Shown in pieces: positions 1-64,000 of a stretch of 64,000 bases of DNA. Position numbers and translations under genes: made by a program. The stretch spans positions 186,001 to 250,000 of the forward strand of contig JAJTFA010000001.1 of assembly GCA_021299635.1 (NCBI GenBank), given 5' to 3'. Origin of the DNA: Sphingobacteriales bacterium (GTDB taxonomy: Bacteria > Bacteroidota > Bacteroidia > UKL13-3). Every line of letters starts with the position of its first letter. The first letter of the stretch is position 1. A model generated the notes under the pieces. That model did not search any database and was not told the origin of the DNA. It saw only the letters and a list, made by a program, of their open reading frames with translations.

Positions 1-593
1 CCTTGTCTGATGAGTATGGGTTCTTCTGTTGTGCAATCAATAATGGTAGAATGGGTGTATGCTCCTGGACCGCCATCAATCACAAGTGCCACCTGATTTT
101 TAAATTTATCATGTATTTCAACTGGATCGGTCATGTATTCTAAAATTTCATCTTCATGATGTATGGTTGTTACCACCAAGGGCACTCCACATTGTTCAAT
201 AATGGTTTGCGCAATGATATTATTAGGCACACGAATGCCAATTGTTTTTTTATTGCCGGTAAACCATTTGGTTACATTTTTATTGGCATCCAAAATAAAA
301 GTAAATGGCCCCGGTAAATTGTTCTTCATTAATCTGAAAACATTTTTATTTAATGGTGCAGTATATTCAGATAGATGTGATAGGTCTGCACACAATAATG
401 AGAAGTTAACCTTTTCAGGCTTTTTACCAGCTACGCGGCACATCTGTTCTATTCCTTTTTTACTATCCAGCCGACACCCCATCGCATAAATGGTATCGGT
501 AGGCAAAATGATTACACCATCTTTATCTATTATTTCAATAATTTTTTTTACGTCACGTATATTCGGGTTTTCGTTATGTAGGTGAAGCAGCAT
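1..593 (-). CDS. YrdC/YciO-family (Sua5-like) protein, 3' end cut by window
   Basis: The minus-strand frame is open from an ATG at 593 to the window edge (about 197 codons, no stop), so the C-terminus is missing. The translation has the hallmarks of the Sua5/YciO/YrdC fold: LPTDTIYAMGCRLDSKKG near residue 34, NLPGPFTFILDA, GIRVPNN, then IDGGPG and ILIRQG near the edge. Sua5/YrdC proteins make threonylcarbamoyl-AMP for tRNA t6A. The YciO branch shares the fold but its role is less certain. The AGKKPEKVNFSLLC stretch, in place of the usual KRP-type loop, leans towards YciO. The gene starts 2 bp after the SNF2 helicase stop, so the two are probably cotranscribed. Confidence 0.85.
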   Translation of the reverse strand, partial: MLLHLHNENPNIRDVKKIIEIIDKDGVIILPTDTIYAMGCRLDSKKGIEQMCRVAGKKPEKVNFSLLCADLSHLSEYTAPLNKNVFRLMKNNLPGPFTFILDANKNVTKWFTGNKKTIGIRVPNNIIAQTIIEQCGVPLVVTTIHHEDEILEYMTDPVEIHDKFKNQVALVIDGGPGAYTHSTIIDCTTEEPILIRQ

Positions 594-595
594 GT

Positions 596-3500
596 TTATG
601 ATAGCATTTCAAGAATCTCATCAATATCAATTGACTTGATAAAACTTTCTTCTGTGGTAATAATGGCGCTTGCCAGTTCCTTCTTTTTATGTTGCAATGC
701 CAGAATTTTTTCTTCAACCGTATCTTTAGAAATAAACTTATACGTAAATACAATTTTATCCTGGCCAATGCGGTGTGTGCGATCAATAGCTTGCTGCTCA
801 ACTGCGGGATTCCACCAAGGGTCAATAATAAACACATAATCTGCAGCAGTCAAATTCAGACCAACGCCTCCTGCTTTAAGCGATATGAGGAAAAACTGAA
901 TACCGGATTCTTGCTGAAAAGCCTCAACAGCCTTTTGTCTTTGTTCATTGCTCATGCTACCATCCAAATAACTGTAATTCCAACCTCTGTTGTCAAATTC
1001 GGTTCTGTAAATATCCAGCTGTTTCACAAATTGTGAAAAAAGTAACACCTTATGACCTTCTGCCTTCGCAGTTTCTGCCATGCGCATTACCTCATCAAAT
1101 TTTCCTGAAACACCTTCAAACGATTCATTGGTTAGCTTGGGATGATTGGCAATCTGACGTAGTTTAGTTAATCCCTGCAGTAAGGCAAATTGCGATTTAT
1201 TTAAACCTACTTCTTTTATAGATTTCAGAATTTCATTTCTAAAGTAAGATTTAACAGTTTCATAAGCATCTGCTTGTCCTTCACTCATATTGCAATAAAC
1301 CACCTGTTCCATTTTTGGGGGCAGTTCTTTTGCTACCTGATCTTTAGTTCTGCGCAATACAAAAGGTTTTATAATGGCCTTTAGTTGTTGCATTTTGTGT
1401 GTATCATTTGCTTTTTCAATAGGAGTAACAAATCTTTCTGTAAACGACTGAAGGCTACCAACCAAACCCGGATTGATGAATGATAGCTGACTCCAAAGCT
1501 CCTGAATACTGTTTTCAATAGGTGTGCCCGTTAATACCAGCTTGTGCGATGCTCGCAGTTGTTTAACAGCTCTTGAAGATAAGGAGTTTGGATTTTTTAT
1601 ACTTTGGCTTTCGTCAAGTATTACATAGTTAAACTTGAAGTCTTTTAAGATATCAATATCAACTCTTACTGTTCCGTATGTGGTTATGATAAGGTCATAC
1701 AATGCAAATAGCTTCGGATTCTTTTCTCGGTTAATGCCTGTATATACCAAGGTTTTAATTCCCGGTGTAAACTTTCTTGATTCCTTATGCCAGTTATAAA
1801 CCAATGAATTTGGTACAACAATAAGCGATGTTTTGTTGAATGATTTTTGCGTATCAACTGAGGATTGTGCTTCTTCCGGGTTATAGTCTGTTGATGTATC
1901 AGCATTAAATAAGCTCAACTGTGGTTTATTTTCATCACTCGTTTCTTGAAACTTCTCATTTATATCTTGTTTCTTGCCTGCTTGTTTAAATAGTTCCTTT
2001 TCTTTTTGCAAAAGGGCTAGCGTTTGGATGGTTTTACCCAGCCCCATATCATCGGCAAGACAACCACCAAATCCATTTTCCTTTAAAAAATAAAACCAGT
2101 CAAATCCTGCTTTTTGATAAGGCCTAAGTTCTCCTTTGAACTGTTCAGGCATTGGCATCTCTTTTATTTCCTCTCCATAGGCCTTTATTTTTTGCAGCTT
2201 ATCACTTAATCTCAAATAACGGCCACCATCATTAGTTAACTCCTCAATAAGGCCTATGTGATGTTTTTCAAGGCGAATCTCCTCTTCTAAGCTTGAGAAC
2301 TCAAGCATGCCTGCAAGATTACCAAACCATTCATCGGGTATAACTGCAATCAAACCATTTGGCAAAATAAATTCACGCTTGCCTTTCAGGATGTTCTCCT
2401 TTAAAGCAAGAAATGGAAACGTAAATTCACCAAAAGTTACATTCGCCTTAATATCAAACCAGTCCTTCTGCTCTTTAACCTCCAGTTTAATTTCTCTATT
2501 TCCTATAAAGTATTTGTTGAACTCATCGCTTTGTTCAATTGAAATACCTTTCTCAGTTAAAAGATTCGCATAATCATTCATCCACTCCAGAAATTCATAT
2601 TTATTGGTGGTTTCCAGTGGAATTAACTGTTCTGCTATTTGGGCAATACCTTTAGCATGCAGCGTGAAATAAGCCCCACTTAACTGCTTTAGCCCAAGTG
2701 TCTCTATTTGATTCTTTTGCTCTTCTTCAAATTTTCTATCTCTCCTGATTCGTCTGAATAGATAGTTATCTCCTTTTTTCTCAACAAGGGCGCACACGTT
2801 ATCCTGGGTTCCATATTCAAAAACTGCATTATTGTAGTTGAATGTAAGTTTTAATGAAACATTATCTCCTTCATATGGCTGAACCTTTAAAACAGATTTA
2901 CCGGTAGTTTTTTCAGTCATTATCTGAAATCCCTCAGCATACACATCATATTTCTCTACCAAATGAGCAACAAATTTATTGAAGTAATTTTCCTCTGCAT
3001 TTTTAGCTATTTGAATAAAGCGTTTGTTTAAAAAGGGTTGTAGCTTTTTGCCGTCTATTTCCTTTTCAAAGTCAAACAGAACCTGATTTAAAAGCATCCA
3101 TGCCGGTTGATTGCTTATAATTTGTGAGCCTTTGTACATAAACTCAACCCTTTCGCCTTTAAATTTAATGGTAGGGAAATAACGCGTTCCTTCCTCATTG
3201 CGTCTGAAATGGAAAAGTACAGAGGCCTTTTCGTCAGCAACTGTAATACTCTGCGAAGTAGGATTATTATCGTTGCCCATTCTATAAATGGTTTTACCCC
3301 TTAGCAGATTCAGTGCCTTATTCAGTCTCTGTTCTATGTATGGCCTAATTCTGTCATTGAAGAGCTCTTTAGAACAATATTTTTCATTGGTAAAGAACTC
3401 AGCAGTTTTAATTTTCTTTTTACCATCGGTGTAAAATTTCCTGAAAACATGGTCATCATCCAACTCATCCAGTATTTTAATAATTTCTTCATCTTGTACA

Positions 3501-3673
3501 TCAATATTATTGCTGAAATAGGATGAGGTTTTTGAGAAAATACGCTGATGAGTAAGCGTAAATTTGCCCAGGCTGTTTTTTTGTACCACATGCGGTTCAA
3601 TTATACATCCCAGATATGGGTGGTTTATAAGTGTATAAACCAAATCAAATGGTTGTGTATTTACAACGAGCAA
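596..3673 (-). CDS. SNF2-family DEAD/DEAH helicase (HepA/RapA-like architecture)
   Basis: A 1025-residue Swi2/Snf2 ATPase. The first ~500 residues are a bacterial SNF2-associated region without a motif I can name. The motor follows: Walker A ADDMGLGKTIQTL near 540-550, DESQ (motif II) near 687, LTGTPIENS (motif III) near 714, and the second RecA lobe with LKAGGVGLNL, DPWWNPAVEQQA and IDRTHRIGQ near 930-970. Such proteins move along duplex DNA and remodel protein-DNA complexes; the target is unknown here. The frame opens at a TTG (3673) and the first internal ATG lies beyond residue 130, so the TTG start is likely but not proven. The downstream gene begins 2 bp after the stop. Confidence 0.93.
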   Translation of the reverse strand: MLVVNTQPFDLVYTLINHPYLGCIIEPHVVQKNSLGKFTLTHQRIFSKTSSYFSNNIDVQDEEIIKILDELDDDHVFRKFYTDGKKKIKTAEFFTNEKYCSKELFNDRIRPYIEQRLNKALNLLRGKTIYRMGNDNNPTSQSITVADEKASVLFHFRRNEEGTRYFPTIKFKGERVEFMYKGSQIISNQPAWMLLNQVLFDFEKEIDGKKLQPFLNKRFIQIAKNAEENYFNKFVAHLVEKYDVYAEGFQIMTEKTTGKSVLKVQPYEGDNVSLKLTFNYNNAVFEYGTQDNVCALVEKKGDNYLFRRIRRDRKFEEEQKNQIETLGLKQLSGAYFTLHAKGIAQIAEQLIPLETTNKYEFLEWMNDYANLLTEKGISIEQSDEFNKYFIGNREIKLEVKEQKDWFDIKANVTFGEFTFPFLALKENILKGKREFILPNGLIAVIPDEWFGNLAGMLEFSSLEEEIRLEKHHIGLIEELTNDGGRYLRLSDKLQKIKAYGEEIKEMPMPEQFKGELRPYQKAGFDWFYFLKENGFGGCLADDMGLGKTIQTLALLQKEKELFKQAGKKQDINEKFQETSDENKPQLSLFNADTSTDYNPEEAQSSVDTQKSFNKTSLIVVPNSLVYNWHKESRKFTPGIKTLVYTGINREKNPKLFALYDLIITTYGTVRVDIDILKDFKFNYVILDESQSIKNPNSLSSRAVKQLRASHKLVLTGTPIENSIQELWSQLSFINPGLVGSLQSFTERFVTPIEKANDTHKMQQLKAIIKPFVLRRTKDQVAKELPPKMEQVVYCNMSEGQADAYETVKSYFRNEILKSIKEVGLNKSQFALLQGLTKLRQIANHPKLTNESFEGVSGKFDEVMRMAETAKAEGHKVLLFSQFVKQLDIYRTEFDNRGWNYSYLDGSMSNEQRQKAVEAFQQESGIQFFLISLKAGGVGLNLTAADYVFIIDPWWNPAVEQQAIDRTHRIGQDKIVFTYKFISKDTVEEKILALQHKKKELASAIITTEESFIKSIDIDEILEMLS

Positions 3674-3742
3674 AATTATCCCAGATAAATGGGAGTAAAG
3701 TTATTGATTTGGATTGTATAAAGAAAATTTAACAGCAAAAAT

Positions 3743-4540
3743 TTAAAAGGATATTTCCCCTTTAAATACACATTCCGCAGGCCCCTCAAGCCATATATCT
3801 TTAAAGGATACAGGATTTTGGCAGTAACTAAAGGTAACTGCTAGTTTACCCCCTGGGGTTTCAACTTCTGTGCGATAATTACCTTCTGAGTAATTATTAA
3901 ATAAAGCAGAGCACAATACAGCAGCGGTAACACCTGTTCCACAGCTTAGTGTTTCATCTTCTACACCTCTCTCAAACGTTCGCATACTAATTTCATTGGG
4001 TTGTGTAGAGTTAATAAAATTAACATTAATACCTTCATTATTAAATTCAGAATTGTGCCTGATGGTCTTAGCCAATTTAATCAGGTTTAATTCAGCTACA
4101 GGTATACTTGTAAATGAGACATAATGAGGGGAACCTGTATTTAGCACAAAATCATGTTCATTTCTGACGGAAATGGATTTTACATCCTGCATTTTCAGTT
4201 TAACAAGCGGAGGATGAATGATGGCTTCATGCCAACCATCTGTCGCCATAAATCTTGTATTTGCTGAAACTATTTGCTGATGAAATGCGTACGCTGCAAT
4301 GCAGCGACCGCCATTGCCACACATGCTACTTTCTCGGCCATCGCTATTAAAATACTTCATAAAAAAATCTCCATCAGTTTGCGGTTGGAGTAGTATGAGG
4401 CCATCGGCTCCTATGCCAAACTTTCTGTTACAAAGGCGAGCAATTAGAGAGATGTTCTTAGATGGAAATTGAAGGTTACGGTCGTCAATGATGATGAAGT
4501 CATTACCTGCACCTTGGTATTTGTGAAACTCAGAAATCAA
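3743..4540 (-). CDS. dapF: Diaminopimelate epimerase
   Basis: This enzyme converts LL- to meso-diaminopimelate for lysine and peptidoglycan synthesis. Length (265 residues) is normal. The N-terminus FHKYQGAGNDFIIID is the family signature. Both catalytic cysteines are present: C74 in SSMCGNGGRC and C200 in LSCGTGVTAA. The start is a TTG at 4540, inside a TTGA junction where the TGA of the upstream membrane-protein gene (4537-5403) overlaps by 4 bp. No ATG is available near the conserved N-terminus, so translational coupling to the upstream gene is likely. Confidence 0.96.
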   Translation of the reverse strand: MISEFHKYQGAGNDFIIIDDRNLQFPSKNISLIARLCNRKFGIGADGLILLQPQTDGDFFMKYFNSDGRESSMCGNGGRCIAAYAFHQQIVSANTRFMATDGWHEAIIHPPLVKLKMQDVKSISVRNEHDFVLNTGSPHYVSFTSIPVAELNLIKLAKTIRHNSEFNNEGINVNFINSTQPNEISMRTFERGVEDETLSCGTGVTAAVLCSALFNNYSEGNYRTEVETPGGKLAVTFSYCQNPVSFKDIWLEGPAECVFKGEISF

Positions 4541-5403
4541 AATTTATGAAATTCGTTGTCTTTGATAAGTTTTGCGGAAAAGCCATCCTTGAGTTTAAGC
4601 GAGATGTCTTTCTTTTCTATGTATAAGCTTATTGAATATGGTTTATCTAAACCATACAGCACTAATTTCTTCCCATTAAAACTATATCCTTTAAAGTTCA
4701 CAGGTGATTTCCAAAATTCAACCAATACAGGATTATCTGAATGCAACTTACCTTGAGAGATTCTTGAGTAGGTAAGATTGGTAATACTATCGTTGTTCAT
4801 TGAATCTGCCCTGCTCTTTACAACCTTGAAGCGCAGCTCATACACTTCTTTTTCTATAGGGGCCAGAAAAGTATCGTGCAACAATATATCAGCTTTCAAC
4901 TTATTGTTTGGAATTGTTTTTTTATCTTTAGTATTAGTAGATACAGATGCAGTTTTATGGTCGTAACTAAGCAACGCATCTTCTAGCTCTATGTCTTCAG
5001 GTTGGGTAATGATGCTACTTGACTGCGATTCATTATTTGGCTTGTTGCCAAATACAGGCAGCTTATCCCATAACTTTCGCTCTTTCTGCTTATAATGTTT
5101 TTCCAGAGATTCGTTTGATAACTTGAGCTTTTCGTTGTTGATGTAATAATTAATAGTAAGGGCAAGACCTGTAACTGAAATTAGTAAATACATTGCAGAA
5201 AGAAGTTTGTTATTTAATGAAGTTTCTTCGCTAACACCAACTGAATTTTTCAATTGAGCCGCTCTATTCTTTTTATATTCATTAAAAGCACTTCTGAGGT
5301 TGGCATCCTCTGACAATTTTTCCACGAAACTATTTTTATCCGATTCAGACAGTTCGTCTCTCAGATACTTTTCAAAATAATATTGATGCTTGTCGTGGCC
5401 CAT
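4537..5403 (-). CDS. Uncharacterised single-pass membrane protein upstream of dapF
   Basis: 288 residues that I do not recognise. The N-terminal ~60 residues are charged and helical (HQYYFEKYLRDELSESDK), resembling the small N-terminal domain of Bacteroidota anti-sigma-like proteins but without zinc-ligand cysteines. One membrane segment lies at about 68-88 (SAMYLLISVTGLALTINYY). A helical Lys/Glu-rich stretch follows, and a beta-rich C-terminal domain likely faces the periplasm. Its stop overlaps the dapF start by 4 bp, so the two are coupled in translation. Nothing in the sequence ties it to lysine synthesis. A role as a sensor or scaffold would be a guess. Confidence 0.8.
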   Translation of the reverse strand: MGHDKHQYYFEKYLRDELSESDKNSFVEKLSEDANLRSAFNEYKKNRAAQLKNSVGVSEETSLNNKLLSAMYLLISVTGLALTINYYINNEKLKLSNESLEKHYKQKERKLWDKLPVFGNKPNNESQSSSIITQPEDIELEDALLSYDHKTASVSTNTKDKKTIPNNKLKADILLHDTFLAPIEKEVYELRFKVVKSRADSMNNDSITNLTYSRISQGKLHSDNPVLVEFWKSPVNFKGYSFNGKKLVLYGLDKPYSISLYIEKKDISLKLKDGFSAKLIKDNEFHKF

Positions 5404-5537
5404 GTAATCAACAAATTTGCAGTATTTTTTCTAATCTACACAATTCAAGACCTTCTTTTTTCGTTTGGAGTTGCAATATAAATCACATTGGCTTGGAACA
5501 ATTTTTGCCAATAATTCAAAAAAATTCGAGAAAAAGT

Positions 5538-7010
5538 ATGTTGAAACGGTACATTACATTTTTTGCTGTTGCGGCTCTGGGTGGCCTAACAGCACTAGGA
5601 ATCAGCAAATTATTCTCCGATTCGCAAGGAACGGTATTGCAGCAAGAAAGAATGGCACGATTTGCCGGCTTGAGTGAGTCCTCTACACGCCCGGATTTTG
5701 TAGAAGTAGCTGATTTAGTGACACCTACGGTTGTTCACATCATTACCCAAGTGGAGTCTCAACAAGTTGAAAGTCAGCGAGAAATAAATCCTTTTGACTT
5801 TTTTCATGGTCCCGGTTTTAGGTTTGAGATGCCGGAGTCAGGCCCACGCTCAGGTTCCGGTTCAGGAGTGATTATCAGTCAGGATGGTTATGTGGTAACC
5901 AATAATCACGTAATCGAAGGGGCCAGTAAAATCAAGGTTATTTTAAATGATAAGCGCCAATACGATGCAGATTTAATAGGCAGAGACCCTAATACAGATC
6001 TAGCCCTTCTTAGAATAGATGAAAAGAACCTTCCATACGCATTGGTTGGCAATTCTGACGATGTAAAAGTTGGGCAGTGGGTGCTTGCAGTTGGAAATCC
6101 TTTTAATCTCACCTCAACTGTTACCGCAGGTATTGTAAGCGCAAAGGGCCGAAACTTAAATTTGTTAAAAGACCCTAGAAGAGCGGAAACTCAATATTCC
6201 ATTGAATCTTTTATTCAAACAGACGCAGCGGTTAACCCTGGCAATAGCGGAGGCGCTTTGGTAAGTTCAGATGGTAAGCTGGTTGGTATTAACACAGCTA
6301 TTGCTTCTCAAACGGGTGCATATTCAGGCTACTCCTTTGCAGTCCCATCAAACCTTATGAAAAAAATTATTGAAGATCTTTTAAAATATGGCGAAGTACA
6401 GCGCGGATTTTTAGGCGTACAGATTGCGGATGTGAATGCTGAATTGGCAGATAAAGAAGGTTTAAAAGAAGTGAGAGGGGTGTTTATTGCAAAAGTTAAC
6501 CCAAATAGTGCTGCTGAAGACGCAGGATTAAAGGATAAAGATGTTATTTTGAGTATTGATGATGTAAAAGTAAACTCTTCCTCAGAGTTGCAGGAACAAG
6601 TTGGAAAACGCAATCCGGGAGATAAGTTAAAACTTATAGTTTCAAGGGATAGTAAGGAAAAAATATTTTTTGTAACACTTAAAAGCAGGGATGGTAAAAC
6701 AACTTTAGATGTGGAAGAGAAAAAAGATTTTAACAAGGTACTTGATGCCGAGTTTGAATCAATCAGCAGAGATGAGCGTTTGAAGTTGAAGATATCAGGT
6801 GGTGTTAAGGTGAAAAAAGTGGGTTCAAATAGTATTTTGAAAAAAGCCGGAATACCAGATGGCTTTGTTCTAACCGCTATTGATAAAACACCAATAAATA
6901 CCACAATAGAGGTTAAAAAGTTATTGGAAGACAAAAAGGGCGGTGTATTGATTGAGGGTATTAATCCCGATGGCTCCCGCGGATATTACGGATTTGGGAT
7001 AGAGAAGTAG
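5538..7010 (+). CDS. HtrA/DegP-type periplasmic serine protease with two PDZ domains
   Basis: A Do-family (S1C) protease and chaperone for misfolded envelope proteins; 490 residues from the ATG at 5538. An in-frame TTG at 5493 would add 15 residues ahead of the signal anchor and is less likely. The signal anchor spans residues ~5-22. The catalytic triad is complete: H124 in VVTNNHVIEG, D154 in PNTDLALLRI and S237 in NPGNSGGALV. PDZ1 covers about 285-375. A shorter, divergent PDZ2 runs from about 405 to the end. The gene is convergent with methylmalonyl-CoA epimerase and the two stop codons abut without a spacer. Confidence 0.95.
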   Translation: MLKRYITFFAVAALGGLTALGISKLFSDSQGTVLQQERMARFAGLSESSTRPDFVEVADLVTPTVVHIITQVESQQVESQREINPFDFFHGPGFRFEMPESGPRSGSGSGVIISQDGYVVTNNHVIEGASKIKVILNDKRQYDADLIGRDPNTDLALLRIDEKNLPYALVGNSDDVKVGQWVLAVGNPFNLTSTVTAGIVSAKGRNLNLLKDPRRAETQYSIESFIQTDAAVNPGNSGGALVSSDGKLVGINTAIASQTGAYSGYSFAVPSNLMKKIIEDLLKYGEVQRGFLGVQIADVNAELADKEGLKEVRGVFIAKVNPNSAAEDAGLKDKDVILSIDDVKVNSSSELQEQVGKRNPGDKLKLIVSRDSKEKIFFVTLKSRDGKTTLDVEEKKDFNKVLDAEFESISRDERLKLKISGGVKVKKVGSNSILKKAGIPDGFVLTAIDKTPINTTIEVKKLLEDKKGGVLIEGINPDGSRGYYGFGIEK

Positions 7011-7415
7011 CTATTTGATTTCCTGGCAAAGTTCTATCAATACCCCATTGGTTGATTTCGGATGAAGGAAGGCAATCAGTTTATTATCTGCTCCTTTTTT
7101 TGGATACTCATTTATAAACTGAAAGCCTTCTTTTTTTAGCCTTTCCATCTCTGTTGAAATATCATCAACTTCATAGGCTACATGATGCATTCCTTCCCCC
7201 TTTTTTTCAATAAATTTTGCAATTGCACTATCAGGGGAGGTTGACTCTAGTAGTTCAATTTTATTAGGACCAATTTGATAGAAGATGGTTTTTACATGCT
7301 CACTCTCTACCACTTCTGTTTTATAAGGTTCACCTTGGAATAATGCATTAAACAGAGTCATCGAATTTTCTGCATTTTTAACGGCAATGCCTATATGTTC
7401 TATTTTATTAAACAT
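7011..7415 (-). CDS. mce: Methylmalonyl-CoA epimerase
   Basis: A vicinal-oxygen-chelate enzyme that interconverts (R)- and (S)-methylmalonyl-CoA between propionyl-CoA carboxylase and the B12-dependent mutase. Its 134 residues are typical. The metal ligands of the family are visible: H7 (IEHIGIAV), H78 (GMHHVAYEV) and E128 (VLIELCQ), with E54 in IELLES. It stands alone, without mutase or carboxylase genes beside it. A TACATTTG box lies only 4 bp upstream of the ATG, which would suggest a leaderless or near-leaderless mRNA. Confidence 0.95.
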   Translation of the reverse strand: MFNKIEHIGIAVKNAENSMTLFNALFQGEPYKTEVVESEHVKTIFYQIGPNKIELLESTSPDSAIAKFIEKKGEGMHHVAYEVDDISTEMERLKKEGFQFINEYPKKGADNKLIAFLHPKSTNGVLIELCQEIK

Positions 7416-7419
7416 AACA

Positions 7420-7427
7420 CAAATGTA
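7420..7427 (-). promoter_or_regulatory. Possible -7 box for methylmalonyl-CoA epimerase
   Basis: Read on the minus strand the bases are TACATTTG, an exact match to the Bacteroidota -7 consensus TAnnTTTG. It ends 4 bp before the ATG. No TTTG is seen at the expected -33 distance, so this call rests on one short motif. Confidence 0.35.
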
Positions 7428-7455
7428 AAGAATGTAGATTAACTAAAATAACAGT

Positions 7456-7848
7456 CTACTTGTTTGCCATTTTTGCATCGAACCTTATCGGTGAAAACCA
7501 ATACAGCATCATAATGCGCGCATAACGGTAGGTGAGCGGAGAAGCCAGTATAAATGCGGGAATGATAATGGCCATATAAACCCAGAAATCCGGGTCATTA
7601 AGCAAAATTAACGTGGCGCCACCCAGTATTATTAAAATAGCACAGGATATGGCATAGCTTACGTACATGGCCCCCCAATAGAAGCCGGGCTCAATTTCAA
7701 AGTGCAGTTTACAAACCGGGCAGTCGGCAAACATTTCAGTGAATTTAAATGAGAATGCAGGTTTTGAGAACATTTTACCACTTTGGCATCGCGGACATTT
7801 ACCTTTAATCATGGCATGCCATTTACCCGGGGTGTACTTGTCGCACAT
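7456..7848 (-). CDS. DUF983 family zinc-ribbon membrane protein
   Basis: 130 residues. An N-terminal zinc ribbon (GKCPRCQSGKMF ... ADCPVCKLHF) is followed by two membrane helices at about 60-80 and 88-108. This is the DUF983 layout, a family often found with heme-copper oxidase genes. It is the last gene of the oxidase locus and its ATG directly follows the stop of the CPMC protein gene (TAA then ATG, no spacer). A role in oxidase assembly or metal handling is inferred from position only. Confidence 0.85.
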   Translation of the reverse strand: MCDKYTPGKWHAMIKGKCPRCQSGKMFSKPAFSFKFTEMFADCPVCKLHFEIEPGFYWGAMYVSYAISCAILIILGGATLILLNDPDFWVYMAIIIPAFILASPLTYRYARIMMLYWFSPIRFDAKMANK

Positions 7849-8097
7849 TTATAGAGAGGCTAATTTTTTTCTTTTCTGTATGCGAGCGTTGCGATACCAA
7901 ATGATGCCGAATATAGCTGCTATGGTATATGGTAAAGCAAGTAAATACAAAATACCATTGTTGAGTGAACTTCCAACCGAAGAGCCATTATCTCTTGCAC
8001 TGCTTAAAGCTGTTTTACACATAGGGCATTGTGCGAGTAAATCTTGGCTTAACAAAATCATACTTAAGATGGTGATTATTATGATTGCTTTTTTCAT
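7849..8097 (-). CDS. Small exported or membrane CPMC-motif protein in oxidase locus
   Basis: 82 residues from the ATG at 8097; an upstream in-frame start would only add a poor leader. A signal-like segment MKKAIIIITILSMILLSQ ends at LLAQ. It is followed at once by CPMC, then a Ser/Gly linker, one membrane helix (about 48-68) and a basic tail (YRNARIQKRKK). A CxxC just outside the membrane next to SCO and DUF420 genes suggests a thiol or copper-transfer helper for the oxidase. That is inference from context, as I know of no assigned function. Confidence 0.75.
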   Translation of the reverse strand: MKKAIIIITILSMILLSQDLLAQCPMCKTALSSARDNGSSVGSSLNNGILYLLALPYTIAAIFGIIWYRNARIQKRKKLASL

Positions 8098-8142
8098 ATG
8101 AGCAAATATAGAGAGATTATAAAAATACCTCAATGATTAAAG

Positions 8143-8679
8143 TCAGAAAGTATAGAAAGGAGCAATCATCAGGTAAACCACAACTCCAGTAATAGTGACA
8201 TATAACCAAATAGGGAAGGTAAATCGAACTAATTTTTTATGTTTCTCTACATTCAAATGTAAGCCGTGATAGAATGACATGAGCACAAGCGGTAAAACCA
8301 ATGCTGCAAGGATAATATGTGAGGTTAGTATAACCAGGTAGTAAGGCCTCCAAGGGCTATCAGCAGGGTAGGTTGTATTGTCTACAAAAAAATGAAACAA
8401 CACATAACTCACTAGAAAAATGCTGGAAAGAATGAACGTAACAATATTGATTGTTTTATGTGTGCTGATTTTCTTCTGCTTGATGAAGTAAAGAGATAGC
8501 AGCAATAAAATGCTGCACATGGCATTAATAAATGCATTTAATTTAGGAAGGAAATATGCGAAAGAGGGCACCACTTCAGGTCTTGGTAAAACCTTTCGGT
8601 TTAGAATAACCACAGCGGCAAGGACCACAATGGATAGAATCATCACAATTCTAAAAAATAACTTATCGTTATTGAGCAT
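8143..8679 (-). CDS. DUF420 family membrane protein (CtaM/YozB-like oxidase assembly factor)
   Basis: 178 residues from the ATG at 8679 (MLNNDKLFF). Longer starts at 8700 or 8760 are possible but lie deeper inside the SCO gene. Five hydrophobic helices are visible with conserved polar points: LPKLNAFINAMCS, VLFHFFVDN, LTSHIILAA and FYHGLHLNVEKHKK. This pattern fits DUF420. The family member CtaM is needed for maturation of some aa3 oxidases in Gram-positive bacteria. The start overlaps the SCO stop by 11 bp, and the gene sits between SCO and the CPMC protein. Confidence 0.87.
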   Translation of the reverse strand: MLNNDKLFFRIVMILSIVVLAAVVILNRKVLPRPEVVPSFAYFLPKLNAFINAMCSILLLLSLYFIKQKKISTHKTINIVTFILSSIFLVSYVLFHFFVDNTTYPADSPWRPYYLVILTSHIILAALVLPLVLMSFYHGLHLNVEKHKKLVRFTFPIWLYVTITGVVVYLMIAPFYTF

Positions 8680-9328
8680 GTTTGGCTTTGAGTTCGTCAT
8701 ACAGTAAAACTTTAATATCTTCTTTAATACGCCTGATATCTTTATCATCCAGACCATCATATATTCCCCTTATGTGTCTGTTTTGATCTACCAAAATTAA
8801 CTGCTGGGAGTGATCAATTGTTTTGTCTTCAATAGAAACGGGTAATAAATATCCCTGACCTGCCTTGAAAATATCATCTTTTGAGCCTGTTACAAAATAC
8901 CATATTCCGGCCTTTGCTTTGAATTTGGTAGCATATTGGGCAAGTACAGCTGCAGAATCATTCTCCGGATCTACGGTATGCGATATAAACTTAACCTGAG
9001 GGTATTCCGCGAGCTTAGAAACTATGGTTTCAACTTTTGCATTCATTTTTGGGCAAATATCTTTACAAGATGCAAAGAAGAAATTTGCGATATAAATACT
9101 TCCGTCAAAGTTGCTATTGGTGAGGGTATCACCATTCTGATCCACCAGTTTAAAAGGCGGAATGCTGTAATAGACTGTATCTTTTATTGCTTCACCATCT
9201 GGGGCTACTCGCTCACCTAGATAAGGCAGTGAATTATAGGTTTGCTTACCGGCATTGAAAATGTAAAAAATAAGAATTGGGACTATAAGGAGTCCCAATG
9301 CTGTAATGACGATGCGCTTATTTTTCAT
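8669..9328 (-). CDS. SCO1/SenC family copper chaperone for cytochrome c oxidase
   Basis: A 219-residue thioredoxin-fold protein anchored by one N-terminal helix (about 7-25). The copper ligands of the family are present: C88 and C92 in FASCKDICPKM, and H173 in IDHSQQLILVD. SCO proteins deliver copper to, or reduce, the CuA site of subunit II, whose gene is in the same locus. The gene follows the subunit IV gene by 5 bp and overlaps the DUF420 gene. Confidence 0.95.
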   Translation of the reverse strand: MKNKRIVITALGLLIVPILIFYIFNAGKQTYNSLPYLGERVAPDGEAIKDTVYYSIPPFKLVDQNGDTLTNSNFDGSIYIANFFFASCKDICPKMNAKVETIVSKLAEYPQVKFISHTVDPENDSAAVLAQYATKFKAKAGIWYFVTGSKDDIFKAGQGYLLPVSIEDKTIDHSQQLILVDQNRHIRGIYDGLDDKDIRRIKEDIKVLLYDELKAKHAQ

Positions 9329-9333
9329 AAAGG

Positions 9334-9657
9334 TTATCTAACCAAACCGGTAAAATCTCCTTCTATTAGCATAAGAATTACCAGAAAAACCACAAAAAGC
9401 ATCGGATAAACGATGAAGTTAACCAGCCACTTTCTTTCAAATTTCATGTGCATGAAGACAGCCACAATGTAAAATGCCTTTACAATACCCAAGGCAATAA
9501 AAAGGAAGTTTTTAAGCATAGAATGGGTACTTAGCAGCATAAAATATAAACCAATATCTACAATGGTTAAGGCAAACAAAATCCAGAATGTTTTCCAGAT
9601 TTGTTGCTTCATATTGGAAGGTGTTTCAGTGTGTTCTAAGTGTTCTGAGTGTTCCAT
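9334..9657 (-). CDS. Cytochrome c oxidase subunit IV
   Basis: 107 residues from the ATG at 9657. A longer frame to 9723 would overlap subunit III and add a hydrophobic leader, so it is rejected. A His/Glu-rich N-terminus (MEHSEHLEHTETP) precedes three membrane helices. The fold and the motif AVFMHMKFERKW match the prokaryotic caa3/bo3 subunit IV family, which helps stabilise the oxidase core. It lies 37 bp after subunit III. Confidence 0.9.
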   Translation of the reverse strand: MEHSEHLEHTETPSNMKQQIWKTFWILFALTIVDIGLYFMLLSTHSMLKNFLFIALGIVKAFYIVAVFMHMKFERKWLVNFIVYPMLFVVFLVILMLIEGDFTGLVR

Positions 9658-9694
9658 TTTAATATAAGATTTGTAGTGTGTGTTTAATTGAATA

Positions 9695-10450
9695 TTAAAT
9701 AAGGTAGAAAAAGGTAAAAACAAATACCCAAACCAAGTCTACAAAGTGCCAGTATAAACCAACTTTTTCAACCATTTCATAATGACCTCTTTTTTCATAG
9801 GTTCCTGCCAATACGTTGATGTATATAATTACATTCAGGACTACTCCTGAAAAAACATGGAATCCATGAAATCCGGTTACAATAAAGAACAGGGCAGCAA
9901 ATGCCGTGGGGCCAAAAGGATTGCCATGCAATGTTGCACCTTCTGTAATGAACTGAGTCCATTCCCACGCCTGACAGCCAAGGAAAGCTGCACCGCCAAG
10001 AATGGTTAGCACCATATAATTTGCCACCTCTTTTTTAGCCATTCTGTGACCTGCTTCAACAGCAAGCACCATTGTAACTGAGCTAAAAATGAGAACGAAT
10101 GTCATTAAACTCACAAAGAACAATGGCAAATGTATGCCATGTAGAAAAGGGAAGTGGTTAAATACCAATTCTGGCAGAGGCCAATGTTCAGTAGAGAATA
10201 GACCTGTGTGCTGCATCTCTTCAACAAACTGATCAGACACATGCGACATAGGTTTTACGATCTCATTGGGTTGAGATGACGGGAAACTATAGCGTATGAA
10301 GCCGTATGCAGTTAGCAAAGATGAAAAGGTAAATGCATCCGACAATAAGAAAATCCACATCATTAGTTTACCATAGCTAACACTGAAAGGAGATTTCCCA
10401 CCTCCCCAAATGTTTTGTTTGCCTGTAGTTAGTGTAGTTGAGTTTGCCAT
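9695..10450 (-). CDS. Cytochrome c oxidase subunit III
   Basis: 251 residues with about six or seven membrane helices. Family landmarks include FFIVTGFHGFHVFSG, LGCQAWEWTQFI and the C-terminal YWHFVDLVWVFVFTFFY, all typical of heme-copper oxidase subunit III, which protects the core from turnover inactivation. It is the longer of two adjacent subunit III genes; the shorter one lies 19 bp upstream. The pair diverge strongly, so this is an old paralogue pair, as is usual in Bacteroidota, not a recent duplication. Confidence 0.94.
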   Translation of the reverse strand: MANSTTLTTGKQNIWGGGKSPFSVSYGKLMMWIFLLSDAFTFSSLLTAYGFIRYSFPSSQPNEIVKPMSHVSDQFVEEMQHTGLFSTEHWPLPELVFNHFPFLHGIHLPLFFVSLMTFVLIFSSVTMVLAVEAGHRMAKKEVANYMVLTILGGAAFLGCQAWEWTQFITEGATLHGNPFGPTAFAALFFIVTGFHGFHVFSGVVLNVIIYINVLAGTYEKRGHYEMVEKVGLYWHFVDLVWVFVFTFFYLI

Positions 10451-10469
10451 ATTGGTTTGTTGTTCTTGT

Positions 10470-11057
10470 TTATCTGTTTAACTGAAAAAATACAAAAAGG
10501 TATATCCAAAGAATTCCCAGAAAATGCCAGTATGTATTACATAAATTAATGGTGAGTAGGCTTTTCTTGTGCACTTTTGATCTCAAGGACTTAATGAATG
10601 TTACCAGCACAAAAATTACCCCGCCAACCATGTGCATTAAGTGCATGAAAGAAATGATATATACAAAAGATTCTGAAGGATTACCGGTAAAGTAAACATT
10701 GTTCTGCACCAACTGACTATAAGCTAACCATTGGCAGATACCAAAACAAATCCCTAAAGCAGCTGTGATGCCTAAAGCTATTTTAATTTGACCAAGCTCG
10801 TCTTTTTTTGCTGCCATATATGCCCACTGCATAAAAACAGAACTTAATGCGATAATGATAGTACTTGTAGTAAATAACTGTGGCAGTTCATATACACGCC
10901 AATTGCCCTCTCCATGCCTTACAATATAAGCACTAGTGAAACCCGCAAACAGCATAACGCTTGCCACAATTAGTAGCCACAATACGAATTTCTTCGGGTT
11001 AATTACGTATTCAGGTTCTTGGTGTGATTTGGCTGATTTTATACTTTGTGTCATCAT
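10470..11057 (-). CDS. Cytochrome c oxidase subunit III, second (shorter) paralogue
   Basis: 195 residues with five membrane helices. Matches to subunit III include MHLMHMVGGVIFVLVTF and CNTYWHFLGILWIYLFVFF. It lacks the N-terminal helices of a full-length subunit III. Its start overlaps the ctaB stop by 4 bp (ATGA), so translation of the two is coupled. A second ATG three bases downstream is also possible. Confidence 0.92.
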   Translation of the reverse strand: MMTQSIKSAKSHQEPEYVINPKKFVLWLLIVASVMLFAGFTSAYIVRHGEGNWRVYELPQLFTTSTIIIALSSVFMQWAYMAAKKDELGQIKIALGITAALGICFGICQWLAYSQLVQNNVYFTGNPSESFVYIISFMHLMHMVGGVIFVLVTFIKSLRSKVHKKSLLTINLCNTYWHFLGILWIYLFVFFQLNR

Positions 11058-11968
11058 ATCTTATCTATTAAATAAGCAATTTGAACCAGCGGTAAATAAA
11101 AGAAGGATGCGAACATGAGCTTTTTAGCATCTGCATTTTCGCATGAGCGATAAAGTTTTAAAGCATACCAGATAAGCAAACCAGCGCCCGCAATGCAAAC
11201 CAATGCAGACACCAAACCTGTGTATCCTTCAACGAAAGGAAGCAATCCAACAGGAAGCAGCATGGAAGTAAAAATGAGTACCTGGAATGCACTCTTTTTG
11301 TTTCTACCGTACACCGGTAGCATTTTAAAACCTGCTCTCTTGTAATCATCATCCAGTATCCATGCAATACTCCAGAAGTGAGGAAATTGCCAGAAAAACT
11401 GAACGCCAAAAAATATAATGGCTTCAGTTGTGATGCTTCCTGTAAAAGCTACCCAACCTAGAAGTGGAGGGAAGGCTCCTGGAAATGCGCCAACAAAAAC
11501 GGATATGGGTGATACCCTTTTTAAAGGGGTATAGATGAATGCATAGCTAACAAGCGAGGCCAGAGAAAGCCAACCACATAGAGGATTTAGAAAAGCAGCA
11601 ATCAGATAAACTCCTGAAATACCCATTATTAGACTTGCTAAACCGGCCTCCGTGCTGCTCATACGTTTGGTTGCAACCGGACGGTTTGCCGTGCGTACCA
11701 TTAACTTATCAAAATCCTTTTCAATGATTTGATTGATTCCATTAGATGCACCAACTACCAATGTGCCGCCAAGTGCAAGAATCATTACTTCAAACCAGTT
11801 GATAGTGCTTCCGGTAGATGCTGTCAGGTAGGTAATAACCGCAGAAAAAACCACCAAAAAAGTCAGTCGTGTTTTTATTAATTGGTTATAGTCGGTTACC
11901 TTTTGCTTTAACAAAGAGATACCGGATATCCATTCGTTTTTTTCTGCTATTGTTCTTGCTTCGTTCAT
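11054..11968 (-). CDS. ctaB: Protoheme IX farnesyltransferase (heme o synthase)
   Basis: A 304-residue UbiA-family membrane prenyltransferase. It farnesylates heme b to heme o, the first step to heme a. The first Asp-rich motif is in ASNGINQIIEKDFDKLMVRT (about 74-93) and the second is DDDYKRAGFKMLP. About nine membrane helices are visible. It sits between ctaA (4 bp upstream) and the short subunit III gene (4-bp overlap), so heme supply is made together with the oxidase it serves. Confidence 0.96.
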   Translation of the reverse strand: MNEARTIAEKNEWISGISLLKQKVTDYNQLIKTRLTFLVVFSAVITYLTASTGSTINWFEVMILALGGTLVVGASNGINQIIEKDFDKLMVRTANRPVATKRMSSTEAGLASLIMGISGVYLIAAFLNPLCGWLSLASLVSYAFIYTPLKRVSPISVFVGAFPGAFPPLLGWVAFTGSITTEAIIFFGVQFFWQFPHFWSIAWILDDDYKRAGFKMLPVYGRNKKSAFQVLIFTSMLLPVGLLPFVEGYTGLVSALVCIAGAGLLIWYALKLYRSCENADAKKLMFASFFYLPLVQIAYLIDKI

Positions 11969-11972
11969 TTAT

Positions 11973-12950
11973 TTACCCTTTGTTCAGGGTTTGTGTTTTT
12001 GAGAATAATAATATCGTAATAAACAACTGTGCTCCTCCGATTAGGCTTCCAACAAAAAGATGTAAACTCTGCACCATTTTAGGGAATCCCAAATTATCCA
12101 ATACCTTACCACTTAAAATTTGCATTGCAACCAAAATAATTGTTGAGAGTGCTAGCCTGTAAATCAATGAAGATGAATCGAAATTTTCTCTAAACTTCTT
12201 AATCATCCACATGGTTAGTACAAGGCTCACAATTGAAAATGTTCTATGAAATGAAAAAATTCCACCTAATGCTTGAATCCAGTATTCGCGGTTTTGTTCA
12301 CCCATAATCAAAGCAACCGAGTCTATGTTTTCACGCACCTGTGTTCCGCTGATGGTTTGTATGCCGGAAACAGATAGAATCAGAACCATTAAAGGTTTTA
12401 ATGAAGCATCGGCTTTTAGTTGCACAACTGTAAAATTCTGAGAGCGGGTTATGGTAAAGATTAATAGCCCAACTATTACCAATGCAATTATCATATGAAT
12501 GGTAACCATCCAGTGGGCTAAATTGGAACTTACAACTTTTGAACCTATCCACCCCTGAAAGCCAACTAACAGAAATGCTGCGAAACTTAACCAGAAAATA
12601 CTTTTGTCTTTTTTCAGGTAAGGTATGGCAAAGAACACTGTAAGAAAGATAAAAAAACCTATTAGCACACCAATCAATCTGTTCACATATTCCGTCCAGG
12701 TTTTATACACGTCAAAGTCTGCTATTTCATGGCCTTCAACGCGAAATCTATCTTTATAATCGGCTGGCAGTTGGCTCACATCAGTGGGGGGAACCCAGGT
12801 ACCAAAACACTTTGGCCAATCTGGGCAACCCATTCCGGAGCCTGTACTGCGAACCAAACCACCCACAAAAATCAGAATAAAAACAGAGGCTATGGTTAGA
12901 ATACCGAAACGTCTGAATCTTCTTTCTGATTTTTCCGATAGTTCATTCAT
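11973..12950 (-). CDS. ctaA: Heme A synthase (COX15/CtaA family)
   Basis: 325 residues with eight membrane helices. It oxidises heme o to heme a. Signatures are GGLVRSTGSGMGCPDWPKCF near the N-terminus with its Cys pair, TEYVNRLIG with a conserved Glu/Asn/Arg, AHWMVTIHMIIALV with a heme-ligand His, and a later FSFHRTFS. The ATG lies 1 bp past the subunit I stop, and ctaB follows after 4 bp. Confidence 0.95.
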   Translation of the reverse strand: MNELSEKSERRFRRFGILTIASVFILIFVGGLVRSTGSGMGCPDWPKCFGTWVPPTDVSQLPADYKDRFRVEGHEIADFDVYKTWTEYVNRLIGVLIGFFIFLTVFFAIPYLKKDKSIFWLSFAAFLLVGFQGWIGSKVVSSNLAHWMVTIHMIIALVIVGLLIFTITRSQNFTVVQLKADASLKPLMVLILSVSGIQTISGTQVRENIDSVALIMGEQNREYWIQALGGIFSFHRTFSIVSLVLTMWMIKKFRENFDSSSLIYRLALSTIILVAMQILSGKVLDNLGFPKMVQSLHLFVGSLIGGAQLFITILLFSKTQTLNKG

Positions 12951-12951
12951 A

Positions 12952-14859
12952 TTATGATCTGGCTAGTCCGAACAGGCGTTTCAGAGCAGCAAACAACACC
13001 ACTTCCTGTTTAGCAGCAGGTGTACTTGTGCGTGAAGGTTCGAATTTAGCCGGATCCGGTTCCTGCATTTCATCCACTTGTCCCGGATCAGGAACGTTTT
13101 GTGGTATGAAATCATCGGATGCACCAGGTTTGCTATAGTCATACGCCCAACGATAAACGTGAGGTATTTCACCTGGCCAGTTACCATGCAAATGTTTAAC
13201 AGGTGCTGTCCACTCCAGGGTGTTTGATTTCCAAGGATTTTGTGGTGCACGTTTACCTTTGAATATGCTATAAAAGAAATTAAACAAGAAGATGAGCTGA
13301 GCAAAACCTCCTAGTAAAGCAGCAATGGTTATAAACTCATTCATATCTATAAAAACATTGAATTGATCATATGCGGTATTCGCATAATATCTGCGAGGCA
13401 CACCTGCCAGACCCATGAAGTGCATTGGGAAAAACACACAATAAGCAGATATAAATGTTAACCAGAAATGGATATATCCCAATCCCTCATTCATCATTTT
13501 GCCAAATAGTTTAGAGTACCAATGGTAAATACCACTCATCATACCAAATATAGCGGCACTACCCATTACCAAGTGAAAGTGAGCAACTACAAAGTAGGTA
13601 TCATGCAGGTTAATGTCGAGTGCAGCATTACCCAAATAAATACCTGTTAAACCACCGGAGATGAAAAAAGATACAAGACCGATTGCAAACAACATGGCCG
13701 GTGTGAGTTGTAAATTGCCTTTCCATAGTGTTGCCAGATAGTTAAAAGTTTTTACTGCTGATGGTACAGCAATAATCAGAGTACCTAACATAAACACAGA
13801 TCCAAGGAAAGGATTCATTCCGGTTAAGAACATATGGTGACCCCAAACAATAAAGGAGAGGAAACCGATTGCCAGGATAGAACCAATCATCGCACGGTAA
13901 CCAAAAATTGGCTTGCGTGAGTTGGTTGCAATTACTTCAGAGGTAATACCCAAGGCGGGCAATAAAATGATATATACTTCAGGGTGACCAAGGAACCAGA
14001 ATAAGTGCTGGAAAAGAATTGGTGAACCACCGGTTCTTTCAATTCCACCAGCTAGATCAGCAGGAATATCTGCTAAGTAGAAAGAGGTTCCAAAACTGCG
14101 GTCCATCAGAAGAAGCAACGAACCACCTAACAGTACAGGGAAAGAGAGTAAACCCAATACAGCTGTAATTAAAAATGCCCAGATAGTAAGCGGAAGACGG
14201 GTCATTTTCATACCCTTGGTGCGCATGTTTAATACAGTTGTAATGTAGTTGATACCACCTAGCAATGCAGATGCAATGAAAAGAATCATGGCTACCAACC
14301 AAAGGGTCATACCGTCACCTGAGCCAGGAACTGCTTTAGGTAAAGCGGATAATGGCGGGTAAACTGTCCAACCTGCTGATGCTGGTCCGTTTTCAACAAA
14401 TAATGAAAAAGTTAATACACAAGACGAAAGGAAGAAGAACCAATATGAAAGCATATTAAGGAATGGAGAAGCCATGTCTCTTGCTCCTACCTGCAGTGGG
14501 ATAAGCAGGTTAGAGAAAGTGCCACTTAACCCAGCAGTTAATACATAGAATACCATGATGGTTCCGTGGATAGTGATAAGAGCCAGATAAAAATTCGGGT
14601 CTAGCTTGCCATCTTTACCCCAATGACCAATAATACTTTCCAAGAAAGGGAACTTCATATCGGGGTAAGCCAGTTGAAGGCGGAAAATTAGCGACATAGC
14701 CATTCCCAGTGTTCCCATAATGATTCCGGTAATCAAGAATTGTTTAGCAATCATTTTATGATCCATGCTAAATACATACTTCGAAATGAAGCTTTCCTGA
14801 TGATGACCATGATGAGCGTCATGGCTGTGGTCATCTTGATGTGAATGCGTTTTGCTCAT
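12952..14859 (-). CDS. ctaD: Cytochrome c oxidase subunit I (heme-copper, type A)
   Basis: A 635-residue catalytic subunit with heme a, heme a3 and CuB. The motif FLGHPEVYIILLPALG near residue 290 carries the CuB His, the proton-channel Glu and the cross-linked Tyr of type A1 oxidases. WGHHMFLTGMNP gives the other CuB His pair, and HDTYFVVAHFHLVMG the heme ligands. A His/Asp-rich N-terminus and a ~100-residue polar C-terminal tail (PQNVPDPGQVDEMQEPDP) are extra. The gene lies 35 bp after subunit II and 1 bp before ctaA. Confidence 0.97.
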   Translation of the reverse strand: MSKTHSHQDDHSHDAHHGHHQESFISKYVFSMDHKMIAKQFLITGIIMGTLGMAMSLIFRLQLAYPDMKFPFLESIIGHWGKDGKLDPNFYLALITIHGTIMVFYVLTAGLSGTFSNLLIPLQVGARDMASPFLNMLSYWFFFLSSCVLTFSLFVENGPASAGWTVYPPLSALPKAVPGSGDGMTLWLVAMILFIASALLGGINYITTVLNMRTKGMKMTRLPLTIWAFLITAVLGLLSFPVLLGGSLLLLMDRSFGTSFYLADIPADLAGGIERTGGSPILFQHLFWFLGHPEVYIILLPALGITSEVIATNSRKPIFGYRAMIGSILAIGFLSFIVWGHHMFLTGMNPFLGSVFMLGTLIIAVPSAVKTFNYLATLWKGNLQLTPAMLFAIGLVSFFISGGLTGIYLGNAALDINLHDTYFVVAHFHLVMGSAAIFGMMSGIYHWYSKLFGKMMNEGLGYIHFWLTFISAYCVFFPMHFMGLAGVPRRYYANTAYDQFNVFIDMNEFITIAALLGGFAQLIFLFNFFYSIFKGKRAPQNPWKSNTLEWTAPVKHLHGNWPGEIPHVYRWAYDYSKPGASDDFIPQNVPDPGQVDEMQEPDPAKFEPSRTSTPAAKQEVVLFAALKRLFGLARS

Positions 14860-14894
14860 ACTTTAAATTATAATTATTTCTTAACTGTTAATGA

Positions 14895-16385
14895 TTATTT
14901 GATGGCTAGTATTTTGTTATTTTTTGCAGGAACACGCACCTGTGTTTGTGTAGAAGTTGTATCGGCAACAGGAGCAGCGTTTTGTACATATTGTGTTTGG
15001 CTGCTCATCCATTTCTCATAATCGCCTGCTGTGTGCACGATAACTTTCATCTTCATACGATAGTGTGCGCCACCGCATATTTTGTTACATAGTAGGATGT
15101 AGTCAAAAGTAGGATCATTTAATTTGCTGCGCATATCAGCAGTTGTGATGGTAGGTGTAAATGCAAACTGAGTAGGTAGGCCTGGAACCACATTCATCTG
15201 CACGCGAAAGTGAGGCAGATAAGCAGAGTGTATAACATCCTTAGCTCTGAATTTAAGCATGACAGGCTGATCAACTTTTAGGTGAAGTTCATTCGTAACA
15301 ACATCATCCAGTGCTTTCGGGTCTTTGGGGTCAACCCCAAGGGCGTTAACTTTTCCTATTTCACGGAAATCATGTTTGCCCAAAACATTATCAGCACCTG
15401 CATAGCGAGCATTCCAGCCAAACTGGTATCCATAAACCTCAATCAACTGCGCCTTCTCATCTTTGTGATACATAATATCGTTCCATGTTTTCAAGCCACG
15501 AATAACCAGTACGGTAAGCACAATGGCAGGAATAACTGTCCAAATAAGTTCGAGTTTATGGTTGTCAGGGAAATACAAAGCTTTACGGCTTTTGCTGTGT
15601 TTATATTTAAAAAGATACCAGAAAAGCAAAATTTGAGTGATGATGAACACCACTAAAGTGAGGTAAAAAGTGATATTGAACATGCTGTCGTACTCATTAC
15701 TATGAGCAGAAGCACCATCATAGCTGTTCACGGTAAGTTTAGTGTGCGCTGCAAATTCCCAAATTACCGCACCCATACCGGCAATAAGGAATAGGAGTGC
15801 CATTTTAGAGTTAATGCTGTTCCAGTTGATAACCGGTTTTCCTTGTATTTGCCCAACCAACCCAAGTATATCAAGCACCAATGCAATAACCATAAATAAA
15901 AGAACTGCAATAATGATAAGCAACCAGTTGATTTTGCCTCTCATATTTGCGTTAACCTCTACAGGAGAAGCTCCCTCATTAGAAACAGATGATCCAGTTG
16001 AAGCTGCTGTTGCAGGTGCAGCAGGTTTTTCACTTTCGGCTTTAATATATGCAATAACTGATTTTATCTGATTGTCATTCAAGTTTTCAAAAGCAGTCAT
16101 CAACGCTTCGTTGTTCTCTTTATAAATTTGCACAGCAATAGGATCACCGGCTTTAACCATCTTTTGCGAATTTTTAATCCAGCTAATCAGCCATTTCTCG
16201 TCTCTGCGTTTATGAGCATCTTTGAGCGCAGGGCCAACCACTTTTTCATTGATAGCATGGCATGAAGTGCAATTGGCATTGAATAATTGAGCGCCTTCTT
16301 CTGCGGTTTGGGCGAATCCTGAATTAAAAAACAGAATGGTTGCAAAAAGAGCTAAAGCGCGTAAAACGTTTGTAATGATTTTCAT
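14895..16385 (-). CDS. ctaC: Cytochrome c oxidase subunit II with N-terminal cytochrome c domain
   Basis: 496 residues. Order seen: signal peptide (1-26, ends GFAQ); a class I cytochrome c domain with C39-T-S-C-H43 and a candidate Met ligand near 96; an Ala/Ser-rich linker; hydrophobic helices near 153-173, 195-212, 237-258 and 280-297; then the CuA cupredoxin domain with H386 and C433-NKI-C437-GGA-H441-YR-M444. Classic caa3 enzymes carry cytochrome c at the C-terminus; here it is N-terminal, and two helices precede the usual hairpin. The gene appears to be first in the oxidase operon, after a 150-bp gap. Confidence 0.95.
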   Translation of the reverse strand: MKIITNVLRALALFATILFFNSGFAQTAEEGAQLFNANCTSCHAINEKVVGPALKDAHKRRDEKWLISWIKNSQKMVKAGDPIAVQIYKENNEALMTAFENLNDNQIKSVIAYIKAESEKPAAPATAASTGSSVSNEGASPVEVNANMRGKINWLLIIIAVLLFMVIALVLDILGLVGQIQGKPVINWNSINSKMALLFLIAGMGAVIWEFAAHTKLTVNSYDGASAHSNEYDSMFNITFYLTLVVFIITQILLFWYLFKYKHSKSRKALYFPDNHKLELIWTVIPAIVLTVLVIRGLKTWNDIMYHKDEKAQLIEVYGYQFGWNARYAGADNVLGKHDFREIGKVNALGVDPKDPKALDDVVTNELHLKVDQPVMLKFRAKDVIHSAYLPHFRVQMNVVPGLPTQFAFTPTITTADMRSKLNDPTFDYILLCNKICGGAHYRMKMKVIVHTAGDYEKWMSSQTQYVQNAAPVADTTSTQTQVRVPAKNNKILAIK

Positions 16386-16535
16386 TGTGCTTGTTTTTGA
16401 AAGAATGGGTCTTTTTTTCAGCCTGCGAATCTATATTTTTTTATTGTAGTTCAATAGCGGCAACGATTTTTTTGTCCACTATTTATAATGAATAAAAAAA
16501 AATTGGATACAGACCAACGCGATTAGGCTGCTAAA

Positions 16536-17612
16536 CTATTTCTTAGGTGCTGCATTATAGGGTTTTATGAGTGGAGCAGGCTTGGGAGTATTGATTTTGG
16601 CAGAACTCGTGTCTCCCTCACTTTCTGAAGTTTTTCTGGCAAGTTCAGGTAGCGGTAATTTGGTTTCCCAAACATGTACGCCAAAATCAGCACCTACTCT
16701 TATCATATTGGCAACAAGAAGCGTATTAGTGCTTTTACTAAACATAAGATCTCGAACATAATTACCCGTGCCTTCAGCAGAGGCTAATAGTTTTCCGGTA
16801 GAAACTTCCCAAACTTTAATACTGCCATCATTACAACCTGTAAAAGCATAGCTGCCGTCTTCACTTAAAGCTACCGCTGTTACCTTCCAGCAGTCTACAG
16901 ACAATTTTCTTATTTCTTTCCCGGTTTTTAAATCCCAAAGTCGGGCACTTTTATCATTAGACCCGCTAATCATAATGGTGCCACTTTTATTGATGTCAAT
17001 CGCGTTCACTATATCCGTATGACCATCAAAGGTACTTGCAATGGTATTGTTCTGCAAACTAATGGCTCTTATTCTAGGTTCTGCTCCTGCTATGATAAGT
17101 TGACGATTATCTTGGGGATTTAAGACCATTGCATTAACAGAACTGGTGGTATTGATTATCCTTAATTTCTTGCCGGACTCTACCTCCCAAATGACAATAT
17201 TGCGGTCATCACTTCCTGAAAATAAAAATTTGCGGCTGTAATCAAATAGCAAGGTATTGATATTGCCGTTATGCCCTTCAAGAACCTTTATTAATTTATA
17301 AGTTGAATCCCATATGCGAACAGAATGGTCATTGGATCCGCTTGCTAATAAGCCACCATCGCGACTGTATTTAATTGCAGTTACAGGAGCCAGATGCGCC
17401 TCAAAAGATTTAATGAGATTAAAGGTAGAATCATCCTTATATATATTTATTTTTTTATCCCAAGAACCTGCGGCAATCTGTCCTCTCGCTGATATGCTGA
17501 TGGCATCTACATCATTGCTATGACCAGGCAGAATGGCTTTGGGACTCGTAAGTATTTTTTGAGCACTTGCCAATAACGGTAAAAGCAAGATCATAAAAAT
17601 GAGTTTTTTCAT
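16536..17612 (-). CDS. Secreted WD40-repeat beta-propeller protein
   Basis: 358 residues with a signal peptide (MKKLIFMILLLPLLASAQ). It has about seven WD40 blades, with clear motifs GSNDHSVRIWDS, SGSDDRNIVIWE, SGSNDKSARLWD, TGCNDGSIKVWE and a final GVHVWE. A low-complexity tail rich in Lys, Pro and Thr follows. WD40 propellers are binding platforms, and the ligand is unknown. It lies upstream of the oxidase genes on the same strand with a 150-bp gap, so cotranscription is uncertain. Confidence 0.88.
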   Translation of the reverse strand: MKKLIFMILLLPLLASAQKILTSPKAILPGHSNDVDAISISARGQIAAGSWDKKINIYKDDSTFNLIKSFEAHLAPVTAIKYSRDGGLLASGSNDHSVRIWDSTYKLIKVLEGHNGNINTLLFDYSRKFLFSGSDDRNIVIWEVESGKKLRIINTTSSVNAMVLNPQDNRQLIIAGAEPRIRAISLQNNTIASTFDGHTDIVNAIDINKSGTIMISGSNDKSARLWDLKTGKEIRKLSVDCWKVTAVALSEDGSYAFTGCNDGSIKVWEVSTGKLLASAEGTGNYVRDLMFSKSTNTLLVANMIRVGADFGVHVWETKLPLPELARKTSESEGDTSSAKINTPKPAPLIKPYNAAPKK

Positions 17613-17691
17613 AGTGCAAGCAGATTGGTTTTTTCTCTGTCAAACTTTAAGAAAAAAATTTAACATTCCAAAGTAATTCATCATAGTTCAT

Positions 17692-17699
17692 TAAATTTG
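17692..17699 (+). promoter_or_regulatory. Possible -7 box for the gene at 17719
   Basis: TAAATTTG matches the TAnnTTTG consensus exactly and ends 19 bp before the ATG at 17719. No TTTG is present at the ideal -33 spacing. Confidence 0.4.
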
Positions 17700-17718
17700 T
17701 TTGTTCATTACAAATTCA

Positions 17719-18306
17719 ATGAAAAAGAAACTATCAAGTCTTATTTGTGCATGCTGCATCCTGGTGCAATTGCATGCCCAAGAATCAGCAGTACCAGAAA
17801 AAATAACCTATTTGGGTTTCGGTACCGGTATAAATAATAGTTGCGGTTTAATTGGTTTAAACCTGGAGCAATTTGTAGCCGGCCGTATTTCTGTTTTTGG
17901 GGCAGCCGGTATTGGTTCATGGGGATTTAAAACAGCCATTGGTGGTAGATATTATTTAGATGGTAAAACCGGAAAAGCTATTGGTGTTTCTTTTAGTAAT
18001 GCCAGTGGCTTAACTGATTTTGAGCCGGGTAATGTAAAGATTCTAGAGAACGGTCAGGAGGTAGATTCTAAGGGCAAGTTTAACCTATTGCCGGTTCAGC
18101 AAATAAATATAACATGGATTAGAATGTGGCATGTTGGTAAAACCAATCGTATGGGAATTGAATTGGGCTATTCAATAAATATAAGCGGTAAGGATAATGT
18201 TACCGGAGTAGATGTACCAAAATTAACCGATGAGTCAAGGGATAATTTTAACTTTCTTCAGCCTGGAGGGTTAATCTTTGGCTTTAGCTTTAATTTTGGA
18301 ATTTAG
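17719..18306 (+). CDS. Small exported protein, possibly an outer-membrane barrel
   Basis: 195 residues from the ATG at 17719 (a TTG 18 bp upstream is ignored). The signal peptide KKLSSLICACCILVQLHAQ ends at a typical AQ site; the cysteines are not in a clean lipobox. The mature part is Gly- and aromatic-rich with alternating hydrophobic residues (FGTGINNSCGLIGLNLEQF, GLIFGFSFNFGI) and ends in an aromatic/hydrophobic strand, as small beta-barrels do. I recognise no named family. It is convergent with phoH, with a 13-bp spacer. Confidence 0.75.
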   Translation: MKKKLSSLICACCILVQLHAQESAVPEKITYLGFGTGINNSCGLIGLNLEQFVAGRISVFGAAGIGSWGFKTAIGGRYYLDGKTGKAIGVSFSNASGLTDFEPGNVKILENGQEVDSKGKFNLLPVQQINITWIRMWHVGKTNRMGIELGYSINISGKDNVTGVDVPKLTDESRDNFNFLQPGGLIFGFSFNFGI

Positions 18307-18319
18307 TGGCTATGCCTAA

Positions 18320-19651
18320 TTATAACAAGTGATTGGCTAAATTGGCCAATTCAGAACGTTCTCCTTTTTCAAGTGTAATATGTGCATACAGTGGATTATC
18401 CTTTATGCGATCTATCAAATACGAGAGACCGTTTGATTGTGCATCCAGATAAGGGGTATCAATTTGGAAAATATCGCCTGTAAATACAATCTTACTTCCT
18501 TCGCCTGCGCGTGTGATTATTGTTTTTACTTCAAGTGGGGTAAGGTTTTGCGCTTCGTCTATAATAAACAGGATGTTTGATAAACTACGCCCGCGAATGT
18601 AGGCAAGCGGTGTTACAAGGAGTTTTTCCTGATTAACCATATCGGTTATTTTCTGATACTCTTTATCAGTTTCCTTCCATTGGTTTTGAATCAACTTTAA
18701 ATTGTCCCACAATGGCTCCATGTAAGGATTAATTTTTGATTTGATATCTCCCGGCAGATAGCCGATGTCTTTATTGCTTAGAGGTACAATAGGCCTCGCC
18801 AAATAAATTTGTCTGAAGTTTTGTTTTTGCTCCATTCCGGCTGCCAGAGCAAGCAAGGTTTTACCGGTACCTGCCACACCCTGAATAGTAACCAGCTGAA
18901 TATTTGGGTTGAGCACAGCATGCATGGCAAATGTTTGCTCTGCATTACGTGGTTTAATGCCGTATGCGTTTCGCTTATCTACCTTTTCAATGCTTTCATT
19001 TTGCGGATTATAGGTACACAAAACCGAGGTCTTATTATTCTTTAGTATAAAGTAATGGTTGGCTGATGGCTTTTCATCAAATAATAAATCATATGTAATA
19101 AAACCATCGGCATAAATCATGTCAATAATGGATTGTTTCACCCCCTCCATTGTTGTTTTGCCGGTATGAAGCGTATCCAGATTTTTTATCTTACCGGTTT
19201 CATAATCTTCTGCTGCTAAATTAAGAGATTTGGCTTTAAGCCTAAGGTTAACATCTTTTGTTACCAGCACCACTTTACGATTATTTTCCTTCTCTGAAAG
19301 GGCAAGTGCTGCATTCAGGATACGATGGTCTGCCTTGCGTTCACCAAAAACTATCTGTGCATCCACACTTGCTTTGTCTCCCATCAGTACTTTGAAACGT
19401 CCACGTCCTCTGCCATTTATCGGAATCCAATCGGTGAGTGTATATTCTCCGGAGAGTTTATCCAGGTTTCTTATAAATTCTCTTGCTTCAAAATTGATGG
19501 TATCATTGCCTTTTTTAAAATTATCCAGTTCTTCTAAAACAGTTATGGGTATTGCTACATCATGTTCCTGAAAATTATGAATGGAATTGTGATCGTATAA
19601 AAGAACAGAAGTGTCTAATACGAAAATTTTTCGCTCGCTCTTTTTTGCCAT
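18320..19651 (-). CDS. PhoH family ATPase with N-terminal PIN domain
   Basis: 443 residues. The PIN nuclease-like domain covers about 1-150, with acidic residues D13 (FVLDTSVLLYD), E40/E41 and D133 (VTKDVNLRLKA). The PhoH P-loop domain covers about 235-443, with Walker A QGVAGTGKTLLALA (257-270) and Walker B FIIDEAQNLTPLE (DEAQ 365-368). This is the YlaK-type PIN-PhoH fusion, thought to act on RNA with ATP-driven unwinding. The true substrate in Bacteroidota is not known. It is divergent from the GSCFA gene. Confidence 0.93.
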   Translation of the reverse strand: MAKKSERKIFVLDTSVLLYDHNSIHNFQEHDVAIPITVLEELDNFKKGNDTINFEAREFIRNLDKLSGEYTLTDWIPINGRGRGRFKVLMGDKASVDAQIVFGERKADHRILNAALALSEKENNRKVVLVTKDVNLRLKAKSLNLAAEDYETGKIKNLDTLHTGKTTMEGVKQSIIDMIYADGFITYDLLFDEKPSANHYFILKNNKTSVLCTYNPQNESIEKVDKRNAYGIKPRNAEQTFAMHAVLNPNIQLVTIQGVAGTGKTLLALAAGMEQKQNFRQIYLARPIVPLSNKDIGYLPGDIKSKINPYMEPLWDNLKLIQNQWKETDKEYQKITDMVNQEKLLVTPLAYIRGRSLSNILFIIDEAQNLTPLEVKTIITRAGEGSKIVFTGDIFQIDTPYLDAQSNGLSYLIDRIKDNPLYAHITLEKGERSELANLANHLL

Positions 19652-19795
19652 AATTATGGTTTAAGGGGGTAAAACATCATCAAAATCATCTATACCAAAA
19701 TTGATTATTGAATGTTAATTTTAAGATTAAAGTTGTAAACAGCTGTGGAGAATAATTTGGCTTGCTCAGGTGTCTGTGTTTTTGAGAAAGTACCT

Positions 19796-19803
19796 TATAC
19801 TTG
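19796..19803 (+). promoter_or_regulatory. Possible -7 box for the GSCFA gene (imperfect)
   Basis: TATACTTG differs from TAnnTTTG by one base and ends 4 bp before the ATG at 19808. A TCTG lies at the -33 distance (19773-19776). This is weak on its own and is listed because two other genes show the same 4-bp placement. Confidence 0.25.
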
Positions 19804-19807
19804 AACG

Positions 19808-20761
19808 ATGAAATGGATGTTGGAATTTAGTGTTCCGCAGTTAAAGAAAAAAATCAACTACAGCAAACCAATTTTGCTTTCCGGATCCTGCTTTGCAGAG
19901 CAGATGGGTAATAAACTTAGGCAGCACAGGTTCCGTATTTCTGCTAATGCTCATGGCATTCTATACAATCCTTTGAGCATGGCACTTGGTATGGCTGATT
20001 TGCTACAGGAAAGGATTTATTCTATTGCAGATCTAACGAAAGGAAACGGGTTGTGGTTTTCTTGGCAACATCATGGAAAATTTTCTGCAAATACACCGGA
20101 TGCTGCTTTAGCTATGATAAATAATGAAATTTCTGCTGCTCAGCCTACGCTTAAATCCGCTTCGCATATAGTAATTACATTGGGGTCAGCCTGGGTTTAT
20201 CAGCTAAAGTCAAGCGACATGGTTGTGGCCAATTGCCATAAAATGCCTGCGGAGCTATTTACTAAACGATTGCTAACTGTTGATGAAATTGTTGGTGCAT
20301 ATTTGGAAATGCTGCACCATCCGCTGCTGAAAGAAAAACAGATTATTCTATCTGTGAGCCCGGTTCGTTATGTGCGTGATGGTTTGGTAGAAAATAACCT
20401 AAGCAAGTCTATCTTATTACAGGCAGTGCATACCATTTGCAGGCAGCATGAAAATGCTTTTTATTTTCCGGCTTTTGAAATTATTATTGATCAACTGAGA
20501 GACTACAGATTCTTTGAAAGTGATCTAGTACATCCCAATCAACTTGCAATTGATGAAGTTTGGCAACATTTTGTTGGGGCATGCATGGATAAGCCAACAG
20601 ATGAATTTGTGAAAGAAATGGGCGAGTTGAACAAGTTGCTCTCGCATAAAGTTATTCATGCAGACACAACGCAACATCAGAGCTTTCAGAAGAAAAGATT
20701 AGCCAAAATGGAAGAGTTGAAAAGCAGATATCCGGAAATAGATTGGCGTGATTTAGGTTAA
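19808..20761 (+). CDS. GSCFA domain-containing protein
   Basis: 317 residues. The family-defining LLSGSCFAEQMGNKL is near residue 22, with the conserved Ser in a GDSL-like nucleophile position. Later blocks ITLGSAWVY, LSVSPVRYVRDG and DLVHPNQLAIDEVW (with a catalytic-looking Asp and His) fit a SGNH-hydrolase-type fold. GSCFA proteins are common in Bacteroidota and Proteobacteria, and the substrate is unknown. There is no signal peptide. The gene is convergent with the large outer-membrane gene, 14 bp away. Confidence 0.88.
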   Translation: MKWMLEFSVPQLKKKINYSKPILLSGSCFAEQMGNKLRQHRFRISANAHGILYNPLSMALGMADLLQERIYSIADLTKGNGLWFSWQHHGKFSANTPDAALAMINNEISAAQPTLKSASHIVITLGSAWVYQLKSSDMVVANCHKMPAELFTKRLLTVDEIVGAYLEMLHHPLLKEKQIILSVSPVRYVRDGLVENNLSKSILLQAVHTICRQHENAFYFPAFEIIIDQLRDYRFFESDLVHPNQLAIDEVWQHFVGACMDKPTDEFVKEMGELNKLLSHKVIHADTTQHQSFQKKRLAKMEELKSRYPEIDWRDLG

Positions 20762-20775
20762 TCTCTGGCAGTTTA

Positions 20776-23313
20776 TCAGTATTCCATATCCATTCCACCA
20801 CCCTGATTATCGCCTCGATTTGAACGCTTGCGTTTAAACAGCGATACATCCATTTCACCGAAACGCATGCTTACTGATAACCGTACAAATCGTATCTCAC
20901 GCCTGCGGCTAATATCCTGAATCAGAAAATCGCTTTCAAAAGAGGTTCCGAATCTGCGTGTGTTAAAAACATCATTTACCATGAGATTAATGGTGATGAA
21001 CTTCATGATTTCCTTATTCAGTGAAAAGTCTATACTGTATTGATCAAGTGTGGTACCTTGCGGTATTATACGAGGTGCTTCATAATTCCCATTAAGTTGA
21101 ACAGTAAAGTTTTTAGGCAACTTGTATGAAGCCATTGCTTTGGTGTTCCAGCTGAATCCCTGATTTTGAATGGTGGTATTATTTGATGAAGCATTGATAA
21201 TGGTGTAGAAAAAATTTCCGTTGATGCTTACATCCATCTTTCTTTGAAATAAACTGAAACGCACATTGTTTTCCATGCCATAATTATACTGGGTTTTCCC
21301 ATTGATAAAGGTATTAACCAGCACATTTCCGTTGGTATCTGATGCAAGTGGAAAAGCGAAATTTGTAATTGGATTCTCGGTAGCCTTCATATACACCGAT
21401 GTGAAGAAGTTGAATGCTGGGAGGATGGTATTATAATTGAATTCAACTGTATTGATAAACTCTGGGGCCAGATTAGGATTGCCGATGCGGTAATTTAGCT
21501 TATCGGCAAACATAATAAAAGGCATGGCCTGCATAAATCCGGGTCTGTTAATTTTTCGAGTAAAGTTGAGCTGAAATTCATGCAAGGCTTTTGTTCTGTT
21601 CTTGCCATCTTCCTGAATGGTTTGACCACCAATTTTTTTGTTCAGGAACAGGCTTGGGAAAAAGGATTGGTAAAGGTTACCTAAACTATCAGGATAATAA
21701 TATTCAAAACTTTGGTTCTTATTCAGCAATTCTCCTTTAAATCGAATCTGCTCAAACCTCAATCCCATTTGATAGCCAATGCCCCAAAGCATGCTGCTGT
21801 AAGTAGCATATGCCGCATTTACATAATCAGTAATGCTGTAGTCATTGGTTAGAGCAGTATCAGATGTAAAATTAGCATTGTTTAATGGGTCTCTGTAGAA
21901 AACCTCCAGTTTAGATCGGTCGATTCGGATATTGCTGCGCACCCCAAACTCCCACTTGGCAGAATCGGTTATAGGGTTCACATAATCCAGCTGAAAGGTA
22001 TAATTGTTACTATTGCCTGTACCATTGTTTTTCTGGTATTCTTCGCCTGGGGGTAGAAGCAGATTATTTTTGTCATAGTTCAGAGTTGAGAAGTTACTCA
22101 GGTTGTTGCGTTGACTGCGGCTGTAGGTAAAATCTGAGGTTAGTTCTCGGCCAATACGTGGAAATGTTTTACGAAACTGCACCTGTGAGGTGTAATTGCT
22201 CCAAGCATTATTTTGAGAGTTTGTTCTATCACCATATGAGACCAATTCTTTTAACGAATCAAGGGCATCAAAATGTTGCTTATCTATGATTTCATAAGAA
22301 CCAAACATCATGGCCTGCGAAGCGGTTATGGCGGCTCGATTAGAAATATTATAGTCAATTGCAAGCCTTCCGTTGTGCATCATGCTGGTGGCATCGTTTT
22401 CATTGCTTTGCTTAAATGAACCTGTTTCAATTTTATTTCGGAGTGAAGTTCGATTGGTATATCCTTTTGCCACATTAACAGATCGGTTAATATTGTACAT
22501 CATTCCCACATTAAATCTACCTTCTTTAATGTTCAGGTTAACCATCGCATTTTGCCTTGAAGGAAATCCGGCACCAACCGTAACCATTCCGTTGTATCCT
22601 GGCTTATTGTTTTTCTTTAGCACTACATTGATAATACCTCCAGAAGTGGATGCATCAAATTTTGCCGAGGGGTTGGTAATTACTTCTACACGGTCAATCT
22701 GATCTGCAGGAATTTGTTCCAAAGTTAATAGAGTAGGTCTGCCATCAACAAATATGGTAGGAGAGGAATTGCGCATATTCACATTTCCATCTGCGTCAAC
22801 TGTGATTCCGGGTACATTTCTCATCACATCTAAACCGGTTCCCCCTCTGGATGAAATATCTTTCTCTACATTATAAATTCTACGGTCAATGGTCATCACT
22901 ACACTGCTTTTTTCAGCCTCTATGGTTACCTCTTTCAAGGCTCTTGTATCTGGTTCAATTGCAAGATTTCCTAAATCCTGCTCGAGTAAGTTAGGCGTAA
23001 CCATTACAGGTTTATAGAGTGTTTTATAGCCGATAAATTGAATGCGTAAGCGATATCTGCCCAAAGGTAATTTGTCAAGCATAAAATCGCCATTGCTTCG
23101 AGTGAGACCTCCGCTTAATACGGTATCTTTCTGTGCACCAAGTAAGGTAATGGTGCAAAATTCAACCGGAGATTTTTTACCTGATTCAACAATTTTACCA
23201 TAAATTTTACCTATGGCAGGCGTGCGTTGCCCTCCAATGCCGGGTCTACCCTGTGCAAAGTGTATCAGAGGGAATAAAATCAATATTAAAAAGGGTAAAA
23301 TATTTTTGTTCAT
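20776..23313 (-). CDS. TonB-receptor-like outer-membrane barrel with carboxypeptidase-like N-domain
   Basis: 845 residues from the ATG at 23313, chosen because it begins a signal peptide (MNKNILPFLILILFPLIHFAQ); a longer frame to 23403 overlaps the neighbour. After the signal there is a CarboxypepD_reg-like domain (about 38-120), then a plug-like domain with VMRNVPGITVDADGNVNMR and TIFVDGRPTLL, and a large outer-membrane beta-barrel (OMP_b-brl_3 type). No SusD gene is adjacent, so it is probably not a classic polysaccharide-utilisation pair. The C-terminal ~20 residues are hydrophilic (KRKRSNRGDNQGGG), odd for a barrel end. The ligand is unknown. Confidence 0.9.
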   Translation of the reverse strand: MNKNILPFLILILFPLIHFAQGRPGIGGQRTPAIGKIYGKIVESGKKSPVEFCTITLLGAQKDTVLSGGLTRSNGDFMLDKLPLGRYRLRIQFIGYKTLYKPVMVTPNLLEQDLGNLAIEPDTRALKEVTIEAEKSSVVMTIDRRIYNVEKDISSRGGTGLDVMRNVPGITVDADGNVNMRNSSPTIFVDGRPTLLTLEQIPADQIDRVEVITNPSAKFDASTSGGIINVVLKKNNKPGYNGMVTVGAGFPSRQNAMVNLNIKEGRFNVGMMYNINRSVNVAKGYTNRTSLRNKIETGSFKQSNENDATSMMHNGRLAIDYNISNRAAITASQAMMFGSYEIIDKQHFDALDSLKELVSYGDRTNSQNNAWSNYTSQVQFRKTFPRIGRELTSDFTYSRSQRNNLSNFSTLNYDKNNLLLPPGEEYQKNNGTGNSNNYTFQLDYVNPITDSAKWEFGVRSNIRIDRSKLEVFYRDPLNNANFTSDTALTNDYSITDYVNAAYATYSSMLWGIGYQMGLRFEQIRFKGELLNKNQSFEYYYPDSLGNLYQSFFPSLFLNKKIGGQTIQEDGKNRTKALHEFQLNFTRKINRPGFMQAMPFIMFADKLNYRIGNPNLAPEFINTVEFNYNTILPAFNFFTSVYMKATENPITNFAFPLASDTNGNVLVNTFINGKTQYNYGMENNVRFSLFQRKMDVSINGNFFYTIINASSNNTTIQNQGFSWNTKAMASYKLPKNFTVQLNGNYEAPRIIPQGTTLDQYSIDFSLNKEIMKFITINLMVNDVFNTRRFGTSFESDFLIQDISRRREIRFVRLSVSMRFGEMDVSLFKRKRSNRGDNQGGGMDMEY

Positions 23314-23374
23314 GAGAGATATGGTGCGCAAATTAAGTAATCTGAAAGTATAGACAACCGCTAGTTCATAAGGT

Positions 23375-23884
23375 TTATAAGGATTGGTGGGTAAGTGTCT
23401 CAATCAGTTGAAGGTGTTGCGGATACAATTTGCAGAGCTCCTCGCGCTTGGCTAATTCAAAATCAGCAAAATCAAAACCAGGGGCTACTGTACACCCGAC
23501 CAAACTAAAACCTCCTTCTTTCTCGCAACGAGAGCCAAACCAACTGCCTGCTTTTATAACACACTGAAAATGATCGCCAGCTTCTATATTTCTTCCAAGT
23601 AGATGCTTGTGCAAATCTCCTTTTCTATCAATCTCATAAATACTTAAGGTATCGCCATCATAAAAATGCCACATTTCATCAGATGCAATACGATGTAAAG
23701 CACTGAACTGACCATACTCAAGCAGAAAGTAAATACCTGTTGATGCCGGACGATTGCCATTAAAAGCTTCGCCCAACTTATGCTGTGGCAGAATAAGATC
23801 ACTTCGGTAAGTTTCAGTAAAAGAACCACCCTCTACGTGCCGGGTTAGGTTTAATTTGCTGATGTAGAATTCAGCCTTATTCAT
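23375..23884 (-). CDS. DUF985 (cupin_5) family protein
   Basis: 169 residues. Cupin landmarks are RHVEGGSFTETYRS near the N-terminus, STGIYFLLEYGQFSALHRI, DEMWHFYDGD and VIKAGSWFGSR, then CTVAPGFDFADFELA, the ordinary DUF985 pattern. Members are small single-domain cupins of unknown reaction. The ATG overlaps the gldC stop by 4 bp (ATGA), so translation is coupled to gldC. Confidence 0.92.
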   Translation of the reverse strand: MNKAEFYISKLNLTRHVEGGSFTETYRSDLILPQHKLGEAFNGNRPASTGIYFLLEYGQFSALHRIASDEMWHFYDGDTLSIYEIDRKGDLHKHLLGRNIEAGDHFQCVIKAGSWFGSRCEKEGGFSLVGCTVAPGFDFADFELAKREELCKLYPQHLQLIETLTHQSL

Positions 23885-24249
23885 TCGTGTTTGTGGTCAG
23901 GGCCAAACACATTCAGTTTATGGCCTAACTGGTGAGCAAATTCTCTAATTTCTTCCGCTACCTCACTGTTATCAGTAGAGCGTTCGAAAGTATCTGCTAA
24001 GGTAGCTATGGTTTGAAACAGAAATAAATTCATTTCTTCTACATTCATTTCCTTCGTCCATAAATCTATTCTCAATGCGTTTTGTTGCAAGCCATCCCAT
24101 AAAGACAGAATCATGGCTTTGGCTTCCTGCTTACCTTCTATATCGGCATCGTCTGCTTCCCAATGGATGGAAACAGGCAGGTTTTCTTTGTCTAAGTTAA
24201 CATCAAATTTTATTTTTGATGTTTTGGTAATTTCATTGGTATTGCTCAT
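23881..24249 (-). CDS. gldC: Gliding motility protein GldC
   Basis: 122 residues from the ATG at 24249; a longer frame to 24327 adds a poor leader. The sequence KTSKIKFDVNLDKENLPVSI, then IHWEADDADIEGKQEAKAMI and LWDGLQQNALRIDLWTKEM matches the GldC family. GldC is cytoplasmic and was defined as an accessory factor for gliding in Flavobacterium; its mechanism is unclear. It also occurs in non-gliding Bacteroidota. No other gld gene is in the window. Confidence 0.92.
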   Translation of the reverse strand: MSNTNEITKTSKIKFDVNLDKENLPVSIHWEADDADIEGKQEAKAMILSLWDGLQQNALRIDLWTKEMNVEEMNLFLFQTIATLADTFERSTDNSEVAEEIREFAHQLGHKLNVFGPDHKHE

Positions 24250-24332
24250 GTAATTGAATCTTGACGTATTGTTGTAAAATGGTCTTACAGCTGAAACAAT
24301 AATGTTTCTGAAAAGATGTGCCGGCAAAAGTA

Positions 24333-24668
24333 TTATTCAGTTTCTAAATGCGATTGTAATTCGGTTAAAAATTTTTTCACAGCACTTAGCCTATTCACAA
24401 GTTGGGTTGTTTCGCCAGCTTTCTTATCGCGCCTCAGGGCTTCTTTTGCTCCTTTTAAGGTATAACCCTTTGTTTTTACGTAGTAATGAATGAGCTTCAG
24501 TGTATCGATATCCGATAGATGATAAGTTCTGCTGCCACCCGGTGTTTTACCCGGTTTAAAAAATGCCTCAAACTCTTTTTCCCAGAATCGAAGCAAGGAG
24601 GTGCTTTCTCCAAGTATATTGGCAACCTCGCCAATGGTATAATATTTTTTTTCAATTTCGTCAGTCAT
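24333..24668 (-). CDS. MerR-family DNA-binding protein (HTH domain only)
   Basis: 111 residues. The winged helix-turn-helix is plain: KKYYTIGEVANILGESTSLL, LRFWEKEF, PGGSRTYHLSDIDTLKLIHY, then a C-terminal helix (residues ~75-111) likely forming the dimer coiled coil. There is no effector domain. This short MerR type is widespread in Bacteroidota; its targets are unknown. It lies 34 bp after the M23 peptidase gene and 83 bp before gldC. Confidence 0.93.
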   Translation of the reverse strand: MTDEIEKKYYTIGEVANILGESTSLLRFWEKEFEAFFKPGKTPGGSRTYHLSDIDTLKLIHYYVKTKGYTLKGAKEALRRDKKAGETTQLVNRLSAVKKFLTELQSHLETE

Positions 24669-24702
24669 TGGTTCAGGTAGGGTTTATAGAAACCAAAAGA
24701 AG

Positions 24703-25674
24703 TTAGTCAAACGATTGGGTAGGCCTTTCAGACAATACGCGCATGGCTGTATATTCACTCTCTGAAAGGTCGTTGAAGAAGTAATTGATTGGATTTATTT
24801 TCTTTCCGTTCTTAATAACTTCATAATGCAGATGCGGTGCTGAAGAGAGTCCGGTATTGCCAACATATCCGATTAACTGGCCGCGTTTTATTTTTTGACC
24901 GGGTTTTACTTTAACTCTGTGTAGGTGGCCATATAATGTTTTATAGCCAAAGCCATGGTCAATCATCACGTGATTGCCGTAACCGGCCATGCCATCTTCA
25001 GGATTGATTGCACGACCATTGCCGGTGGCATAAATTGGTGTGCCGGTGGGTGCGGTAAAATCAATGCCTGTATGCATTTTATACGTTTTGTAAATGGGAT
25101 GCACGCGATAACCAAATCCGGAAGCCATGCGCCTTAAATCCTTATTTGCAACAGGTTGGATGGCGGGTATAGCTGCTAAAAAATCATTTTTATTTTCGGC
25201 CAGTTTTGCCAGTTCGTCAAATGATTTGCTTTGGATATATAGTTGCTTGGAAAGTTGGTCAACTCTTTTATGTAGGGCAATCAACTCGCCTGAACTGGCA
25301 TATCCTTTCAGTTCCGTATACTTATCAACGCCACCGTACCCGCCTTTTCTGATATTTGCCGAAATGGGATCGGCTTCAAAAATGGCTCTGTAAATGGAAG
25401 CGTCTCTATCCTGCAGTTCGCTTAGCACGCCTGAAAGTTGGTCTACTTTCTTATTCAGCAGCTCACTTTGCTCCTTATAAAGGTCTATTTCGCGCTTAAG
25501 CATTTTTTCTTTCGGAGAGTCGATGTAGTTGTAAGCCACAATCAGTAAAATGGCACCTGCTACAATGGAAGCCGACAAAAAACCAAATACACGTATAGCC
25601 AGTCCACGCACATTGGTGGTAACTTTCTCAAAGTCTAAGCTATGTGGATTATAAAAGTATTTTATTTTTGCCAT
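24703..25674 (-). CDS. M23 family (LytM-like) peptidoglycan endopeptidase or activator
   Basis: 323 residues. There is one membrane anchor at about 29-50 (GFLSASIVAGAILLIVAYNY) and a coiled coil at 57-90. The C-terminal peptidase_M23 domain shows MHTGIDFTAPTGTPIYA (His and Asp ligands), MIDHGFGYKTLYGHLH and APHLHYEVIKNG (HxH), so the zinc-site residues are kept and the enzyme is probably active. It likely trims cross-bridges during growth or division. The ATG is 26 bp from a 12-bp inverted repeat shared with the divergent alaS gene. Confidence 0.93.
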   Translation of the reverse strand: MAKIKYFYNPHSLDFEKVTTNVRGLAIRVFGFLSASIVAGAILLIVAYNYIDSPKEKMLKREIDLYKEQSELLNKKVDQLSGVLSELQDRDASIYRAIFEADPISANIRKGGYGGVDKYTELKGYASSGELIALHKRVDQLSKQLYIQSKSFDELAKLAENKNDFLAAIPAIQPVANKDLRRMASGFGYRVHPIYKTYKMHTGIDFTAPTGTPIYATGNGRAINPEDGMAGYGNHVMIDHGFGYKTLYGHLHRVKVKPGQKIKRGQLIGYVGNTGLSSAPHLHYEVIKNGKKINPINYFFNDLSESEYTAMRVLSERPTQSFD

Positions 25675-25700
25675 CTGTTTTGCTGATGCTGAAGCGTTGC

Positions 25701-25730
25701 CCTAAAAAACATAATAAGATGTTTTTTAGG
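25701..25730. repeat. 12-bp perfect inverted repeat between M23 peptidase and alaS
   Basis: The left arm CCTAAAAAACAT (25701-25712), a 6-base spacer and the right arm ATGTTTTTTAGG (25719-25730) form a perfect dyad in the 125-bp divergent region. It may be an operator or a 5' leader hairpin. It is not an ordinary terminator, because no gene ends here. Confidence 0.7.
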
Positions 25731-25799
25731 AATAAGGCGAAAGTAAGGATTAAAAAAATGCTATCAAAATGTATATTTAAACAACTGAAAACCAAATAA

Positions 25800-28409
25800 A
25801 TGACTAGTTCAGAAATTAGACAAAAATTCCTAAATTTTTTTGCTTCCAAGGGGCATCAGATTGTGCCTTCTGCACCTATTGTGGTAAAGAATGATCCAAC
25901 GCTGATGTTTACCAATGCAGGTATGAATCAGTTTAAAGATTGGTTTTTGGGGAATGAAATACCTAAATACAAGCGAGTGGCCGATACACAAAAATGTTTG
26001 CGTGTAAGCGGTAAGCATAATGATTTAGAAGAAGTTGGTGTAGATACGTATCACCACACCATGTTTGAAATGTTGGGTAACTGGAGTTTTGGTGATTATT
26101 TTAAGAAAGAAGCTATTGAATGGGCCTGGGAGTTATTAACCAAAGTTTATCAATTACCGAAAGACCGCTTGTATGTAACGGTTTTTGAAGGTGATGCCAA
26201 AGAAGGCCTGGCATTTGACCAAGAGGCTCACGATAACTGGAAATTATGGATTGATGCAGACCGCATATTAAATGGCAATAAAAAAGATAATTTCTGGGAA
26301 ATGGGCGATACTGGCCCTTGTGGTCCTTGCTCTGAAATACATATTGATTTGCGCCCTGATGCTGAAAGGATGAAAGTTGATGGCAAAACGTTGGTAAATA
26401 ACGACCATCCGCAGGTAATAGAAATTTGGAACAATGTGTTTATGGAATTTAACCGCAAGGCTGATGGCACTCTGGAACAACTACCTGCACAGCATGTAGA
26501 TACCGGAATGGGTTTTGAGCGCTTAGTGCGCGCCATAGAAGGTAAATCATCCAATTATGATACGGATGTGTTTGTGCCAACCATAAAGTTTATAGAGAAG
26601 CACTCAGGCATTGCCTACACTTTTGCCGACACCAAGCAAGATATTGCCATGCGCGTGCTGGCCGATCATATACGTGCCATTTGTTTTACCATTGCCGATG
26701 GGCAATTGCCAAGCAATAACGGGGCGGGTTATGTAATACGCAGGATATTGCGCAGGGCTGTGCGTTACCAATACCAATTTCTGAATCTGAAAGAACCATT
26801 TCTATGTAAGCTAGCAGAATTAATTTCCGATAGTTTTAAAAATGTATTTCCTGAACTATATGCACAAAAAGAATTTGTGGTGAAGGTGATTAGGGAAGAA
26901 GAGCAAAGCTTTTTGAAAACCATTGCAAATGGAATGACAATACTAAATGCAAAGTTTGCTTCTCCAGATAGGGTTATTAAAGGAGTTGATGCTTTTGAGT
27001 TATCAGATACTTATGGATTTCCATTAGACTTAACCCAGTTAATTTCAAGAGAAAATAAATTTGAGGTAGATGTTAAGGGGTTCGAAAATGCATTGCTTCA
27101 ACAAAAAGAGCGCAGCCGAAAAGCCACTGAATTAACAACAGATGATTGGGTATTGATTGGTGAAGAGAAGCCTACCAGCTTTTTGGGTTATGAGCAATTG
27201 GTGAGTGAAGTAAATATCATCAAGTACCGTAAGGTTAAAGCCAAGGGGAAAGAAAGTTATCAGTTGGTTTTTAACCAAACCCCATTTTATCCTGAAGGAG
27301 GGGGGCAGGTTGGAGATACCGGAACAATTAGCAATGCCAACGAAAAGGTGAAAATCATTGATACTAAAAAAGAGAATAATCTTATTATTCATTTCACCGA
27401 ACGTTTGCCGGAGAGTGTAGAAGCAACATTTACTGCAGTTGTAGATGAAAACAAGCGTAAGCTAACTGAAAATAATCACAGCGCCACCCATCTGTTGCAT
27501 GCAAGTTTGCGAAAAGTATTAGGAACACATGTGCAACAAAAAGGTTCGCTGGTAAATCACGAATACCTGCGTTTTGATTTCTCGCATTTTGCAGCTATGA
27601 CTACCGAAGAAATTCATGCTGTAGAAAAGCTGGTAAATGAAAAAATAAGACAAAACATAGTGCTTGATGAGCGGAGAAATGTTCCTATTGCTGAAGCTCA
27701 GACCATGGGTGCAATGATGCTGTTTGGTGAAAAATATGGTGAGAGTGTGCGTGTGATTACTTTTGATGAGCTGTATTCGCGTGAATTGTGCGGAGGAACA
27801 CACGTAAAGGCTACCGGCCAAATCGGTTATTTTAAAATAGTAAGTGAAGCTGCTGTAGCAGCTGGTGTACGCAGGATTGAAGCCATTACCGCAGAGGCTG
27901 TCGAAGAATTGGTAAACCAGCAATGGTCTACGGTGAATGAATTAAAAGATTTGCTCAAGGCTAAGGATATAGTTAAATCGGTGGAAGTGCTGGTGCAGGA
28001 AAAAGCAGAATTACAGAAGAAACTTGAAGTGTTTGAGAATGAAAAAACAGTTCTGATTAAGCAGCAACTTAAACCAAATATTGAGCATGTAAATGGTATT
28101 AATAAATTGATAGCACAGATCGAAATAGGGAATGCTGACCAATTAAAGAACCTGTCATTTCAACTGCGCACTGAAACTGAAAATTTATTTTGTGTGTTAG
28201 GTTGTATGCTAAATGGTAAACCTATGCTGAGTATTATCATTTCAGATAATCTGGTTGCCAATAAAAAGTTACATGCCGGAAACATTGTGAAAGAACTGGC
28301 CAAAGAAATTCATGGTGGCGGAGGTGGTCAGCCGTTTTATGCTACTGCAGGCGGTAATAAGGCTGATGGATTAACAGCTGCCCTGCAAAAGGCGCGAACG
28401 TTGGTTTAA
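25800..28409 (+). CDS. alaS: Alanine--tRNA ligase
   Basis: 869 residues, the full family length. The class II core is at the N-terminus (FLNFFASKGHQIVPSAPI, TNAGMNQFKDWF, TYHHTMFEMLGNWSFGDYF, GFERLVRAIEG). The editing domain has NNHSATHLLHASLRKVLG and the zinc motif ELCGGTHVKATGQIG. The C-terminal domain ends in GGGGGQPFYATAGG. It charges tRNA-Ala and clears Ser- and Gly-tRNA-Ala. The start MTSSEIRQKFL is the usual N-terminus. No T-box leader is seen upstream. Confidence 0.98.
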   Translation: MTSSEIRQKFLNFFASKGHQIVPSAPIVVKNDPTLMFTNAGMNQFKDWFLGNEIPKYKRVADTQKCLRVSGKHNDLEEVGVDTYHHTMFEMLGNWSFGDYFKKEAIEWAWELLTKVYQLPKDRLYVTVFEGDAKEGLAFDQEAHDNWKLWIDADRILNGNKKDNFWEMGDTGPCGPCSEIHIDLRPDAERMKVDGKTLVNNDHPQVIEIWNNVFMEFNRKADGTLEQLPAQHVDTGMGFERLVRAIEGKSSNYDTDVFVPTIKFIEKHSGIAYTFADTKQDIAMRVLADHIRAICFTIADGQLPSNNGAGYVIRRILRRAVRYQYQFLNLKEPFLCKLAELISDSFKNVFPELYAQKEFVVKVIREEEQSFLKTIANGMTILNAKFASPDRVIKGVDAFELSDTYGFPLDLTQLISRENKFEVDVKGFENALLQQKERSRKATELTTDDWVLIGEEKPTSFLGYEQLVSEVNIIKYRKVKAKGKESYQLVFNQTPFYPEGGGQVGDTGTISNANEKVKIIDTKKENNLIIHFTERLPESVEATFTAVVDENKRKLTENNHSATHLLHASLRKVLGTHVQQKGSLVNHEYLRFDFSHFAAMTTEEIHAVEKLVNEKIRQNIVLDERRNVPIAEAQTMGAMMLFGEKYGESVRVITFDELYSRELCGGTHVKATGQIGYFKIVSEAAVAAGVRRIEAITAEAVEELVNQQWSTVNELKDLLKAKDIVKSVEVLVQEKAELQKKLEVFENEKTVLIKQQLKPNIEHVNGINKLIAQIEIGNADQLKNLSFQLRTETENLFCVLGCMLNGKPMLSIIISDNLVANKKLHAGNIVKELAKEIHGGGGGQPFYATAGGNKADGLTAALQKARTLV

Positions 28410-28453
28410 TACAAATACAACTGTTAAAAGTCTTTTTAATGTTTGTATTTGTA
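28410..28453. terminator. Candidate bidirectional terminator between alaS and yebC
   Basis: An 11-bp perfect stem (TACAAATACAA at 28410-28420 with its complement at 28443-28453) encloses an inner TTAAAA/TTTTAA stem. It lies between two convergent stop codons. There is no clear U-run on either side, so it may only be a 3'-end-protecting hairpin. Confidence 0.5.
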
Positions 28454-28470
28454 GCTGATGATTGAGTAGG

Positions 28471-29181
28471 TTATTTCATATTGTGCCATACATTGGTCAC
28501 ATCATCATCTTCTTCAATCACCTCTAGCAATTTGTTTACTTCTTCTTCCTGTTCCTCGGTAAGCTCAACATAGGTAGTTGGCACACGTTGCAGTTCAGCA
28601 TTTATGATTTCTATTTTTTTGTCTTCTAAACCTTTTTGCATGGCTCCAAACTCGGTAAACGGCACCTGTAGAATTAGATTGCCCTCTCCATCATCTTCCA
28701 TTTCTTCCATACCAAAATCTATCAATTCTAATTCCAGTTCTTCCAGATTTAAATTGGCTTTGCTTATTCTGAAAATACCTTTACGCTCAAACAAAAAATC
28801 CAGCGAACCTGAGACAACCATTTGCCCGCCTTTTTTATTGAAATAGCTGCGTAGGTTTGCAACTGTTCTCGTAGGGTTATCTGTTGCTGTTTCAATTATC
28901 AATGCCACGCCATGCACCCCTTTTCCTTCATAGGCAATTTCTTCAAATTCCTTATCCTGTTTGCTGTTGGCACGTTGTATGGCGGCTTCAATATTGGCCT
29001 TGGGCATATTGGCAGCCTTGGCATTTGCAATGATGGCACGTAGGCGTGAATTGCCTTCAGGGTCGGGGCCACTGGCTTTAACAGCAATGGCTATTTCTTT
29101 ACCAAATTTGGTGAACGCCTGACTCATTTTATTGTATCGGGCAAACATCTTATGCTTACGCTTTTCAAATATTCTTCCCAT
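28471..29181 (-). CDS. YebC/PmpR family transcription/translation factor
   Basis: 236 residues. The family N-terminus is clear (MGRIFEKRKHKMFARYNKMS, then FTKFGKEIAIAVKASGPDPE), as is NMPKANIEAAIQRA, followed by the three-domain YebC layout. Standard members begin AGHSKWANIKHRK; here the first residues are shortened and altered. YebC was annotated as a DNA-binding regulator. Recent work on the family points to helping ribosomes through proline stretches. An acidic tail (EEQEEEVNKLLEVIEEDDD) is present. Confidence 0.93.
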   Translation of the reverse strand: MGRIFEKRKHKMFARYNKMSQAFTKFGKEIAIAVKASGPDPEGNSRLRAIIANAKAANMPKANIEAAIQRANSKQDKEFEEIAYEGKGVHGVALIIETATDNPTRTVANLRSYFNKKGGQMVVSGSLDFLFERKGIFRISKANLNLEELELELIDFGMEEMEDDGEGNLILQVPFTEFGAMQKGLEDKKIEIINAELQRVPTTYVELTEEQEEEVNKLLEVIEEDDDVTNVWHNMK

Positions 29182-29249
29182 ATTTTAAAAATTTATTTTT
29201 TCTGCTCCAAAACGCAGGTGCATCTATTTTAACATTAACTTTAAAACTG

Positions 29250-30044
29250 TTACCACTTTCCGTCACCATCAAGTAAGTTTCCTAAACCACCAAGTATACT
29301 ACCCTCTTCTTTGCGGGCATAGGTTCCGTAAGCCATAATTCTTCCTGCGAGTCGGCTGATGGGTAAAGACTGTATCCACACCTTGCCCGGGCCTGAAAGT
29401 GTGGCAAAGAAAACACCTTCACCTCCAAATAAGGTGTTTTTAATACCACCTACAAACTGAATATCATAATTTACATCTTTGGTAAATGCTACCACACAAC
29501 CGGTATCAATTTTTAATAACTCACCGGGCTGAATGGTACGTTCAATTACGTGTCCACCTGAGTGCACAAATGCCATTCCGTCACCTTCCAGTTTCTGCAT
29601 AATAAAGCCTTCTCCACCAAACAACCCGGTGCCTAACTTACGCTGAAATTCAATGCCCACGCTAACGCCTTTTGCTGCACACAAAAAAGAATCTTTTTGA
29701 CAAACTATTCTGCCGCCCAGTTCAAACAGATCCATTGGAATAATTTTTCCAGGATAAGGAGACGCAAAGCTTACCTGTTTTTTACCCTGACCAAGATTGG
29801 TATAGGCTGTCATAAAAAGGTTTTCACCGGTTAATAATCGTTTACCGGCAGAAAAAATTTTACCCAGAATGCCGCTTTGTTGCTGTGAACCATCGCCAAA
29901 CAAAGTTTGCATTTCTATGCCATTGTCCATCATCATAAAACTACCGGGTTCTGCGATAACGGTTTCTTGTGGGTCGAGTTCAATTTCAACACATTGCATT
30001 TCGTTTCCTAAAATGCGGTAATCTATTTCGTGATTGGTTTTCAT
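29250..30044 (-). CDS. AIM24/TIGR00266 family protein
   Basis: 264 residues from the ATG at 30044; a frame to 30068 is longer but poorer. A Gly-rich beta-sandwich protein: VIAEPGSFMMMDNGIEMQT, FMTAYTNLGQGKKQVSFASP, KGVSVGIEFQRKLGTGLFGG and NTLFGGEGVFFATLSGPGKV are TIGR00266 signatures. The family is related to yeast mitochondrial AIM24 and its biochemical role in bacteria is unknown. A promoter match with ideal 19-bp spacing precedes it. Confidence 0.93.
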   Translation of the reverse strand: MKTNHEIDYRILGNEMQCVEIELDPQETVIAEPGSFMMMDNGIEMQTLFGDGSQQQSGILGKIFSAGKRLLTGENLFMTAYTNLGQGKKQVSFASPYPGKIIPMDLFELGGRIVCQKDSFLCAAKGVSVGIEFQRKLGTGLFGGEGFIMQKLEGDGMAFVHSGGHVIERTIQPGELLKIDTGCVVAFTKDVNYDIQFVGGIKNTLFGGEGVFFATLSGPGKVWIQSLPISRLAGRIMAYGTYARKEEGSILGGLGNLLDGDGKW

Positions 30045-30065
30045 GGATTGCTTAATTAGCGCAGG

Positions 30066-30096
30066 CAAAAATAGGATTTTACCAAGTTAGTTCAAA
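30066..30096 (-). promoter_or_regulatory. Bacteroidota-type promoter for the AIM24-like gene
   Basis: On the minus strand: TTTG (30096-30093), a spacer of exactly 19 bp, then TATTTTTG (30073-30066). This is a full match to the -33/-7 consensus TTTG-N19-TAnnTTTG. The -7 box ends 21 bp before the ATG at 30044. Confidence 0.65.
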
Positions 30097-30111
30097 AAGC
30101 CTACACTTTTA

Positions 30112-30119
30112 TATATTCG
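30112..30119 (+). promoter_or_regulatory. Possible -7 box for the SDR-like gene at 30124
   Basis: TATATTCG (TAnnTTYG variant) ends 4 bp before the ATG. No -33 TTTG is present at the right distance. If real, the mRNA would be leaderless or nearly so. Confidence 0.3.
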
Positions 30120-30123
30120 TTGA

Positions 30124-30804
30124 ATGAAAACAGCTTTAATTGCAGGAGCATCAGGACTTACGGGTAAGCAGTGTTTATTTAAATGTTTGGAGAGTGAGGC
30201 ATATAGCAAAGTCATTGCTTTGGTAAGAAGTAAGCTTCATTTGAAGCACCCTAAACTAGAGCAGGTAGTAGTAGATTATGATAAACCGGAGACACTTGCC
30301 ATTGCTGCCGATGACGTGTATTGTTGCTTGGGAACCACCATTAAAAAAGCAGGTTCAAAAGAGGCATTCAGGAGGGTTGATTATGCATATCCGCTTGAGC
30401 TAGCCAAACAAACTTTGACTAAGGGGGCAACTGGTTTTTTTCTGGTAAGTGCAATAGGAGCCGATAAGCACTCAGCTATTTTTTACAGCAGGGTGAAAGG
30501 AGAACTGGAAGAAAACCTGAGCGCTTTACCCTTTAAAACAATTGGTGTAGTACGTCCTTCTTTATTAATGGGAACACGCACTGAATTTAGGTTAGGTGAG
30601 CGCATAGCACAGGTGTTATTCAAGCCGCTTAGTATACTTTTTGTGGGGCCGCTCATAAATTACAAGCCGGTAAAGGATACTGAAGTTGCACAAAGTTTGC
30701 TGCAATTAGCTATAAATAATTTAACCGGGAACATTACCATAGAAAACCGAATGATTATTCAAATTGCAGCTGCAGGTTTGCCAGATCATTTGATAAAAAA
30801 GTAA
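30124..30804 (+). CDS. NAD(P)-binding Rossmann-fold protein (TIP30/HTATIP2-like SDR)
   Basis: 226 residues. The N-terminal nucleotide-binding loop is TALIAGASGLTGKQCLFKCL. Later blocks DDVYCCLGTTIKKAGSKEAF, RRVDYAYPLELA, FFLVSAIGADKHSAIFYSRV and VKGELEENL place the Ser and Tyr/Lys of an atypical short-chain dehydrogenase. This matches the HTATIP2-like group, whose bacterial substrates are unknown. It is convergent with pcm. Confidence 0.88.
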   Translation: MKTALIAGASGLTGKQCLFKCLESEAYSKVIALVRSKLHLKHPKLEQVVVDYDKPETLAIAADDVYCCLGTTIKKAGSKEAFRRVDYAYPLELAKQTLTKGATGFFLVSAIGADKHSAIFYSRVKGELEENLSALPFKTIGVVRPSLLMGTRTEFRLGERIAQVLFKPLSILFVGPLINYKPVKDTEVAQSLLQLAINNLTGNITIENRMIIQIAAAGLPDHLIKK

Positions 30805-30836
30805 GCAACTGCCATCGCGGAATATCATCTCAAGAT

Positions 30837-30850
30837 AACCTTGCAAGGTT
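30837..30850. terminator. 14-bp palindrome between convergent SDR-like and pcm genes
   Basis: AACCTTGCAAGGTT is a perfect palindrome in the 69-bp convergent spacer. With almost no loop and no U-run it is only a candidate transcript-end hairpin. Confidence 0.35.
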
Positions 30851-30873
30851 GATTGATGAAAGGTGGTTGGATA

Positions 30874-31524
30874 TTATCCTTCCCAACCTTCTTCTCCAAT
30901 TAGTGGGACAAATGCAAAGTTTTTCAATTCAATTTTCTCAAAAGTTTTCTCATCCTTCTTAATCATACAGATCATTATCTGAGAGGCTTCGTTTCCAACA
31001 GGAATTACCATAATGCCCCCAATAGCTAATTGCGTCATGAGCGCTTTGGGAATAATAGGAGCACCAGCAGTTACAATGATCTTATCAAACGGAGCCATTT
31101 CAGGCCAGCCTTTTGTTCCATCACCACATTTCAAATTTGCCTGATACCCCATTTTGTTTAAAAGCAGTTTGGCTTTCTTATAAAGCTTCTCATGGCGTTC
31201 AATTGAGTAAATCTTAACACCCATTTCAAGCAGGATTGCAGCCTGATAACCTGATCCGGTGCCAATCTCCAACACCTTTTCTCCTTTGTGCACTTGCAGA
31301 ATCTGTGTTTGATAAGCAACGGTGTATGGCTGAGAAATGGTTTGCCCTTCGTCAATAGGAAAAGCTTTGTCTACATACGCATGGGCGTAAAACGTTTTAT
31401 TAAAAAAGAAATGACGTGGAACTTTGAGCATAGCATTCAGCACTGCCTTATCCGTTATGCCTTTTGCTGCAAGTTCTTCCACCAGTTTCTTCCTTGCGCC
31501 TTTGTGTTTGTATTCATCAATCAT
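30874..31524 (-). CDS. pcm: Protein-L-isoaspartate O-methyltransferase
   Basis: 216 residues from the ATG at 31524; an upstream TTG adds four residues. It repairs isoaspartyl damage in proteins with S-adenosylmethionine. The pre-SAM block VPRHFFF ... YVDKAFPIDEGQTISQPYTV and motif I VLEIGTGSGYQAAILLEMG (84-102) are characteristic. The post-motif FDKIIVTAGAPIIPKAL and GGIMVIPVG are also typical. Confidence 0.95.
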   Translation of the reverse strand: MIDEYKHKGARKKLVEELAAKGITDKAVLNAMLKVPRHFFFNKTFYAHAYVDKAFPIDEGQTISQPYTVAYQTQILQVHKGEKVLEIGTGSGYQAAILLEMGVKIYSIERHEKLYKKAKLLLNKMGYQANLKCGDGTKGWPEMAPFDKIIVTAGAPIIPKALMTQLAIGGIMVIPVGNEASQIMICMIKKDEKTFEKIELKNFAFVPLIGEEGWEG

Positions 31525-31682
31525 ATTCGCTTGCAATTAAGCCATGAGCAGAGCTAAAATAGGCACTCAATTGTAAACACCTGTTTGAAAAGGGCTATTC
31601 TGTGTATACTTTTCTGTTTTTTTATGGTTTAGCCGGCTGCTTTTCGTTAATAAGTGTAAATGGGAGCAGTATAGCCTGCCAA

Positions 31683-31690
31683 TATCTTTG
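31683..31690 (+). promoter_or_regulatory. Possible -7 box for the oxidoreductase gene at 31703
   Basis: TATCTTTG matches TAnnTTTG and ends 12 bp before the ATG at 31703. No -33 TTTG lies at the ideal distance. Confidence 0.35.
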
Positions 31691-31702
31691 ATTTATCAAA
31701 TT

Positions 31703-32641
31703 ATGATAAAAATAGGCATTATAGGAGCAAATGAGTTGTGCAAACAACATATTAGCCAGTTGCAGACATTAGAAGAATTTGTAATTACAGGCCTGTTTGA
31801 TCAGCATCAGGATAATGCCCATGAAATCTGTCGCCAGTTTAATATCCCTTATATAAGTGATGTTGCTCAGTTGATAGAATCTTCAGATGCACTGGATATT
31901 CTCTCACCGGTTGGCACCCATTTTCGCTATGCTTCTAAAGCTATTATGCAATCAAGGCATGTTTTGCTTAATGGCCTTATCTCTGAAGATATTAGGGAAG
32001 CGAAGCAGTTAAATGAACTTGCTATTGAAGCCAATGTTAATATCAAGATATTGCATGAAGACAAGTTTCATCCGGAACTAAAAACGTTGAAGCGTATTAC
32101 TAAAAAGCCTACTTATATAGAGTGTAACCGATTTCAGCAAAAAGTGCTTAGTATATCAAATGACTCTCTGATTTTTGGCATGTTATTGCACGATATAGAT
32201 TTACTCATTACTGTAGTAGGTTCTAATGTGCGTAAAGTAGTAGCCAATGCATCACGAATTTTTAACACATACATTGATTTTATAAACGTGCGGATAGAGT
32301 TTGAGAATGGATGTATTGCTAATATAAACTGCGGCAACTTTGAGCGCAGCGGAGCCAATAAAATATTAATCTATCAAAAAGGTGATTGTATTTCATTGGA
32401 TTTAGAAACTTTTCATATTAAACATATGGAAAAGAATGACAAAGGAATGCTGGAAGAGGCGCCTGTTAGTCAATCTAAAACAAAATCAGGAGATATTATT
32501 CGCAATGAGTTGCAGCATTTTGCTCAGACCATATTAAACAGGCAACGTATTACGCATGATACCTATCAATCCTTTCAATCGCTGCGGATTGCCCATCAGA
32601 TAATAGAAAAATTGCACCCCACAACTTTGTTTGATGCATAG
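31703..32641 (+). CDS. Gfo/Idh/MocA-type oxidoreductase
   Basis: 312 residues from the ATG at 31703. The Rossmann N-domain shows KIGIIGANELCKQHISQL and ALDILSPVGTHFRYASKAI. The HEDKFHPELK block is where the usual catalytic EKP-type lysine would lie, but the canonical EKP is replaced by NGLISED, so activity may be altered. The C-domain has the expected LLHDIDLLITVVGSNVRKV. Substrate unknown; a sugar or amino-sugar role would suit the sugar transferase two genes downstream. A 20-bp palindrome follows the gene. Confidence 0.85.
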   Translation: MIKIGIIGANELCKQHISQLQTLEEFVITGLFDQHQDNAHEICRQFNIPYISDVAQLIESSDALDILSPVGTHFRYASKAIMQSRHVLLNGLISEDIREAKQLNELAIEANVNIKILHEDKFHPELKTLKRITKKPTYIECNRFQQKVLSISNDSLIFGMLLHDIDLLITVVGSNVRKVVANASRIFNTYIDFINVRIEFENGCIANINCGNFERSGANKILIYQKGDCISLDLETFHIKHMEKNDKGMLEEAPVSQSKTKSGDIIRNELQHFAQTILNRQRITHDTYQSFQSLRIAHQIIEKLHPTTLFDA

Positions 32642-32653
32642 CTGCAGCCTGAT

Positions 32654-32673
32654 ATTAGTTTAATTAAACTAAT
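32654..32673. repeat. 20-bp perfect AT-rich palindrome upstream of the lipoprotein gene
   Basis: The core TTAGTTTAATTAAACTAA, flanked by a matching A and T, reads the same on both strands across 32654-32673. It lies 12 bp after the oxidoreductase stop and just upstream of a TAATTTTG box at 32678-32685, in the position an operator would occupy. A terminator is less likely, because there is no GC pairing and no U-run. Confidence 0.65.
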
Positions 32674-32677
32674 CAAA

Positions 32678-32685
32678 TAATTTTG
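32678..32685 (+). promoter_or_regulatory. Possible -7 box for the lipoprotein gene at 32692
   Basis: TAATTTTG matches TAnnTTTG and ends 6 bp before the GTG start at 32692. The -33 region is occupied by the 20-bp palindrome and has no TTTG at N19. Confidence 0.35.
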
Positions 32686-32691
32686 TATCCG

Positions 32692-33567
32692 GTGAAAATC
32701 AATTTTATATTATTCTGTCTTTTTGGTTTTATTACTTCCTGTGCATTGCTTGATAATGAAGAGGCAAGTGTACCAGCCTATATTTACGTGCCACAGGTTA
32801 AGTTTATAGCGCAGCCAAGCAAAGAGGGCGATAGTATTCATAAATTTGTAGATGTTTGGATTTCTAAATCAGGTTTAGCTCTAGGCACTATAGGTATTCC
32901 TGCTTTGCTGCCTGTTAAGTTTACAGATTCAGCAGATATTACGATAGACGCAGGAATACTTAAATCCGGTATGAATGACGAGCGTATTCCTTATCCGCTT
33001 ATTTTGCCATACACAAAAAGGATGAGACTTGTTCCCGGAAGGATTGATACCATCGTTCCTGAATTCATGTATTATCCTCAGGCTAAATTCCCGATTTTTG
33101 AAGATTTTGATGTGATAGGTTCTTTCTTCGAACTGAACTCGTTATACAAGCAATCGGGTGATACCATTCTTCGTGTGCAGGATAAGCGTGCACTGATACC
33201 GGGCAAAAATTCCGGGCAACTGGTGCTCTCGCCAACCACCACCACATACCAGTTGCTTGCAAGCAATCCGTTAAACAATTTACCCGGTGGCAATTCTCCC
33301 GTATTTCTTGAGCTTGATTACAATACCAATTTGCCTTTGGATATTGGTTATTATTACAGAGAGCCTGGTCAATCGGCCGAAACACGCTCATCTATTGTGC
33401 AGCTGTTCCCAACAAATAGCTGGAACAAAGTTTATATTGCATTAAATCTGGAAATAGCTTCACGCAGGGCAGGTACTTCTTTCAGATTTTATATAGGCAT
33501 CTTTAATCCCAGATTAGAAAAAGCGGAGATTTTTCTTGATAACTTAAAAGTAGTTTACCTTGATTAA
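32692..33567 (+). CDS. Putative lipoprotein coupled to a sugar transferase gene
   Basis: 291 residues from a GTG at 32692. The signal KINFILFCLFGFITSC ends in a lipobox Cys (C17 or so), so the mature protein is probably lipidated. The mature part is beta-rich with no motif I recognise: AYIYVPQVKFIAQPSKEGD, a Pro-rich middle, and a C-terminal half (PVFLELDYNTNLPLDIGYYY, IFLDNLKVVYLD) resembling a jelly-roll or carbohydrate-binding fold. The stop overlaps the start of the sugar transferase gene by 8 bp, tying their expression together. Confidence 0.8.
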   Translation: MKINFILFCLFGFITSCALLDNEEASVPAYIYVPQVKFIAQPSKEGDSIHKFVDVWISKSGLALGTIGIPALLPVKFTDSADITIDAGILKSGMNDERIPYPLILPYTKRMRLVPGRIDTIVPEFMYYPQAKFPIFEDFDVIGSFFELNSLYKQSGDTILRVQDKRALIPGKNSGQLVLSPTTTTYQLLASNPLNNLPGGNSPVFLELDYNTNLPLDIGYYYREPGQSAETRSSIVQLFPTNSWNKVYIALNLEIASRRAGTSFRFYIGIFNPRLEKAEIFLDNLKVVYLD

Positions 33568-34981
33568 ACTGAAACAGAAACATACCGCTTTCTTTGTGTT
33601 ACTTGATTATGCTTCAGCTTCTATAGCATGGATTACATTCTTTGTTTACAGAAGATATTTTATTGATGCATTTGCCACGCAAGGCTACAGTATGCCGGTG
33701 GCCAACGACCAGAATTTATATGTAGGGCTTGTTTTTGTTCCTGTTTACTGGCTTACGTTATATTATCTCTCCGGAAGTTATTCCGATATTTGGCGTAGGT
33801 CAAGGATTAAAGAAATATCAAATACATTTTTACTTTCGGTTATGGGCGTAACCGTTCTGTTTTTTTTGCTGCTGCTGGATGATCAGGTTAGCTCTTACAA
33901 GGATTATTATTATACTTATGTTTTTTTGCTTATCCTGCATTTTGGCATCACCGCCTTTTGCAGATTGAGTATTGCTACCTATATAAAAAAACAGATTCTG
34001 AAGGGGGCGATTGGTTTTCCAACCATTATTGTTGGTTATAATGAAAAGGCTAGGGCTTTTATTAATGAAATGTCTGATCGTTCCTCTTCACAAGGTTATT
34101 TGCTAAAAGGGTATGTGCTCGCAGAGACTGACAATTCTGTTAATCATGCTGGTATAAGCTGTTTGGGTACGTATGAAGAGCTACCTGATTTGATAGAAAA
34201 AGAAGGGATAGAAGAAGTGATTCTGGCCATTGAAAGCACGCGCCATATGGATATCATCAGGGTGAATAATTTGCTGGAAGGAATGCGTATCAACCTAAAA
34301 ATTATTCCTGATATATATGATTTAATGTCGGGCTCTGTGAAGATGCAGAATATTATGGGCACAGCGCTTATTGAAATTAAGCATGAGGTGATGCCCCAGT
34401 GGCAAAAGGTATTGAAGCGTGCCATCGATTTGGCTGCATCTTTGCTGATGCTAATTTTATTTATGCCATTATTTCTTATACTGGCATTGGCGGTTAAGAT
34501 TTCATCACCGGGTCTTATGTTTTTTAAGCAAATACGTATTGGCATGCATGGCAAACCTTTTTATATTTATAAGTTTAGAACCATGTATGAGGATGCAGAA
34601 TCAGAGGGGCCGGCCTTATCAAGTAAAAATGATAATCGCATCACTGCAGTTGGAAAGGTTTTACGTAAATATAGATTAGATGAGTTGCCGCAGTTTTATA
34701 ATGTTTTAATTGGAGACATGTCGTTGGTTGGTCCGAGGCCTGAAAGAAAATATTTTATTGATCAAATTGTGCAGGTAGCACCGCATTATAAGCAATTGCA
34801 TCGCGTTAGGCCCGGAATTACTTCATGGGGTCAGGTAAAATATGGCTATGCAGAAAACGTAGATCAAATGGTTGAGCGATTAAAGTTTGATATTTTATAT
34901 ATCGAAAACATGTCAATCGCAGTTGATTTTAGAATATTACTTTATACCATAAAAATAATTATACAGGGCAGCGGTAAGTAA
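33560..34981 (+). CDS. Undecaprenyl-phosphate sugar phosphotransferase (exopolysaccharide initiating enzyme)
   Basis: 473 residues from a TTG at 33560; the next Met is about 40 residues in, so the TTG is kept. Four or five N-terminal membrane helices (about 10-145) lead to a CoA-binding-like domain (TIIVGYNEKARAFINEM). The C-terminal bacterial sugar transferase domain (275-473) has KRAIDLAASLLMLILFMPLF, FKQIRIGMHGKPFYIYKFRT, DELPQFYNVLIGDMSLVGPR and RVRPGITSWGQVKYGYAE. It loads the first sugar phosphate onto the lipid carrier. No other glycan genes are nearby, so the polymer is unknown. Confidence 0.93.
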   Translation: MIKLKQKHTAFFVLLDYASASIAWITFFVYRRYFIDAFATQGYSMPVANDQNLYVGLVFVPVYWLTLYYLSGSYSDIWRRSRIKEISNTFLLSVMGVTVLFFLLLLDDQVSSYKDYYYTYVFLLILHFGITAFCRLSIATYIKKQILKGAIGFPTIIVGYNEKARAFINEMSDRSSSQGYLLKGYVLAETDNSVNHAGISCLGTYEELPDLIEKEGIEEVILAIESTRHMDIIRVNNLLEGMRINLKIIPDIYDLMSGSVKMQNIMGTALIEIKHEVMPQWQKVLKRAIDLAASLLMLILFMPLFLILALAVKISSPGLMFFKQIRIGMHGKPFYIYKFRTMYEDAESEGPALSSKNDNRITAVGKVLRKYRLDELPQFYNVLIGDMSLVGPRPERKYFIDQIVQVAPHYKQLHRVRPGITSWGQVKYGYAENVDQMVERLKFDILYIENMSIAVDFRILLYTIKIIIQGSGK

Positions 34982-34986
34982 CTTAT

Positions 34987-35754
34987 TTACTTTCCAAATC
35001 CTCTTAATCTCAACTGGGTTAATCTGCGCTTGGTGTCTTCAGAAAAATCTCCCTGCATCATCCAGTCATAATATGCCGGCTCTGCTTTTAGAACAAGTTC
35101 AACAGGTCTACCTCTGTGTTTACCAAAATTGAAAACCACTTCTTTTTTTTCGTTATAAATCATACGCCCTGCAAGATCATAGTTTTTTGACTGCCCGGTA
35201 AACTGATGGATAAAATCTACATCATTTTGCAATTGCGGGTAGCGTGTTAGCTGTGCCATCAGTACTTCGTATGTTGCACGAGTATCGGCCAGTGCAGAGT
35301 GCGCATCCACCAAATCCTTATTGCAATAGAATTTATAAGCTGCAGTTAATGTGCGTTGTTCCATCATGTGAAAAATGCGCTGCGCATCAATAAATTTTCT
35401 TTGATCAACATCAAAATCAACGCCTGCTCTTAAAAATTCTTCTACCAGCATTGGAAAATCAAACTTGTTGGAGTTAAATCCACCAAAATCACAACCTGTA
35501 AAAAGGTGGCTTAATTCTTTAGCTTTAGATATAAATGAAGGCTTATCTGCTACATCACTGTCTGTTATCCCATGCACCACTGTAGATTCAGGAGAAATCG
35601 GTATCCCGGGATTGAAGCGCATAACAGCTTCATCAATTTTTCCATCAGGATAAATTTTTATGTAAGCTAATTCAATGATGCGGTCTGAAGAAATATTGAT
35701 ACCGGTGGTTTCAAGATCAAAAATAACCAGCGGTCTTTTAAGCAGAAGTGTCAT
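34987..35754 (-). CDS. DEDDh 3'-5' exonuclease (DNA pol III epsilon-like) with C-terminal extra module
   Basis: 255 residues. The exonuclease domain (1-175) has D13 and E15 in VIFDLETTGIN, VHGITDSDV, D99 in KFDFPML, and the closing H152 and D157 in AHSALADTRATYEVL. The C-terminal ~65 residues include VFNFGKHRGRPVELV and YYDWMMQGDFSEDTKRRL, a small module seen in some exonuclease X-like proteins. It probably has a DNA repair or proofreading-type role. The gene is convergent with the sugar transferase gene, with a 5-bp spacer. Confidence 0.92.
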   Translation of the reverse strand: MTLLLKRPLVIFDLETTGINISSDRIIELAYIKIYPDGKIDEAVMRFNPGIPISPESTVVHGITDSDVADKPSFISKAKELSHLFTGCDFGGFNSNKFDFPMLVEEFLRAGVDFDVDQRKFIDAQRIFHMMEQRTLTAAYKFYCNKDLVDAHSALADTRATYEVLMAQLTRYPQLQNDVDFIHQFTGQSKNYDLAGRMIYNEKKEVVFNFGKHRGRPVELVLKAEPAYYDWMMQGDFSEDTKRRLTQLRLRGFGK

Positions 35755-35761
35755 CCGATTT

Positions 35762-36220
35762 CTATTTTATTGTGTGTTTGTGGCTTCTGCCTCTGGACGA
35801 TTTGCTTTCGTCACCACTGGAATGCTTGTAGCCCCTAAACGCTAAAAGAAACCAACCGAGAATAAAAGCTGTACCACCTACAGGTGTTATTACTCCTATC
35901 CACTTCAATTCGTCTCCAATCCATAGTGAGCGAGTAGCAAGTAAGTATAAACTTATACAGAATAGAGCAATCCCAAGAGAAAACAAAAGACGCACCTGCT
36001 TCACGGTCTTTTCATCCATTCTCCTCAAAAATACAGCAAGCATAAGCAATGCAAGCGCATGATAAAACTGGTATTTAACACCTGTTTCAAAAATAGCTAT
36101 ATCAGATTCGGATACTGAATTTTTTAATGCATGTGCACCAAATGCACCCAATGTAACAGCCAAGCCTGCAATAGAGGTTCCAATTTGAAAAAGTTGTTTT
36201 TGAAGTGTATGATTAGTCAT
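35762..36220 (-). CDS. DUF423 family membrane protein
   Basis: 152 residues from the ATG at 36220 (an upstream GTG is less likely). Four membrane helices with the family signature GLAVTLGAFGAHALKN near the N-terminus, then KYQFYHALALLMLAVF and ITPVGGTAFILGWFLLAF. The basic tail (GDESKSSRGRSHKHTIK) is unusual. Function unknown. It ends 7 bp before the exonuclease start on the same strand, so the two are likely cotranscribed. Confidence 0.92.
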   Translation of the reverse strand: MTNHTLQKQLFQIGTSIAGLAVTLGAFGAHALKNSVSESDIAIFETGVKYQFYHALALLMLAVFLRRMDEKTVKQVRLLFSLGIALFCISLYLLATRSLWIGDELKWIGVITPVGGTAFILGWFLLAFRGYKHSSGDESKSSRGRSHKHTIK

Positions 36221-36248
36221 AGGTTTACACAATTTTCTGTGCACAAAT

Positions 36249-36261
36249 TAACATAATGTTA
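36249..36261. repeat. 13-base dyad in divergent promoter region
   Basis: TAACATAATGTTA is a perfect 6-bp dyad around a central A, between the divergent DUF423 and 36308 genes. It lies 14 bp upstream of a TAATTTTG box (36276-36283). It is a candidate operator only. Confidence 0.35.
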
Positions 36262-36275
36262 CCAATCAACACAAT

Positions 36276-36283
36276 TAATTTTG
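36276..36283 (+). promoter_or_regulatory. Possible -7 box for the envelope cluster at 36308
   Basis: TAATTTTG matches TAnnTTTG and ends 24 bp before the ATG at 36308. There is no TTTG at the ideal -33 spacing. Confidence 0.4.
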
Positions 36284-36307
36284 AAAACATAATTTAATGG
36301 ATAAGGC

Positions 36308-39043
36308 ATGAGTAGGTCACTGATTACAGGTATTGTAGCGACAATTCTGATTTTGGCGTCATTGGCCGTTATTTTTTATTACAAATTTATAAGGGTAAAG
36401 GATAGAGCAGCCATTGAGGCCGTGCCAAATGATGCAGCGATTATTTTGGAGGCAACCAATCTTCCTCTTGCTTGGCATAATTTAAAGTCAACCGATTTTT
36501 GGAGCGACCTTCAGCATAATGAAGCAATTGCAAATTTTACAAGCAAACTATCCTTGATAGATTCAGTGATCAAGCAGAATAACGCCCTTAGCTCCTTGTT
36601 AAATGAAGAAAGATCCATCCTTTCTTTTCATAAAAGCGGCAATGGAAACATTGAAGTTCTTTGGGTATTGGAAACCGGTGGGGCTCTCGATATGGGCGAA
36701 ATTAGTCGATGGCTTTCTCAAGTAACATCAACAAGGGTTAGAAAAAGAAGTTTTGAAAAGGATGAGGTGTTTGATTTTATCCCTGCGGGCTCTGCTATAG
36801 CATCATTTAGCATTGCCATTAAAGACCGTCTGTTTTTATTAGCCCATGATGGTTCTCTTGTTGAGGAAGGCTTAAGAAAATTAAGGTATAAAATACCCGA
36901 AAACACCAGTGGATTGCAACAGGCAGTATCGCTGGCAAAGGCAGGTGCCCAACTTAATGTATACATCAACTATAACACTCTACCATCATTTTTCAGTGTT
37001 TTTACCAAAGCTGAAAAAAGTAGCATGCTTCATTTTTTTAAATCATTTGCCAATTGGAGTGTTCTTGATGTCAGTTTTGATAAGGAGCGCTTCGGCATCA
37101 CAGGCGTCACCTTTACTGACGATTCCTTATTTCAGTTTCTTGATTTATTTAAGACTCAGGAGCCGGTAAACATATCATTTGAGAATTATTTACCAAGAAA
37201 TACCGCATTTGCACTAATGCTGGGTATGAGTGATTATGCCCGATTTAATGCAGATCTCAACGAGTATCTTCAGGCAAATTTCAAGCTGCAAGGTTATATA
37301 GATTTTAATGATAGTTTGGAGAATCGGTATGAAATAGATATTGCTCGTCAGCTCATTTCGTTTGCAGGCAAAAAAGCTGCATTATTTATGACAGAACCTA
37401 CAGGAGATGCCCCATCAGGGTTTTTAATGGCAGCTGTTCAGTTTACCAATCCGCAGCAAGTACAGCAAGTATTGCAGGGCTATATACAGGCTATCGATAA
37501 AAGGGGTGAAGGAGATTCTGTAAGTTTTTCGCATAACGGCATACCAATTAGCAGGGTAAAACTGGGTAATTTTCTAAAGCTCATTTATGGAAACACTTTT
37601 GAGCATATCAGCAATCCTTTTTATTTTATCAAAGATGATGTGTTTTATTTCGTCAATGATTTAAATGCAATGAAACTATTGATAGAGCAGGTAAACTCCG
37701 GTAACGTGCTAGCCGCAGATTCCGGTTATATGGCTTTTACGCAAACGTCATCAGCAATGGCAAATGTAGCTCTTTATATTAGTCCACCGCGTTTGCAGCA
37801 GTTTCCATCTTATATTGCAGATAATGAATTTTTTAGTGCATGGAACCGCTATCAGTACGATTTTAAAAAGGCAGAATATTTAGCTATTCAGTTTGCTGCT
37901 ACAGGAAACAAGGCTTTTTATACAAATGTAAATTTCTCTTACAACGCTTCTTTTTCTGAGGGCAACAAAGTAATGTGGATGTTGAAGTTGGATACATGCC
38001 TGCTAAGCGCTCCTCAGGTGCTTTTTAATTCAGCACTTAATCAGAATTGTATTTTGGCACAGGATGCAAACAAAACTTTGTATTATATTAATAACTCGGG
38101 AACCATTTTATGGCGAACCCGTTTTAATGAGCTAATTTTAGGGGATGTTCATTCCGTAGATTTTTATCAAAACGGAAAAATGCAGTATCTTTTCCAAACG
38201 ATTTCTGCAGTTTATCTTATTGATGAGAACGGACACAATATGCCAGGCTATCCTGTTCGATTGCCAGGTAAGGCTTCAGCACCATTATCATTGTTTGATT
38301 TTTATGGAGATAGCTTGCTTAGCTATTTCATACCTCTGGAGAATAAACGCATAATGGGTTATCAGCTTTCAGGTAAACCACTGCAAGGATGGAATCCTAA
38401 ATCTATTGATGATAAGATAGCAGGAAATATTCAATACACATCAAGAGGTGAGCAACGAATTATTTATGCAACCGGCCAAAAAGGAAAGCTCTATGCATTT
38501 CAGTTAAAAGGAGGGGTTGTTGAATTACCTAAAGAATGGCAGCAGTCTATTTTTAAATCAGTTTACCTAAATTTCACTGATTCATTAAACGCTTATGCTG
38601 TTATTACCGACACAGCATCTGTAAGTTCACATGCACAATTGCAAAATGATGTGATTGTTAGTAAAAGACTGATTTCAACATCGATTAAACCCCAAACAAT
38701 ACGTTATTTTAATTTGGCAAATGGACTTCAGTATATGATACTAAAGTCGCCTGATGTTAATCTTTCTGTGATTGATATGACTTCAATGCCAGAAAAAGAA
38801 ACCCAATATATTTCAAGCGATACCTTTCCTCTCATCCCAACATGGAAATTGCATAACGAACAATTTATTATGATGCGTGATGCTGAAGGCTTGAAATTAA
38901 CTAACCTGAATGCTTCAAAACAGTTAACAATTCCTTTATACTACGGGCAAACAATTGGGCTTGGTGATTTGTATATGGATCGCAGCGCTTGTTTAATTTA
39001 TACAGATGCAATGAATAACCTTATACTGTATAAAGTGAAATAA
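36308..39043 (+). CDS. Large membrane-anchored protein with C-terminal beta-propeller-like region
   Basis: 911 residues. One N-terminal helix (about 5-27, ITGIVATILILASLAVIFYY) anchors a large periplasmic part. The first ~550 residues begin AVPNDAAIILEATNLPLAW and resemble DUF3352-like proteins, but I am not certain. From about 570 the sequence has repeated blades (NKTLYYINNSGTILWRTRFN, VYLIDENGHNMPGYPVRLPG, IIYATGQKGKLYAFQLKGG) typical of PQQ-type beta-propellers. No catalytic motif is visible. It is the first gene of a three-gene cluster with a lipoprotein (36 bp on) and a DUF5723 barrel. Confidence 0.8.
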   Translation: MSRSLITGIVATILILASLAVIFYYKFIRVKDRAAIEAVPNDAAIILEATNLPLAWHNLKSTDFWSDLQHNEAIANFTSKLSLIDSVIKQNNALSSLLNEERSILSFHKSGNGNIEVLWVLETGGALDMGEISRWLSQVTSTRVRKRSFEKDEVFDFIPAGSAIASFSIAIKDRLFLLAHDGSLVEEGLRKLRYKIPENTSGLQQAVSLAKAGAQLNVYINYNTLPSFFSVFTKAEKSSMLHFFKSFANWSVLDVSFDKERFGITGVTFTDDSLFQFLDLFKTQEPVNISFENYLPRNTAFALMLGMSDYARFNADLNEYLQANFKLQGYIDFNDSLENRYEIDIARQLISFAGKKAALFMTEPTGDAPSGFLMAAVQFTNPQQVQQVLQGYIQAIDKRGEGDSVSFSHNGIPISRVKLGNFLKLIYGNTFEHISNPFYFIKDDVFYFVNDLNAMKLLIEQVNSGNVLAADSGYMAFTQTSSAMANVALYISPPRLQQFPSYIADNEFFSAWNRYQYDFKKAEYLAIQFAATGNKAFYTNVNFSYNASFSEGNKVMWMLKLDTCLLSAPQVLFNSALNQNCILAQDANKTLYYINNSGTILWRTRFNELILGDVHSVDFYQNGKMQYLFQTISAVYLIDENGHNMPGYPVRLPGKASAPLSLFDFYGDSLLSYFIPLENKRIMGYQLSGKPLQGWNPKSIDDKIAGNIQYTSRGEQRIIYATGQKGKLYAFQLKGGVVELPKEWQQSIFKSVYLNFTDSLNAYAVITDTASVSSHAQLQNDVIVSKRLISTSIKPQTIRYFNLANGLQYMILKSPDVNLSVIDMTSMPEKETQYISSDTFPLIPTWKLHNEQFIMMRDAEGLKLTNLNASKQLTIPLYYGQTIGLGDLYMDRSACLIYTDAMNNLILYKVK

Positions 39044-39054
39044 AGAAAAATATG

Positions 39055-39062
39055 TATATTCG
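39055..39062 (+). promoter_or_regulatory. Possible -7 box for the lipoprotein at 39080
   Basis: TATATTCG (TAnnTTYG variant) lies in the 36-bp gap and ends 17 bp before the ATG. No TTTG is found at N19. It could provide an internal promoter within the cluster. Confidence 0.25.
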
Positions 39063-39079
39063 GAACAAATATCCGATAC

Positions 39080-40756
39080 ATGAGGGTTCCAAAAGGTTTA
39101 TTTTTTATTGTATTTTTATCATTATCGCTTGCGCTATCATCTTGCTTCAAAGATGCATTGGAAGAAATAGAAGGCATTAAATCCATTGAGGCGTCACCGG
39201 AGTTTGCAGTTCCTTTGGTCGATGCTTCGTTAAGCATCAGTAGATTATACAATGAGAATAGTGCTGCAGGTTTTTTAGAAACCGACTCAAATAATTTCAT
39301 GACTTTTCTGTTTGCGGATTCAGATAGCTTAAGCCCAAGACAATTGGTAAAAATACCGGATGTAAATTTAGGGTATGAGTTGAAAATGGATGCAGGAATG
39401 CTTGCGCAATTTGATGCGCTTGGTCGTTTTTCAAGCACATTTAGTAGTTATGCTGTTTTTAAAACTGCTAATAAGGAAAGATTAAAGTCTTATCGAATAA
39501 GAAAAGGCTCCTTCATTGTTAATATCTCATCTCGTTTTAGGCACAATACCACTCTTATCACAACCTATCCTACCATTACTAAAAACGGCTTTCCTTTGAT
39601 TGACACTATTCGTGCTATTTATAATGGACAACTGCCTCAGGTGGTAAATAAAACAATTGTTCTTGATGGTTATGATGTTGATCTTTCTGATGGGGGAATC
39701 AGCTATAATGTTGTTCCATATTTGTTAGAGCTTGATATTGTTAAGAATCAGGGTCAGCCGGTTGATGTTAACGACCTTATTACCGTAACCGAAACATTCG
39801 ATATAGATGAATACAGTTTTATTAAAGGATATCTTGGCAAAATCAATATCATCAACACATCTGAAAATACCAGCCTTGATATTTTTGACAAGCAAATTGA
39901 GCATAATCTTTTTTTAAATGACCCCAAACTGGTTTTCAGGCTTGAAAATGCAATTGGCATGCCACTTACCTGTAAAATATCAAATCTTGTTGTTACTTCC
40001 GCATCCGGTCAGGATTTTCCTGTAACTATTGACCCTCTAAAGGATACCTTTACCCTTGCGTATCCTTTAAGAATTGGAGATAGGATTTATAGTGAATATA
40101 TCATTGACAAAAACAATTCAAATATCGACTCTCTCATATCTACAGCACCGCAAAATATTAAGTATTACCTCGAGTTTACAGCCAACTATCTGGAGAGAAG
40201 TTCTGAAGATAACTTTTTAATATGGGATAATGCATTCAAGGTTTCATCTGAGGCCAGAGTGCCGTTAGATTTGAAAGTATTGAATTATGCAATCAAATCT
40301 TCTGGTACCTTGAGCCCGATAACCGATGTCGATTTAAAACCAGATCCTGGTATAGATCTAAATCTAGGACAAAATGGGGCAACGCTTAGTTTCATTGCAG
40401 AGAACTATTTGCCTTTTGAAGCGAATTTCCAAATCGATTTCAGAAAAAAAGCCGTTATTAATGGTAAAGATTCATCTATTTCCTTATTGCTATTGCCTTC
40501 TAAACCTTCTAAAATAATTGGCTCAACTGTTGATGCGAATGGAAATATAATAAGGCCTGGGGAGTCATTTAATGATCTTTCATTAACTAAGGAACAATTT
40601 GATTTGCTCCGACAATGCGATAGCTATGATCTTATAACCAGAGCGGCAACTTCAAATTCTAATGGTAGTTTTCCTTTTGTAAAGGTTTATAGCAATCAAT
40701 ATCTCCGTTTACGAGCAGGATTCAAAGGCAATGTTAAAGTGAAGTCAAGGATATGA
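39080..40756 (+). CDS. Putative large lipoprotein of the envelope cluster
   Basis: 558 residues. The signal VPKGLFFIVFLSLSLALSSC ends in a lipobox Cys near residue 22. The mature part starts FKDALEEIEGIKSIEASPEF and is beta-rich throughout, with repeated hydrophobic strands and no motif I can name. Acidic residues are common. Its stop overlaps the start of the DUF5723 barrel gene (ATGA), so the two proteins are probably made in fixed ratio and may form an outer-membrane complex. Confidence 0.82.
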   Translation: MRVPKGLFFIVFLSLSLALSSCFKDALEEIEGIKSIEASPEFAVPLVDASLSISRLYNENSAAGFLETDSNNFMTFLFADSDSLSPRQLVKIPDVNLGYELKMDAGMLAQFDALGRFSSTFSSYAVFKTANKERLKSYRIRKGSFIVNISSRFRHNTTLITTYPTITKNGFPLIDTIRAIYNGQLPQVVNKTIVLDGYDVDLSDGGISYNVVPYLLELDIVKNQGQPVDVNDLITVTETFDIDEYSFIKGYLGKINIINTSENTSLDIFDKQIEHNLFLNDPKLVFRLENAIGMPLTCKISNLVVTSASGQDFPVTIDPLKDTFTLAYPLRIGDRIYSEYIIDKNNSNIDSLISTAPQNIKYYLEFTANYLERSSEDNFLIWDNAFKVSSEARVPLDLKVLNYAIKSSGTLSPITDVDLKPDPGIDLNLGQNGATLSFIAENYLPFEANFQIDFRKKAVINGKDSSISLLLLPSKPSKIIGSTVDANGNIIRPGESFNDLSLTKEQFDLLRQCDSYDLITRAATSNSNGSFPFVKVYSNQYLRLRAGFKGNVKVKSRI

Positions 40757-42132
40757 GAAGGTTGTTTTTCTTTTTAATAATTGTAATAATTACTGATACT
40801 GCTTCGGTATACGCACAAACAGAAACAACGGTTTCTTTTCTAAGGCGTACCCGTCAGGCTTCCATGTATAATCCCGCATTTATTTCTCCTTACAGAACAA
40901 GTGTAGGAATGCCTGTTCCTGTATTAGGTAATATTAATCTGAACGTAAATTTACGTGGCATAGATATCAACACTGTTTTGTCTGCCAAATCTGGCGAAGT
41001 GCTCGACTTAGATAAATTAAGCAATGAAATTAATACAAACAGCTTTGGTGTAAATCAGTTTTTAGGACTTGATATTATCAATGTGCAATTACCCGTAAAA
41101 AATTATCAGGTAGGAATTAACCTCACAACCAGGGTTAGTAACTTTGTTGAAATTGATAAAACTTTTTTTGATTTTATCGTAAAAGGTAATGCCACATTCA
41201 TTGGGCAATCGATTGATTTGAGAGGCCTAATGGTAAACAGTCTGGCATATTCGGAATTGGGTGTGAGTGTAGCCAGAGAATTTGAAAGATTTTCAGTTGG
41301 GGCACGATTCAAATATCTCTCAGGTGCAGGTTATTTATCAAGTAACGACTTAAGAGCCAATTATACCATTGGGGCTAACGCCCCATTTGAAACACGAGTT
41401 AAGCTAGGAGGTACGGTTCGTGCGGCAGGTTTAGTACCGGTACTGCTGGATACCATAGATGGGCGGGTTGTAAACTCAGATGAAAAGAATTTTAATGTGA
41501 GAGCCGATAAATTAACCGATAACAGAGGTTATGCTGTTGATTTGGGTATGACTTACTGGATTAATCCACGGCTGATGGTCCATGGTTCCATTCTTGATCT
41601 AGGATACATCAACTGGCAGTCCAGTGCGTACCAATATAAATTTAAAGAGGTAGATGTGCAGTTTGGAGGTTTCTCTTTTGAGCAAATAGAAGATGCAGAT
41701 TTTCGCCAAAGATACTTGGATAGCTTGGGCGCATTGTTTGAAACAGCACAAGGAAGCAAAGAAGGTTTTAATTCATGGCTGCCAGCAAGATTTACCGTTG
41801 GTGCCGATTATGAGCTAACCTTCAGAGACAGATTGGGCGTGCTTTTGCAAGGGCAATATGCTGCAGAGCAATGGAGGCCGGCTTTTACCATGGCTTATTC
41901 CAGGCAAGTTGGCACCAATTGGGATTTAACCGCCAACTACAGCTATTTCAACGGCACTTTTAATAATCTAGGTTTTGGCACTGCCGTAAAATGGGGTGCA
42001 GCACAGATATATTTTGTTCAGGATAATATACTGTTTTATTTTTTTCCAGAAAGTGCTCGCAATGTCTCCTTGCGTTTGGGTGTAAATTTAGTTTGGGGGG
42101 CGCCCAACGCTCGCACACCAAGGATACACTAA
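40753..42132 (+). CDS. DUF5723 family outer-membrane protein
   Basis: 459 residues with a signal peptide (MRRLFFFLIIVIITDTASVY, cleavage after AYAQ). The mature start SFLRRTRQASMYNPAFISPY is typical of DUF5723 and similar Bacteroidota barrels that resemble PorV/FadL folds. Alternating strands run to the C-terminus (LRLGVNLVWGAPNARTPRIH). Role unknown. It overlaps the lipoprotein gene by 4 bp and ends 55 bp before accC, whose promoter begins inside that gap. Confidence 0.87.
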   Translation: MRRLFFFLIIVIITDTASVYAQTETTVSFLRRTRQASMYNPAFISPYRTSVGMPVPVLGNINLNVNLRGIDINTVLSAKSGEVLDLDKLSNEINTNSFGVNQFLGLDIINVQLPVKNYQVGINLTTRVSNFVEIDKTFFDFIVKGNATFIGQSIDLRGLMVNSLAYSELGVSVAREFERFSVGARFKYLSGAGYLSSNDLRANYTIGANAPFETRVKLGGTVRAAGLVPVLLDTIDGRVVNSDEKNFNVRADKLTDNRGYAVDLGMTYWINPRLMVHGSILDLGYINWQSSAYQYKFKEVDVQFGGFSFEQIEDADFRQRYLDSLGALFETAQGSKEGFNSWLPARFTVGADYELTFRDRLGVLLQGQYAAEQWRPAFTMAYSRQVGTNWDLTANYSYFNGTFNNLGFGTAVKWGAAQIYFVQDNILFYFFPESARNVSLRLGVNLVWGAPNARTPRIH

Positions 42133-42133
42133 G

Positions 42134-42164
42134 TTTGCCTATGCCTGAAATTTGCTTAGGTTTG
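42134..42164 (+). promoter_or_regulatory. Bacteroidota-type promoter for accC
   Basis: TTTG at 42134-42137, exactly 19 bp, then TAGGTTTG at 42157-42164. It starts 2 bp after the DUF5723 stop and ends 23 bp before the accC ATG. Full match to TTTG-N19-TAnnTTTG, so accC is probably transcribed on its own. Confidence 0.65.
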
Positions 42165-42187
42165 TTTCCGAGAAATCATATACTATT

Positions 42188-43672
42188 ATGAGAAAAATAC
42201 TGGTAGCCAACAGAGGTGAAATAGCTTTGCGTGTAATGCGCACCGCAAAGGAAATGGGCATTAAAACGGTTGCTGTTTTTAGTGAAGCAGATAGAAATGC
42301 ACTGCATGTAAGATATGCCGATGAGGCTGTTTGTATTGGCCCTGCTGCTTCCAGTCAATCTTATCTGAAGATGGATACAATTATTGAGGTGGCTCAAAAA
42401 ACGGGTGCCGATGCCATACATCCCGGATATGGTTTTTTATCAGAGAATGCTGAGTTTGCAGATAAGGTTGAGAAAACGGGCATCACATTTATTGGACCAA
42501 CTGGTGATGCGATGCGCACCATGGGAAGTAAAATTGGTGCCAAACAGGCGGTAGAAAAATTTAATGTTCCAATGGTGCCCGGAACCAAAGAAGCCATACA
42601 GGATGTGCTGGCTGCGAAAAAAATTGCAGCATCAATCGGTTATCCTATTCTAATTAAGGCTTCCGCAGGCGGAGGTGGTAAAGGCATGCGTGTAGTAAAC
42701 CAAGAGTCGGAGTTTGAAGAGCAAATTAAGTTGGCCCAAAGTGAAGCCATCTCTGCATTTGGAGATGGAGCTGTTTTTATTGAGAAGTATGTGGGATCGC
42801 CACGGCATATAGAAATACAAATACTGGGAGATAACTTTGGGAATATTGTATACTTGTTTGAGCGGGAATGCTCCATACAGCGCAGACACCAAAAGCTGGT
42901 AGAGGAAGCGCCTTCTTCTTGCCTTACTCCTGAAATTAGAAAACAGATGGGTGAGGCGGCCGTAAATGTGGCCAAAGCATGCAATTATAGTGGTGCAGGC
43001 ACAGTAGAATTTCTGGTAGATGAACAGTTGAATTTTTACTTTCTGGAAATGAATACCCGCCTGCAGGTAGAACATCCGGTTACCGAGCAAATTGTGGGTT
43101 TGGATTTGGTGAAGGAGCAAATACGAGTAGCAAGGGGCGAAAAGTTGGGATATACCCAGCAAGATTTAGCCATTCATGGTCATGCCATTGAGTTAAGGGT
43201 ATGCGCAGAAGATCCTGCCAACAATTTTCTTCCCGATATTGGAAAACTAACAACTTATAAAGTTCCGCAAGGCTACGGTGTTAGGGTTGATGATTCTTTT
43301 GAAGAGGGTATGGAAATTCCCATTCATTACGACCCAATGATTGCCAAGCTTATTACTTTTGGTAAAACCAGGCAGGAGGCAATTACCCGAATGATAAGGG
43401 CTATAAAAGATTACAAAATAAGTGGTATAGAAACTACCTTACCATTTGGGTTATTTGTAATGCAGCATGAAGCATTTATAAACGGCAACTTTGATACCAA
43501 GTTTATTGATAAATATTTCAAGCCTGAGATGCTGAAGCATGAAGTTGCACACGATGAAGTGGCAGCCATAGCTGCTGCTCTGTTTCAAAAGAGCAGTGAA
43601 CCTGCAGTTAATGCCAAGGCCAAACAAGATGAAAATGTTTTGTGGGTTAGGAAAAGAAAGGTTAATAATTGA
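42188..43672 (+). CDS. accC: Biotin carboxylase subunit of an acyl-CoA carboxylase
   Basis: 494 residues from the ATG at 42188 (MRKILVANRGEIALRVMRTA). The ATP-grasp biotin carboxylase is complete: HPGYGFLSENAEFA, KASAGGGGKGMRVV near 158, ECSIQRRHQKLVEEAPS, and FLEMNTRLQVEHPVTEQ near 285. It carboxylates biotin on a carrier protein. Typical AccC is about 450 residues; this one has a ~45-residue extra tail and no biotin domain. It could serve acetyl-CoA or propionyl-CoA carboxylase, and the presence of mce elsewhere makes the latter possible. No accB or carboxyltransferase gene is adjacent. Confidence 0.92.
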   Translation: MRKILVANRGEIALRVMRTAKEMGIKTVAVFSEADRNALHVRYADEAVCIGPAASSQSYLKMDTIIEVAQKTGADAIHPGYGFLSENAEFADKVEKTGITFIGPTGDAMRTMGSKIGAKQAVEKFNVPMVPGTKEAIQDVLAAKKIAASIGYPILIKASAGGGGKGMRVVNQESEFEEQIKLAQSEAISAFGDGAVFIEKYVGSPRHIEIQILGDNFGNIVYLFERECSIQRRHQKLVEEAPSSCLTPEIRKQMGEAAVNVAKACNYSGAGTVEFLVDEQLNFYFLEMNTRLQVEHPVTEQIVGLDLVKEQIRVARGEKLGYTQQDLAIHGHAIELRVCAEDPANNFLPDIGKLTTYKVPQGYGVRVDDSFEEGMEIPIHYDPMIAKLITFGKTRQEAITRMIRAIKDYKISGIETTLPFGLFVMQHEAFINGNFDTKFIDKYFKPEMLKHEVAHDEVAAIAAALFQKSSEPAVNAKAKQDENVLWVRKRKVNN

Positions 43673-43730
43673 GGAAAAAATTCTTTCATTTTTTGGAATT
43701 AATGTTTATTTTAGTAAAAATTTAAGACTC

Positions 43731-46700
43731 ATGAAAAATACTACTCTTTATTTGAAAAAGTTTTACATCTCGTTTAGCTTGTTTTTGATGTTATTTGCAA
43801 ATAATTTATTTGCTCAATTAACCTCAAATTATCCAGCATCTAATGCTGTAGTTGCTACTGGCGGTTCATATGTTGATTTGGGTACCACGGGTTCCATTAT
43901 CTCAACGCCAAACAATGATGACGCAGTCTCTGCGCCAAATCCAATTGGATTTACTTTTAGTTTCAATGGAGTTAATTACACTGATTTTATCCTTAGTACA
44001 AATGGATTTATTAAGTTAGGGACACTTGCTCCTTCGGCAACTAATCTGTTCACGAATACAAGTATTGCAGGAGGAGTTTTTAATAGTACAATTGCAGGAG
44101 ATTCTGATATGATTCTGCCTTTATGCACTGACTTAGAGGCTGCTGCTGGAGCAGAATATCGCACATCTACAACTGGCACTGCACCAACACGTGTTTGCAC
44201 AATTCAATGGAAGAATGTTTCGGACAAGACCAATGGTGTTAATAAGCAATACGCAACTATAAACTTTCAGGTAAAACTTTATGAGACTAGTAATATTATC
44301 GAGTTTGTTTATGGAACTGCCACCCCTTCAGCAAATCCAACAGCTTTTAGAGTTGCTGCTGTTGGCTTAAGAGGTAAAAGTAATGCTGCAAATCAACTAG
44401 TGGTTGTTACTAAAGGTTCTACTCAAACCTGGAATTTGGCTACAATTCTAAATGGTAATTATACAGGCAATGGATTTAATTTTGGAAATGGAACTAGGCC
44501 ATTACCTGTTTCAGGATTAATCTATAGATTCATCCCTGTATTCCCAAATGATATAGCTGTTCGTCAGATTTACACACTTGGTAAGCTCCCAATTGCATAT
44601 ACAATACCACATTTTATAAGGGCAGCAATCAGGAATTCAGGGAGCCTTGCTCAAACCAACTTTTATGTAAGGTGCAATATTACAGGAGCCAATCCTTATG
44701 CAGATAGCGTTATGATAACAAATTTAAATCCAGGGATTGATACAATTGTAACGTTTCCTGCATTCAGCCCATTTACCGATGGAACTAATAATATAGTTGT
44801 TTCTGTAGCTGACGATCAAAATAATTCTAATAATAGCCGTATTGCCGCACAAATAGCGAATCAGGTTGTTTATTCATATGCAGACCCTTCTATTCCTGCA
44901 GCCGGAGGAGTTGGATTTACAGGAGGTACAGGCGACTTTGTTGCCAAATTCCCTTATTCAGGTTCTGCAAATGCTATTAATCAAGTTGGAGTTAATTTTT
45001 TTGGAGGTGGCGTATCATTGAGAATTGGTATCTGGGCTAGGAATCCAACTACAGGTCTTCCTGGTACATTGCTATGGCAATCACCTTTGTTTACTACAAC
45101 AGCGGGTCTTAACACAATCCCTGTAAATCCATCTGTCATTATTAATGATACGTTCTTTGCAGGTGTGATTCAATCTTCAACAACTAATGCAAATTTTGCA
45201 TTTCAGAATGAAGTACCCATCAGAAATCAAACATTCTTTTATACGGCACCTACCGGTAATACTACCTGGACCGATTTCTTCACAACAGCCAGCAATTTCA
45301 GGTTTATGATAGAACCCCGTCTCCAGTCGCCAAACGATGTTGGATTTACGACAGTTGTTTATCCATGTCAAATACTTCCTTCAGGTCAATCTGCTTTTAC
45401 GCCTGTTGCTACAATTTATAATTATGGCGTTTTATCACAAACCAATATCCCTGTAACCTGCAGAATATTTAACAGCTCAAACGTTCAGGTATATAGTTCT
45501 ACAACCACATTACCAAGTCTGGCAAGTGGTGCGAGTGCTGATATTACGTTCCCAACTACATTTAATACTTCTACTGCTGGAAATTATACAATTAAGGTTT
45601 GGAGTTCGCTAACAGGTGATGGATCTACTGCAAACGATACGGCAGCCTCGGCTTTAACTATTTTCAATTCGAATAACACTGCTTCAGGAGGAACTAGACT
45701 TCAGTTTGATGGTGTGGACGACCATGTAGCTATTACAAGTAACCCTTCTATTCTGCCAAATAATCAGCTTACCTTATCTGGTTGGATAAATGTTACAAGT
45801 TTAACAGCAAATAGGCCTGTCGTTTCAAAAGACTCAGCCAATTTTAATAGTTCATATAGCCTTACTGTTAATACTGTAGGTCAGCTAATATTTTCATTAA
45901 ATACAACTGCCGGTTTCCAAACGCTTACATCGTCAACAAGTATTACTGCAGGGACTTGGAACCACGTAGCAGCCAGATATGACAATGGCGTTATGGCACT
46001 ATTTATTAATGGAGATACAGCAGGCACATTATTGCATAGCGGTTCAATCTTAAATAATAATGGGGATTTGTATCTAGGCAGAAACATTAATCTTGGACTA
46101 TTCTACAATGGAGGTATCGATGAATTTAAACTTTGGACGAGTGCTTTAACCAATAATCAAATTAGAAGTGCAATGCATATCAGAGATACAAATTTTAGCA
46201 GTCCTAACCTTAAAGTATACCTAAGATTTGATGAGGGTGTGAATAGTTTGCTTTTATCTGACGCTTCAGGTAATTGTAATAATGGCACATTAATTAATAT
46301 GGATGCGCAAAATGGTACAGCAGCTCCTGCTTGGTTTATTTCTAATATCCCAATTGGCAGACCAGTGGTTGATAGTATTCTGATGGCTACTTCCGGTACA
46401 TTTAACCGAGTGAACTCACGTCTAAGTTTAACATCTTATAATTATAGTGGATCAGAATTGTACTATGTGCATATGTTTGATACATTGCCTTATGGAACTC
46501 CGCCAACCACTAATCCTGGAGGTATAGCTGCAGTTTTTCCTCGCAATTGGATAATTTATCGATATGGTGGAGCAACATATGATAGTATATATGCGCAATT
46601 TACACTTCGCAATGGAGCATTAGCTCCGACTGCAATCGCTTCTGATTTAACTCTATTTGCAAGATCAAATGGAGAGGCCGGTGCGTGGACCGCTTATCAA

Positions 46701-47372
46701 AATCCTGCATCTTTGGTAAGCCCTGCTGCAAGCACTGCAACTTTCAGGTATACGAATGCTGCACAATTCAAAGCTCAGTTTAGTATCGGTGGCAACAACA
46801 ATCCACTCCCAGTTGATCTGTTGCAATTCAATGCAATGCTTCAAAATAAAGATGTTTTATTAAATTGGATTACTGCCAATGAGCAGAACAACAAGGGCTT
46901 TGAAATTGAAAGATCAGCCAATGGTAAAGAATTTCAAACCATCGGCTTTGTTAACGGCAGAAACTACAGCACAGAAAAAACCAACTACCAGTATACAGAT
47001 GAAAGTGCATTTGCACAAGCTCAGGTATTGTACTATCGACTCAAGCAACTGGATTTTGATGGCAAATTCAGCTATTCAGATGTGATTCGCGTACAATCTG
47101 GTAATACATTATTAAATGGGGTTTCTGTATCGCCTAATCCTTTCACGGCAAACGCTCAGGTGCAACTAAACACCTTATTTAATGGTTCTGCACGCATCAC
47201 TATCTGCGATGTGCAAGGCAGGGTGGTACTGAACGAAGTACATGAAGTAAGTGCCGGTAATAACCTGATTAATATGCAAAATATGGAGAGCCTGAAGCAG
47301 GGTGTATATTTTATGCGCGTTGATTTAGGTGGAGAAAGCATGGTTATAAAGATGGTTAAATCAGCCCAATAG
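43731..47372 (+). CDS. T9SS-exported multidomain protein with LamG domain
   Basis: 1213 residues from the ATG at 43731, which opens a signal peptide (KKFYISFSLFLMLFANNLFA then Q). Two CARDB-like beta-sandwich regions are seen at about 273-380 (SGSLAQTNFYVRCNITGANP) and 535-645 (YNYGVLSQTNIPVTCRIFNS). A LamG/concanavalin-like domain is at about 655-815 (LQFDGVDDHVAITSN, LTLSGWINVTSL, GTWNHVAARYDNG, YNGGIDEFKLW). The last ~80 residues (VSPNPFTANAQVQL ... GVYFMRVDLGGESMVIKMV) are a type A T9SS sorting domain. It is likely a cell-surface adhesin or binding protein. A perfect terminator hairpin follows. Confidence 0.9.
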   Translation: MKNTTLYLKKFYISFSLFLMLFANNLFAQLTSNYPASNAVVATGGSYVDLGTTGSIISTPNNDDAVSAPNPIGFTFSFNGVNYTDFILSTNGFIKLGTLAPSATNLFTNTSIAGGVFNSTIAGDSDMILPLCTDLEAAAGAEYRTSTTGTAPTRVCTIQWKNVSDKTNGVNKQYATINFQVKLYETSNIIEFVYGTATPSANPTAFRVAAVGLRGKSNAANQLVVVTKGSTQTWNLATILNGNYTGNGFNFGNGTRPLPVSGLIYRFIPVFPNDIAVRQIYTLGKLPIAYTIPHFIRAAIRNSGSLAQTNFYVRCNITGANPYADSVMITNLNPGIDTIVTFPAFSPFTDGTNNIVVSVADDQNNSNNSRIAAQIANQVVYSYADPSIPAAGGVGFTGGTGDFVAKFPYSGSANAINQVGVNFFGGGVSLRIGIWARNPTTGLPGTLLWQSPLFTTTAGLNTIPVNPSVIINDTFFAGVIQSSTTNANFAFQNEVPIRNQTFFYTAPTGNTTWTDFFTTASNFRFMIEPRLQSPNDVGFTTVVYPCQILPSGQSAFTPVATIYNYGVLSQTNIPVTCRIFNSSNVQVYSSTTTLPSLASGASADITFPTTFNTSTAGNYTIKVWSSLTGDGSTANDTAASALTIFNSNNTASGGTRLQFDGVDDHVAITSNPSILPNNQLTLSGWINVTSLTANRPVVSKDSANFNSSYSLTVNTVGQLIFSLNTTAGFQTLTSSTSITAGTWNHVAARYDNGVMALFINGDTAGTLLHSGSILNNNGDLYLGRNINLGLFYNGGIDEFKLWTSALTNNQIRSAMHIRDTNFSSPNLKVYLRFDEGVNSLLLSDASGNCNNGTLINMDAQNGTAAPAWFISNIPIGRPVVDSILMATSGTFNRVNSRLSLTSYNYSGSELYYVHMFDTLPYGTPPTTNPGGIAAVFPRNWIIYRYGGATYDSIYAQFTLRNGALAPTAIASDLTLFARSNGEAGAWTAYQNPASLVSPAASTATFRYTNAAQFKAQFSIGGNNNPLPVDLLQFNAMLQNKDVLLNWITANEQNNKGFEIERSANGKEFQTIGFVNGRNYSTEKTNYQYTDESAFAQAQVLYYRLKQLDFDGKFSYSDVIRVQSGNTLLNGVSVSPNPFTANAQVQLNTLFNGSARITICDVQGRVVLNEVHEVSAGNNLINMQNMESLKQGVYFMRVDLGGESMVIKMVKSAQ

Positions 47373-47392
47373 TATTTTATTCTATCTTAGAT

Positions 47393-47431
47393 ACAACGCC
47401 CCGTGCAAATTTGCACGGGGCGTTGTTTTTT
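47393..47431 (+). terminator. Strong intrinsic terminator after the T9SS protein gene
   Basis: A perfect 34-base palindrome (17-bp GC-rich stem, left arm 47393-47409, right arm 47410-47426) is followed by a run of T to 47431. It starts 20 bp after the stop. This is the strongest terminator in the window, and its right arm contains the -33 element of the ftcD promoter. Confidence 0.9.
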
Positions 47432-47440
47432 GTACTTTCG
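47410..47440 (+). promoter_or_regulatory. Bacteroidota-type promoter for ftcD, overlapping a terminator
   Basis: TTTG at 47410-47413, a 19-bp spacer, then TACTTTCG at 47433-47440 (one base off TAnnTTTG). The -7 box ends 21 bp before the ftcD ATG. The -33 element and spacer lie in the 3' arm and U-run of the preceding terminator. Confidence 0.55.
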
Positions 47441-47461
47441 CAGACATTAATTCTACTATAC

Positions 47462-49153
47462 ATGAATACAAATGCATTAATTGAATGCGTACCCAATTTT
47501 AGTGAAGGTGCTGACCATAATATTATTCGTCAGATTACAGATGTTATTGAAGGGGTAGAAGGAGTGATGCTCCTGGATGTAGATCCGGGTAAAGCAACCA
47601 ACAGAACAGTGGTTACGTTTGTAGGCCATCCGGAAGTAGTAATTGAAGCAGCCTTTCGTGCCATTAAAAAAGCTGCCGAAGTTATTGATATGAGGAAGCA
47701 TAAAGGTGAGCACCCAAGAATGGGTGCCACAGATGTGTGTCCGCTCATTCCCGTATCAGGAATAAGCATGGAGGAAACTGCTGCTTATGCGCAAAAGCTT
47801 GCAGCAAGGGTTGGAGCTGAATTAGATATACCTGTTTATTTATATGAGTATGCCCAATCCATTGGGGCACGTAAGAATTTATCTGTTATTCGTGCCGGTG
47901 AGTACGAAGGTTTTTTCGATAAAATAAAACTGCCTGAATGGAAACCTGATTTTGGCCCGGCTGTGATGAATGAAAGAGCAGGATCAACTGTTATAGGCGC
48001 CAGAGATTTTTTAATTGCATACAATGTAAACCTCAATACAAAATCGGTACGTTTAGCTAATTCAGTTGCGTTTGATGTGAGAGAAGCAGGACGTGTAAAG
48101 CGAGAGGGAAACCCTGTAACAGGAAAAGTAATAAAGGATGCACAAGGAAATGATGTACGTATACCAGGAACATTAAAAGCGGTAAAAGCAATAGGATGGT
48201 TTATAGAGGAGTACAATATTGCGCAGATTTCAATGAATTTAACCAACTATAAAATTACTTCCGTGCATCAGGCTTTCGATGAGGTTTGTAAAAGTGCCGA
48301 CAGACGTGGGCTGCGCGTAACAGGCAGTGAGTTGGTTGGACTCATTCCTTTAGATGCAATGCTTGATGCAGGCAGACATTATTTAATAAAACAAAATCGT
48401 TCAATTGGTGTAAGTGAGTCTGATTTGATACATATAGCAGTTAAATCTATGGGACTAGATGAACTAGCTCCATTTGATCCTTCAAAGAAGATCATAGAAT
48501 ACAAGCTTAAAGATGTGGCACAAGAAAAACTCATTGGCATGAACTTACGTTCATTTGCCGATGAAACAGCCTCTGAAAGCCCTGCACCAGGTGGCGGTTC
48601 CATTAGCGCCTATGTTGGTGCACTTGGATCAGCACTTGGAACCATGGTGGCCAACCTATCTGCCGGAAAACGTGGTTGGGAAGAACATATTGCTTTCTTT
48701 AGCGATATGGCATATCAGGGCCAGCAGCTTAAGGATACTCTTTTAAAACTGGTTGATGAGGATACAGCTGCATTCAATGAAATTATGAAAGCTTTTGCAT
48801 TGCCTAAAAATACGGATGAAGAGAAAAAGGTTCGTGCCGAAGCGATTGAGACGGCAACCAAATATGCTTGTGAAGTGCCACTGCGTGTAATGAAAACTGC
48901 ATATGCATCGCTGGATATGTTGGGTGCAATGATTGAGAAGGGGAATCCCAATTCTATTACGGATGCAGGTGTTGGTGCGCTTTGTGTTAAAACAGCCGTT
49001 CGAGGTGCGTATTTTAATGTGCTGGTAAACGCCAAAGGGTTAAAGGATAAAGGCTATGCTGAGCTGATTGTAACAGAGGCCAAAAACATATTGGCAGAGA
49101 ACCATAGTAAAGCAGATGCAATGCTTAAGATGGTTGAAGCAGCATTGGTTTAA
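47462..49153 (+). CDS. ftcD: Glutamate formimidoyltransferase / formimidoyltetrahydrofolate cyclodeaminase
   Basis: 563 residues from the ATG at 47462 (MNTNALIECVPNFSEG). The formiminotransferase half (1-~325) has VMLLDVDPGKATNRTVVTFV, KHKGEHPRMGATDVCPLIPV and TVIGARDFLIAYNVNLNT. The cyclodeaminase half (~365-563) begins FADETASESPAPGGGSISAY and has TDAGVGALCVKTAVRGAYFN. It moves the formimino group of histidine breakdown to tetrahydrofolate. Both activities are fused, as in mammals. No other hut gene is nearby. Its stop abuts the stop of the convergent gene. Confidence 0.95.
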   Translation: MNTNALIECVPNFSEGADHNIIRQITDVIEGVEGVMLLDVDPGKATNRTVVTFVGHPEVVIEAAFRAIKKAAEVIDMRKHKGEHPRMGATDVCPLIPVSGISMEETAAYAQKLAARVGAELDIPVYLYEYAQSIGARKNLSVIRAGEYEGFFDKIKLPEWKPDFGPAVMNERAGSTVIGARDFLIAYNVNLNTKSVRLANSVAFDVREAGRVKREGNPVTGKVIKDAQGNDVRIPGTLKAVKAIGWFIEEYNIAQISMNLTNYKITSVHQAFDEVCKSADRRGLRVTGSELVGLIPLDAMLDAGRHYLIKQNRSIGVSESDLIHIAVKSMGLDELAPFDPSKKIIEYKLKDVAQEKLIGMNLRSFADETASESPAPGGGSISAYVGALGSALGTMVANLSAGKRGWEEHIAFFSDMAYQGQQLKDTLLKLVDEDTAAFNEIMKAFALPKNTDEEKKVRAEAIETATKYACEVPLRVMKTAYASLDMLGAMIEKGNPNSITDAGVGALCVKTAVRGAYFNVLVNAKGLKDKGYAELIVTEAKNILAENHSKADAMLKMVEAALV

Positions 49154-50563
49154 TTATTCATAGGCACCTGGCGTAGGTGCACTGTTGCTTCGGTTATTGC
49201 CTTCTATATCTTTACTGATATTTATAAATATTCCCTTGCCTCTGGCAGGGGAATTTTGTTTGGGCTTAAATTTATATTGATTCACATTTTCAAACAAAGG
49301 GTCGGTATTTAGGATGTTTCCGGCCGGGAAATCTGTTAACTTGGTTCGCATAATATTGTTGCTGAATAATCGGGTATCAAAAGTTTGCACCCCATCAGCT
49401 ACAAAATTCAATATAATCTCTTCTTCCTGACTTCCATAAATAATATTGTTAATGAACGTGAAGTTTAGGGGGAAGCTTGCTACGATTTTTCCTGTTTCAT
49501 TTTTAAACGGAGAATTATCGAGTACCAGCTGCGGATTTTGCCTGTTGAAACCTACGTTGTAAGCCGCAAGTGTGTTGTGATAAAGTTTATAATCACCACC
49601 CAGCGCACCATAAAAAGTAAACTGACCACAATTACCGATTACATTATTTATGGCAACAATTGAAGCGGAATAACCAACCAAACCGGCTGATGACATATTT
49701 TGAATGATGCTGTTTTGCAAGGATAGATTTGGTGCTGAATTAATAGGCACGGAATCAACTTCAATTCCCAATTGACCGTTTTTTATAATTGCATAGTTGA
49801 TGCTGTTATTGATGCTTCTAGGCAGTAATCTGATGCCCACCCATTGGCCGGTGTTATCTTTATAATCAGGGTCAAGTCTGTCGCCCTCAAATACAACTGG
49901 TTTATCTTTAGAGCCATTTACAATTAAAGTGCCCTGAACATAAATAGTACTCTTAATATGAGAATGAATGCGTGTCCCTTCATTTATGGTAAGGGTGGAG
50001 CCCTGCGGTACCAGAATTGAATTGTAAATGATAAAGGGCCTGTCACTATTCCAGAATAGATTGCCTGGCGCTAATACACTATCAGTTAAATAATGAGCAT
50101 CCTGACCCCATGCAACAAGATCTACATCTTGTGTATTTCCGTTGGTTTCAAATAGAAGTTGATCAGCAACAATAAATGGCAATTGCTGATTTTGCTGATT
50201 AAGATATGCCTGCACAAATATCACAATGGAATCATTCCCTCTTATCTCTTTGCCGCTCATGGCAGCGGCTGGTACGCCATCAACATTCAGTTTATATACA
50301 CCCAGTCCGGTACCTTTAAGCCTGATATTTACCCTCACGCCTTTTTCATTTGTATTTACCACCCACAGCTGTTTGGTTATCGATAACGGACGGCTTTCTC
50401 CCACCTGCGAAAAAACGGTATCAAACATCACTGTATCGGTTGAGAAGCGCAGACTAATACCTGTATCGGTTGTAAATTCGTCTTCAGTTCTGCAGGAAGA
50501 AAACAACAGAATGCATGCAATAGCAATAATAAATATGGATTTATGGCGCGTAGGTAGGTGCAT
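49154..50563 (-). CDS. Putative lipoprotein with right-handed beta-helix
   Basis: 469 residues. The signal SIFIIAIACILLFSSC ends in a lipobox Cys near residue 24. After an N-terminal beta-sandwich-like part, a parallel beta-helix of pectin-lyase type spans about 200-440, with coils such as INYAIIKNGQLGIEVDSVPI, SLQNSIIQNMSSAGLVGYSA and NNVIGNCGQFTFYGALGG. This fold often binds or cleaves polysaccharides, but no catalytic residues can be assigned. A surface role in Bacteroidota is plausible. It is convergent with ftcD with no spacer. Confidence 0.85.
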   Translation of the reverse strand: MHLPTRHKSIFIIAIACILLFSSCRTEDEFTTDTGISLRFSTDTVMFDTVFSQVGESRPLSITKQLWVVNTNEKGVRVNIRLKGTGLGVYKLNVDGVPAAAMSGKEIRGNDSIVIFVQAYLNQQNQQLPFIVADQLLFETNGNTQDVDLVAWGQDAHYLTDSVLAPGNLFWNSDRPFIIYNSILVPQGSTLTINEGTRIHSHIKSTIYVQGTLIVNGSKDKPVVFEGDRLDPDYKDNTGQWVGIRLLPRSINNSINYAIIKNGQLGIEVDSVPINSAPNLSLQNSIIQNMSSAGLVGYSASIVAINNVIGNCGQFTFYGALGGDYKLYHNTLAAYNVGFNRQNPQLVLDNSPFKNETGKIVASFPLNFTFINNIIYGSQEEEIILNFVADGVQTFDTRLFSNNIMRTKLTDFPAGNILNTDPLFENVNQYKFKPKQNSPARGKGIFINISKDIEGNNRSNSAPTPGAYE

Positions 50564-50600
50564 GAAAGAACTGCTAAATTACGCAAAAAAGAGCTATTTA

Positions 50601-51506
50601 TTATTTTCCCATCAGCTCGTCCAAGGCATTATCAAGTGAGGGGTACTGAAAATTGAATCCGGTTTGCTCAATCTTTTTTGAATCAATATACTGGTTAGCA
50701 ATTAGCATTGAAGCCATTTCTCCGAAAATTATTTTCATGGCAAATGTTGGTACCGGAGGAAGTAAGATAGGCCTGTGAAGCCTTTTAGCCATTGCATTGG
50801 TAATGGTTTTGTTGCTTTCAGGATGGGGAGCTACCCCATTGTATATGCCACGCATCTGTTCGTCAAAAACTGCCTTGATAAACATCCCTGCTAAGTCATG
50901 AATATGAATCCAGCTGATATACTGATTGCCACTGCCTAAAGCAGCACCTGCATAAAATTTGATTGGCTTAGCCACCTGAGGTATAAAACCTCCTTCTTTG
51001 GCCAGCACCACCCCAATGCGAATAATAGTGGTTCGCAAACCAATGGATTCTGCATGCAAAGCTTCGGATTCCCAATCTTTACATACCTTGGCCAGAAATG
51101 TATCCGATGCAGGTGCATTTTCACCGGTAGGATAAGGGCAGTTATTTCCGTAAATACCTATTGCTGATGCTGATATAAAGGTTTGTACCTGGTTAGGTGT
51201 ATGCTTAAGGGTATTAACCAATAGCCGAGTGGAAAGAATGCGGCTGTCATATATTTCTTGTTTGTAAGCTTTGCTCCAAGCTTTATCTGCAACCCCTGCC
51301 CCGGCTAAGTGTATTATGGCTTGAACACCTTGCAAAGCAGTTGTGTCTATTTCCTGCCTAGCCAGATCCCATTTGTAGCAGGTTAATCCATTGAACTTAC
51401 CAGATTTACGTCCTAGCAAAACCACCTCATTCCCAGACTTAACAAGCTCATTTGCAATATGTTTACCTACAAGTCCGGTGCCACCGGTTATCATTATTTT
51501 GCTCAT
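50601..51506 (-). CDS. TIGR01777/SDR39U1-like NAD(P)-binding epimerase family protein
   Basis: 301 residues. It has the nucleotide-binding loop MITGGTGLVGKHIANELVKS, ITHLAGA-like AIIHLAGAGVADKAWSKAYK, DSRILSTRLLVNTLKH, SASAIGIYGNN (Ser, Tyr) and the C-terminal DUF1731-like LPPVPTFAMKIIFGEMASML. The family (YfcH in E. coli) has no proven substrate. It is divergent from the CarH-like regulator gene with a 77-bp shared region, so it is the first candidate target of that regulator. Confidence 0.92.
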   Translation of the reverse strand: MSKIMITGGTGLVGKHIANELVKSGNEVVLLGRKSGKFNGLTCYKWDLARQEIDTTALQGVQAIIHLAGAGVADKAWSKAYKQEIYDSRILSTRLLVNTLKHTPNQVQTFISASAIGIYGNNCPYPTGENAPASDTFLAKVCKDWESEALHAESIGLRTTIIRIGVVLAKEGGFIPQVAKPIKFYAGAALGSGNQYISWIHIHDLAGMFIKAVFDEQMRGIYNGVAPHPESNKTITNAMAKRLHRPILLPPVPTFAMKIIFGEMASMLIANQYIDSKKIEQTGFNFQYPSLDNALDELMGK

Positions 51507-51549
51507 TACCTACTTAAAATCAGTTCTTAAAAAACAAAAAGTGGTCATA

Positions 51550-51557
51550 TATGTTTG
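51550..51557 (+). promoter_or_regulatory. Possible -7 box for the CarH-like gene
   Basis: TATGTTTG matches TAnnTTTG and ends 26 bp before the TTG start at 51584. No TTTG lies at N19, which might fit a regulated promoter. Confidence 0.4.
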
Positions 51558-51568
51558 CTTGAGTAGTT

Positions 51569-51574
51569 AGGAGG
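51569..51574 (+). promoter_or_regulatory. Strong Shine-Dalgarno (AGGAGG) supporting a TTG start
   Basis: AGGAGG sits 9 bp upstream of the TTG at 51584. Such full Shine-Dalgarno matches are rare in Bacteroidota and I see no equally good one at the other starts examined here. It decides the start codon of the CarH-like gene. Confidence 0.7.
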
Positions 51575-51583
51575 TAACAAATT

Positions 51584-52486
51584 TTGGGGATTTTCTCTAT
51601 TAAAGACATTGAAGCGGTTTCGGGAATAAAGAGTCACACCCTGCGCATTTGGGAACAGCGCTATGGTATTATACAGCCTAAACGTACCGAAACCAATATC
51701 AGATATTATGATGATGCTGACTTAAAATACATCATTAATATTAGTATTTTAAATAAACACGGATATAAAATCTCCGAAATAGCCAAAATGAGTATGGACG
51801 AGGTGAGAGAGGCTATTATTAAATTTTCAGGCAGAAATACAACGCATGATAGCCATATTAAAGGCCTTATTGCCTCTATGCTCTCATTTGATGAGTATCA
51901 GTTTCATAAAGTTCTTACCACTGCTATTATTCAGATGGGTCTGGAGAAAACCATGCTCAATATTGTGATTCCATTTTTGCATGAGGTTGGGATATTATGG
52001 CAAATTGGTTCAATTCATCCTTCACACGAACACTTTGCATCAAATATTATTAAACAAAAGTTGTTTGTTGCGATAGATGGACAGGTTGGAAAATTTTCTG
52101 AAAACAGAAAGAAGTTCTTACTTTTTCTACCGGAACGTGAACAGCATTCTATTGGTTTGTTATATGCAAATTATCTGCTTCGTTCGCGTGGTCAAGATGT
52201 TTTATTCCTAGGGCAGGAAGTACCGCTAGTAGATTTAAAAGATGCATGCGAAGGAAGAGCTGTAGATTATATTTTTACCATCCTAACGGCAGCCCATATT
52301 GATATTGATAAGCAAAAGTTTGTTGATACCCTTTGTGAATTTTGGCCTAACTCACAAATTTTCTTAACAGGTATACAGTTCAATAACTGTGAATTGAATT
52401 ATCCTTCAAATGTTCGTGTCATCAGGAAAATGGATGAATTCATTCAGTTTGTTGATAGCCTTAGCGCAAACTTTAACCATAATTAA
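51584..52486 (+). CDS. MerR-type regulator with B12-binding light-sensor domain (CarH-like)
   Basis: 300 residues from a TTG with AGGAGG upstream. The N-terminal MerR HTH spans 1-75 (FSIKDIEAVSGIKSHTLRIW, EQRYGI). A helical B12-capping domain (~95-165) holds W139 followed by nine residues and E149-H150 (LWQIGSIHPSHEHFAS), the W-x9-EH signature of CarH photoreceptors. The Rossmann B12 domain has E186-Q-H188-SI-G191 for the cobalt-ligand His. The later SxL and GG motifs are changed to TIL (233-235) and TG (262-263). CarH-type proteins repress in the dark with adenosylcobalamin and release DNA in light. Whether this one still binds B12 needs a test. Confidence 0.85.
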   Translation: MGIFSIKDIEAVSGIKSHTLRIWEQRYGIIQPKRTETNIRYYDDADLKYIINISILNKHGYKISEIAKMSMDEVREAIIKFSGRNTTHDSHIKGLIASMLSFDEYQFHKVLTTAIIQMGLEKTMLNIVIPFLHEVGILWQIGSIHPSHEHFASNIIKQKLFVAIDGQVGKFSENRKKFLLFLPEREQHSIGLLYANYLLRSRGQDVLFLGQEVPLVDLKDACEGRAVDYIFTILTAAHIDIDKQKFVDTLCEFWPNSQIFLTGIQFNNCELNYPSNVRVIRKMDEFIQFVDSLSANFNHN

Positions 52487-52496
52487 AGTAAGGTTA

Positions 52497-53180
52497 CTAT
52501 TTGCCGTTAAGCATGGCAGGGTCTATTTCTTTATAGCCATCAGGTATCGTAAAAACTTTTTCTGAAATGCTTTCAGCCTTCACTTTTTCAGCGACCATGG
52601 TAATGGTCATTCCTTGTTGTGAAGTGTTGTACTCCATCATGAAACCTTTGATGCCGGCATAAATTGGATTATCAGCTAGCATGGATGAGCTCGGTAATTT
52701 ATCGGTTACATAACAAAATGAAGTCTCTTTTTTTTCATCTATTTCATAGCTTACAATATGTTTGGTACATGCGTATCCGGCAATGGTTTTGATTTCCTGG
52801 GTTGCCTTCACCTCAACATTTTTAATTCCTTGTGTTTCAAATGTAGCTATCTGTTTTTCCTTAAATTGTTCTTCGGTAATTTTAAACTTCATTTTCTGCC
52901 CCATCATATCCATCAGCATAATCATCTCTTTTTTTTCTTCATCAAACAACATGCTCATTTCACCTTGTGCCATTAGCATTTCAGTTTTAAACTGATTGTT
53001 TTTAAAATAGAGTGTAACTTTTGATGGCAAGGTGGATTGTATTTGTTTCATCTCCTCAGGAAGGTTGTTATAGATAAGTTTGTATTCAACCGTCCCTTCT
53101 TTCAGTAATTGCTGTGCATTTCCAACCAAGGCAGTGCATAGTAGTAAGCATAACGTAATCAATTGTTTTTTAAATTCCAT
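52497..53180 (-). CDS. DUF4412-like exported protein
   Basis: 227 residues with a signal peptide (KKQLITLCLLLCTALVGNAQ). The mature part is a beta-rich lipid-handling-like fold: LLKEGTVEYKLIYNNLPEEM, SKVTLYFKNNQFKTEMLMAQ, KTIAGYACTKHIVSYEID and PIYAGIKGFMMEYN. This matches the DUF4412 type, common in Bacteroidota, of unknown role. It is convergent with the CarH-like gene (10-bp spacer) and lies 15 bp from the enoyl-CoA hydratase gene, transcribed towards 52497. Confidence 0.83.
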   Translation of the reverse strand: MEFKKQLITLCLLLCTALVGNAQQLLKEGTVEYKLIYNNLPEEMKQIQSTLPSKVTLYFKNNQFKTEMLMAQGEMSMLFDEEKKEMIMLMDMMGQKMKFKITEEQFKEKQIATFETQGIKNVEVKATQEIKTIAGYACTKHIVSYEIDEKKETSFCYVTDKLPSSSMLADNPIYAGIKGFMMEYNTSQQGMTITMVAEKVKAESISEKVFTIPDGYKEIDPAMLNGK

Positions 53181-53195
53181 AGTATTTAGGTGCTG

Positions 53196-53972
53196 TTACC
53201 AGCTAAGTTTTTCTTTGTTTAAAAATGCCGCAATTCCTTTTTTACAGTCTGTACTCTTACGTGCCTGAGCATTCATTTCTGCTGCATAGCTTAAGCCCTC
53301 ATCCAAGCTAAGGTTTTGAACCCGTGCCAGCATTTGCTTAACCATTCCCAATGATTCTGCGGAAGCAGTTTTTACCAATGCTGAGGCAAATGAATCAACT
53401 TTTGATTCTAATTCGTTTGCTTCGTATACGTCATTAATAAGTTGGTAATTCTTTGCTTGCAAAGCATTAAATACATTGCCACTTAGTAATATTTCCCTTG
53501 CAGTTTTTTCGCCCACTTTTCTTATCAAAAATACCATAACGATGGCTGGCACAAAACCAATTTTTACTTCAGTGTAGCCAAACGTTGAAGCTGCTGTGGC
53601 AAAGCAGAAATCGCAAACGGTAGCCAAACCGCAACCTCCGGCAAGCGCAGGTCCGTTTATTTGTGCAATTACCACCTTTTTAAAAAGATAAATCATCCTG
53701 AATAATTCCATGAGATTGTTGGAATCAGCCAGGTTCTCTTCATGCGAATTAGTTTGTAATTGTTGTAAATAAGCTAAATCAGCACCTGCACAAAAGGCCT
53801 CTCCATTTGCGCGTAAAACAATTACCTTACAACTGGCATCTTTTTCTGCTGCTGCAAATACAGATTTAATTTCACGCACAAACTCAAAGCTCAGTGCATT
53901 ACGTTTTTCCGGTCGGTTAAGGGTAATATAACCGATGCGGTCTTTCACTTCAAACAGAACCAGATTACTCAT
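53196..53972 (-). CDS. Enoyl-CoA hydratase/isomerase family protein
   Basis: 258 residues from the ATG at 53972 (MSNLVLFEVKDRIGYITLNR). Crotonase landmarks are NRPEKRNALSFEF, EAFCAGADLAYLQQ (oxyanion hole), GGCGLATVCDFCFA and FGYTEVKIGFVPAIV, the last holding one acidic catalytic position. It may be a methylglutaconyl- or enoyl-CoA hydratase; the exact substrate cannot be read. It overlaps the comEC stop by 8 bp, an odd pairing of metabolism with DNA uptake. Confidence 0.92.
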   Translation of the reverse strand: MSNLVLFEVKDRIGYITLNRPEKRNALSFEFVREIKSVFAAAEKDASCKVIVLRANGEAFCAGADLAYLQQLQTNSHEENLADSNNLMELFRMIYLFKKVVIAQINGPALAGGCGLATVCDFCFATAASTFGYTEVKIGFVPAIVMVFLIRKVGEKTAREILLSGNVFNALQAKNYQLINDVYEANELESKVDSFASALVKTASAESLGMVKQMLARVQNLSLDEGLSYAAEMNAQARKSTDCKKGIAAFLNKEKLSW

Positions 53973-56037
53973 AGCCATGCAATGATAACTGAATTGCACC
54001 CGAATCACCAACAAATTTTACGGGAATATTTAATGAAGCACACCTTTTTTTAATTTTTTCAGCCTGCCTAGCCGATATGGTGCTGCAAAGCCAATGTTCG
54101 CTGTCTTTCCATCTATCAAGTTCTGCGTTTTCAGGTGGGTATCGCCAAATTATGTAATCACTTCTTGAAGTGTTTATAGGCTCCATGGGAGTTAAGCTGC
54201 TTATAGTGAAAGTATGATTACTCATGTATATTTCTTTCCAGCCGCTGTCGCTAAAAATAATCTGCTGCTTTTTAATATCAGACTTCCACCAATGTTGCTG
54301 CATATGAAACTTGATTTTTTCTTTGTCTTTCCAAAGCAATGAATCAATATATAGCCAACCAGAGTTTCCACTGATAGCTTCTAGGCCAAATTGATTAGGC
54401 AGATGATATAAAATAATCCGGTTTTGTAAATTATTTTCAACAAGCCTATAATACTGAAACCCGCAGAAAGTAATGATGCCAATTAATGCCATTTGAAGCA
54501 TACTTATATTGCGTGTGAGTATATAAGCTACAACACCTGCGCTTATGATATATAAAATGATACTTTGAAAAATACTGATATGAATTCCGCTTACATATGC
54601 ATAAGGAATTGACTCTACAAATTTTACTGTATAATTTGTAAACGCAATTAGTCCAAACATTATTTTACCCAAAATGGCTGCTATAATATGCACTTTTGAA
54701 AGTATAAGCATAAGGATGCCAACATAAAGAACCAATGTGGTAAGCGGTATGATAAGCAGGTTGGAAAAAAGAAAGCAGTTGGGAAATTGATGAAAGTATA
54801 ACACGCCAATTGGCGAGGTGGTAACTTGGGCAGCAATGGAAACAGATGTTATCTTCCATATTTCGTTGGTTAGCCATCTTTTAGGAGTTAACCACTCGTA
54901 AATAAGCGGATGAAGAAAAATAATACCCAATACAGCTGCATAACTTAACTGAAAACCTACATTGGCCAGCATATTACAATCTATCAGCAATAAGATAAAT
55001 GCAGATGTGGCCAGCGTATTATAAACATTGGTCCTGCGTGTTAGCATATCACTCATGATGATGATTGAAAACATCACTGTAGCACGCAAAATAGAAGGGG
55101 AGAGGCCACATAAAAAGGAATAGGCCCAAAGGCAAATCAATATAATGACAAGTTTTATTTGCTTTAGGCTTTTCTTTCGGTTAAACAGTTTAAGAAACCA
55201 ACCCAATATGATAAAGATGATTCCAACATGCATCCCGGATACGGCCAATACGTGCAGCGTTCCGGTATTAGCGTATGCCTGCATAGTTTCAGCATCAATA
55301 TCATCGTCATATCCATAAATCAAAGCTTGTGCTACGCCTGTTTCTGACGCTGAACCGATATGGGTAGCAAGCGTTTCTTTAAAATATTGTTGCAGGTTAT
55401 AGATGAAACTAAAGATGGCATTGGCTGCTACTTTCTCAGTTAACACATACTGATTTGGTTGCAGGTAGGCCTGGTAATATATCTGATTGAAGGCAAGGTA
55501 ACGCTTGTAGTTAAATTCATCAGGGTTTTGTGGTGGAGCGATATCTCTAACATTGGCAGCAGGGATGAGCATCACTGTGCCATATTTTGGCAGATTGGTA
55601 GTGCCTTTATTTTTAAGATAAATAAGCAGTTTACCGCTCGATGGGAGTGTCGTCCCGCTGCTGTCACTAACAGCTATTACTTCTGCTTTTATTTTAACAG
55701 ATTTTATTTTGGGAATAGGTGGTTCTGTAACTCTAACCCAAATCCATTGTTTTTGCTGAATATGAATAAAGTAATTTTCTGCCAGACGAGCATCTCTCAA
55801 ATCGTGCAAAAGCCATCCAGAAAACAGGAGGATTACATTTAGGATGGCGCCATGTATCCAGCGTTTTTTAAACGATTGAATGATAAAGAAAGCCATTAAA
55901 TAACTTAGTATACATATTAGTAAACCGTTTATCAGCAAGTAAAGGGATAGCTTATAAAACATAGATAAGCCTATTCCACAGGTAAATGGAATGAGCAATC
56001 TAACTACCGGAACTTTATGCCAAAAACTTAAGTACAT
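53965..56037 (-). CDS. ComEC/Rec2 family DNA-uptake channel protein
   Basis: 690 residues. The N-terminal helices and OB-like region (about 1-200) lead to the competence domain with LIYGYDDDIDAETMQAYANT, GTLHVLAVSGMHVGIIFII, CGLSPSILRATVMFSIIIMS and VGFQLSYAAVLGIIFLHPL, and about ten membrane helices. The C-terminal ~160 residues are soluble but show no HxHxDH metallo-beta-lactamase motif, which long ComEC proteins have. It is thought to carry single-stranded DNA across the inner membrane. No other com gene is nearby. Confidence 0.92.
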   Translation of the reverse strand: MYLSFWHKVPVVRLLIPFTCGIGLSMFYKLSLYLLINGLLICILSYLMAFFIIQSFKKRWIHGAILNVILLFSGWLLHDLRDARLAENYFIHIQQKQWIWVRVTEPPIPKIKSVKIKAEVIAVSDSSGTTLPSSGKLLIYLKNKGTTNLPKYGTVMLIPAANVRDIAPPQNPDEFNYKRYLAFNQIYYQAYLQPNQYVLTEKVAANAIFSFIYNLQQYFKETLATHIGSASETGVAQALIYGYDDDIDAETMQAYANTGTLHVLAVSGMHVGIIFIILGWFLKLFNRKKSLKQIKLVIILICLWAYSFLCGLSPSILRATVMFSIIIMSDMLTRRTNVYNTLATSAFILLLIDCNMLANVGFQLSYAAVLGIIFLHPLIYEWLTPKRWLTNEIWKITSVSIAAQVTTSPIGVLYFHQFPNCFLFSNLLIIPLTTLVLYVGILMLILSKVHIIAAILGKIMFGLIAFTNYTVKFVESIPYAYVSGIHISIFQSIILYIISAGVVAYILTRNISMLQMALIGIITFCGFQYYRLVENNLQNRIILYHLPNQFGLEAISGNSGWLYIDSLLWKDKEKIKFHMQQHWWKSDIKKQQIIFSDSGWKEIYMSNHTFTISSLTPMEPINTSRSDYIIWRYPPENAELDRWKDSEHWLCSTISARQAEKIKKRCASLNIPVKFVGDSGAIQLSLHGYE

Positions 56038-56145
56038 AAACTGGCGTGTGCCTTTACTAAATGAATAGTCAATTTACCAAATTATTTTCTTTCCGGTAAT
56101 TGAATTTACTATATATCTTTTAGTTTCAGGTAATCGTTTAAGCAT

Positions 56146-56203
56146 TATTTTTGGAATATTTAAAATAGGAATGCACCAACTCAGCATCATTTATATATTT
56201 TTG
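56146..56203 (+). promoter_or_regulatory. Two possible -7 boxes upstream of the gene at 56224
   Basis: TATTTTTG occurs at 56146-56153 and again at 56196-56203; both match TAnnTTTG. The second ends 20 bp before the ATG. Neither has a TTTG at N19. Confidence 0.35.
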
Positions 56204-56223
56204 TTTAATCAATAATATAATTT

Positions 56224-56673
56224 ATGTACGAAAGTTTATTAAACTTACACAACGCTTTACGCTGGGGTGTATTGCTTGGTGGTATGTATGCAATTACCAA
56301 GTCTGTTTTAGGAATAATTCATAAAAGAGAATTTACCACAAACGAAAACAGAGCCCACGTTATATTTGTACTTTTTTGTCATACACAATTATTGCTTGGT
56401 TTGTGGCTGTATTTTATAAGTCCGGCTGTAAACGATGCCCTTGCTCAAGGTATGGGCGCAGTTATGAAGGATAAAGCATTACGTTTTATAGCAGTAGAGC
56501 ATATCTCTACGATGATAATTGCCATTGTATTGATACAGGTTGGACGCTCCTTAAGTAAAAAGGCCACAGATGCAATGGCCAAGCACCGCAAGGCAGTTAT
56601 CTTTTATTCTATTGGTTTTCTGCTGATACTTTCCCGTATACCTTGGAATAAGGCATTTTTCCCTGGAATGTAA
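56224..56673 (+). CDS. Small four-helix membrane protein (cytochrome b-like hypothetical)
   Basis: 149 residues with four membrane helices. Several histidines lie near helix ends: H9 (LNLHNALRWGVLLGG), H46 (ENRAHVIFVLFCHTQLLLG) and HIST, in a pattern seen in Bacteroidota proteins sometimes named cytochrome B. Heme binding is possible but not shown by the sequence. It stands alone, upstream of an inverted repeat and convergent with the cupin gene. Confidence 0.78.
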   Translation: MYESLLNLHNALRWGVLLGGMYAITKSVLGIIHKREFTTNENRAHVIFVLFCHTQLLLGLWLYFISPAVNDALAQGMGAVMKDKALRFIAVEHISTMIIAIVLIQVGRSLSKKATDAMAKHRKAVIFYSIGFLLILSRIPWNKAFFPGM

Positions 56674-56676
56674 TCC

Positions 56677-56693
56677 ACGCTTAGCCTAAGCGT
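56677..56693. terminator. Inverted repeat between convergent genes
   Basis: ACGCTTAG, one base, then CTAAGCGT, directly after the stop at 56673; an AT palindrome (AATTTATAAATT) follows at 56694-56705. It is a possible bidirectional 3' hairpin without a clear U-run. Confidence 0.4.
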
Positions 56694-56734
56694 AATTTAT
56701 AAATTAGCAGGTTCTGAATTAAATTAAACCTTTT

Positions 56735-57142
56735 TCACTCCAACATTACACGGTCTTTACCATCAAATAGGGGAGCCTGTATAGACAACACTTTGAGTGG
56801 TATGGCAGAAATTGTTTTTACTGCATGAGGCGTGTTTTTTGGAATAAAAATCAAGTCATTCTTTTTTATAACAAACACCTCGGTCCCTAGTCTCATTTCA
56901 CCCTCACCTTCCAAAACCAAAACATGTTCAGCATGTTCTAGGTGTTTATGCAATTTTACCTCTTTGTTGATGCATATAACTGAGCTGCTCACGAGAGAAT
57001 CACTGAATACGCTTTTGGAGAAGTTTATGCCATTTTCTGTTTTTGTCTGAGGCAAGAAGTCAAGATTTATTGCACCTTGTGCCTGAATGATTGAATTATT
57101 AATTAGCAGCAAGACTAATGTAATAAATATTTTGTTTTTCAT
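56735..57142 (-). CDS. Exported cupin-domain protein
   Basis: 135 residues from the ATG at 57142. It has a signal peptide (KNKIFITLVLLLINNSIIQA) and then a single cupin barrel: ICINKEVKLHKHLEHAEHVL (metal-binding His and Glu), LEGEGEMRLGTEVFVIKKND, FIPKNTPHAVKTI (second His). Small periplasmic cupins of this type are of unknown substrate. A TATCTTCG box lies 8 bp upstream on the minus strand (57151-57158). Confidence 0.87.
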   Translation of the reverse strand: MKNKIFITLVLLLINNSIIQAQGAINLDFLPQTKTENGINFSKSVFSDSLVSSSVICINKEVKLHKHLEHAEHVLVLEGEGEMRLGTEVFVIKKNDLIFIPKNTPHAVKTISAIPLKVLSIQAPLFDGKDRVMLE

Positions 57143-57233
57143 ATAGTCAGCGAAGATAGCATATCGATACACGTAAATCTTACTTGTTAGCTTATACTTT
57201 ATAACCTCCAGTTTTTTTTGAAGCTAATTTCAA

Positions 57234-57241
57234 TATTTTTG
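57234..57241 (+). promoter_or_regulatory. Possible -7 box for the M13 peptidase gene
   Basis: TATTTTTG matches TAnnTTTG and ends 22 bp before the ATG at 57264. A T-run with TTTG at 57217-57220 lies upstream, but the spacer is only 13 bp. Confidence 0.4.
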
Positions 57242-57263
57242 AGCCTCAATCTTCAATTAATAT

Positions 57264-59294
57264 ATGAAAAAACAGTACATGCTTTTAGGAACAGCCATTG
57301 TAATGGTTGCTGCCGCATTTGTGCTTTCCGATAAACTTACAGGTGTTGATACCGCCTCTTTGAACCGAAAAGCAAAACCTCAGGATGATTTTTTTGAGTT
57401 TGCCAATGGAGGCTGGATTAAAGCCAATCCCATACCAACAACTGAGGGTCGCTGGGGCAGCTTTAATGCGCTTGCAGAGCGTAATAATGAATTACTAAGA
57501 AAAATTTTGGAAGAAGCCGCAGCTGATAAAAATGCCGAGCCGGGAACCGCTCGCCAGAAAATTGGCGACTTTTATTCCATTGCGATGGATACACTAAAGT
57601 TGGAAAGAGATGGTTTAGCTCCTGTCGCTTTAACTATGCAACTAGTTGAATCTTGGCAAAATACAAATGACTTGGCAACAATTTTGGCCGGTTTTCACAA
57701 GCGTGGTATTTCAGGCTTCTTTAACATGTATGTTGGTTTAGATGTAAAGAATAATGAGAAATACGTTACCTGGCTTTCTCAAGGTGGCCTTGGTTTGCCT
57801 GATAGAGATTATTACCTGAAGGATGACGAAAAGTCAAAAAAAATAAGGGAAGCATACATGAAGCACCTTGCAAAAATGTTTATGATTTTTGGCGCAGCCG
57901 ATGCAGATGCTCAAGCTAATGCAGCAATGGTTCTGGAACTGGAAACCGGACTTGCTCAGAATAGCATGAGCAGGGTAGAGAACCGCAACATGGAGAAGAA
58001 GTATAACAAGTTTGCTTATGCCAAATTAAAAAACGATTATGCTTCTTTTAACTGGGATGCTTATTTTGAATTAACAGGTCTGGCAGTAAAAAAGGTAGAT
58101 ACGGTTATTGTTGCCCAGCCTGATTATTTTACCTACCTGCAAACTATATTCAACAAAGAGCCTCAAATCATCAGGGCTTATTTGAAGTGGAAAGTTATGT
58201 CGGCTGTATCAAGCTATCTCACTGCTGAGTTGGAAAAACAGACATTTTCTTTTTATGGTACAGTTATACAAGGTGTAAAGGAACAAAAGCCACGTTGGAA
58301 AAGAGCTGTTGCTTCAGCCAACGGTATGCTAGGTCAATTAGTTGCGCAGGAGTACGTGAAAGTGGCATTTAGTCCGCAATCAAAGGAAAAGGTTAATCAG
58401 ATGGTGGATCACCTGCGTGAAGCATTTCGCAATCGCATTAATAATCTGGAGTGGATGAGTGCTGAAACCAAACAAAAAGCACTAGAGAAATTAAATTCAT
58501 TCAATAGAAAACTGGGTTATCCGGATAAATGGGAAGACTACAGTAAGTTAAGCGTTAAGCGAGATTCCTATTTAGACAATTATTTCAGGGCACAGGTATT
58601 TGGTTTTGAGGATATGGTTGATCAGCTGAACAAGCCGGTAGATAAAACTAAGTGGAGTATGTTGCCTCAAACAGTAAATGCGTACTACAGCCCGGTTATG
58701 AATGAAATTGTATTTCCTGCAGCCATTATGCAGCCACCATTCTTTGACCCCAATAGGGATGATGCTGCCAATTATGGAGCTATTGGTGCAGTGATAGGGC
58801 ATGAATTTTCTCATGGTTTTGATGATCAGGGTAGCAAGTATGATGCAAAAGGAAATCTGAACAGTTGGTGGACCGATGAGGATAGAAAGAAATTTGAAGA
58901 GCGCACAAAAGTGCTGGTAGAACAGTTTAATAAATTTGAAGTGCTTGATTCTGTTTTTGTAAACGGGCAGTTAACACTCGGTGAGAATATTGCAGATTTA
59001 GCTGGTTTAACAGTGGCTTACGAAGCGTATCAGATGAGTATAAAAGATAAGAAACGTGTGATAATAGATGGATTTACTCCTGAACAGCGTTTTTTTATAG
59101 GATTTGCACAAGTTTGGCGCACCCATGCCCGTCCAGAGTATTTGCGTAACCAGGTGCTCACCGACCCGCACTCACCGGCACAGTATCGTGTTTTTGGTCC
59201 GCTTTCTAATATGCCACAGTTCTATGCTGCGTTTGATGTAAAACCTAAGCACAAGATGTGGCTGGATGATAACAAACGTGTTAAAATCTGGTAA
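57264..59294 (+). CDS. M13 family zinc metallopeptidase (PepO/neprilysin-like)
   Basis: 676 residues with a signal-anchor-like N-terminus (KKQYMLLGTAIVMVAAAFVL). The M13_N domain starts at PQDDFFEFANGGWIKANPIP. The catalytic domain has H513-EFS-H517 in GAVIGHEFSHGFDDQG, the third zinc ligand E574 in TLGENIADLAGLTVAYEAY, and NAYYSPVMNEIVFPAAIMQP. The C-terminus (HKMWLDDNKRVKIW) ends in the usual W. It cleaves peptides up to a few kDa, probably in the periplasm. A bidirectional terminator lies between it and the desaturase gene. Confidence 0.95.
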   Translation: MKKQYMLLGTAIVMVAAAFVLSDKLTGVDTASLNRKAKPQDDFFEFANGGWIKANPIPTTEGRWGSFNALAERNNELLRKILEEAAADKNAEPGTARQKIGDFYSIAMDTLKLERDGLAPVALTMQLVESWQNTNDLATILAGFHKRGISGFFNMYVGLDVKNNEKYVTWLSQGGLGLPDRDYYLKDDEKSKKIREAYMKHLAKMFMIFGAADADAQANAAMVLELETGLAQNSMSRVENRNMEKKYNKFAYAKLKNDYASFNWDAYFELTGLAVKKVDTVIVAQPDYFTYLQTIFNKEPQIIRAYLKWKVMSAVSSYLTAELEKQTFSFYGTVIQGVKEQKPRWKRAVASANGMLGQLVAQEYVKVAFSPQSKEKVNQMVDHLREAFRNRINNLEWMSAETKQKALEKLNSFNRKLGYPDKWEDYSKLSVKRDSYLDNYFRAQVFGFEDMVDQLNKPVDKTKWSMLPQTVNAYYSPVMNEIVFPAAIMQPPFFDPNRDDAANYGAIGAVIGHEFSHGFDDQGSKYDAKGNLNSWWTDEDRKKFEERTKVLVEQFNKFEVLDSVFVNGQLTLGENIADLAGLTVAYEAYQMSIKDKKRVIIDGFTPEQRFFIGFAQVWRTHARPEYLRNQVLTDPHSPAQYRVFGPLSNMPQFYAAFDVKPKHKMWLDDNKRVKIW

Positions 59295-59310
59295 TGGATT
59301 TAATTTAAAT

Positions 59311-59347
59311 AAAAAAGTTGCTTCAAAATTGAAGCAACTTTTTTTTT
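59311..59347. terminator. Bidirectional intrinsic terminator (M13 peptidase and desaturase)
   Basis: A 15-bp stem with a core GTTGCTTCA / TGAAGCAAC and a 4-base loop (59326-59329) is flanked by A-runs and T-runs on either side. It can end transcripts from both convergent genes. Confidence 0.85.
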
Positions 59348-60464
59348 ATCCTATTGCGGTATGAAGGTCTGGTAGCTTCCCAATTTCCTTCATAAACTTG
59401 AAATGAGATCGAATGGCTTGAAATAGGGTATTGTTTTCGTGATAAGGTATGCCAAACTCCTTTGCGGTAGCTTTAACAATAATTGAAATGGCAGGATAAT
59501 GTACATGCGATATTTTAGGGAACAGGTGGTGTTCTATCTGGTAATTTAACCCGCCAACATACCACGAGAGCCATTTGTTGTTAGGAGCAAAATTTACGGT
59601 TGTTTGCAGTTGATGAATAGCCCAGTCGGTTTCAATCACTCCGGTTGAAGATGGCAGTGGATGCGCTGTATGTTCTAAGGTGTGTGCCAACTGAAAAATA
59701 ACAGTTAAAATGATGCCTGCTACAAAATGCATAAGCAAAAATCCTATTACTATTTGAACAAGCGGGATTTTACAATAAGCATATGGGGCACCTATAACAG
59801 TGCAAAAGTAAAATACTTTGATAGCTATAATTTTTACCAGAGAAACAACTTTCTCAGAGCGTGACTGGGCATTTACGCCATTTTTAGAAAACTGTACAAA
59901 TTGCACAAAGTCTTTAAACAGCGCCCAGTAAAGCGTGAGCAGCCCGTAGAAAAAAATTGCATAGATCCATTGAAAGCGATGAAACCATTTGGTTTTTGTA
60001 TGGGGCGAAAATTTCAGCACCAGTCTGTCTTCTATATCTTCATCAATATGGGTTATGTTGGTATAGGTGTGGTGGAGAATATTGTGCTGTAGCTTCCAGT
60101 TCAAAACAGAACCACCAATGGCATTGAGGGTGTGCCCCATTAGAAAGTTTATTGTTTTATTGGAGGAGTAGGATCCATGGTTGGCGTCATGCATTACGCT
60201 CATGCCAATACCTGCAATACCTATACCCATAAGAAACCATACAATAAGGGATAAAGGCCATGCAGGAGTAAAAAATATCAGAATCAAAAAGGGAATGAAA
60301 TAAGTGCTAAGGAGAATGATTGATTTTATGTACATCCGCTTATCTGCAAATTTACTTAAGTTATTTTCCTGAAAATACCCGTCAACTCTCTTTTTTAGCA
60401 TTGGAAAGAAGAGGCTCTTTTCGTCTGGAGCAAATTTAATTTGTTGTTTTAGCGGAGTTTTCAT
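59346..60464 (-). CDS. Membrane acyl-lipid/acyl-CoA front-end desaturase
   Basis: 372 residues. Three His boxes bind the di-iron centre: H92-DAN-H96, QHNILHHTYTN (H127, H131, H132) and QIEHHLFP (309-316). The Q in the third box marks the front-end (delta-5/6-like) group. The N-terminal cytochrome b5 domain found in eukaryotic members is absent. Several membrane helices lie at 45-90, 170-200 and 210-260. It makes unsaturated lipid acyl chains. The gene starts 65 bp after the thioesterase stop on the same strand. Confidence 0.94.
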   Translation of the reverse strand: MKTPLKQQIKFAPDEKSLFFPMLKKRVDGYFQENNLSKFADKRMYIKSIILLSTYFIPFLILIFFTPAWPLSLIVWFLMGIGIAGIGMSVMHDANHGSYSSNKTINFLMGHTLNAIGGSVLNWKLQHNILHHTYTNITHIDEDIEDRLVLKFSPHTKTKWFHRFQWIYAIFFYGLLTLYWALFKDFVQFVQFSKNGVNAQSRSEKVVSLVKIIAIKVFYFCTVIGAPYAYCKIPLVQIVIGFLLMHFVAGIILTVIFQLAHTLEHTAHPLPSSTGVIETDWAIHQLQTTVNFAPNNKWLSWYVGGLNYQIEHHLFPKISHVHYPAISIIVKATAKEFGIPYHENNTLFQAIRSHFKFMKEIGKLPDLHTAIG

Positions 60465-60529
60465 CTATAGATACAGATACAATTTACAAGATATGATTTC
60501 CAAATCAATTGGTACTTATTATATTTACG

Positions 60530-60952
60530 TTATTTATTTTTAACATACAATCCCTGCACCCAATCCGGAATAGCAACAGCCCTCCCGTTTTGCAATTCAA
60601 CAAGGGTAAAGTAAAAATAGCCATTGCAGCATAACTTGTCGGATTTTCTATTCAGGATTTCAAACTCAACTTTCACATCGTTTTTCCGCACTTCTATAAT
60701 TCTCGTTCTAACACACATGGTATCGCCTAGTTTTAATGCACGTTTAAATTCGATAAAGCAGCTATTGGCTACCCAGCCCAGCCCCTTTTCCAAGTACACA
60801 TGCATGGGATTTCCGTAGCAGCGTTCCATCTGATCATATCTTGCGGCCAGCACATAATCTAGGTATCGTGTACTGTGCACGTGTTGAAACATATCTATGT
60901 CATCAGGTCTTACCTGCAATTCTGTTTCATAAAAAGTTGTATTGAGTTCCAT
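60530..60952 (-). CDS. Acyl-CoA thioesterase (4HBT hotdog fold)
   Basis: 140 residues. A single hotdog domain: ETELQVRPDDIDMFQHVHST (catalytic Asp region), RYLDYVLAARYDQMERCYGN, and RALKLGDTMCVRTRIIEV. It resembles the YbgC/4-hydroxybenzoyl-CoA thioesterase group. Substrate unknown. Its ATG shares one base with the stop of the PqqB-like gene (TAATG), so the two are coupled. Confidence 0.92.
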   Translation of the reverse strand: MELNTTFYETELQVRPDDIDMFQHVHSTRYLDYVLAARYDQMERCYGNPMHVYLEKGLGWVANSCFIEFKRALKLGDTMCVRTRIIEVRKNDVKVEFEILNRKSDKLCCNGYFYFTLVELQNGRAVAIPDWVQGLYVKNK

Positions 60953-61857
60953 TATTTTACCTGAATGATTTGACCTTGCTCAGCCAACTGAAATCCGCTA
61001 TTCTTAAGCAATAGCCCTTCAGAGCTTTTTTTACCTAATAAAGGATTGGTGTGATTCAAATGGATGAAATAAATTTTAGAGCTAACGGTCCTCAGAAACT
61101 GCATGCTCTCAATTACCAGCGGATGTGGAATCTCTGCCATGTTTCTGCCGGGCAATTCAGTTGCACTCCAGAAAGTGGCATCTACAAAAGCCAGATCAAC
61201 GCTGCTTAATAACGCTATTGCATTTGTATCCCATTTTTCCCATTTATCAATATCCGGTAAGTATAGGATATTCCTTTTACCTGTGGTAATCATAAACGCA
61301 GCTGTTTCACTAAACTCATCCCGGTGAGGAACCGTTAACGGAGTTACCTTTAAATCTTTTATCAAACCCTTTGTGCTATCTGCAGTTAATGGTATCAGCT
61401 GTATGTTTTTTAGCCGGACGAGTTGGCTCCATGGACCGTTATTTTCAAGATAGTTCTTCATACGGGGTAGCACATATACCGGAATAGATTTGCTCCCCAT
61501 GGCTTCTCTGCCCAGATGCATTAACCCGGAATAATGGCCCATATGTGCATGTGTTAAAAATATTCCGGCAAGCTTAATAGAATCATTTGTTTTTTGTTGG
61601 AGCAACTGCCATTGTTCCCTGAAATCAGGTGTGATATCAAACAGCCATGCTTCGTTGCTACTTTGGTTTATAATGGAAATGCAGGATACCCAACGTCTTT
61701 GTTCAGGATTATTCCATGCAGTTTTACAACAAGATTTATTGCAACCGGCTTGCGGATAGCCTCCATCTTGTGCCGTGCCCAATACCATCAGCTCAATTTG
61801 CTGTGCCTGCAAAAACATGCAAAGTAAAAGAAACGCTATGAGGCCAAGGGCTTTCAT
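60952..61857 (-). CDS. Exported PqqB-like metallo-beta-lactamase-fold hydrolase
   Basis: 301 residues from the ATG at 61857, which starts a signal peptide (KALGLIAFLLLCMFLQAQ); a start at 61875 would overlap the neighbour. PqqB-type features are LGTAQDGGYPQAGCNKSCCK (C39, C43, C44) and FLTHAHMGHYSGLMHLGREA. The metal motif is H103-A-H105-M-G-H108, with Gly in place of the usual Asp of HxHxDH. Later ligands include TVPHRDEFSETAAF and the C-terminal FIHLNHTNPL. No other pqq gene is nearby, so a PQQ role is doubtful. Confidence 0.87.
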   Translation of the reverse strand: MKALGLIAFLLLCMFLQAQQIELMVLGTAQDGGYPQAGCNKSCCKTAWNNPEQRRWVSCISIINQSSNEAWLFDITPDFREQWQLLQQKTNDSIKLAGIFLTHAHMGHYSGLMHLGREAMGSKSIPVYVLPRMKNYLENNGPWSQLVRLKNIQLIPLTADSTKGLIKDLKVTPLTVPHRDEFSETAAFMITTGKRNILYLPDIDKWEKWDTNAIALLSSVDLAFVDATFWSATELPGRNMAEIPHPLVIESMQFLRTVSSKIYFIHLNHTNPLLGKKSSEGLLLKNSGFQLAEQGQIIQVK

Positions 61858-61861
61858 ACAA

Positions 61862-62233
61862 TTAGTTATCTTCATTTCTTTTTACCAGCATAAAGTAATC
61901 GTGCTCCAATGGCAGGTAGCCATACTCATAGCAGAATACATAGGTTGCACCGGCCTTGGTTGTATAGGTATGGGTGTGGTAGGTAAAGCTAAATCCTTTG
62001 TCGAGTAGTTTTTGTCGTGTGGTTTTTGATTTACCTTCAACAGGATCAATTAATGATTCTATAATTTTTCTGTTCTTTCTAAGTGCATTATTAATATTGC
62101 GCATATGGGTGGTATCTGCCTTAAGTTGGTTGTTATAGGAGGTACGACACTGATCATCGCAGAACTTTTTATCGGCACGTCCCTTTAACTCACTGCCGCA
62201 ACTTAAACAGGTTTTAATATTTTTAGATTTCAT
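61862..62233 (-). CDS. Small zinc-ribbon protein, uncharacterised
   Basis: 123 residues from the ATG at 62233. The N-terminus has a C4 zinc finger (KTCLSCGSELKGRADKKFCD then DQCR), followed by basic helical sequence (RNINNALRKNRKIIESLIDP) and a beta-rich C-terminus with a His cluster (FSFTYHTHTYTTKAG). It may bind nucleic acid. The PqqB-like gene starts 4 bp after its stop, so they are probably one transcript with the thioesterase. Confidence 0.82.
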   Translation of the reverse strand: MKSKNIKTCLSCGSELKGRADKKFCDDQCRTSYNNQLKADTTHMRNINNALRKNRKIIESLIDPVEGKSKTTRQKLLDKGFSFTYHTHTYTTKAGATYVFCYEYGYLPLEHDYFMLVKRNEDN

Positions 62234-62421
62234 CAGCACTTTTGAACTTAGCTTGCAAAACGAATATAGGAAAAATGGGCTATTTTTCGCGGATGATATT
62301 GGTATCGTGCGTTAAAGCCTTACCCCGTAGAACCAACAACTAACTTTCAGCACTAATTTATGTGAACAATTTGTAGATTATCCAATACCCATGCAGCCTA
62401 TTTTGCGTGAAATTTGAAAAC

Positions 62422-62958
62422 ATGATTCTTTCAGACAAGCGTATTTTAGAGGAAATAGAAAAAGGCAATATTCTTATTGAGCCTTTTAAGCGAGAGTACC
62501 TCGGCACCAATTCTTATGACGTTCATTTAGGTCGCTACCTAGGAACTTATAAAGATAGGGTATTGGACGCCCGCGAGCACAACAAGATTGAAATATTTGA
62601 AATACCAACGGATGGTTTTGTGTTGCAACCCAACACACTATATCTTGGCGTAACTGCAGAGTATACAGAAACGCATGCCCATGTTCCTTTTTTGGAGGGC
62701 AAATCAAGCACAGGCCGTTTAGGAATTGATATTCATGCTACGGCTGGTAAGGGCGATGTAGGTTTCTGTAATACATGGACACTTGAAATTTCCTGCGCAC
62801 AACCGGTAAGAATTTATGCAGGTATGCCTATTGGACAGCTTATTTATTTTGCAGTAGAAGGAGACATTGAAACCATGTACAATAGCAAGAAAAACGCCAA
62901 GTACAACAAGCGCACAGTGAAGCCCGTGGAGAGCATGATGTGGAAGAACAAGTTCTAA
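62422..62958 (+). CDS. dcd: dCTP deaminase
   Basis: 178 residues from the ATG at 62422 (MILSDKRILEEIEKGNILIE), the usual start; a GTG at 62407 adds five residues. It turns dCTP to dUTP for thymidylate synthesis. Active-site blocks are LGTNSYDVHLGRYL (28-41), LEGKSSTGRLGIDIHATAGK (91-110), and TLEISCAQPVRIYAGMPIGQ with the catalytic E122. A TonB-receptor gene begins 13 bp after the stop on the same strand. Confidence 0.96.
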   Translation: MILSDKRILEEIEKGNILIEPFKREYLGTNSYDVHLGRYLGTYKDRVLDAREHNKIEIFEIPTDGFVLQPNTLYLGVTAEYTETHAHVPFLEGKSSTGRLGIDIHATAGKGDVGFCNTWTLEISCAQPVRIYAGMPIGQLIYFAVEGDIETMYNSKKNAKYNKRTVKPVESMMWKNKF

Positions 62959-62971
62959 GGTATACCTTGCC

Positions 62972-64000
62972 ATGAAAAGCTCGGTTGCTATCATAAGACT
63001 TCATTTTCTAGCTCTACTTACATTGGTTTGCTTAGCCGGCAAAGGCCAGCAGGTAAATAAAAATACCCTAAGTGGTTACATTCGTGAAAGTGGCAGCGGA
63101 GAGTTTTTAATTGGAGCGACAGTATATATACCCAAATATAAAAATGGCACGGTAGCCAATGTGTATGGTTTTTATTCAATAACACTACCGGCTGATACTT
63201 TTGAAATTATTGTATCATATGTAGGCTATACAACAAGAGCCTTTCGTATTGATTTGCGCTCACCCGTGAATTTTAATATTGATTTGGAACGAGCCACTAC
63301 TTTACAAGAGGTTGTTATTAGTGCCAATAAATACCAAAAGCAATCTGAAACCACACAAATGAGCGTGATTGAAATTCCGGTTTCTCAGGTTAAGGATATT
63401 CCTGCATTGTTGGGTGAGAAAGATGTGTTGAAGGTCATACAGCTCCTTCCCGGTGTTCAGAAAGGCAGTGAAGGCAATTCAGGTTTATATGTAAGAGGCG
63501 GAGGGCCTGACCAGAATCTGATTATTCTGGATGATGCAATCGTATATAATGCATTTCACTTATTTGGATTTTTTTCATTGTTTAATGGTGATGCGCTTAG
63601 AAGTATAGAATTGGTAAAGGGAGGTTTCCCGGCAAGGTATGGCGGTCGTCTATCATCTGTGCTCGATATGAGCATGAAAGAGGGCAATAAAGAAAGCTAT
63701 CATGGAGACGTAGGTATAGGGCTTATTTCAACCAGAGCTACTTTTGAAGGTCCGTTAAAAAAAACGAAATCTTCATTTCTGGTATCAGGAAGAAGGACCT
63801 ATGCCGATGCATTGTATCGTCCTTTTTTGCCATCAGGGTATGATGGCGGATATTACTTTTATGATTTAAATGTCAAGTTAAATTATGAATTTTCAGAAAA
63901 GGACAGGATTTATCTGAGTGGTTACTTCGGGCGAGATAAGTTCTTCTTCTCATCAAAAGAAGGGGCAAATTTGTTTGAAGGTGGAATCAATTGGGGGAAT
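62972..64000 (+). CDS. TonB-dependent receptor, N-terminal part, cut by window end
   Basis: The frame opens at the ATG at 62972 and stays open to the window edge (343 codons, no stop). The signal peptide is SSVAIIRLHFLALLTLVCLA with cleavage near GKGQ. A CarboxypepD_reg-like domain (about 34-115) has LSGYIRESGSGEFLIGATVY and VSYVGYTTRAFRIDL. The plug follows, with LQEVVISANKYQKQ, DVLKVIQLLPGVQKGSEGNS, LYVRGGGPDQNLIILDDAIV and FPARYGGRLSSVLDM. Barrel strands begin near the end. It imports an unknown ligand. It lies 13 bp after dcd. Confidence 0.92.
   Translation, partial: MKSSVAIIRLHFLALLTLVCLAGKGQQVNKNTLSGYIRESGSGEFLIGATVYIPKYKNGTVANVYGFYSITLPADTFEIIVSYVGYTTRAFRIDLRSPVNFNIDLERATTLQEVVISANKYQKQSETTQMSVIEIPVSQVKDIPALLGEKDVLKVIQLLPGVQKGSEGNSGLYVRGGGPDQNLIILDDAIVYNAFHLFGFFSLFNGDALRSIELVKGGFPARYGGRLSSVLDMSMKEGNKESYHGDVGIGLISTRATFEGPLKKTKSSFLVSGRRTYADALYRPFLPSGYDGGYYFYDLNVKLNYEFSEKDRIYLSGYFGRDKFFFSSKEGANLFEGGINWGN

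Follow-up and report, generated by a model that had tools for sequence, protein, structure and literature searches.

Does a regulator that resembles the photoreceptor CarH, but in which several residues of the Thermus protein (TtCarH) are replaced, still read light through vitamin B12, and which genes would it control? Most work on CarH concerns Thermus, Bacillus and myxobacteria, and our literature searches found no characterised member from Bacteroidota. Here, we analysed such a gene in the genome of a freshwater Bacteroidota bacterium, within a window (the whole stretch of DNA analysed) of 64,000 nucleotides. We consider that its product is probably a repressor that responds to light through adenosylcobalamin (AdoCbl), a Bacteroidota lineage form of the class-I LitR/CarH regulators, which would act through a palindrome on photo-repair genes. 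The features of the locus are given in Table 1.

Table 1. Features of the regulator locus, in window coordinates.
Feature	Position	Strand	Basis
TIGR01777 family SDR/epimerase (Epimerase + DUF1731), predicted co-regulated partner	50601..51506	-	Divergent neighbour
Inverted repeat AAACA-N15-TGTTT, predicted operator	51532..51556		Divergent promoter conservation, matrix scan
CarH-like MerR/cobalamin-binding-domain regulator, 300 aa, TTG start	51584..52486	+	ORF, Pfam, AlphaFold2, PDB matches
N-terminal MerR winged-helix DNA-binding domain, residues 4-69, recognition helix HTLRIWEQRYG	51593..51790	+	Pfam MerR_1
Four-helix-bundle B12 cap (W139, Q140, E149, H150)	51860..52087	+	Pfam B12-binding_2, TtCarH alignment
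Rossmann B12-binding subdomain	52112..52468	+	TtCarH alignment; predicted alpha/beta elements, residues 177-295

Translation of the open reading frame confirms its limits, its strand and the motifs previously claimed for it. The frame is a real gene, since its TTG start is kept in 41 of the 42 close homologues (the remaining one has GTG) and its dN/dS relative to a same-genus relative is around 0.016, with saturated dS. The regulator is thus under strong purifying selection, and the conserved TTG suggests selection for weak translation. Pfam recognises the MerR DNA-binding domain of class I LitR/CarH proteins (MerR_1, E = 6.6e-14) and the helix-bundle domain B12-binding_2 (E = 2.8e-10, residues 93-160); PF02310 was not detected by the Pfam scan in the regulator and was detected in 59 of 87 homologues. 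The closest solved relatives in a PDB search are the TtCarH structures (2.3e-20, about 28% identity). The AlphaFold2 model has a mean pLDDT of 87.7, and its top structural matches are all TtCarH chains. When isolated, the cobalamin-binding domain (CBD) of the model matches that of TtCarH with a TM (target) of 0.78-0.80, showing both the helix bundle and the Rossmann fold. Over the full length the rmsd is high, presumably reflecting a flexible link between the two domains.

The initial annotation described the protein as a CarH-like B12 light sensor whose altered Rossmann motifs might change B12 binding. The light-sensor reading is likely, judging from the predicted fold, the invariant ligand and cap residues and an adenosyltransferase encoded in the genome that would form AdoCbl. 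The W139-x9-E149-H150 motif of class I LitR/CarH is present as claimed (W139 codon at 51998-52000), and so is ExHxxG, as E186-Q-H188-S-I-G191, in which H188 (codon at 52145-52147) is the predicted lower ligand of cobalt. In an alignment of 123 sequences (121 locus homologues, one Persicobacter plasmid and one Comamonas plasmid sequence), W139, E149, H150 and H188 are jointly kept in all but one. That exception, on plasmid pPP1 of Persicobacter psychrovividus (5001-5864), keeps the tryptophan but replaces E149, H150 and H188 by T, D and E, respectively; from its sequence it is likely a B12-independent derivative, analogous to CarA. Within an alignment of 87 members, W139, E149, H150, E186, H188 and G210 are invariant, as are T19, R21, W23, E24 and R26 of the MerR domain. 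The Rossmann subdomain also carries G210-x3-P214. Light-responsive CBDs have been given a signature of four elements, GxxW, EH, GxxH and GxxxP (PMC11796333), three of which are present here as GILW, EH and GQEVP; the third element in order reads REQH, with Arg185 in place of Gly.

The later motifs do read T232-I-L (232-234) and T262-G263 instead of the literal SxT/V ... GG, and for this reason we call the protein CarH-like and not CarH. The SxL to which the first of them had been compared is not found in TtCarH, which itself has S-A-V there. Moreover, these are conservative changes found across the lineage: T232 occurs in 95 of 123 aligned sequences, G263 in 121 of 123 (usually preceded by S, T or A), and the homologues linked to crtI-crtB equally carry substitutions of the TIL/TG type. 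They are therefore a lineage feature and do not point to an unusual B12 pocket in this protein. We rejected them as a peculiarity of this regulator, and the suggestion of changed B12 binding is not supported.

Upstream lies a divergent gene for a short-chain dehydrogenase (SDR) scoring 310 bits with TIGR01777 (cut-off 207). It is kept in this position in most same-family relatives, and in many relatives a photolyase follows it. The remark that no carotenoid gene stands beside the regulator is correct within 7 kb. Yet it is misleading for the genome, where crtI, crtB, crtD and IDI genes lie in trans on contig C7, and we rejected an absence of carotenoid genes at that level. The products encoded there (L032:7944-15016), namely CrtB, CrtID, CrtD and a CruF-like protein, correspond to an acyclic carotenoid pathway of the CrtI/CrtD/CruF-like type. 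The genome also encodes three photolyase-family proteins, as well as a PduO-type adenosyltransferase and other B12 proteins, so that AdoCbl should be available. Homologues of the regulator occur in 87 of the 117 genomes searched around the source genome. In Algoriphagus, Pontibacter, Rufibacter and others the homologue immediately precedes an ECF sigma-crtI-crtB operon, which ties the lineage to light protection. At the Cytophagales loci (L103, L106, L136 and similar ones), where the gene after the homologue encodes an ECF sigma factor and crtI and crtB come next, CarH-like and CarQ-like elements share one operon. Elsewhere in the window, a 580-aa open reading frame (47411-49153) resembles by eye a fused glutamate formimidoyltransferase/formimidoyl-THF cyclodeaminase.

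Between the regulator and the dehydrogenase gene lie 77 bp, which contain the inverted repeat AAACA-N15-TGTTT; this repeat is also the best alignment-conserved block of the gap. Among the carH/SDR promoters of 42 close relatives (>50% identity), 36 have the exact repeat with a spacer of 15 or 16. When spacers from 5 to 26 were scanned, enrichment appeared at 15 and 16 only, and the reversed repeat pattern showed none in these 42 promoters. A scoring matrix built from relatives of other genera ranked this repeat first of the 63,970 window positions scanned, with a score of 17.8, the next being 12.2.

We then searched for the element elsewhere by pattern searches and in selected stretches of genomes. 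The longer form AAAACAW-N13-ATGTTT has two exact sites in the 2.3 Mb genome: the carH/SDR divergent promoter and a second divergent promoter on contig C10 (element at C10:99800-99824), between a gene for a 516-aa photolyase/cryptochrome (PF03441/PF00875), phr2, and a DUF2805/TIGR03643 gene (region L168:4260-6105). Among the phr2 orthologues of relatives, 14 of 16 promoters contain AAACA-N15-TGTTT, and the reversed control gave 0 at that spacing. One relative, G032, has the element at phr2 and no match to carH in a genome 87% complete. The crtI promoters of relatives have it exactly in 3 of 18 cases and within one mismatch in 8 of 18, such exact or near-exact copies lying 44-68 bp upstream of the gene. 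The crtI promoter of the source genome itself has a weak site with two mismatches, whose score is reached at 27 of the 63,970 positions of the window. No exact AAACA-N15-TGTTT was found at the other two photolyases of the genome. Before the ECF sigma-crtI genes linked to Cytophagales homologues, we rejected a fixed-spacing repeat: good-looking cases were few, their spacing was scattered and the control was similar. Over the whole genome, the plain AAACA-N15-TGTTT is found 5 times, against 6 for the reversed control. The bare 10-base pattern is thus not enriched; the evidence for the element is its position and its conservation.

In TtCarH, His132 is the upper ligand of the bis-His light state. 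Its equivalent in the alignment, the residue following W139, is Gln140, and hence this regulator cannot adopt the bis-His light state known from TtCarH. Of the 123 aligned sequences, 95 have Gln at this position, and apart from TtCarH just two have His. Might the protein then depend on B12 but not on light, sensing AdoCbl availability or redox with a CarH fold whose photoswitch, for want of the bis-His partner, no longer works? The H132A variant of TtCarH is reported to remain mostly tetrameric when illuminated, although an earlier report had found dissociation (PMC10442372), and given this conflict the loss of the His could impair the known mechanism. Tetramer formation is itself uncertain, since the Arg176-Asp201 salt-bridge pair of the TtCarH dimer interface is replaced by Q187/E212 and the interface residue Gly160 is lost; Gly192 is kept as G203. 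Yet the adenosyl-capping W139, E149 and H150 are invariant, the linked genes are photolyases and carotenoid genes, and proteins with another residue at the His132 site respond to light, namely CtMerR (Arg) and the photocobilins SasPcob (Gln) and AbDPcob (Tyr) (PMC11796333). We thus regard a light-independent regulator as improbable. Less probable still is a protein that, like CarA, has kept the fold and lost B12 sensing altogether. The missing PF02310 match and the TIL/TG motifs would fit such a protein, and the Persicobacter homologue indicates that this kind of loss occurs nearby. But the regulator has kept every ligand and cap residue for B12, including the Trp that CarA lacks (PMC9304148), and the low dN/dS and the adenosyltransferase in the genome also argue for a protein that still uses B12.

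The other doubt concerns the palindrome, which might be the site of another regulator, with the CarH-like protein acting at other places. The CarH operators that have been characterised consist of 11-bp direct repeats in tandem, with TnnACA as their core (PMC8156234, PMC9304148). None in tandem was found in the 42 upstream regions, and we rejected a Thermus-type direct-repeat operator upstream of the regulator. Still, we think it unlikely that the palindrome serves another protein. Throughout a whole family it lies between the regulator and its divergent partner, a locus with no further regulator gene beside it, and it is seen again at the promoters of light-repair genes and of crtI. Its half-site, (T/A)AAACA, is similar to the TnnACA core, but in inverted order.

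An AdoCbl-dependent repressor acting through the palindrome would work as follows. In the dark, the helix bundle and the Rossmann subdomain would hold AdoCbl between them, W139, E149 and H150 of the bundle covering the adenosyl group and H188 of the Rossmann part binding the cobalt. The protein would then sit as an oligomer on the palindrome, repressing rather than activating its own gene and the TIGR01777 dehydrogenase, and also on the matching element between the photolyase/cryptochrome and DUF2805 genes. Light would break the Co-C bond and release adenosine, the protein would leave the DNA, and photo-repair, the dehydrogenase and the regulator itself would be switched on. In some relatives crtI might be regulated as well, and possibly also in this genome, by way of the degenerate site there. 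This protein is not CarH sensu stricto, as it scores 96.7 bits with the CarH equivalog model NF052513, whose cut-off is 400. Since the bis-His residue, the interface pair, the direct-repeat operator and the literal SxT/V ... GG are all absent, we file it as CarH-like within the wider LitR/CarH kind.

One might speculate further that a whole branch of AdoCbl photoreceptors across the Bacteroidota does without the bis-His ligand, uses a palindromic operator and governs a single light regulon of photo-repair, TIGR01777 dehydrogenase and carotenoid genes; we put this forward tentatively, at somewhat less than even chances. A branch lacking the bis-His residue is a natural test of the need for that ligand in light-driven release, on which the H132A results disagree. 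If true, a palindromic operator would yield a green-light switch that is compact and differs in its geometry. Through the predicted regulon, sunlit freshwater bacteria would couple the sensing of light by B12 to the photo-repair of their DNA.

Among known systems, TtCarH (class I LitR; PDB 5C8D/E/F) is the top fold match and shares with the regulator the MerR DNA-binding domain, the four-helix bundle, the Rossmann CBD, Wx9EH, ExHxxG with the cobalt-ligand His and GxxxP. Its gene likewise adjoins a photolyase gene, plus one for phytoene synthase. The regulator differs, beyond the low identity of about 28%, by its Gln for His132, by TIL/TG for SAV/GG, by the loss of the Arg176/Asp201 pair and Gly160, by an inverted repeat instead of three direct repeats and by its TIGR01777 SDR neighbour. 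CtMerR (8JBS/8JBT), SasPcob and AbDPcob are also CBDs without a His132 equivalent, light-responsive in those proteins, and SasPcob has the same Gln (PMC11796333); yet CtMerR has another DNA-binding domain, and the photocobilins have bilin-binding domains that are absent in the regulator. The class II LitR proteins PplR and PmlR of Pseudomonas, also of the MerR superfamily, control photolyase, cryptochrome and short-chain dehydrogenase genes (PMC9758184), but they lack the Rossmann B12 subdomain and need a LOV partner, whereas the regulator has a full CBD. Finally, CarA of Myxococcus xanthus has the same architecture, and inverted repeats were once proposed in its operator (PMC9304148). It acts without B12 and lacks the Trp of Wx9EH, which the regulator has.
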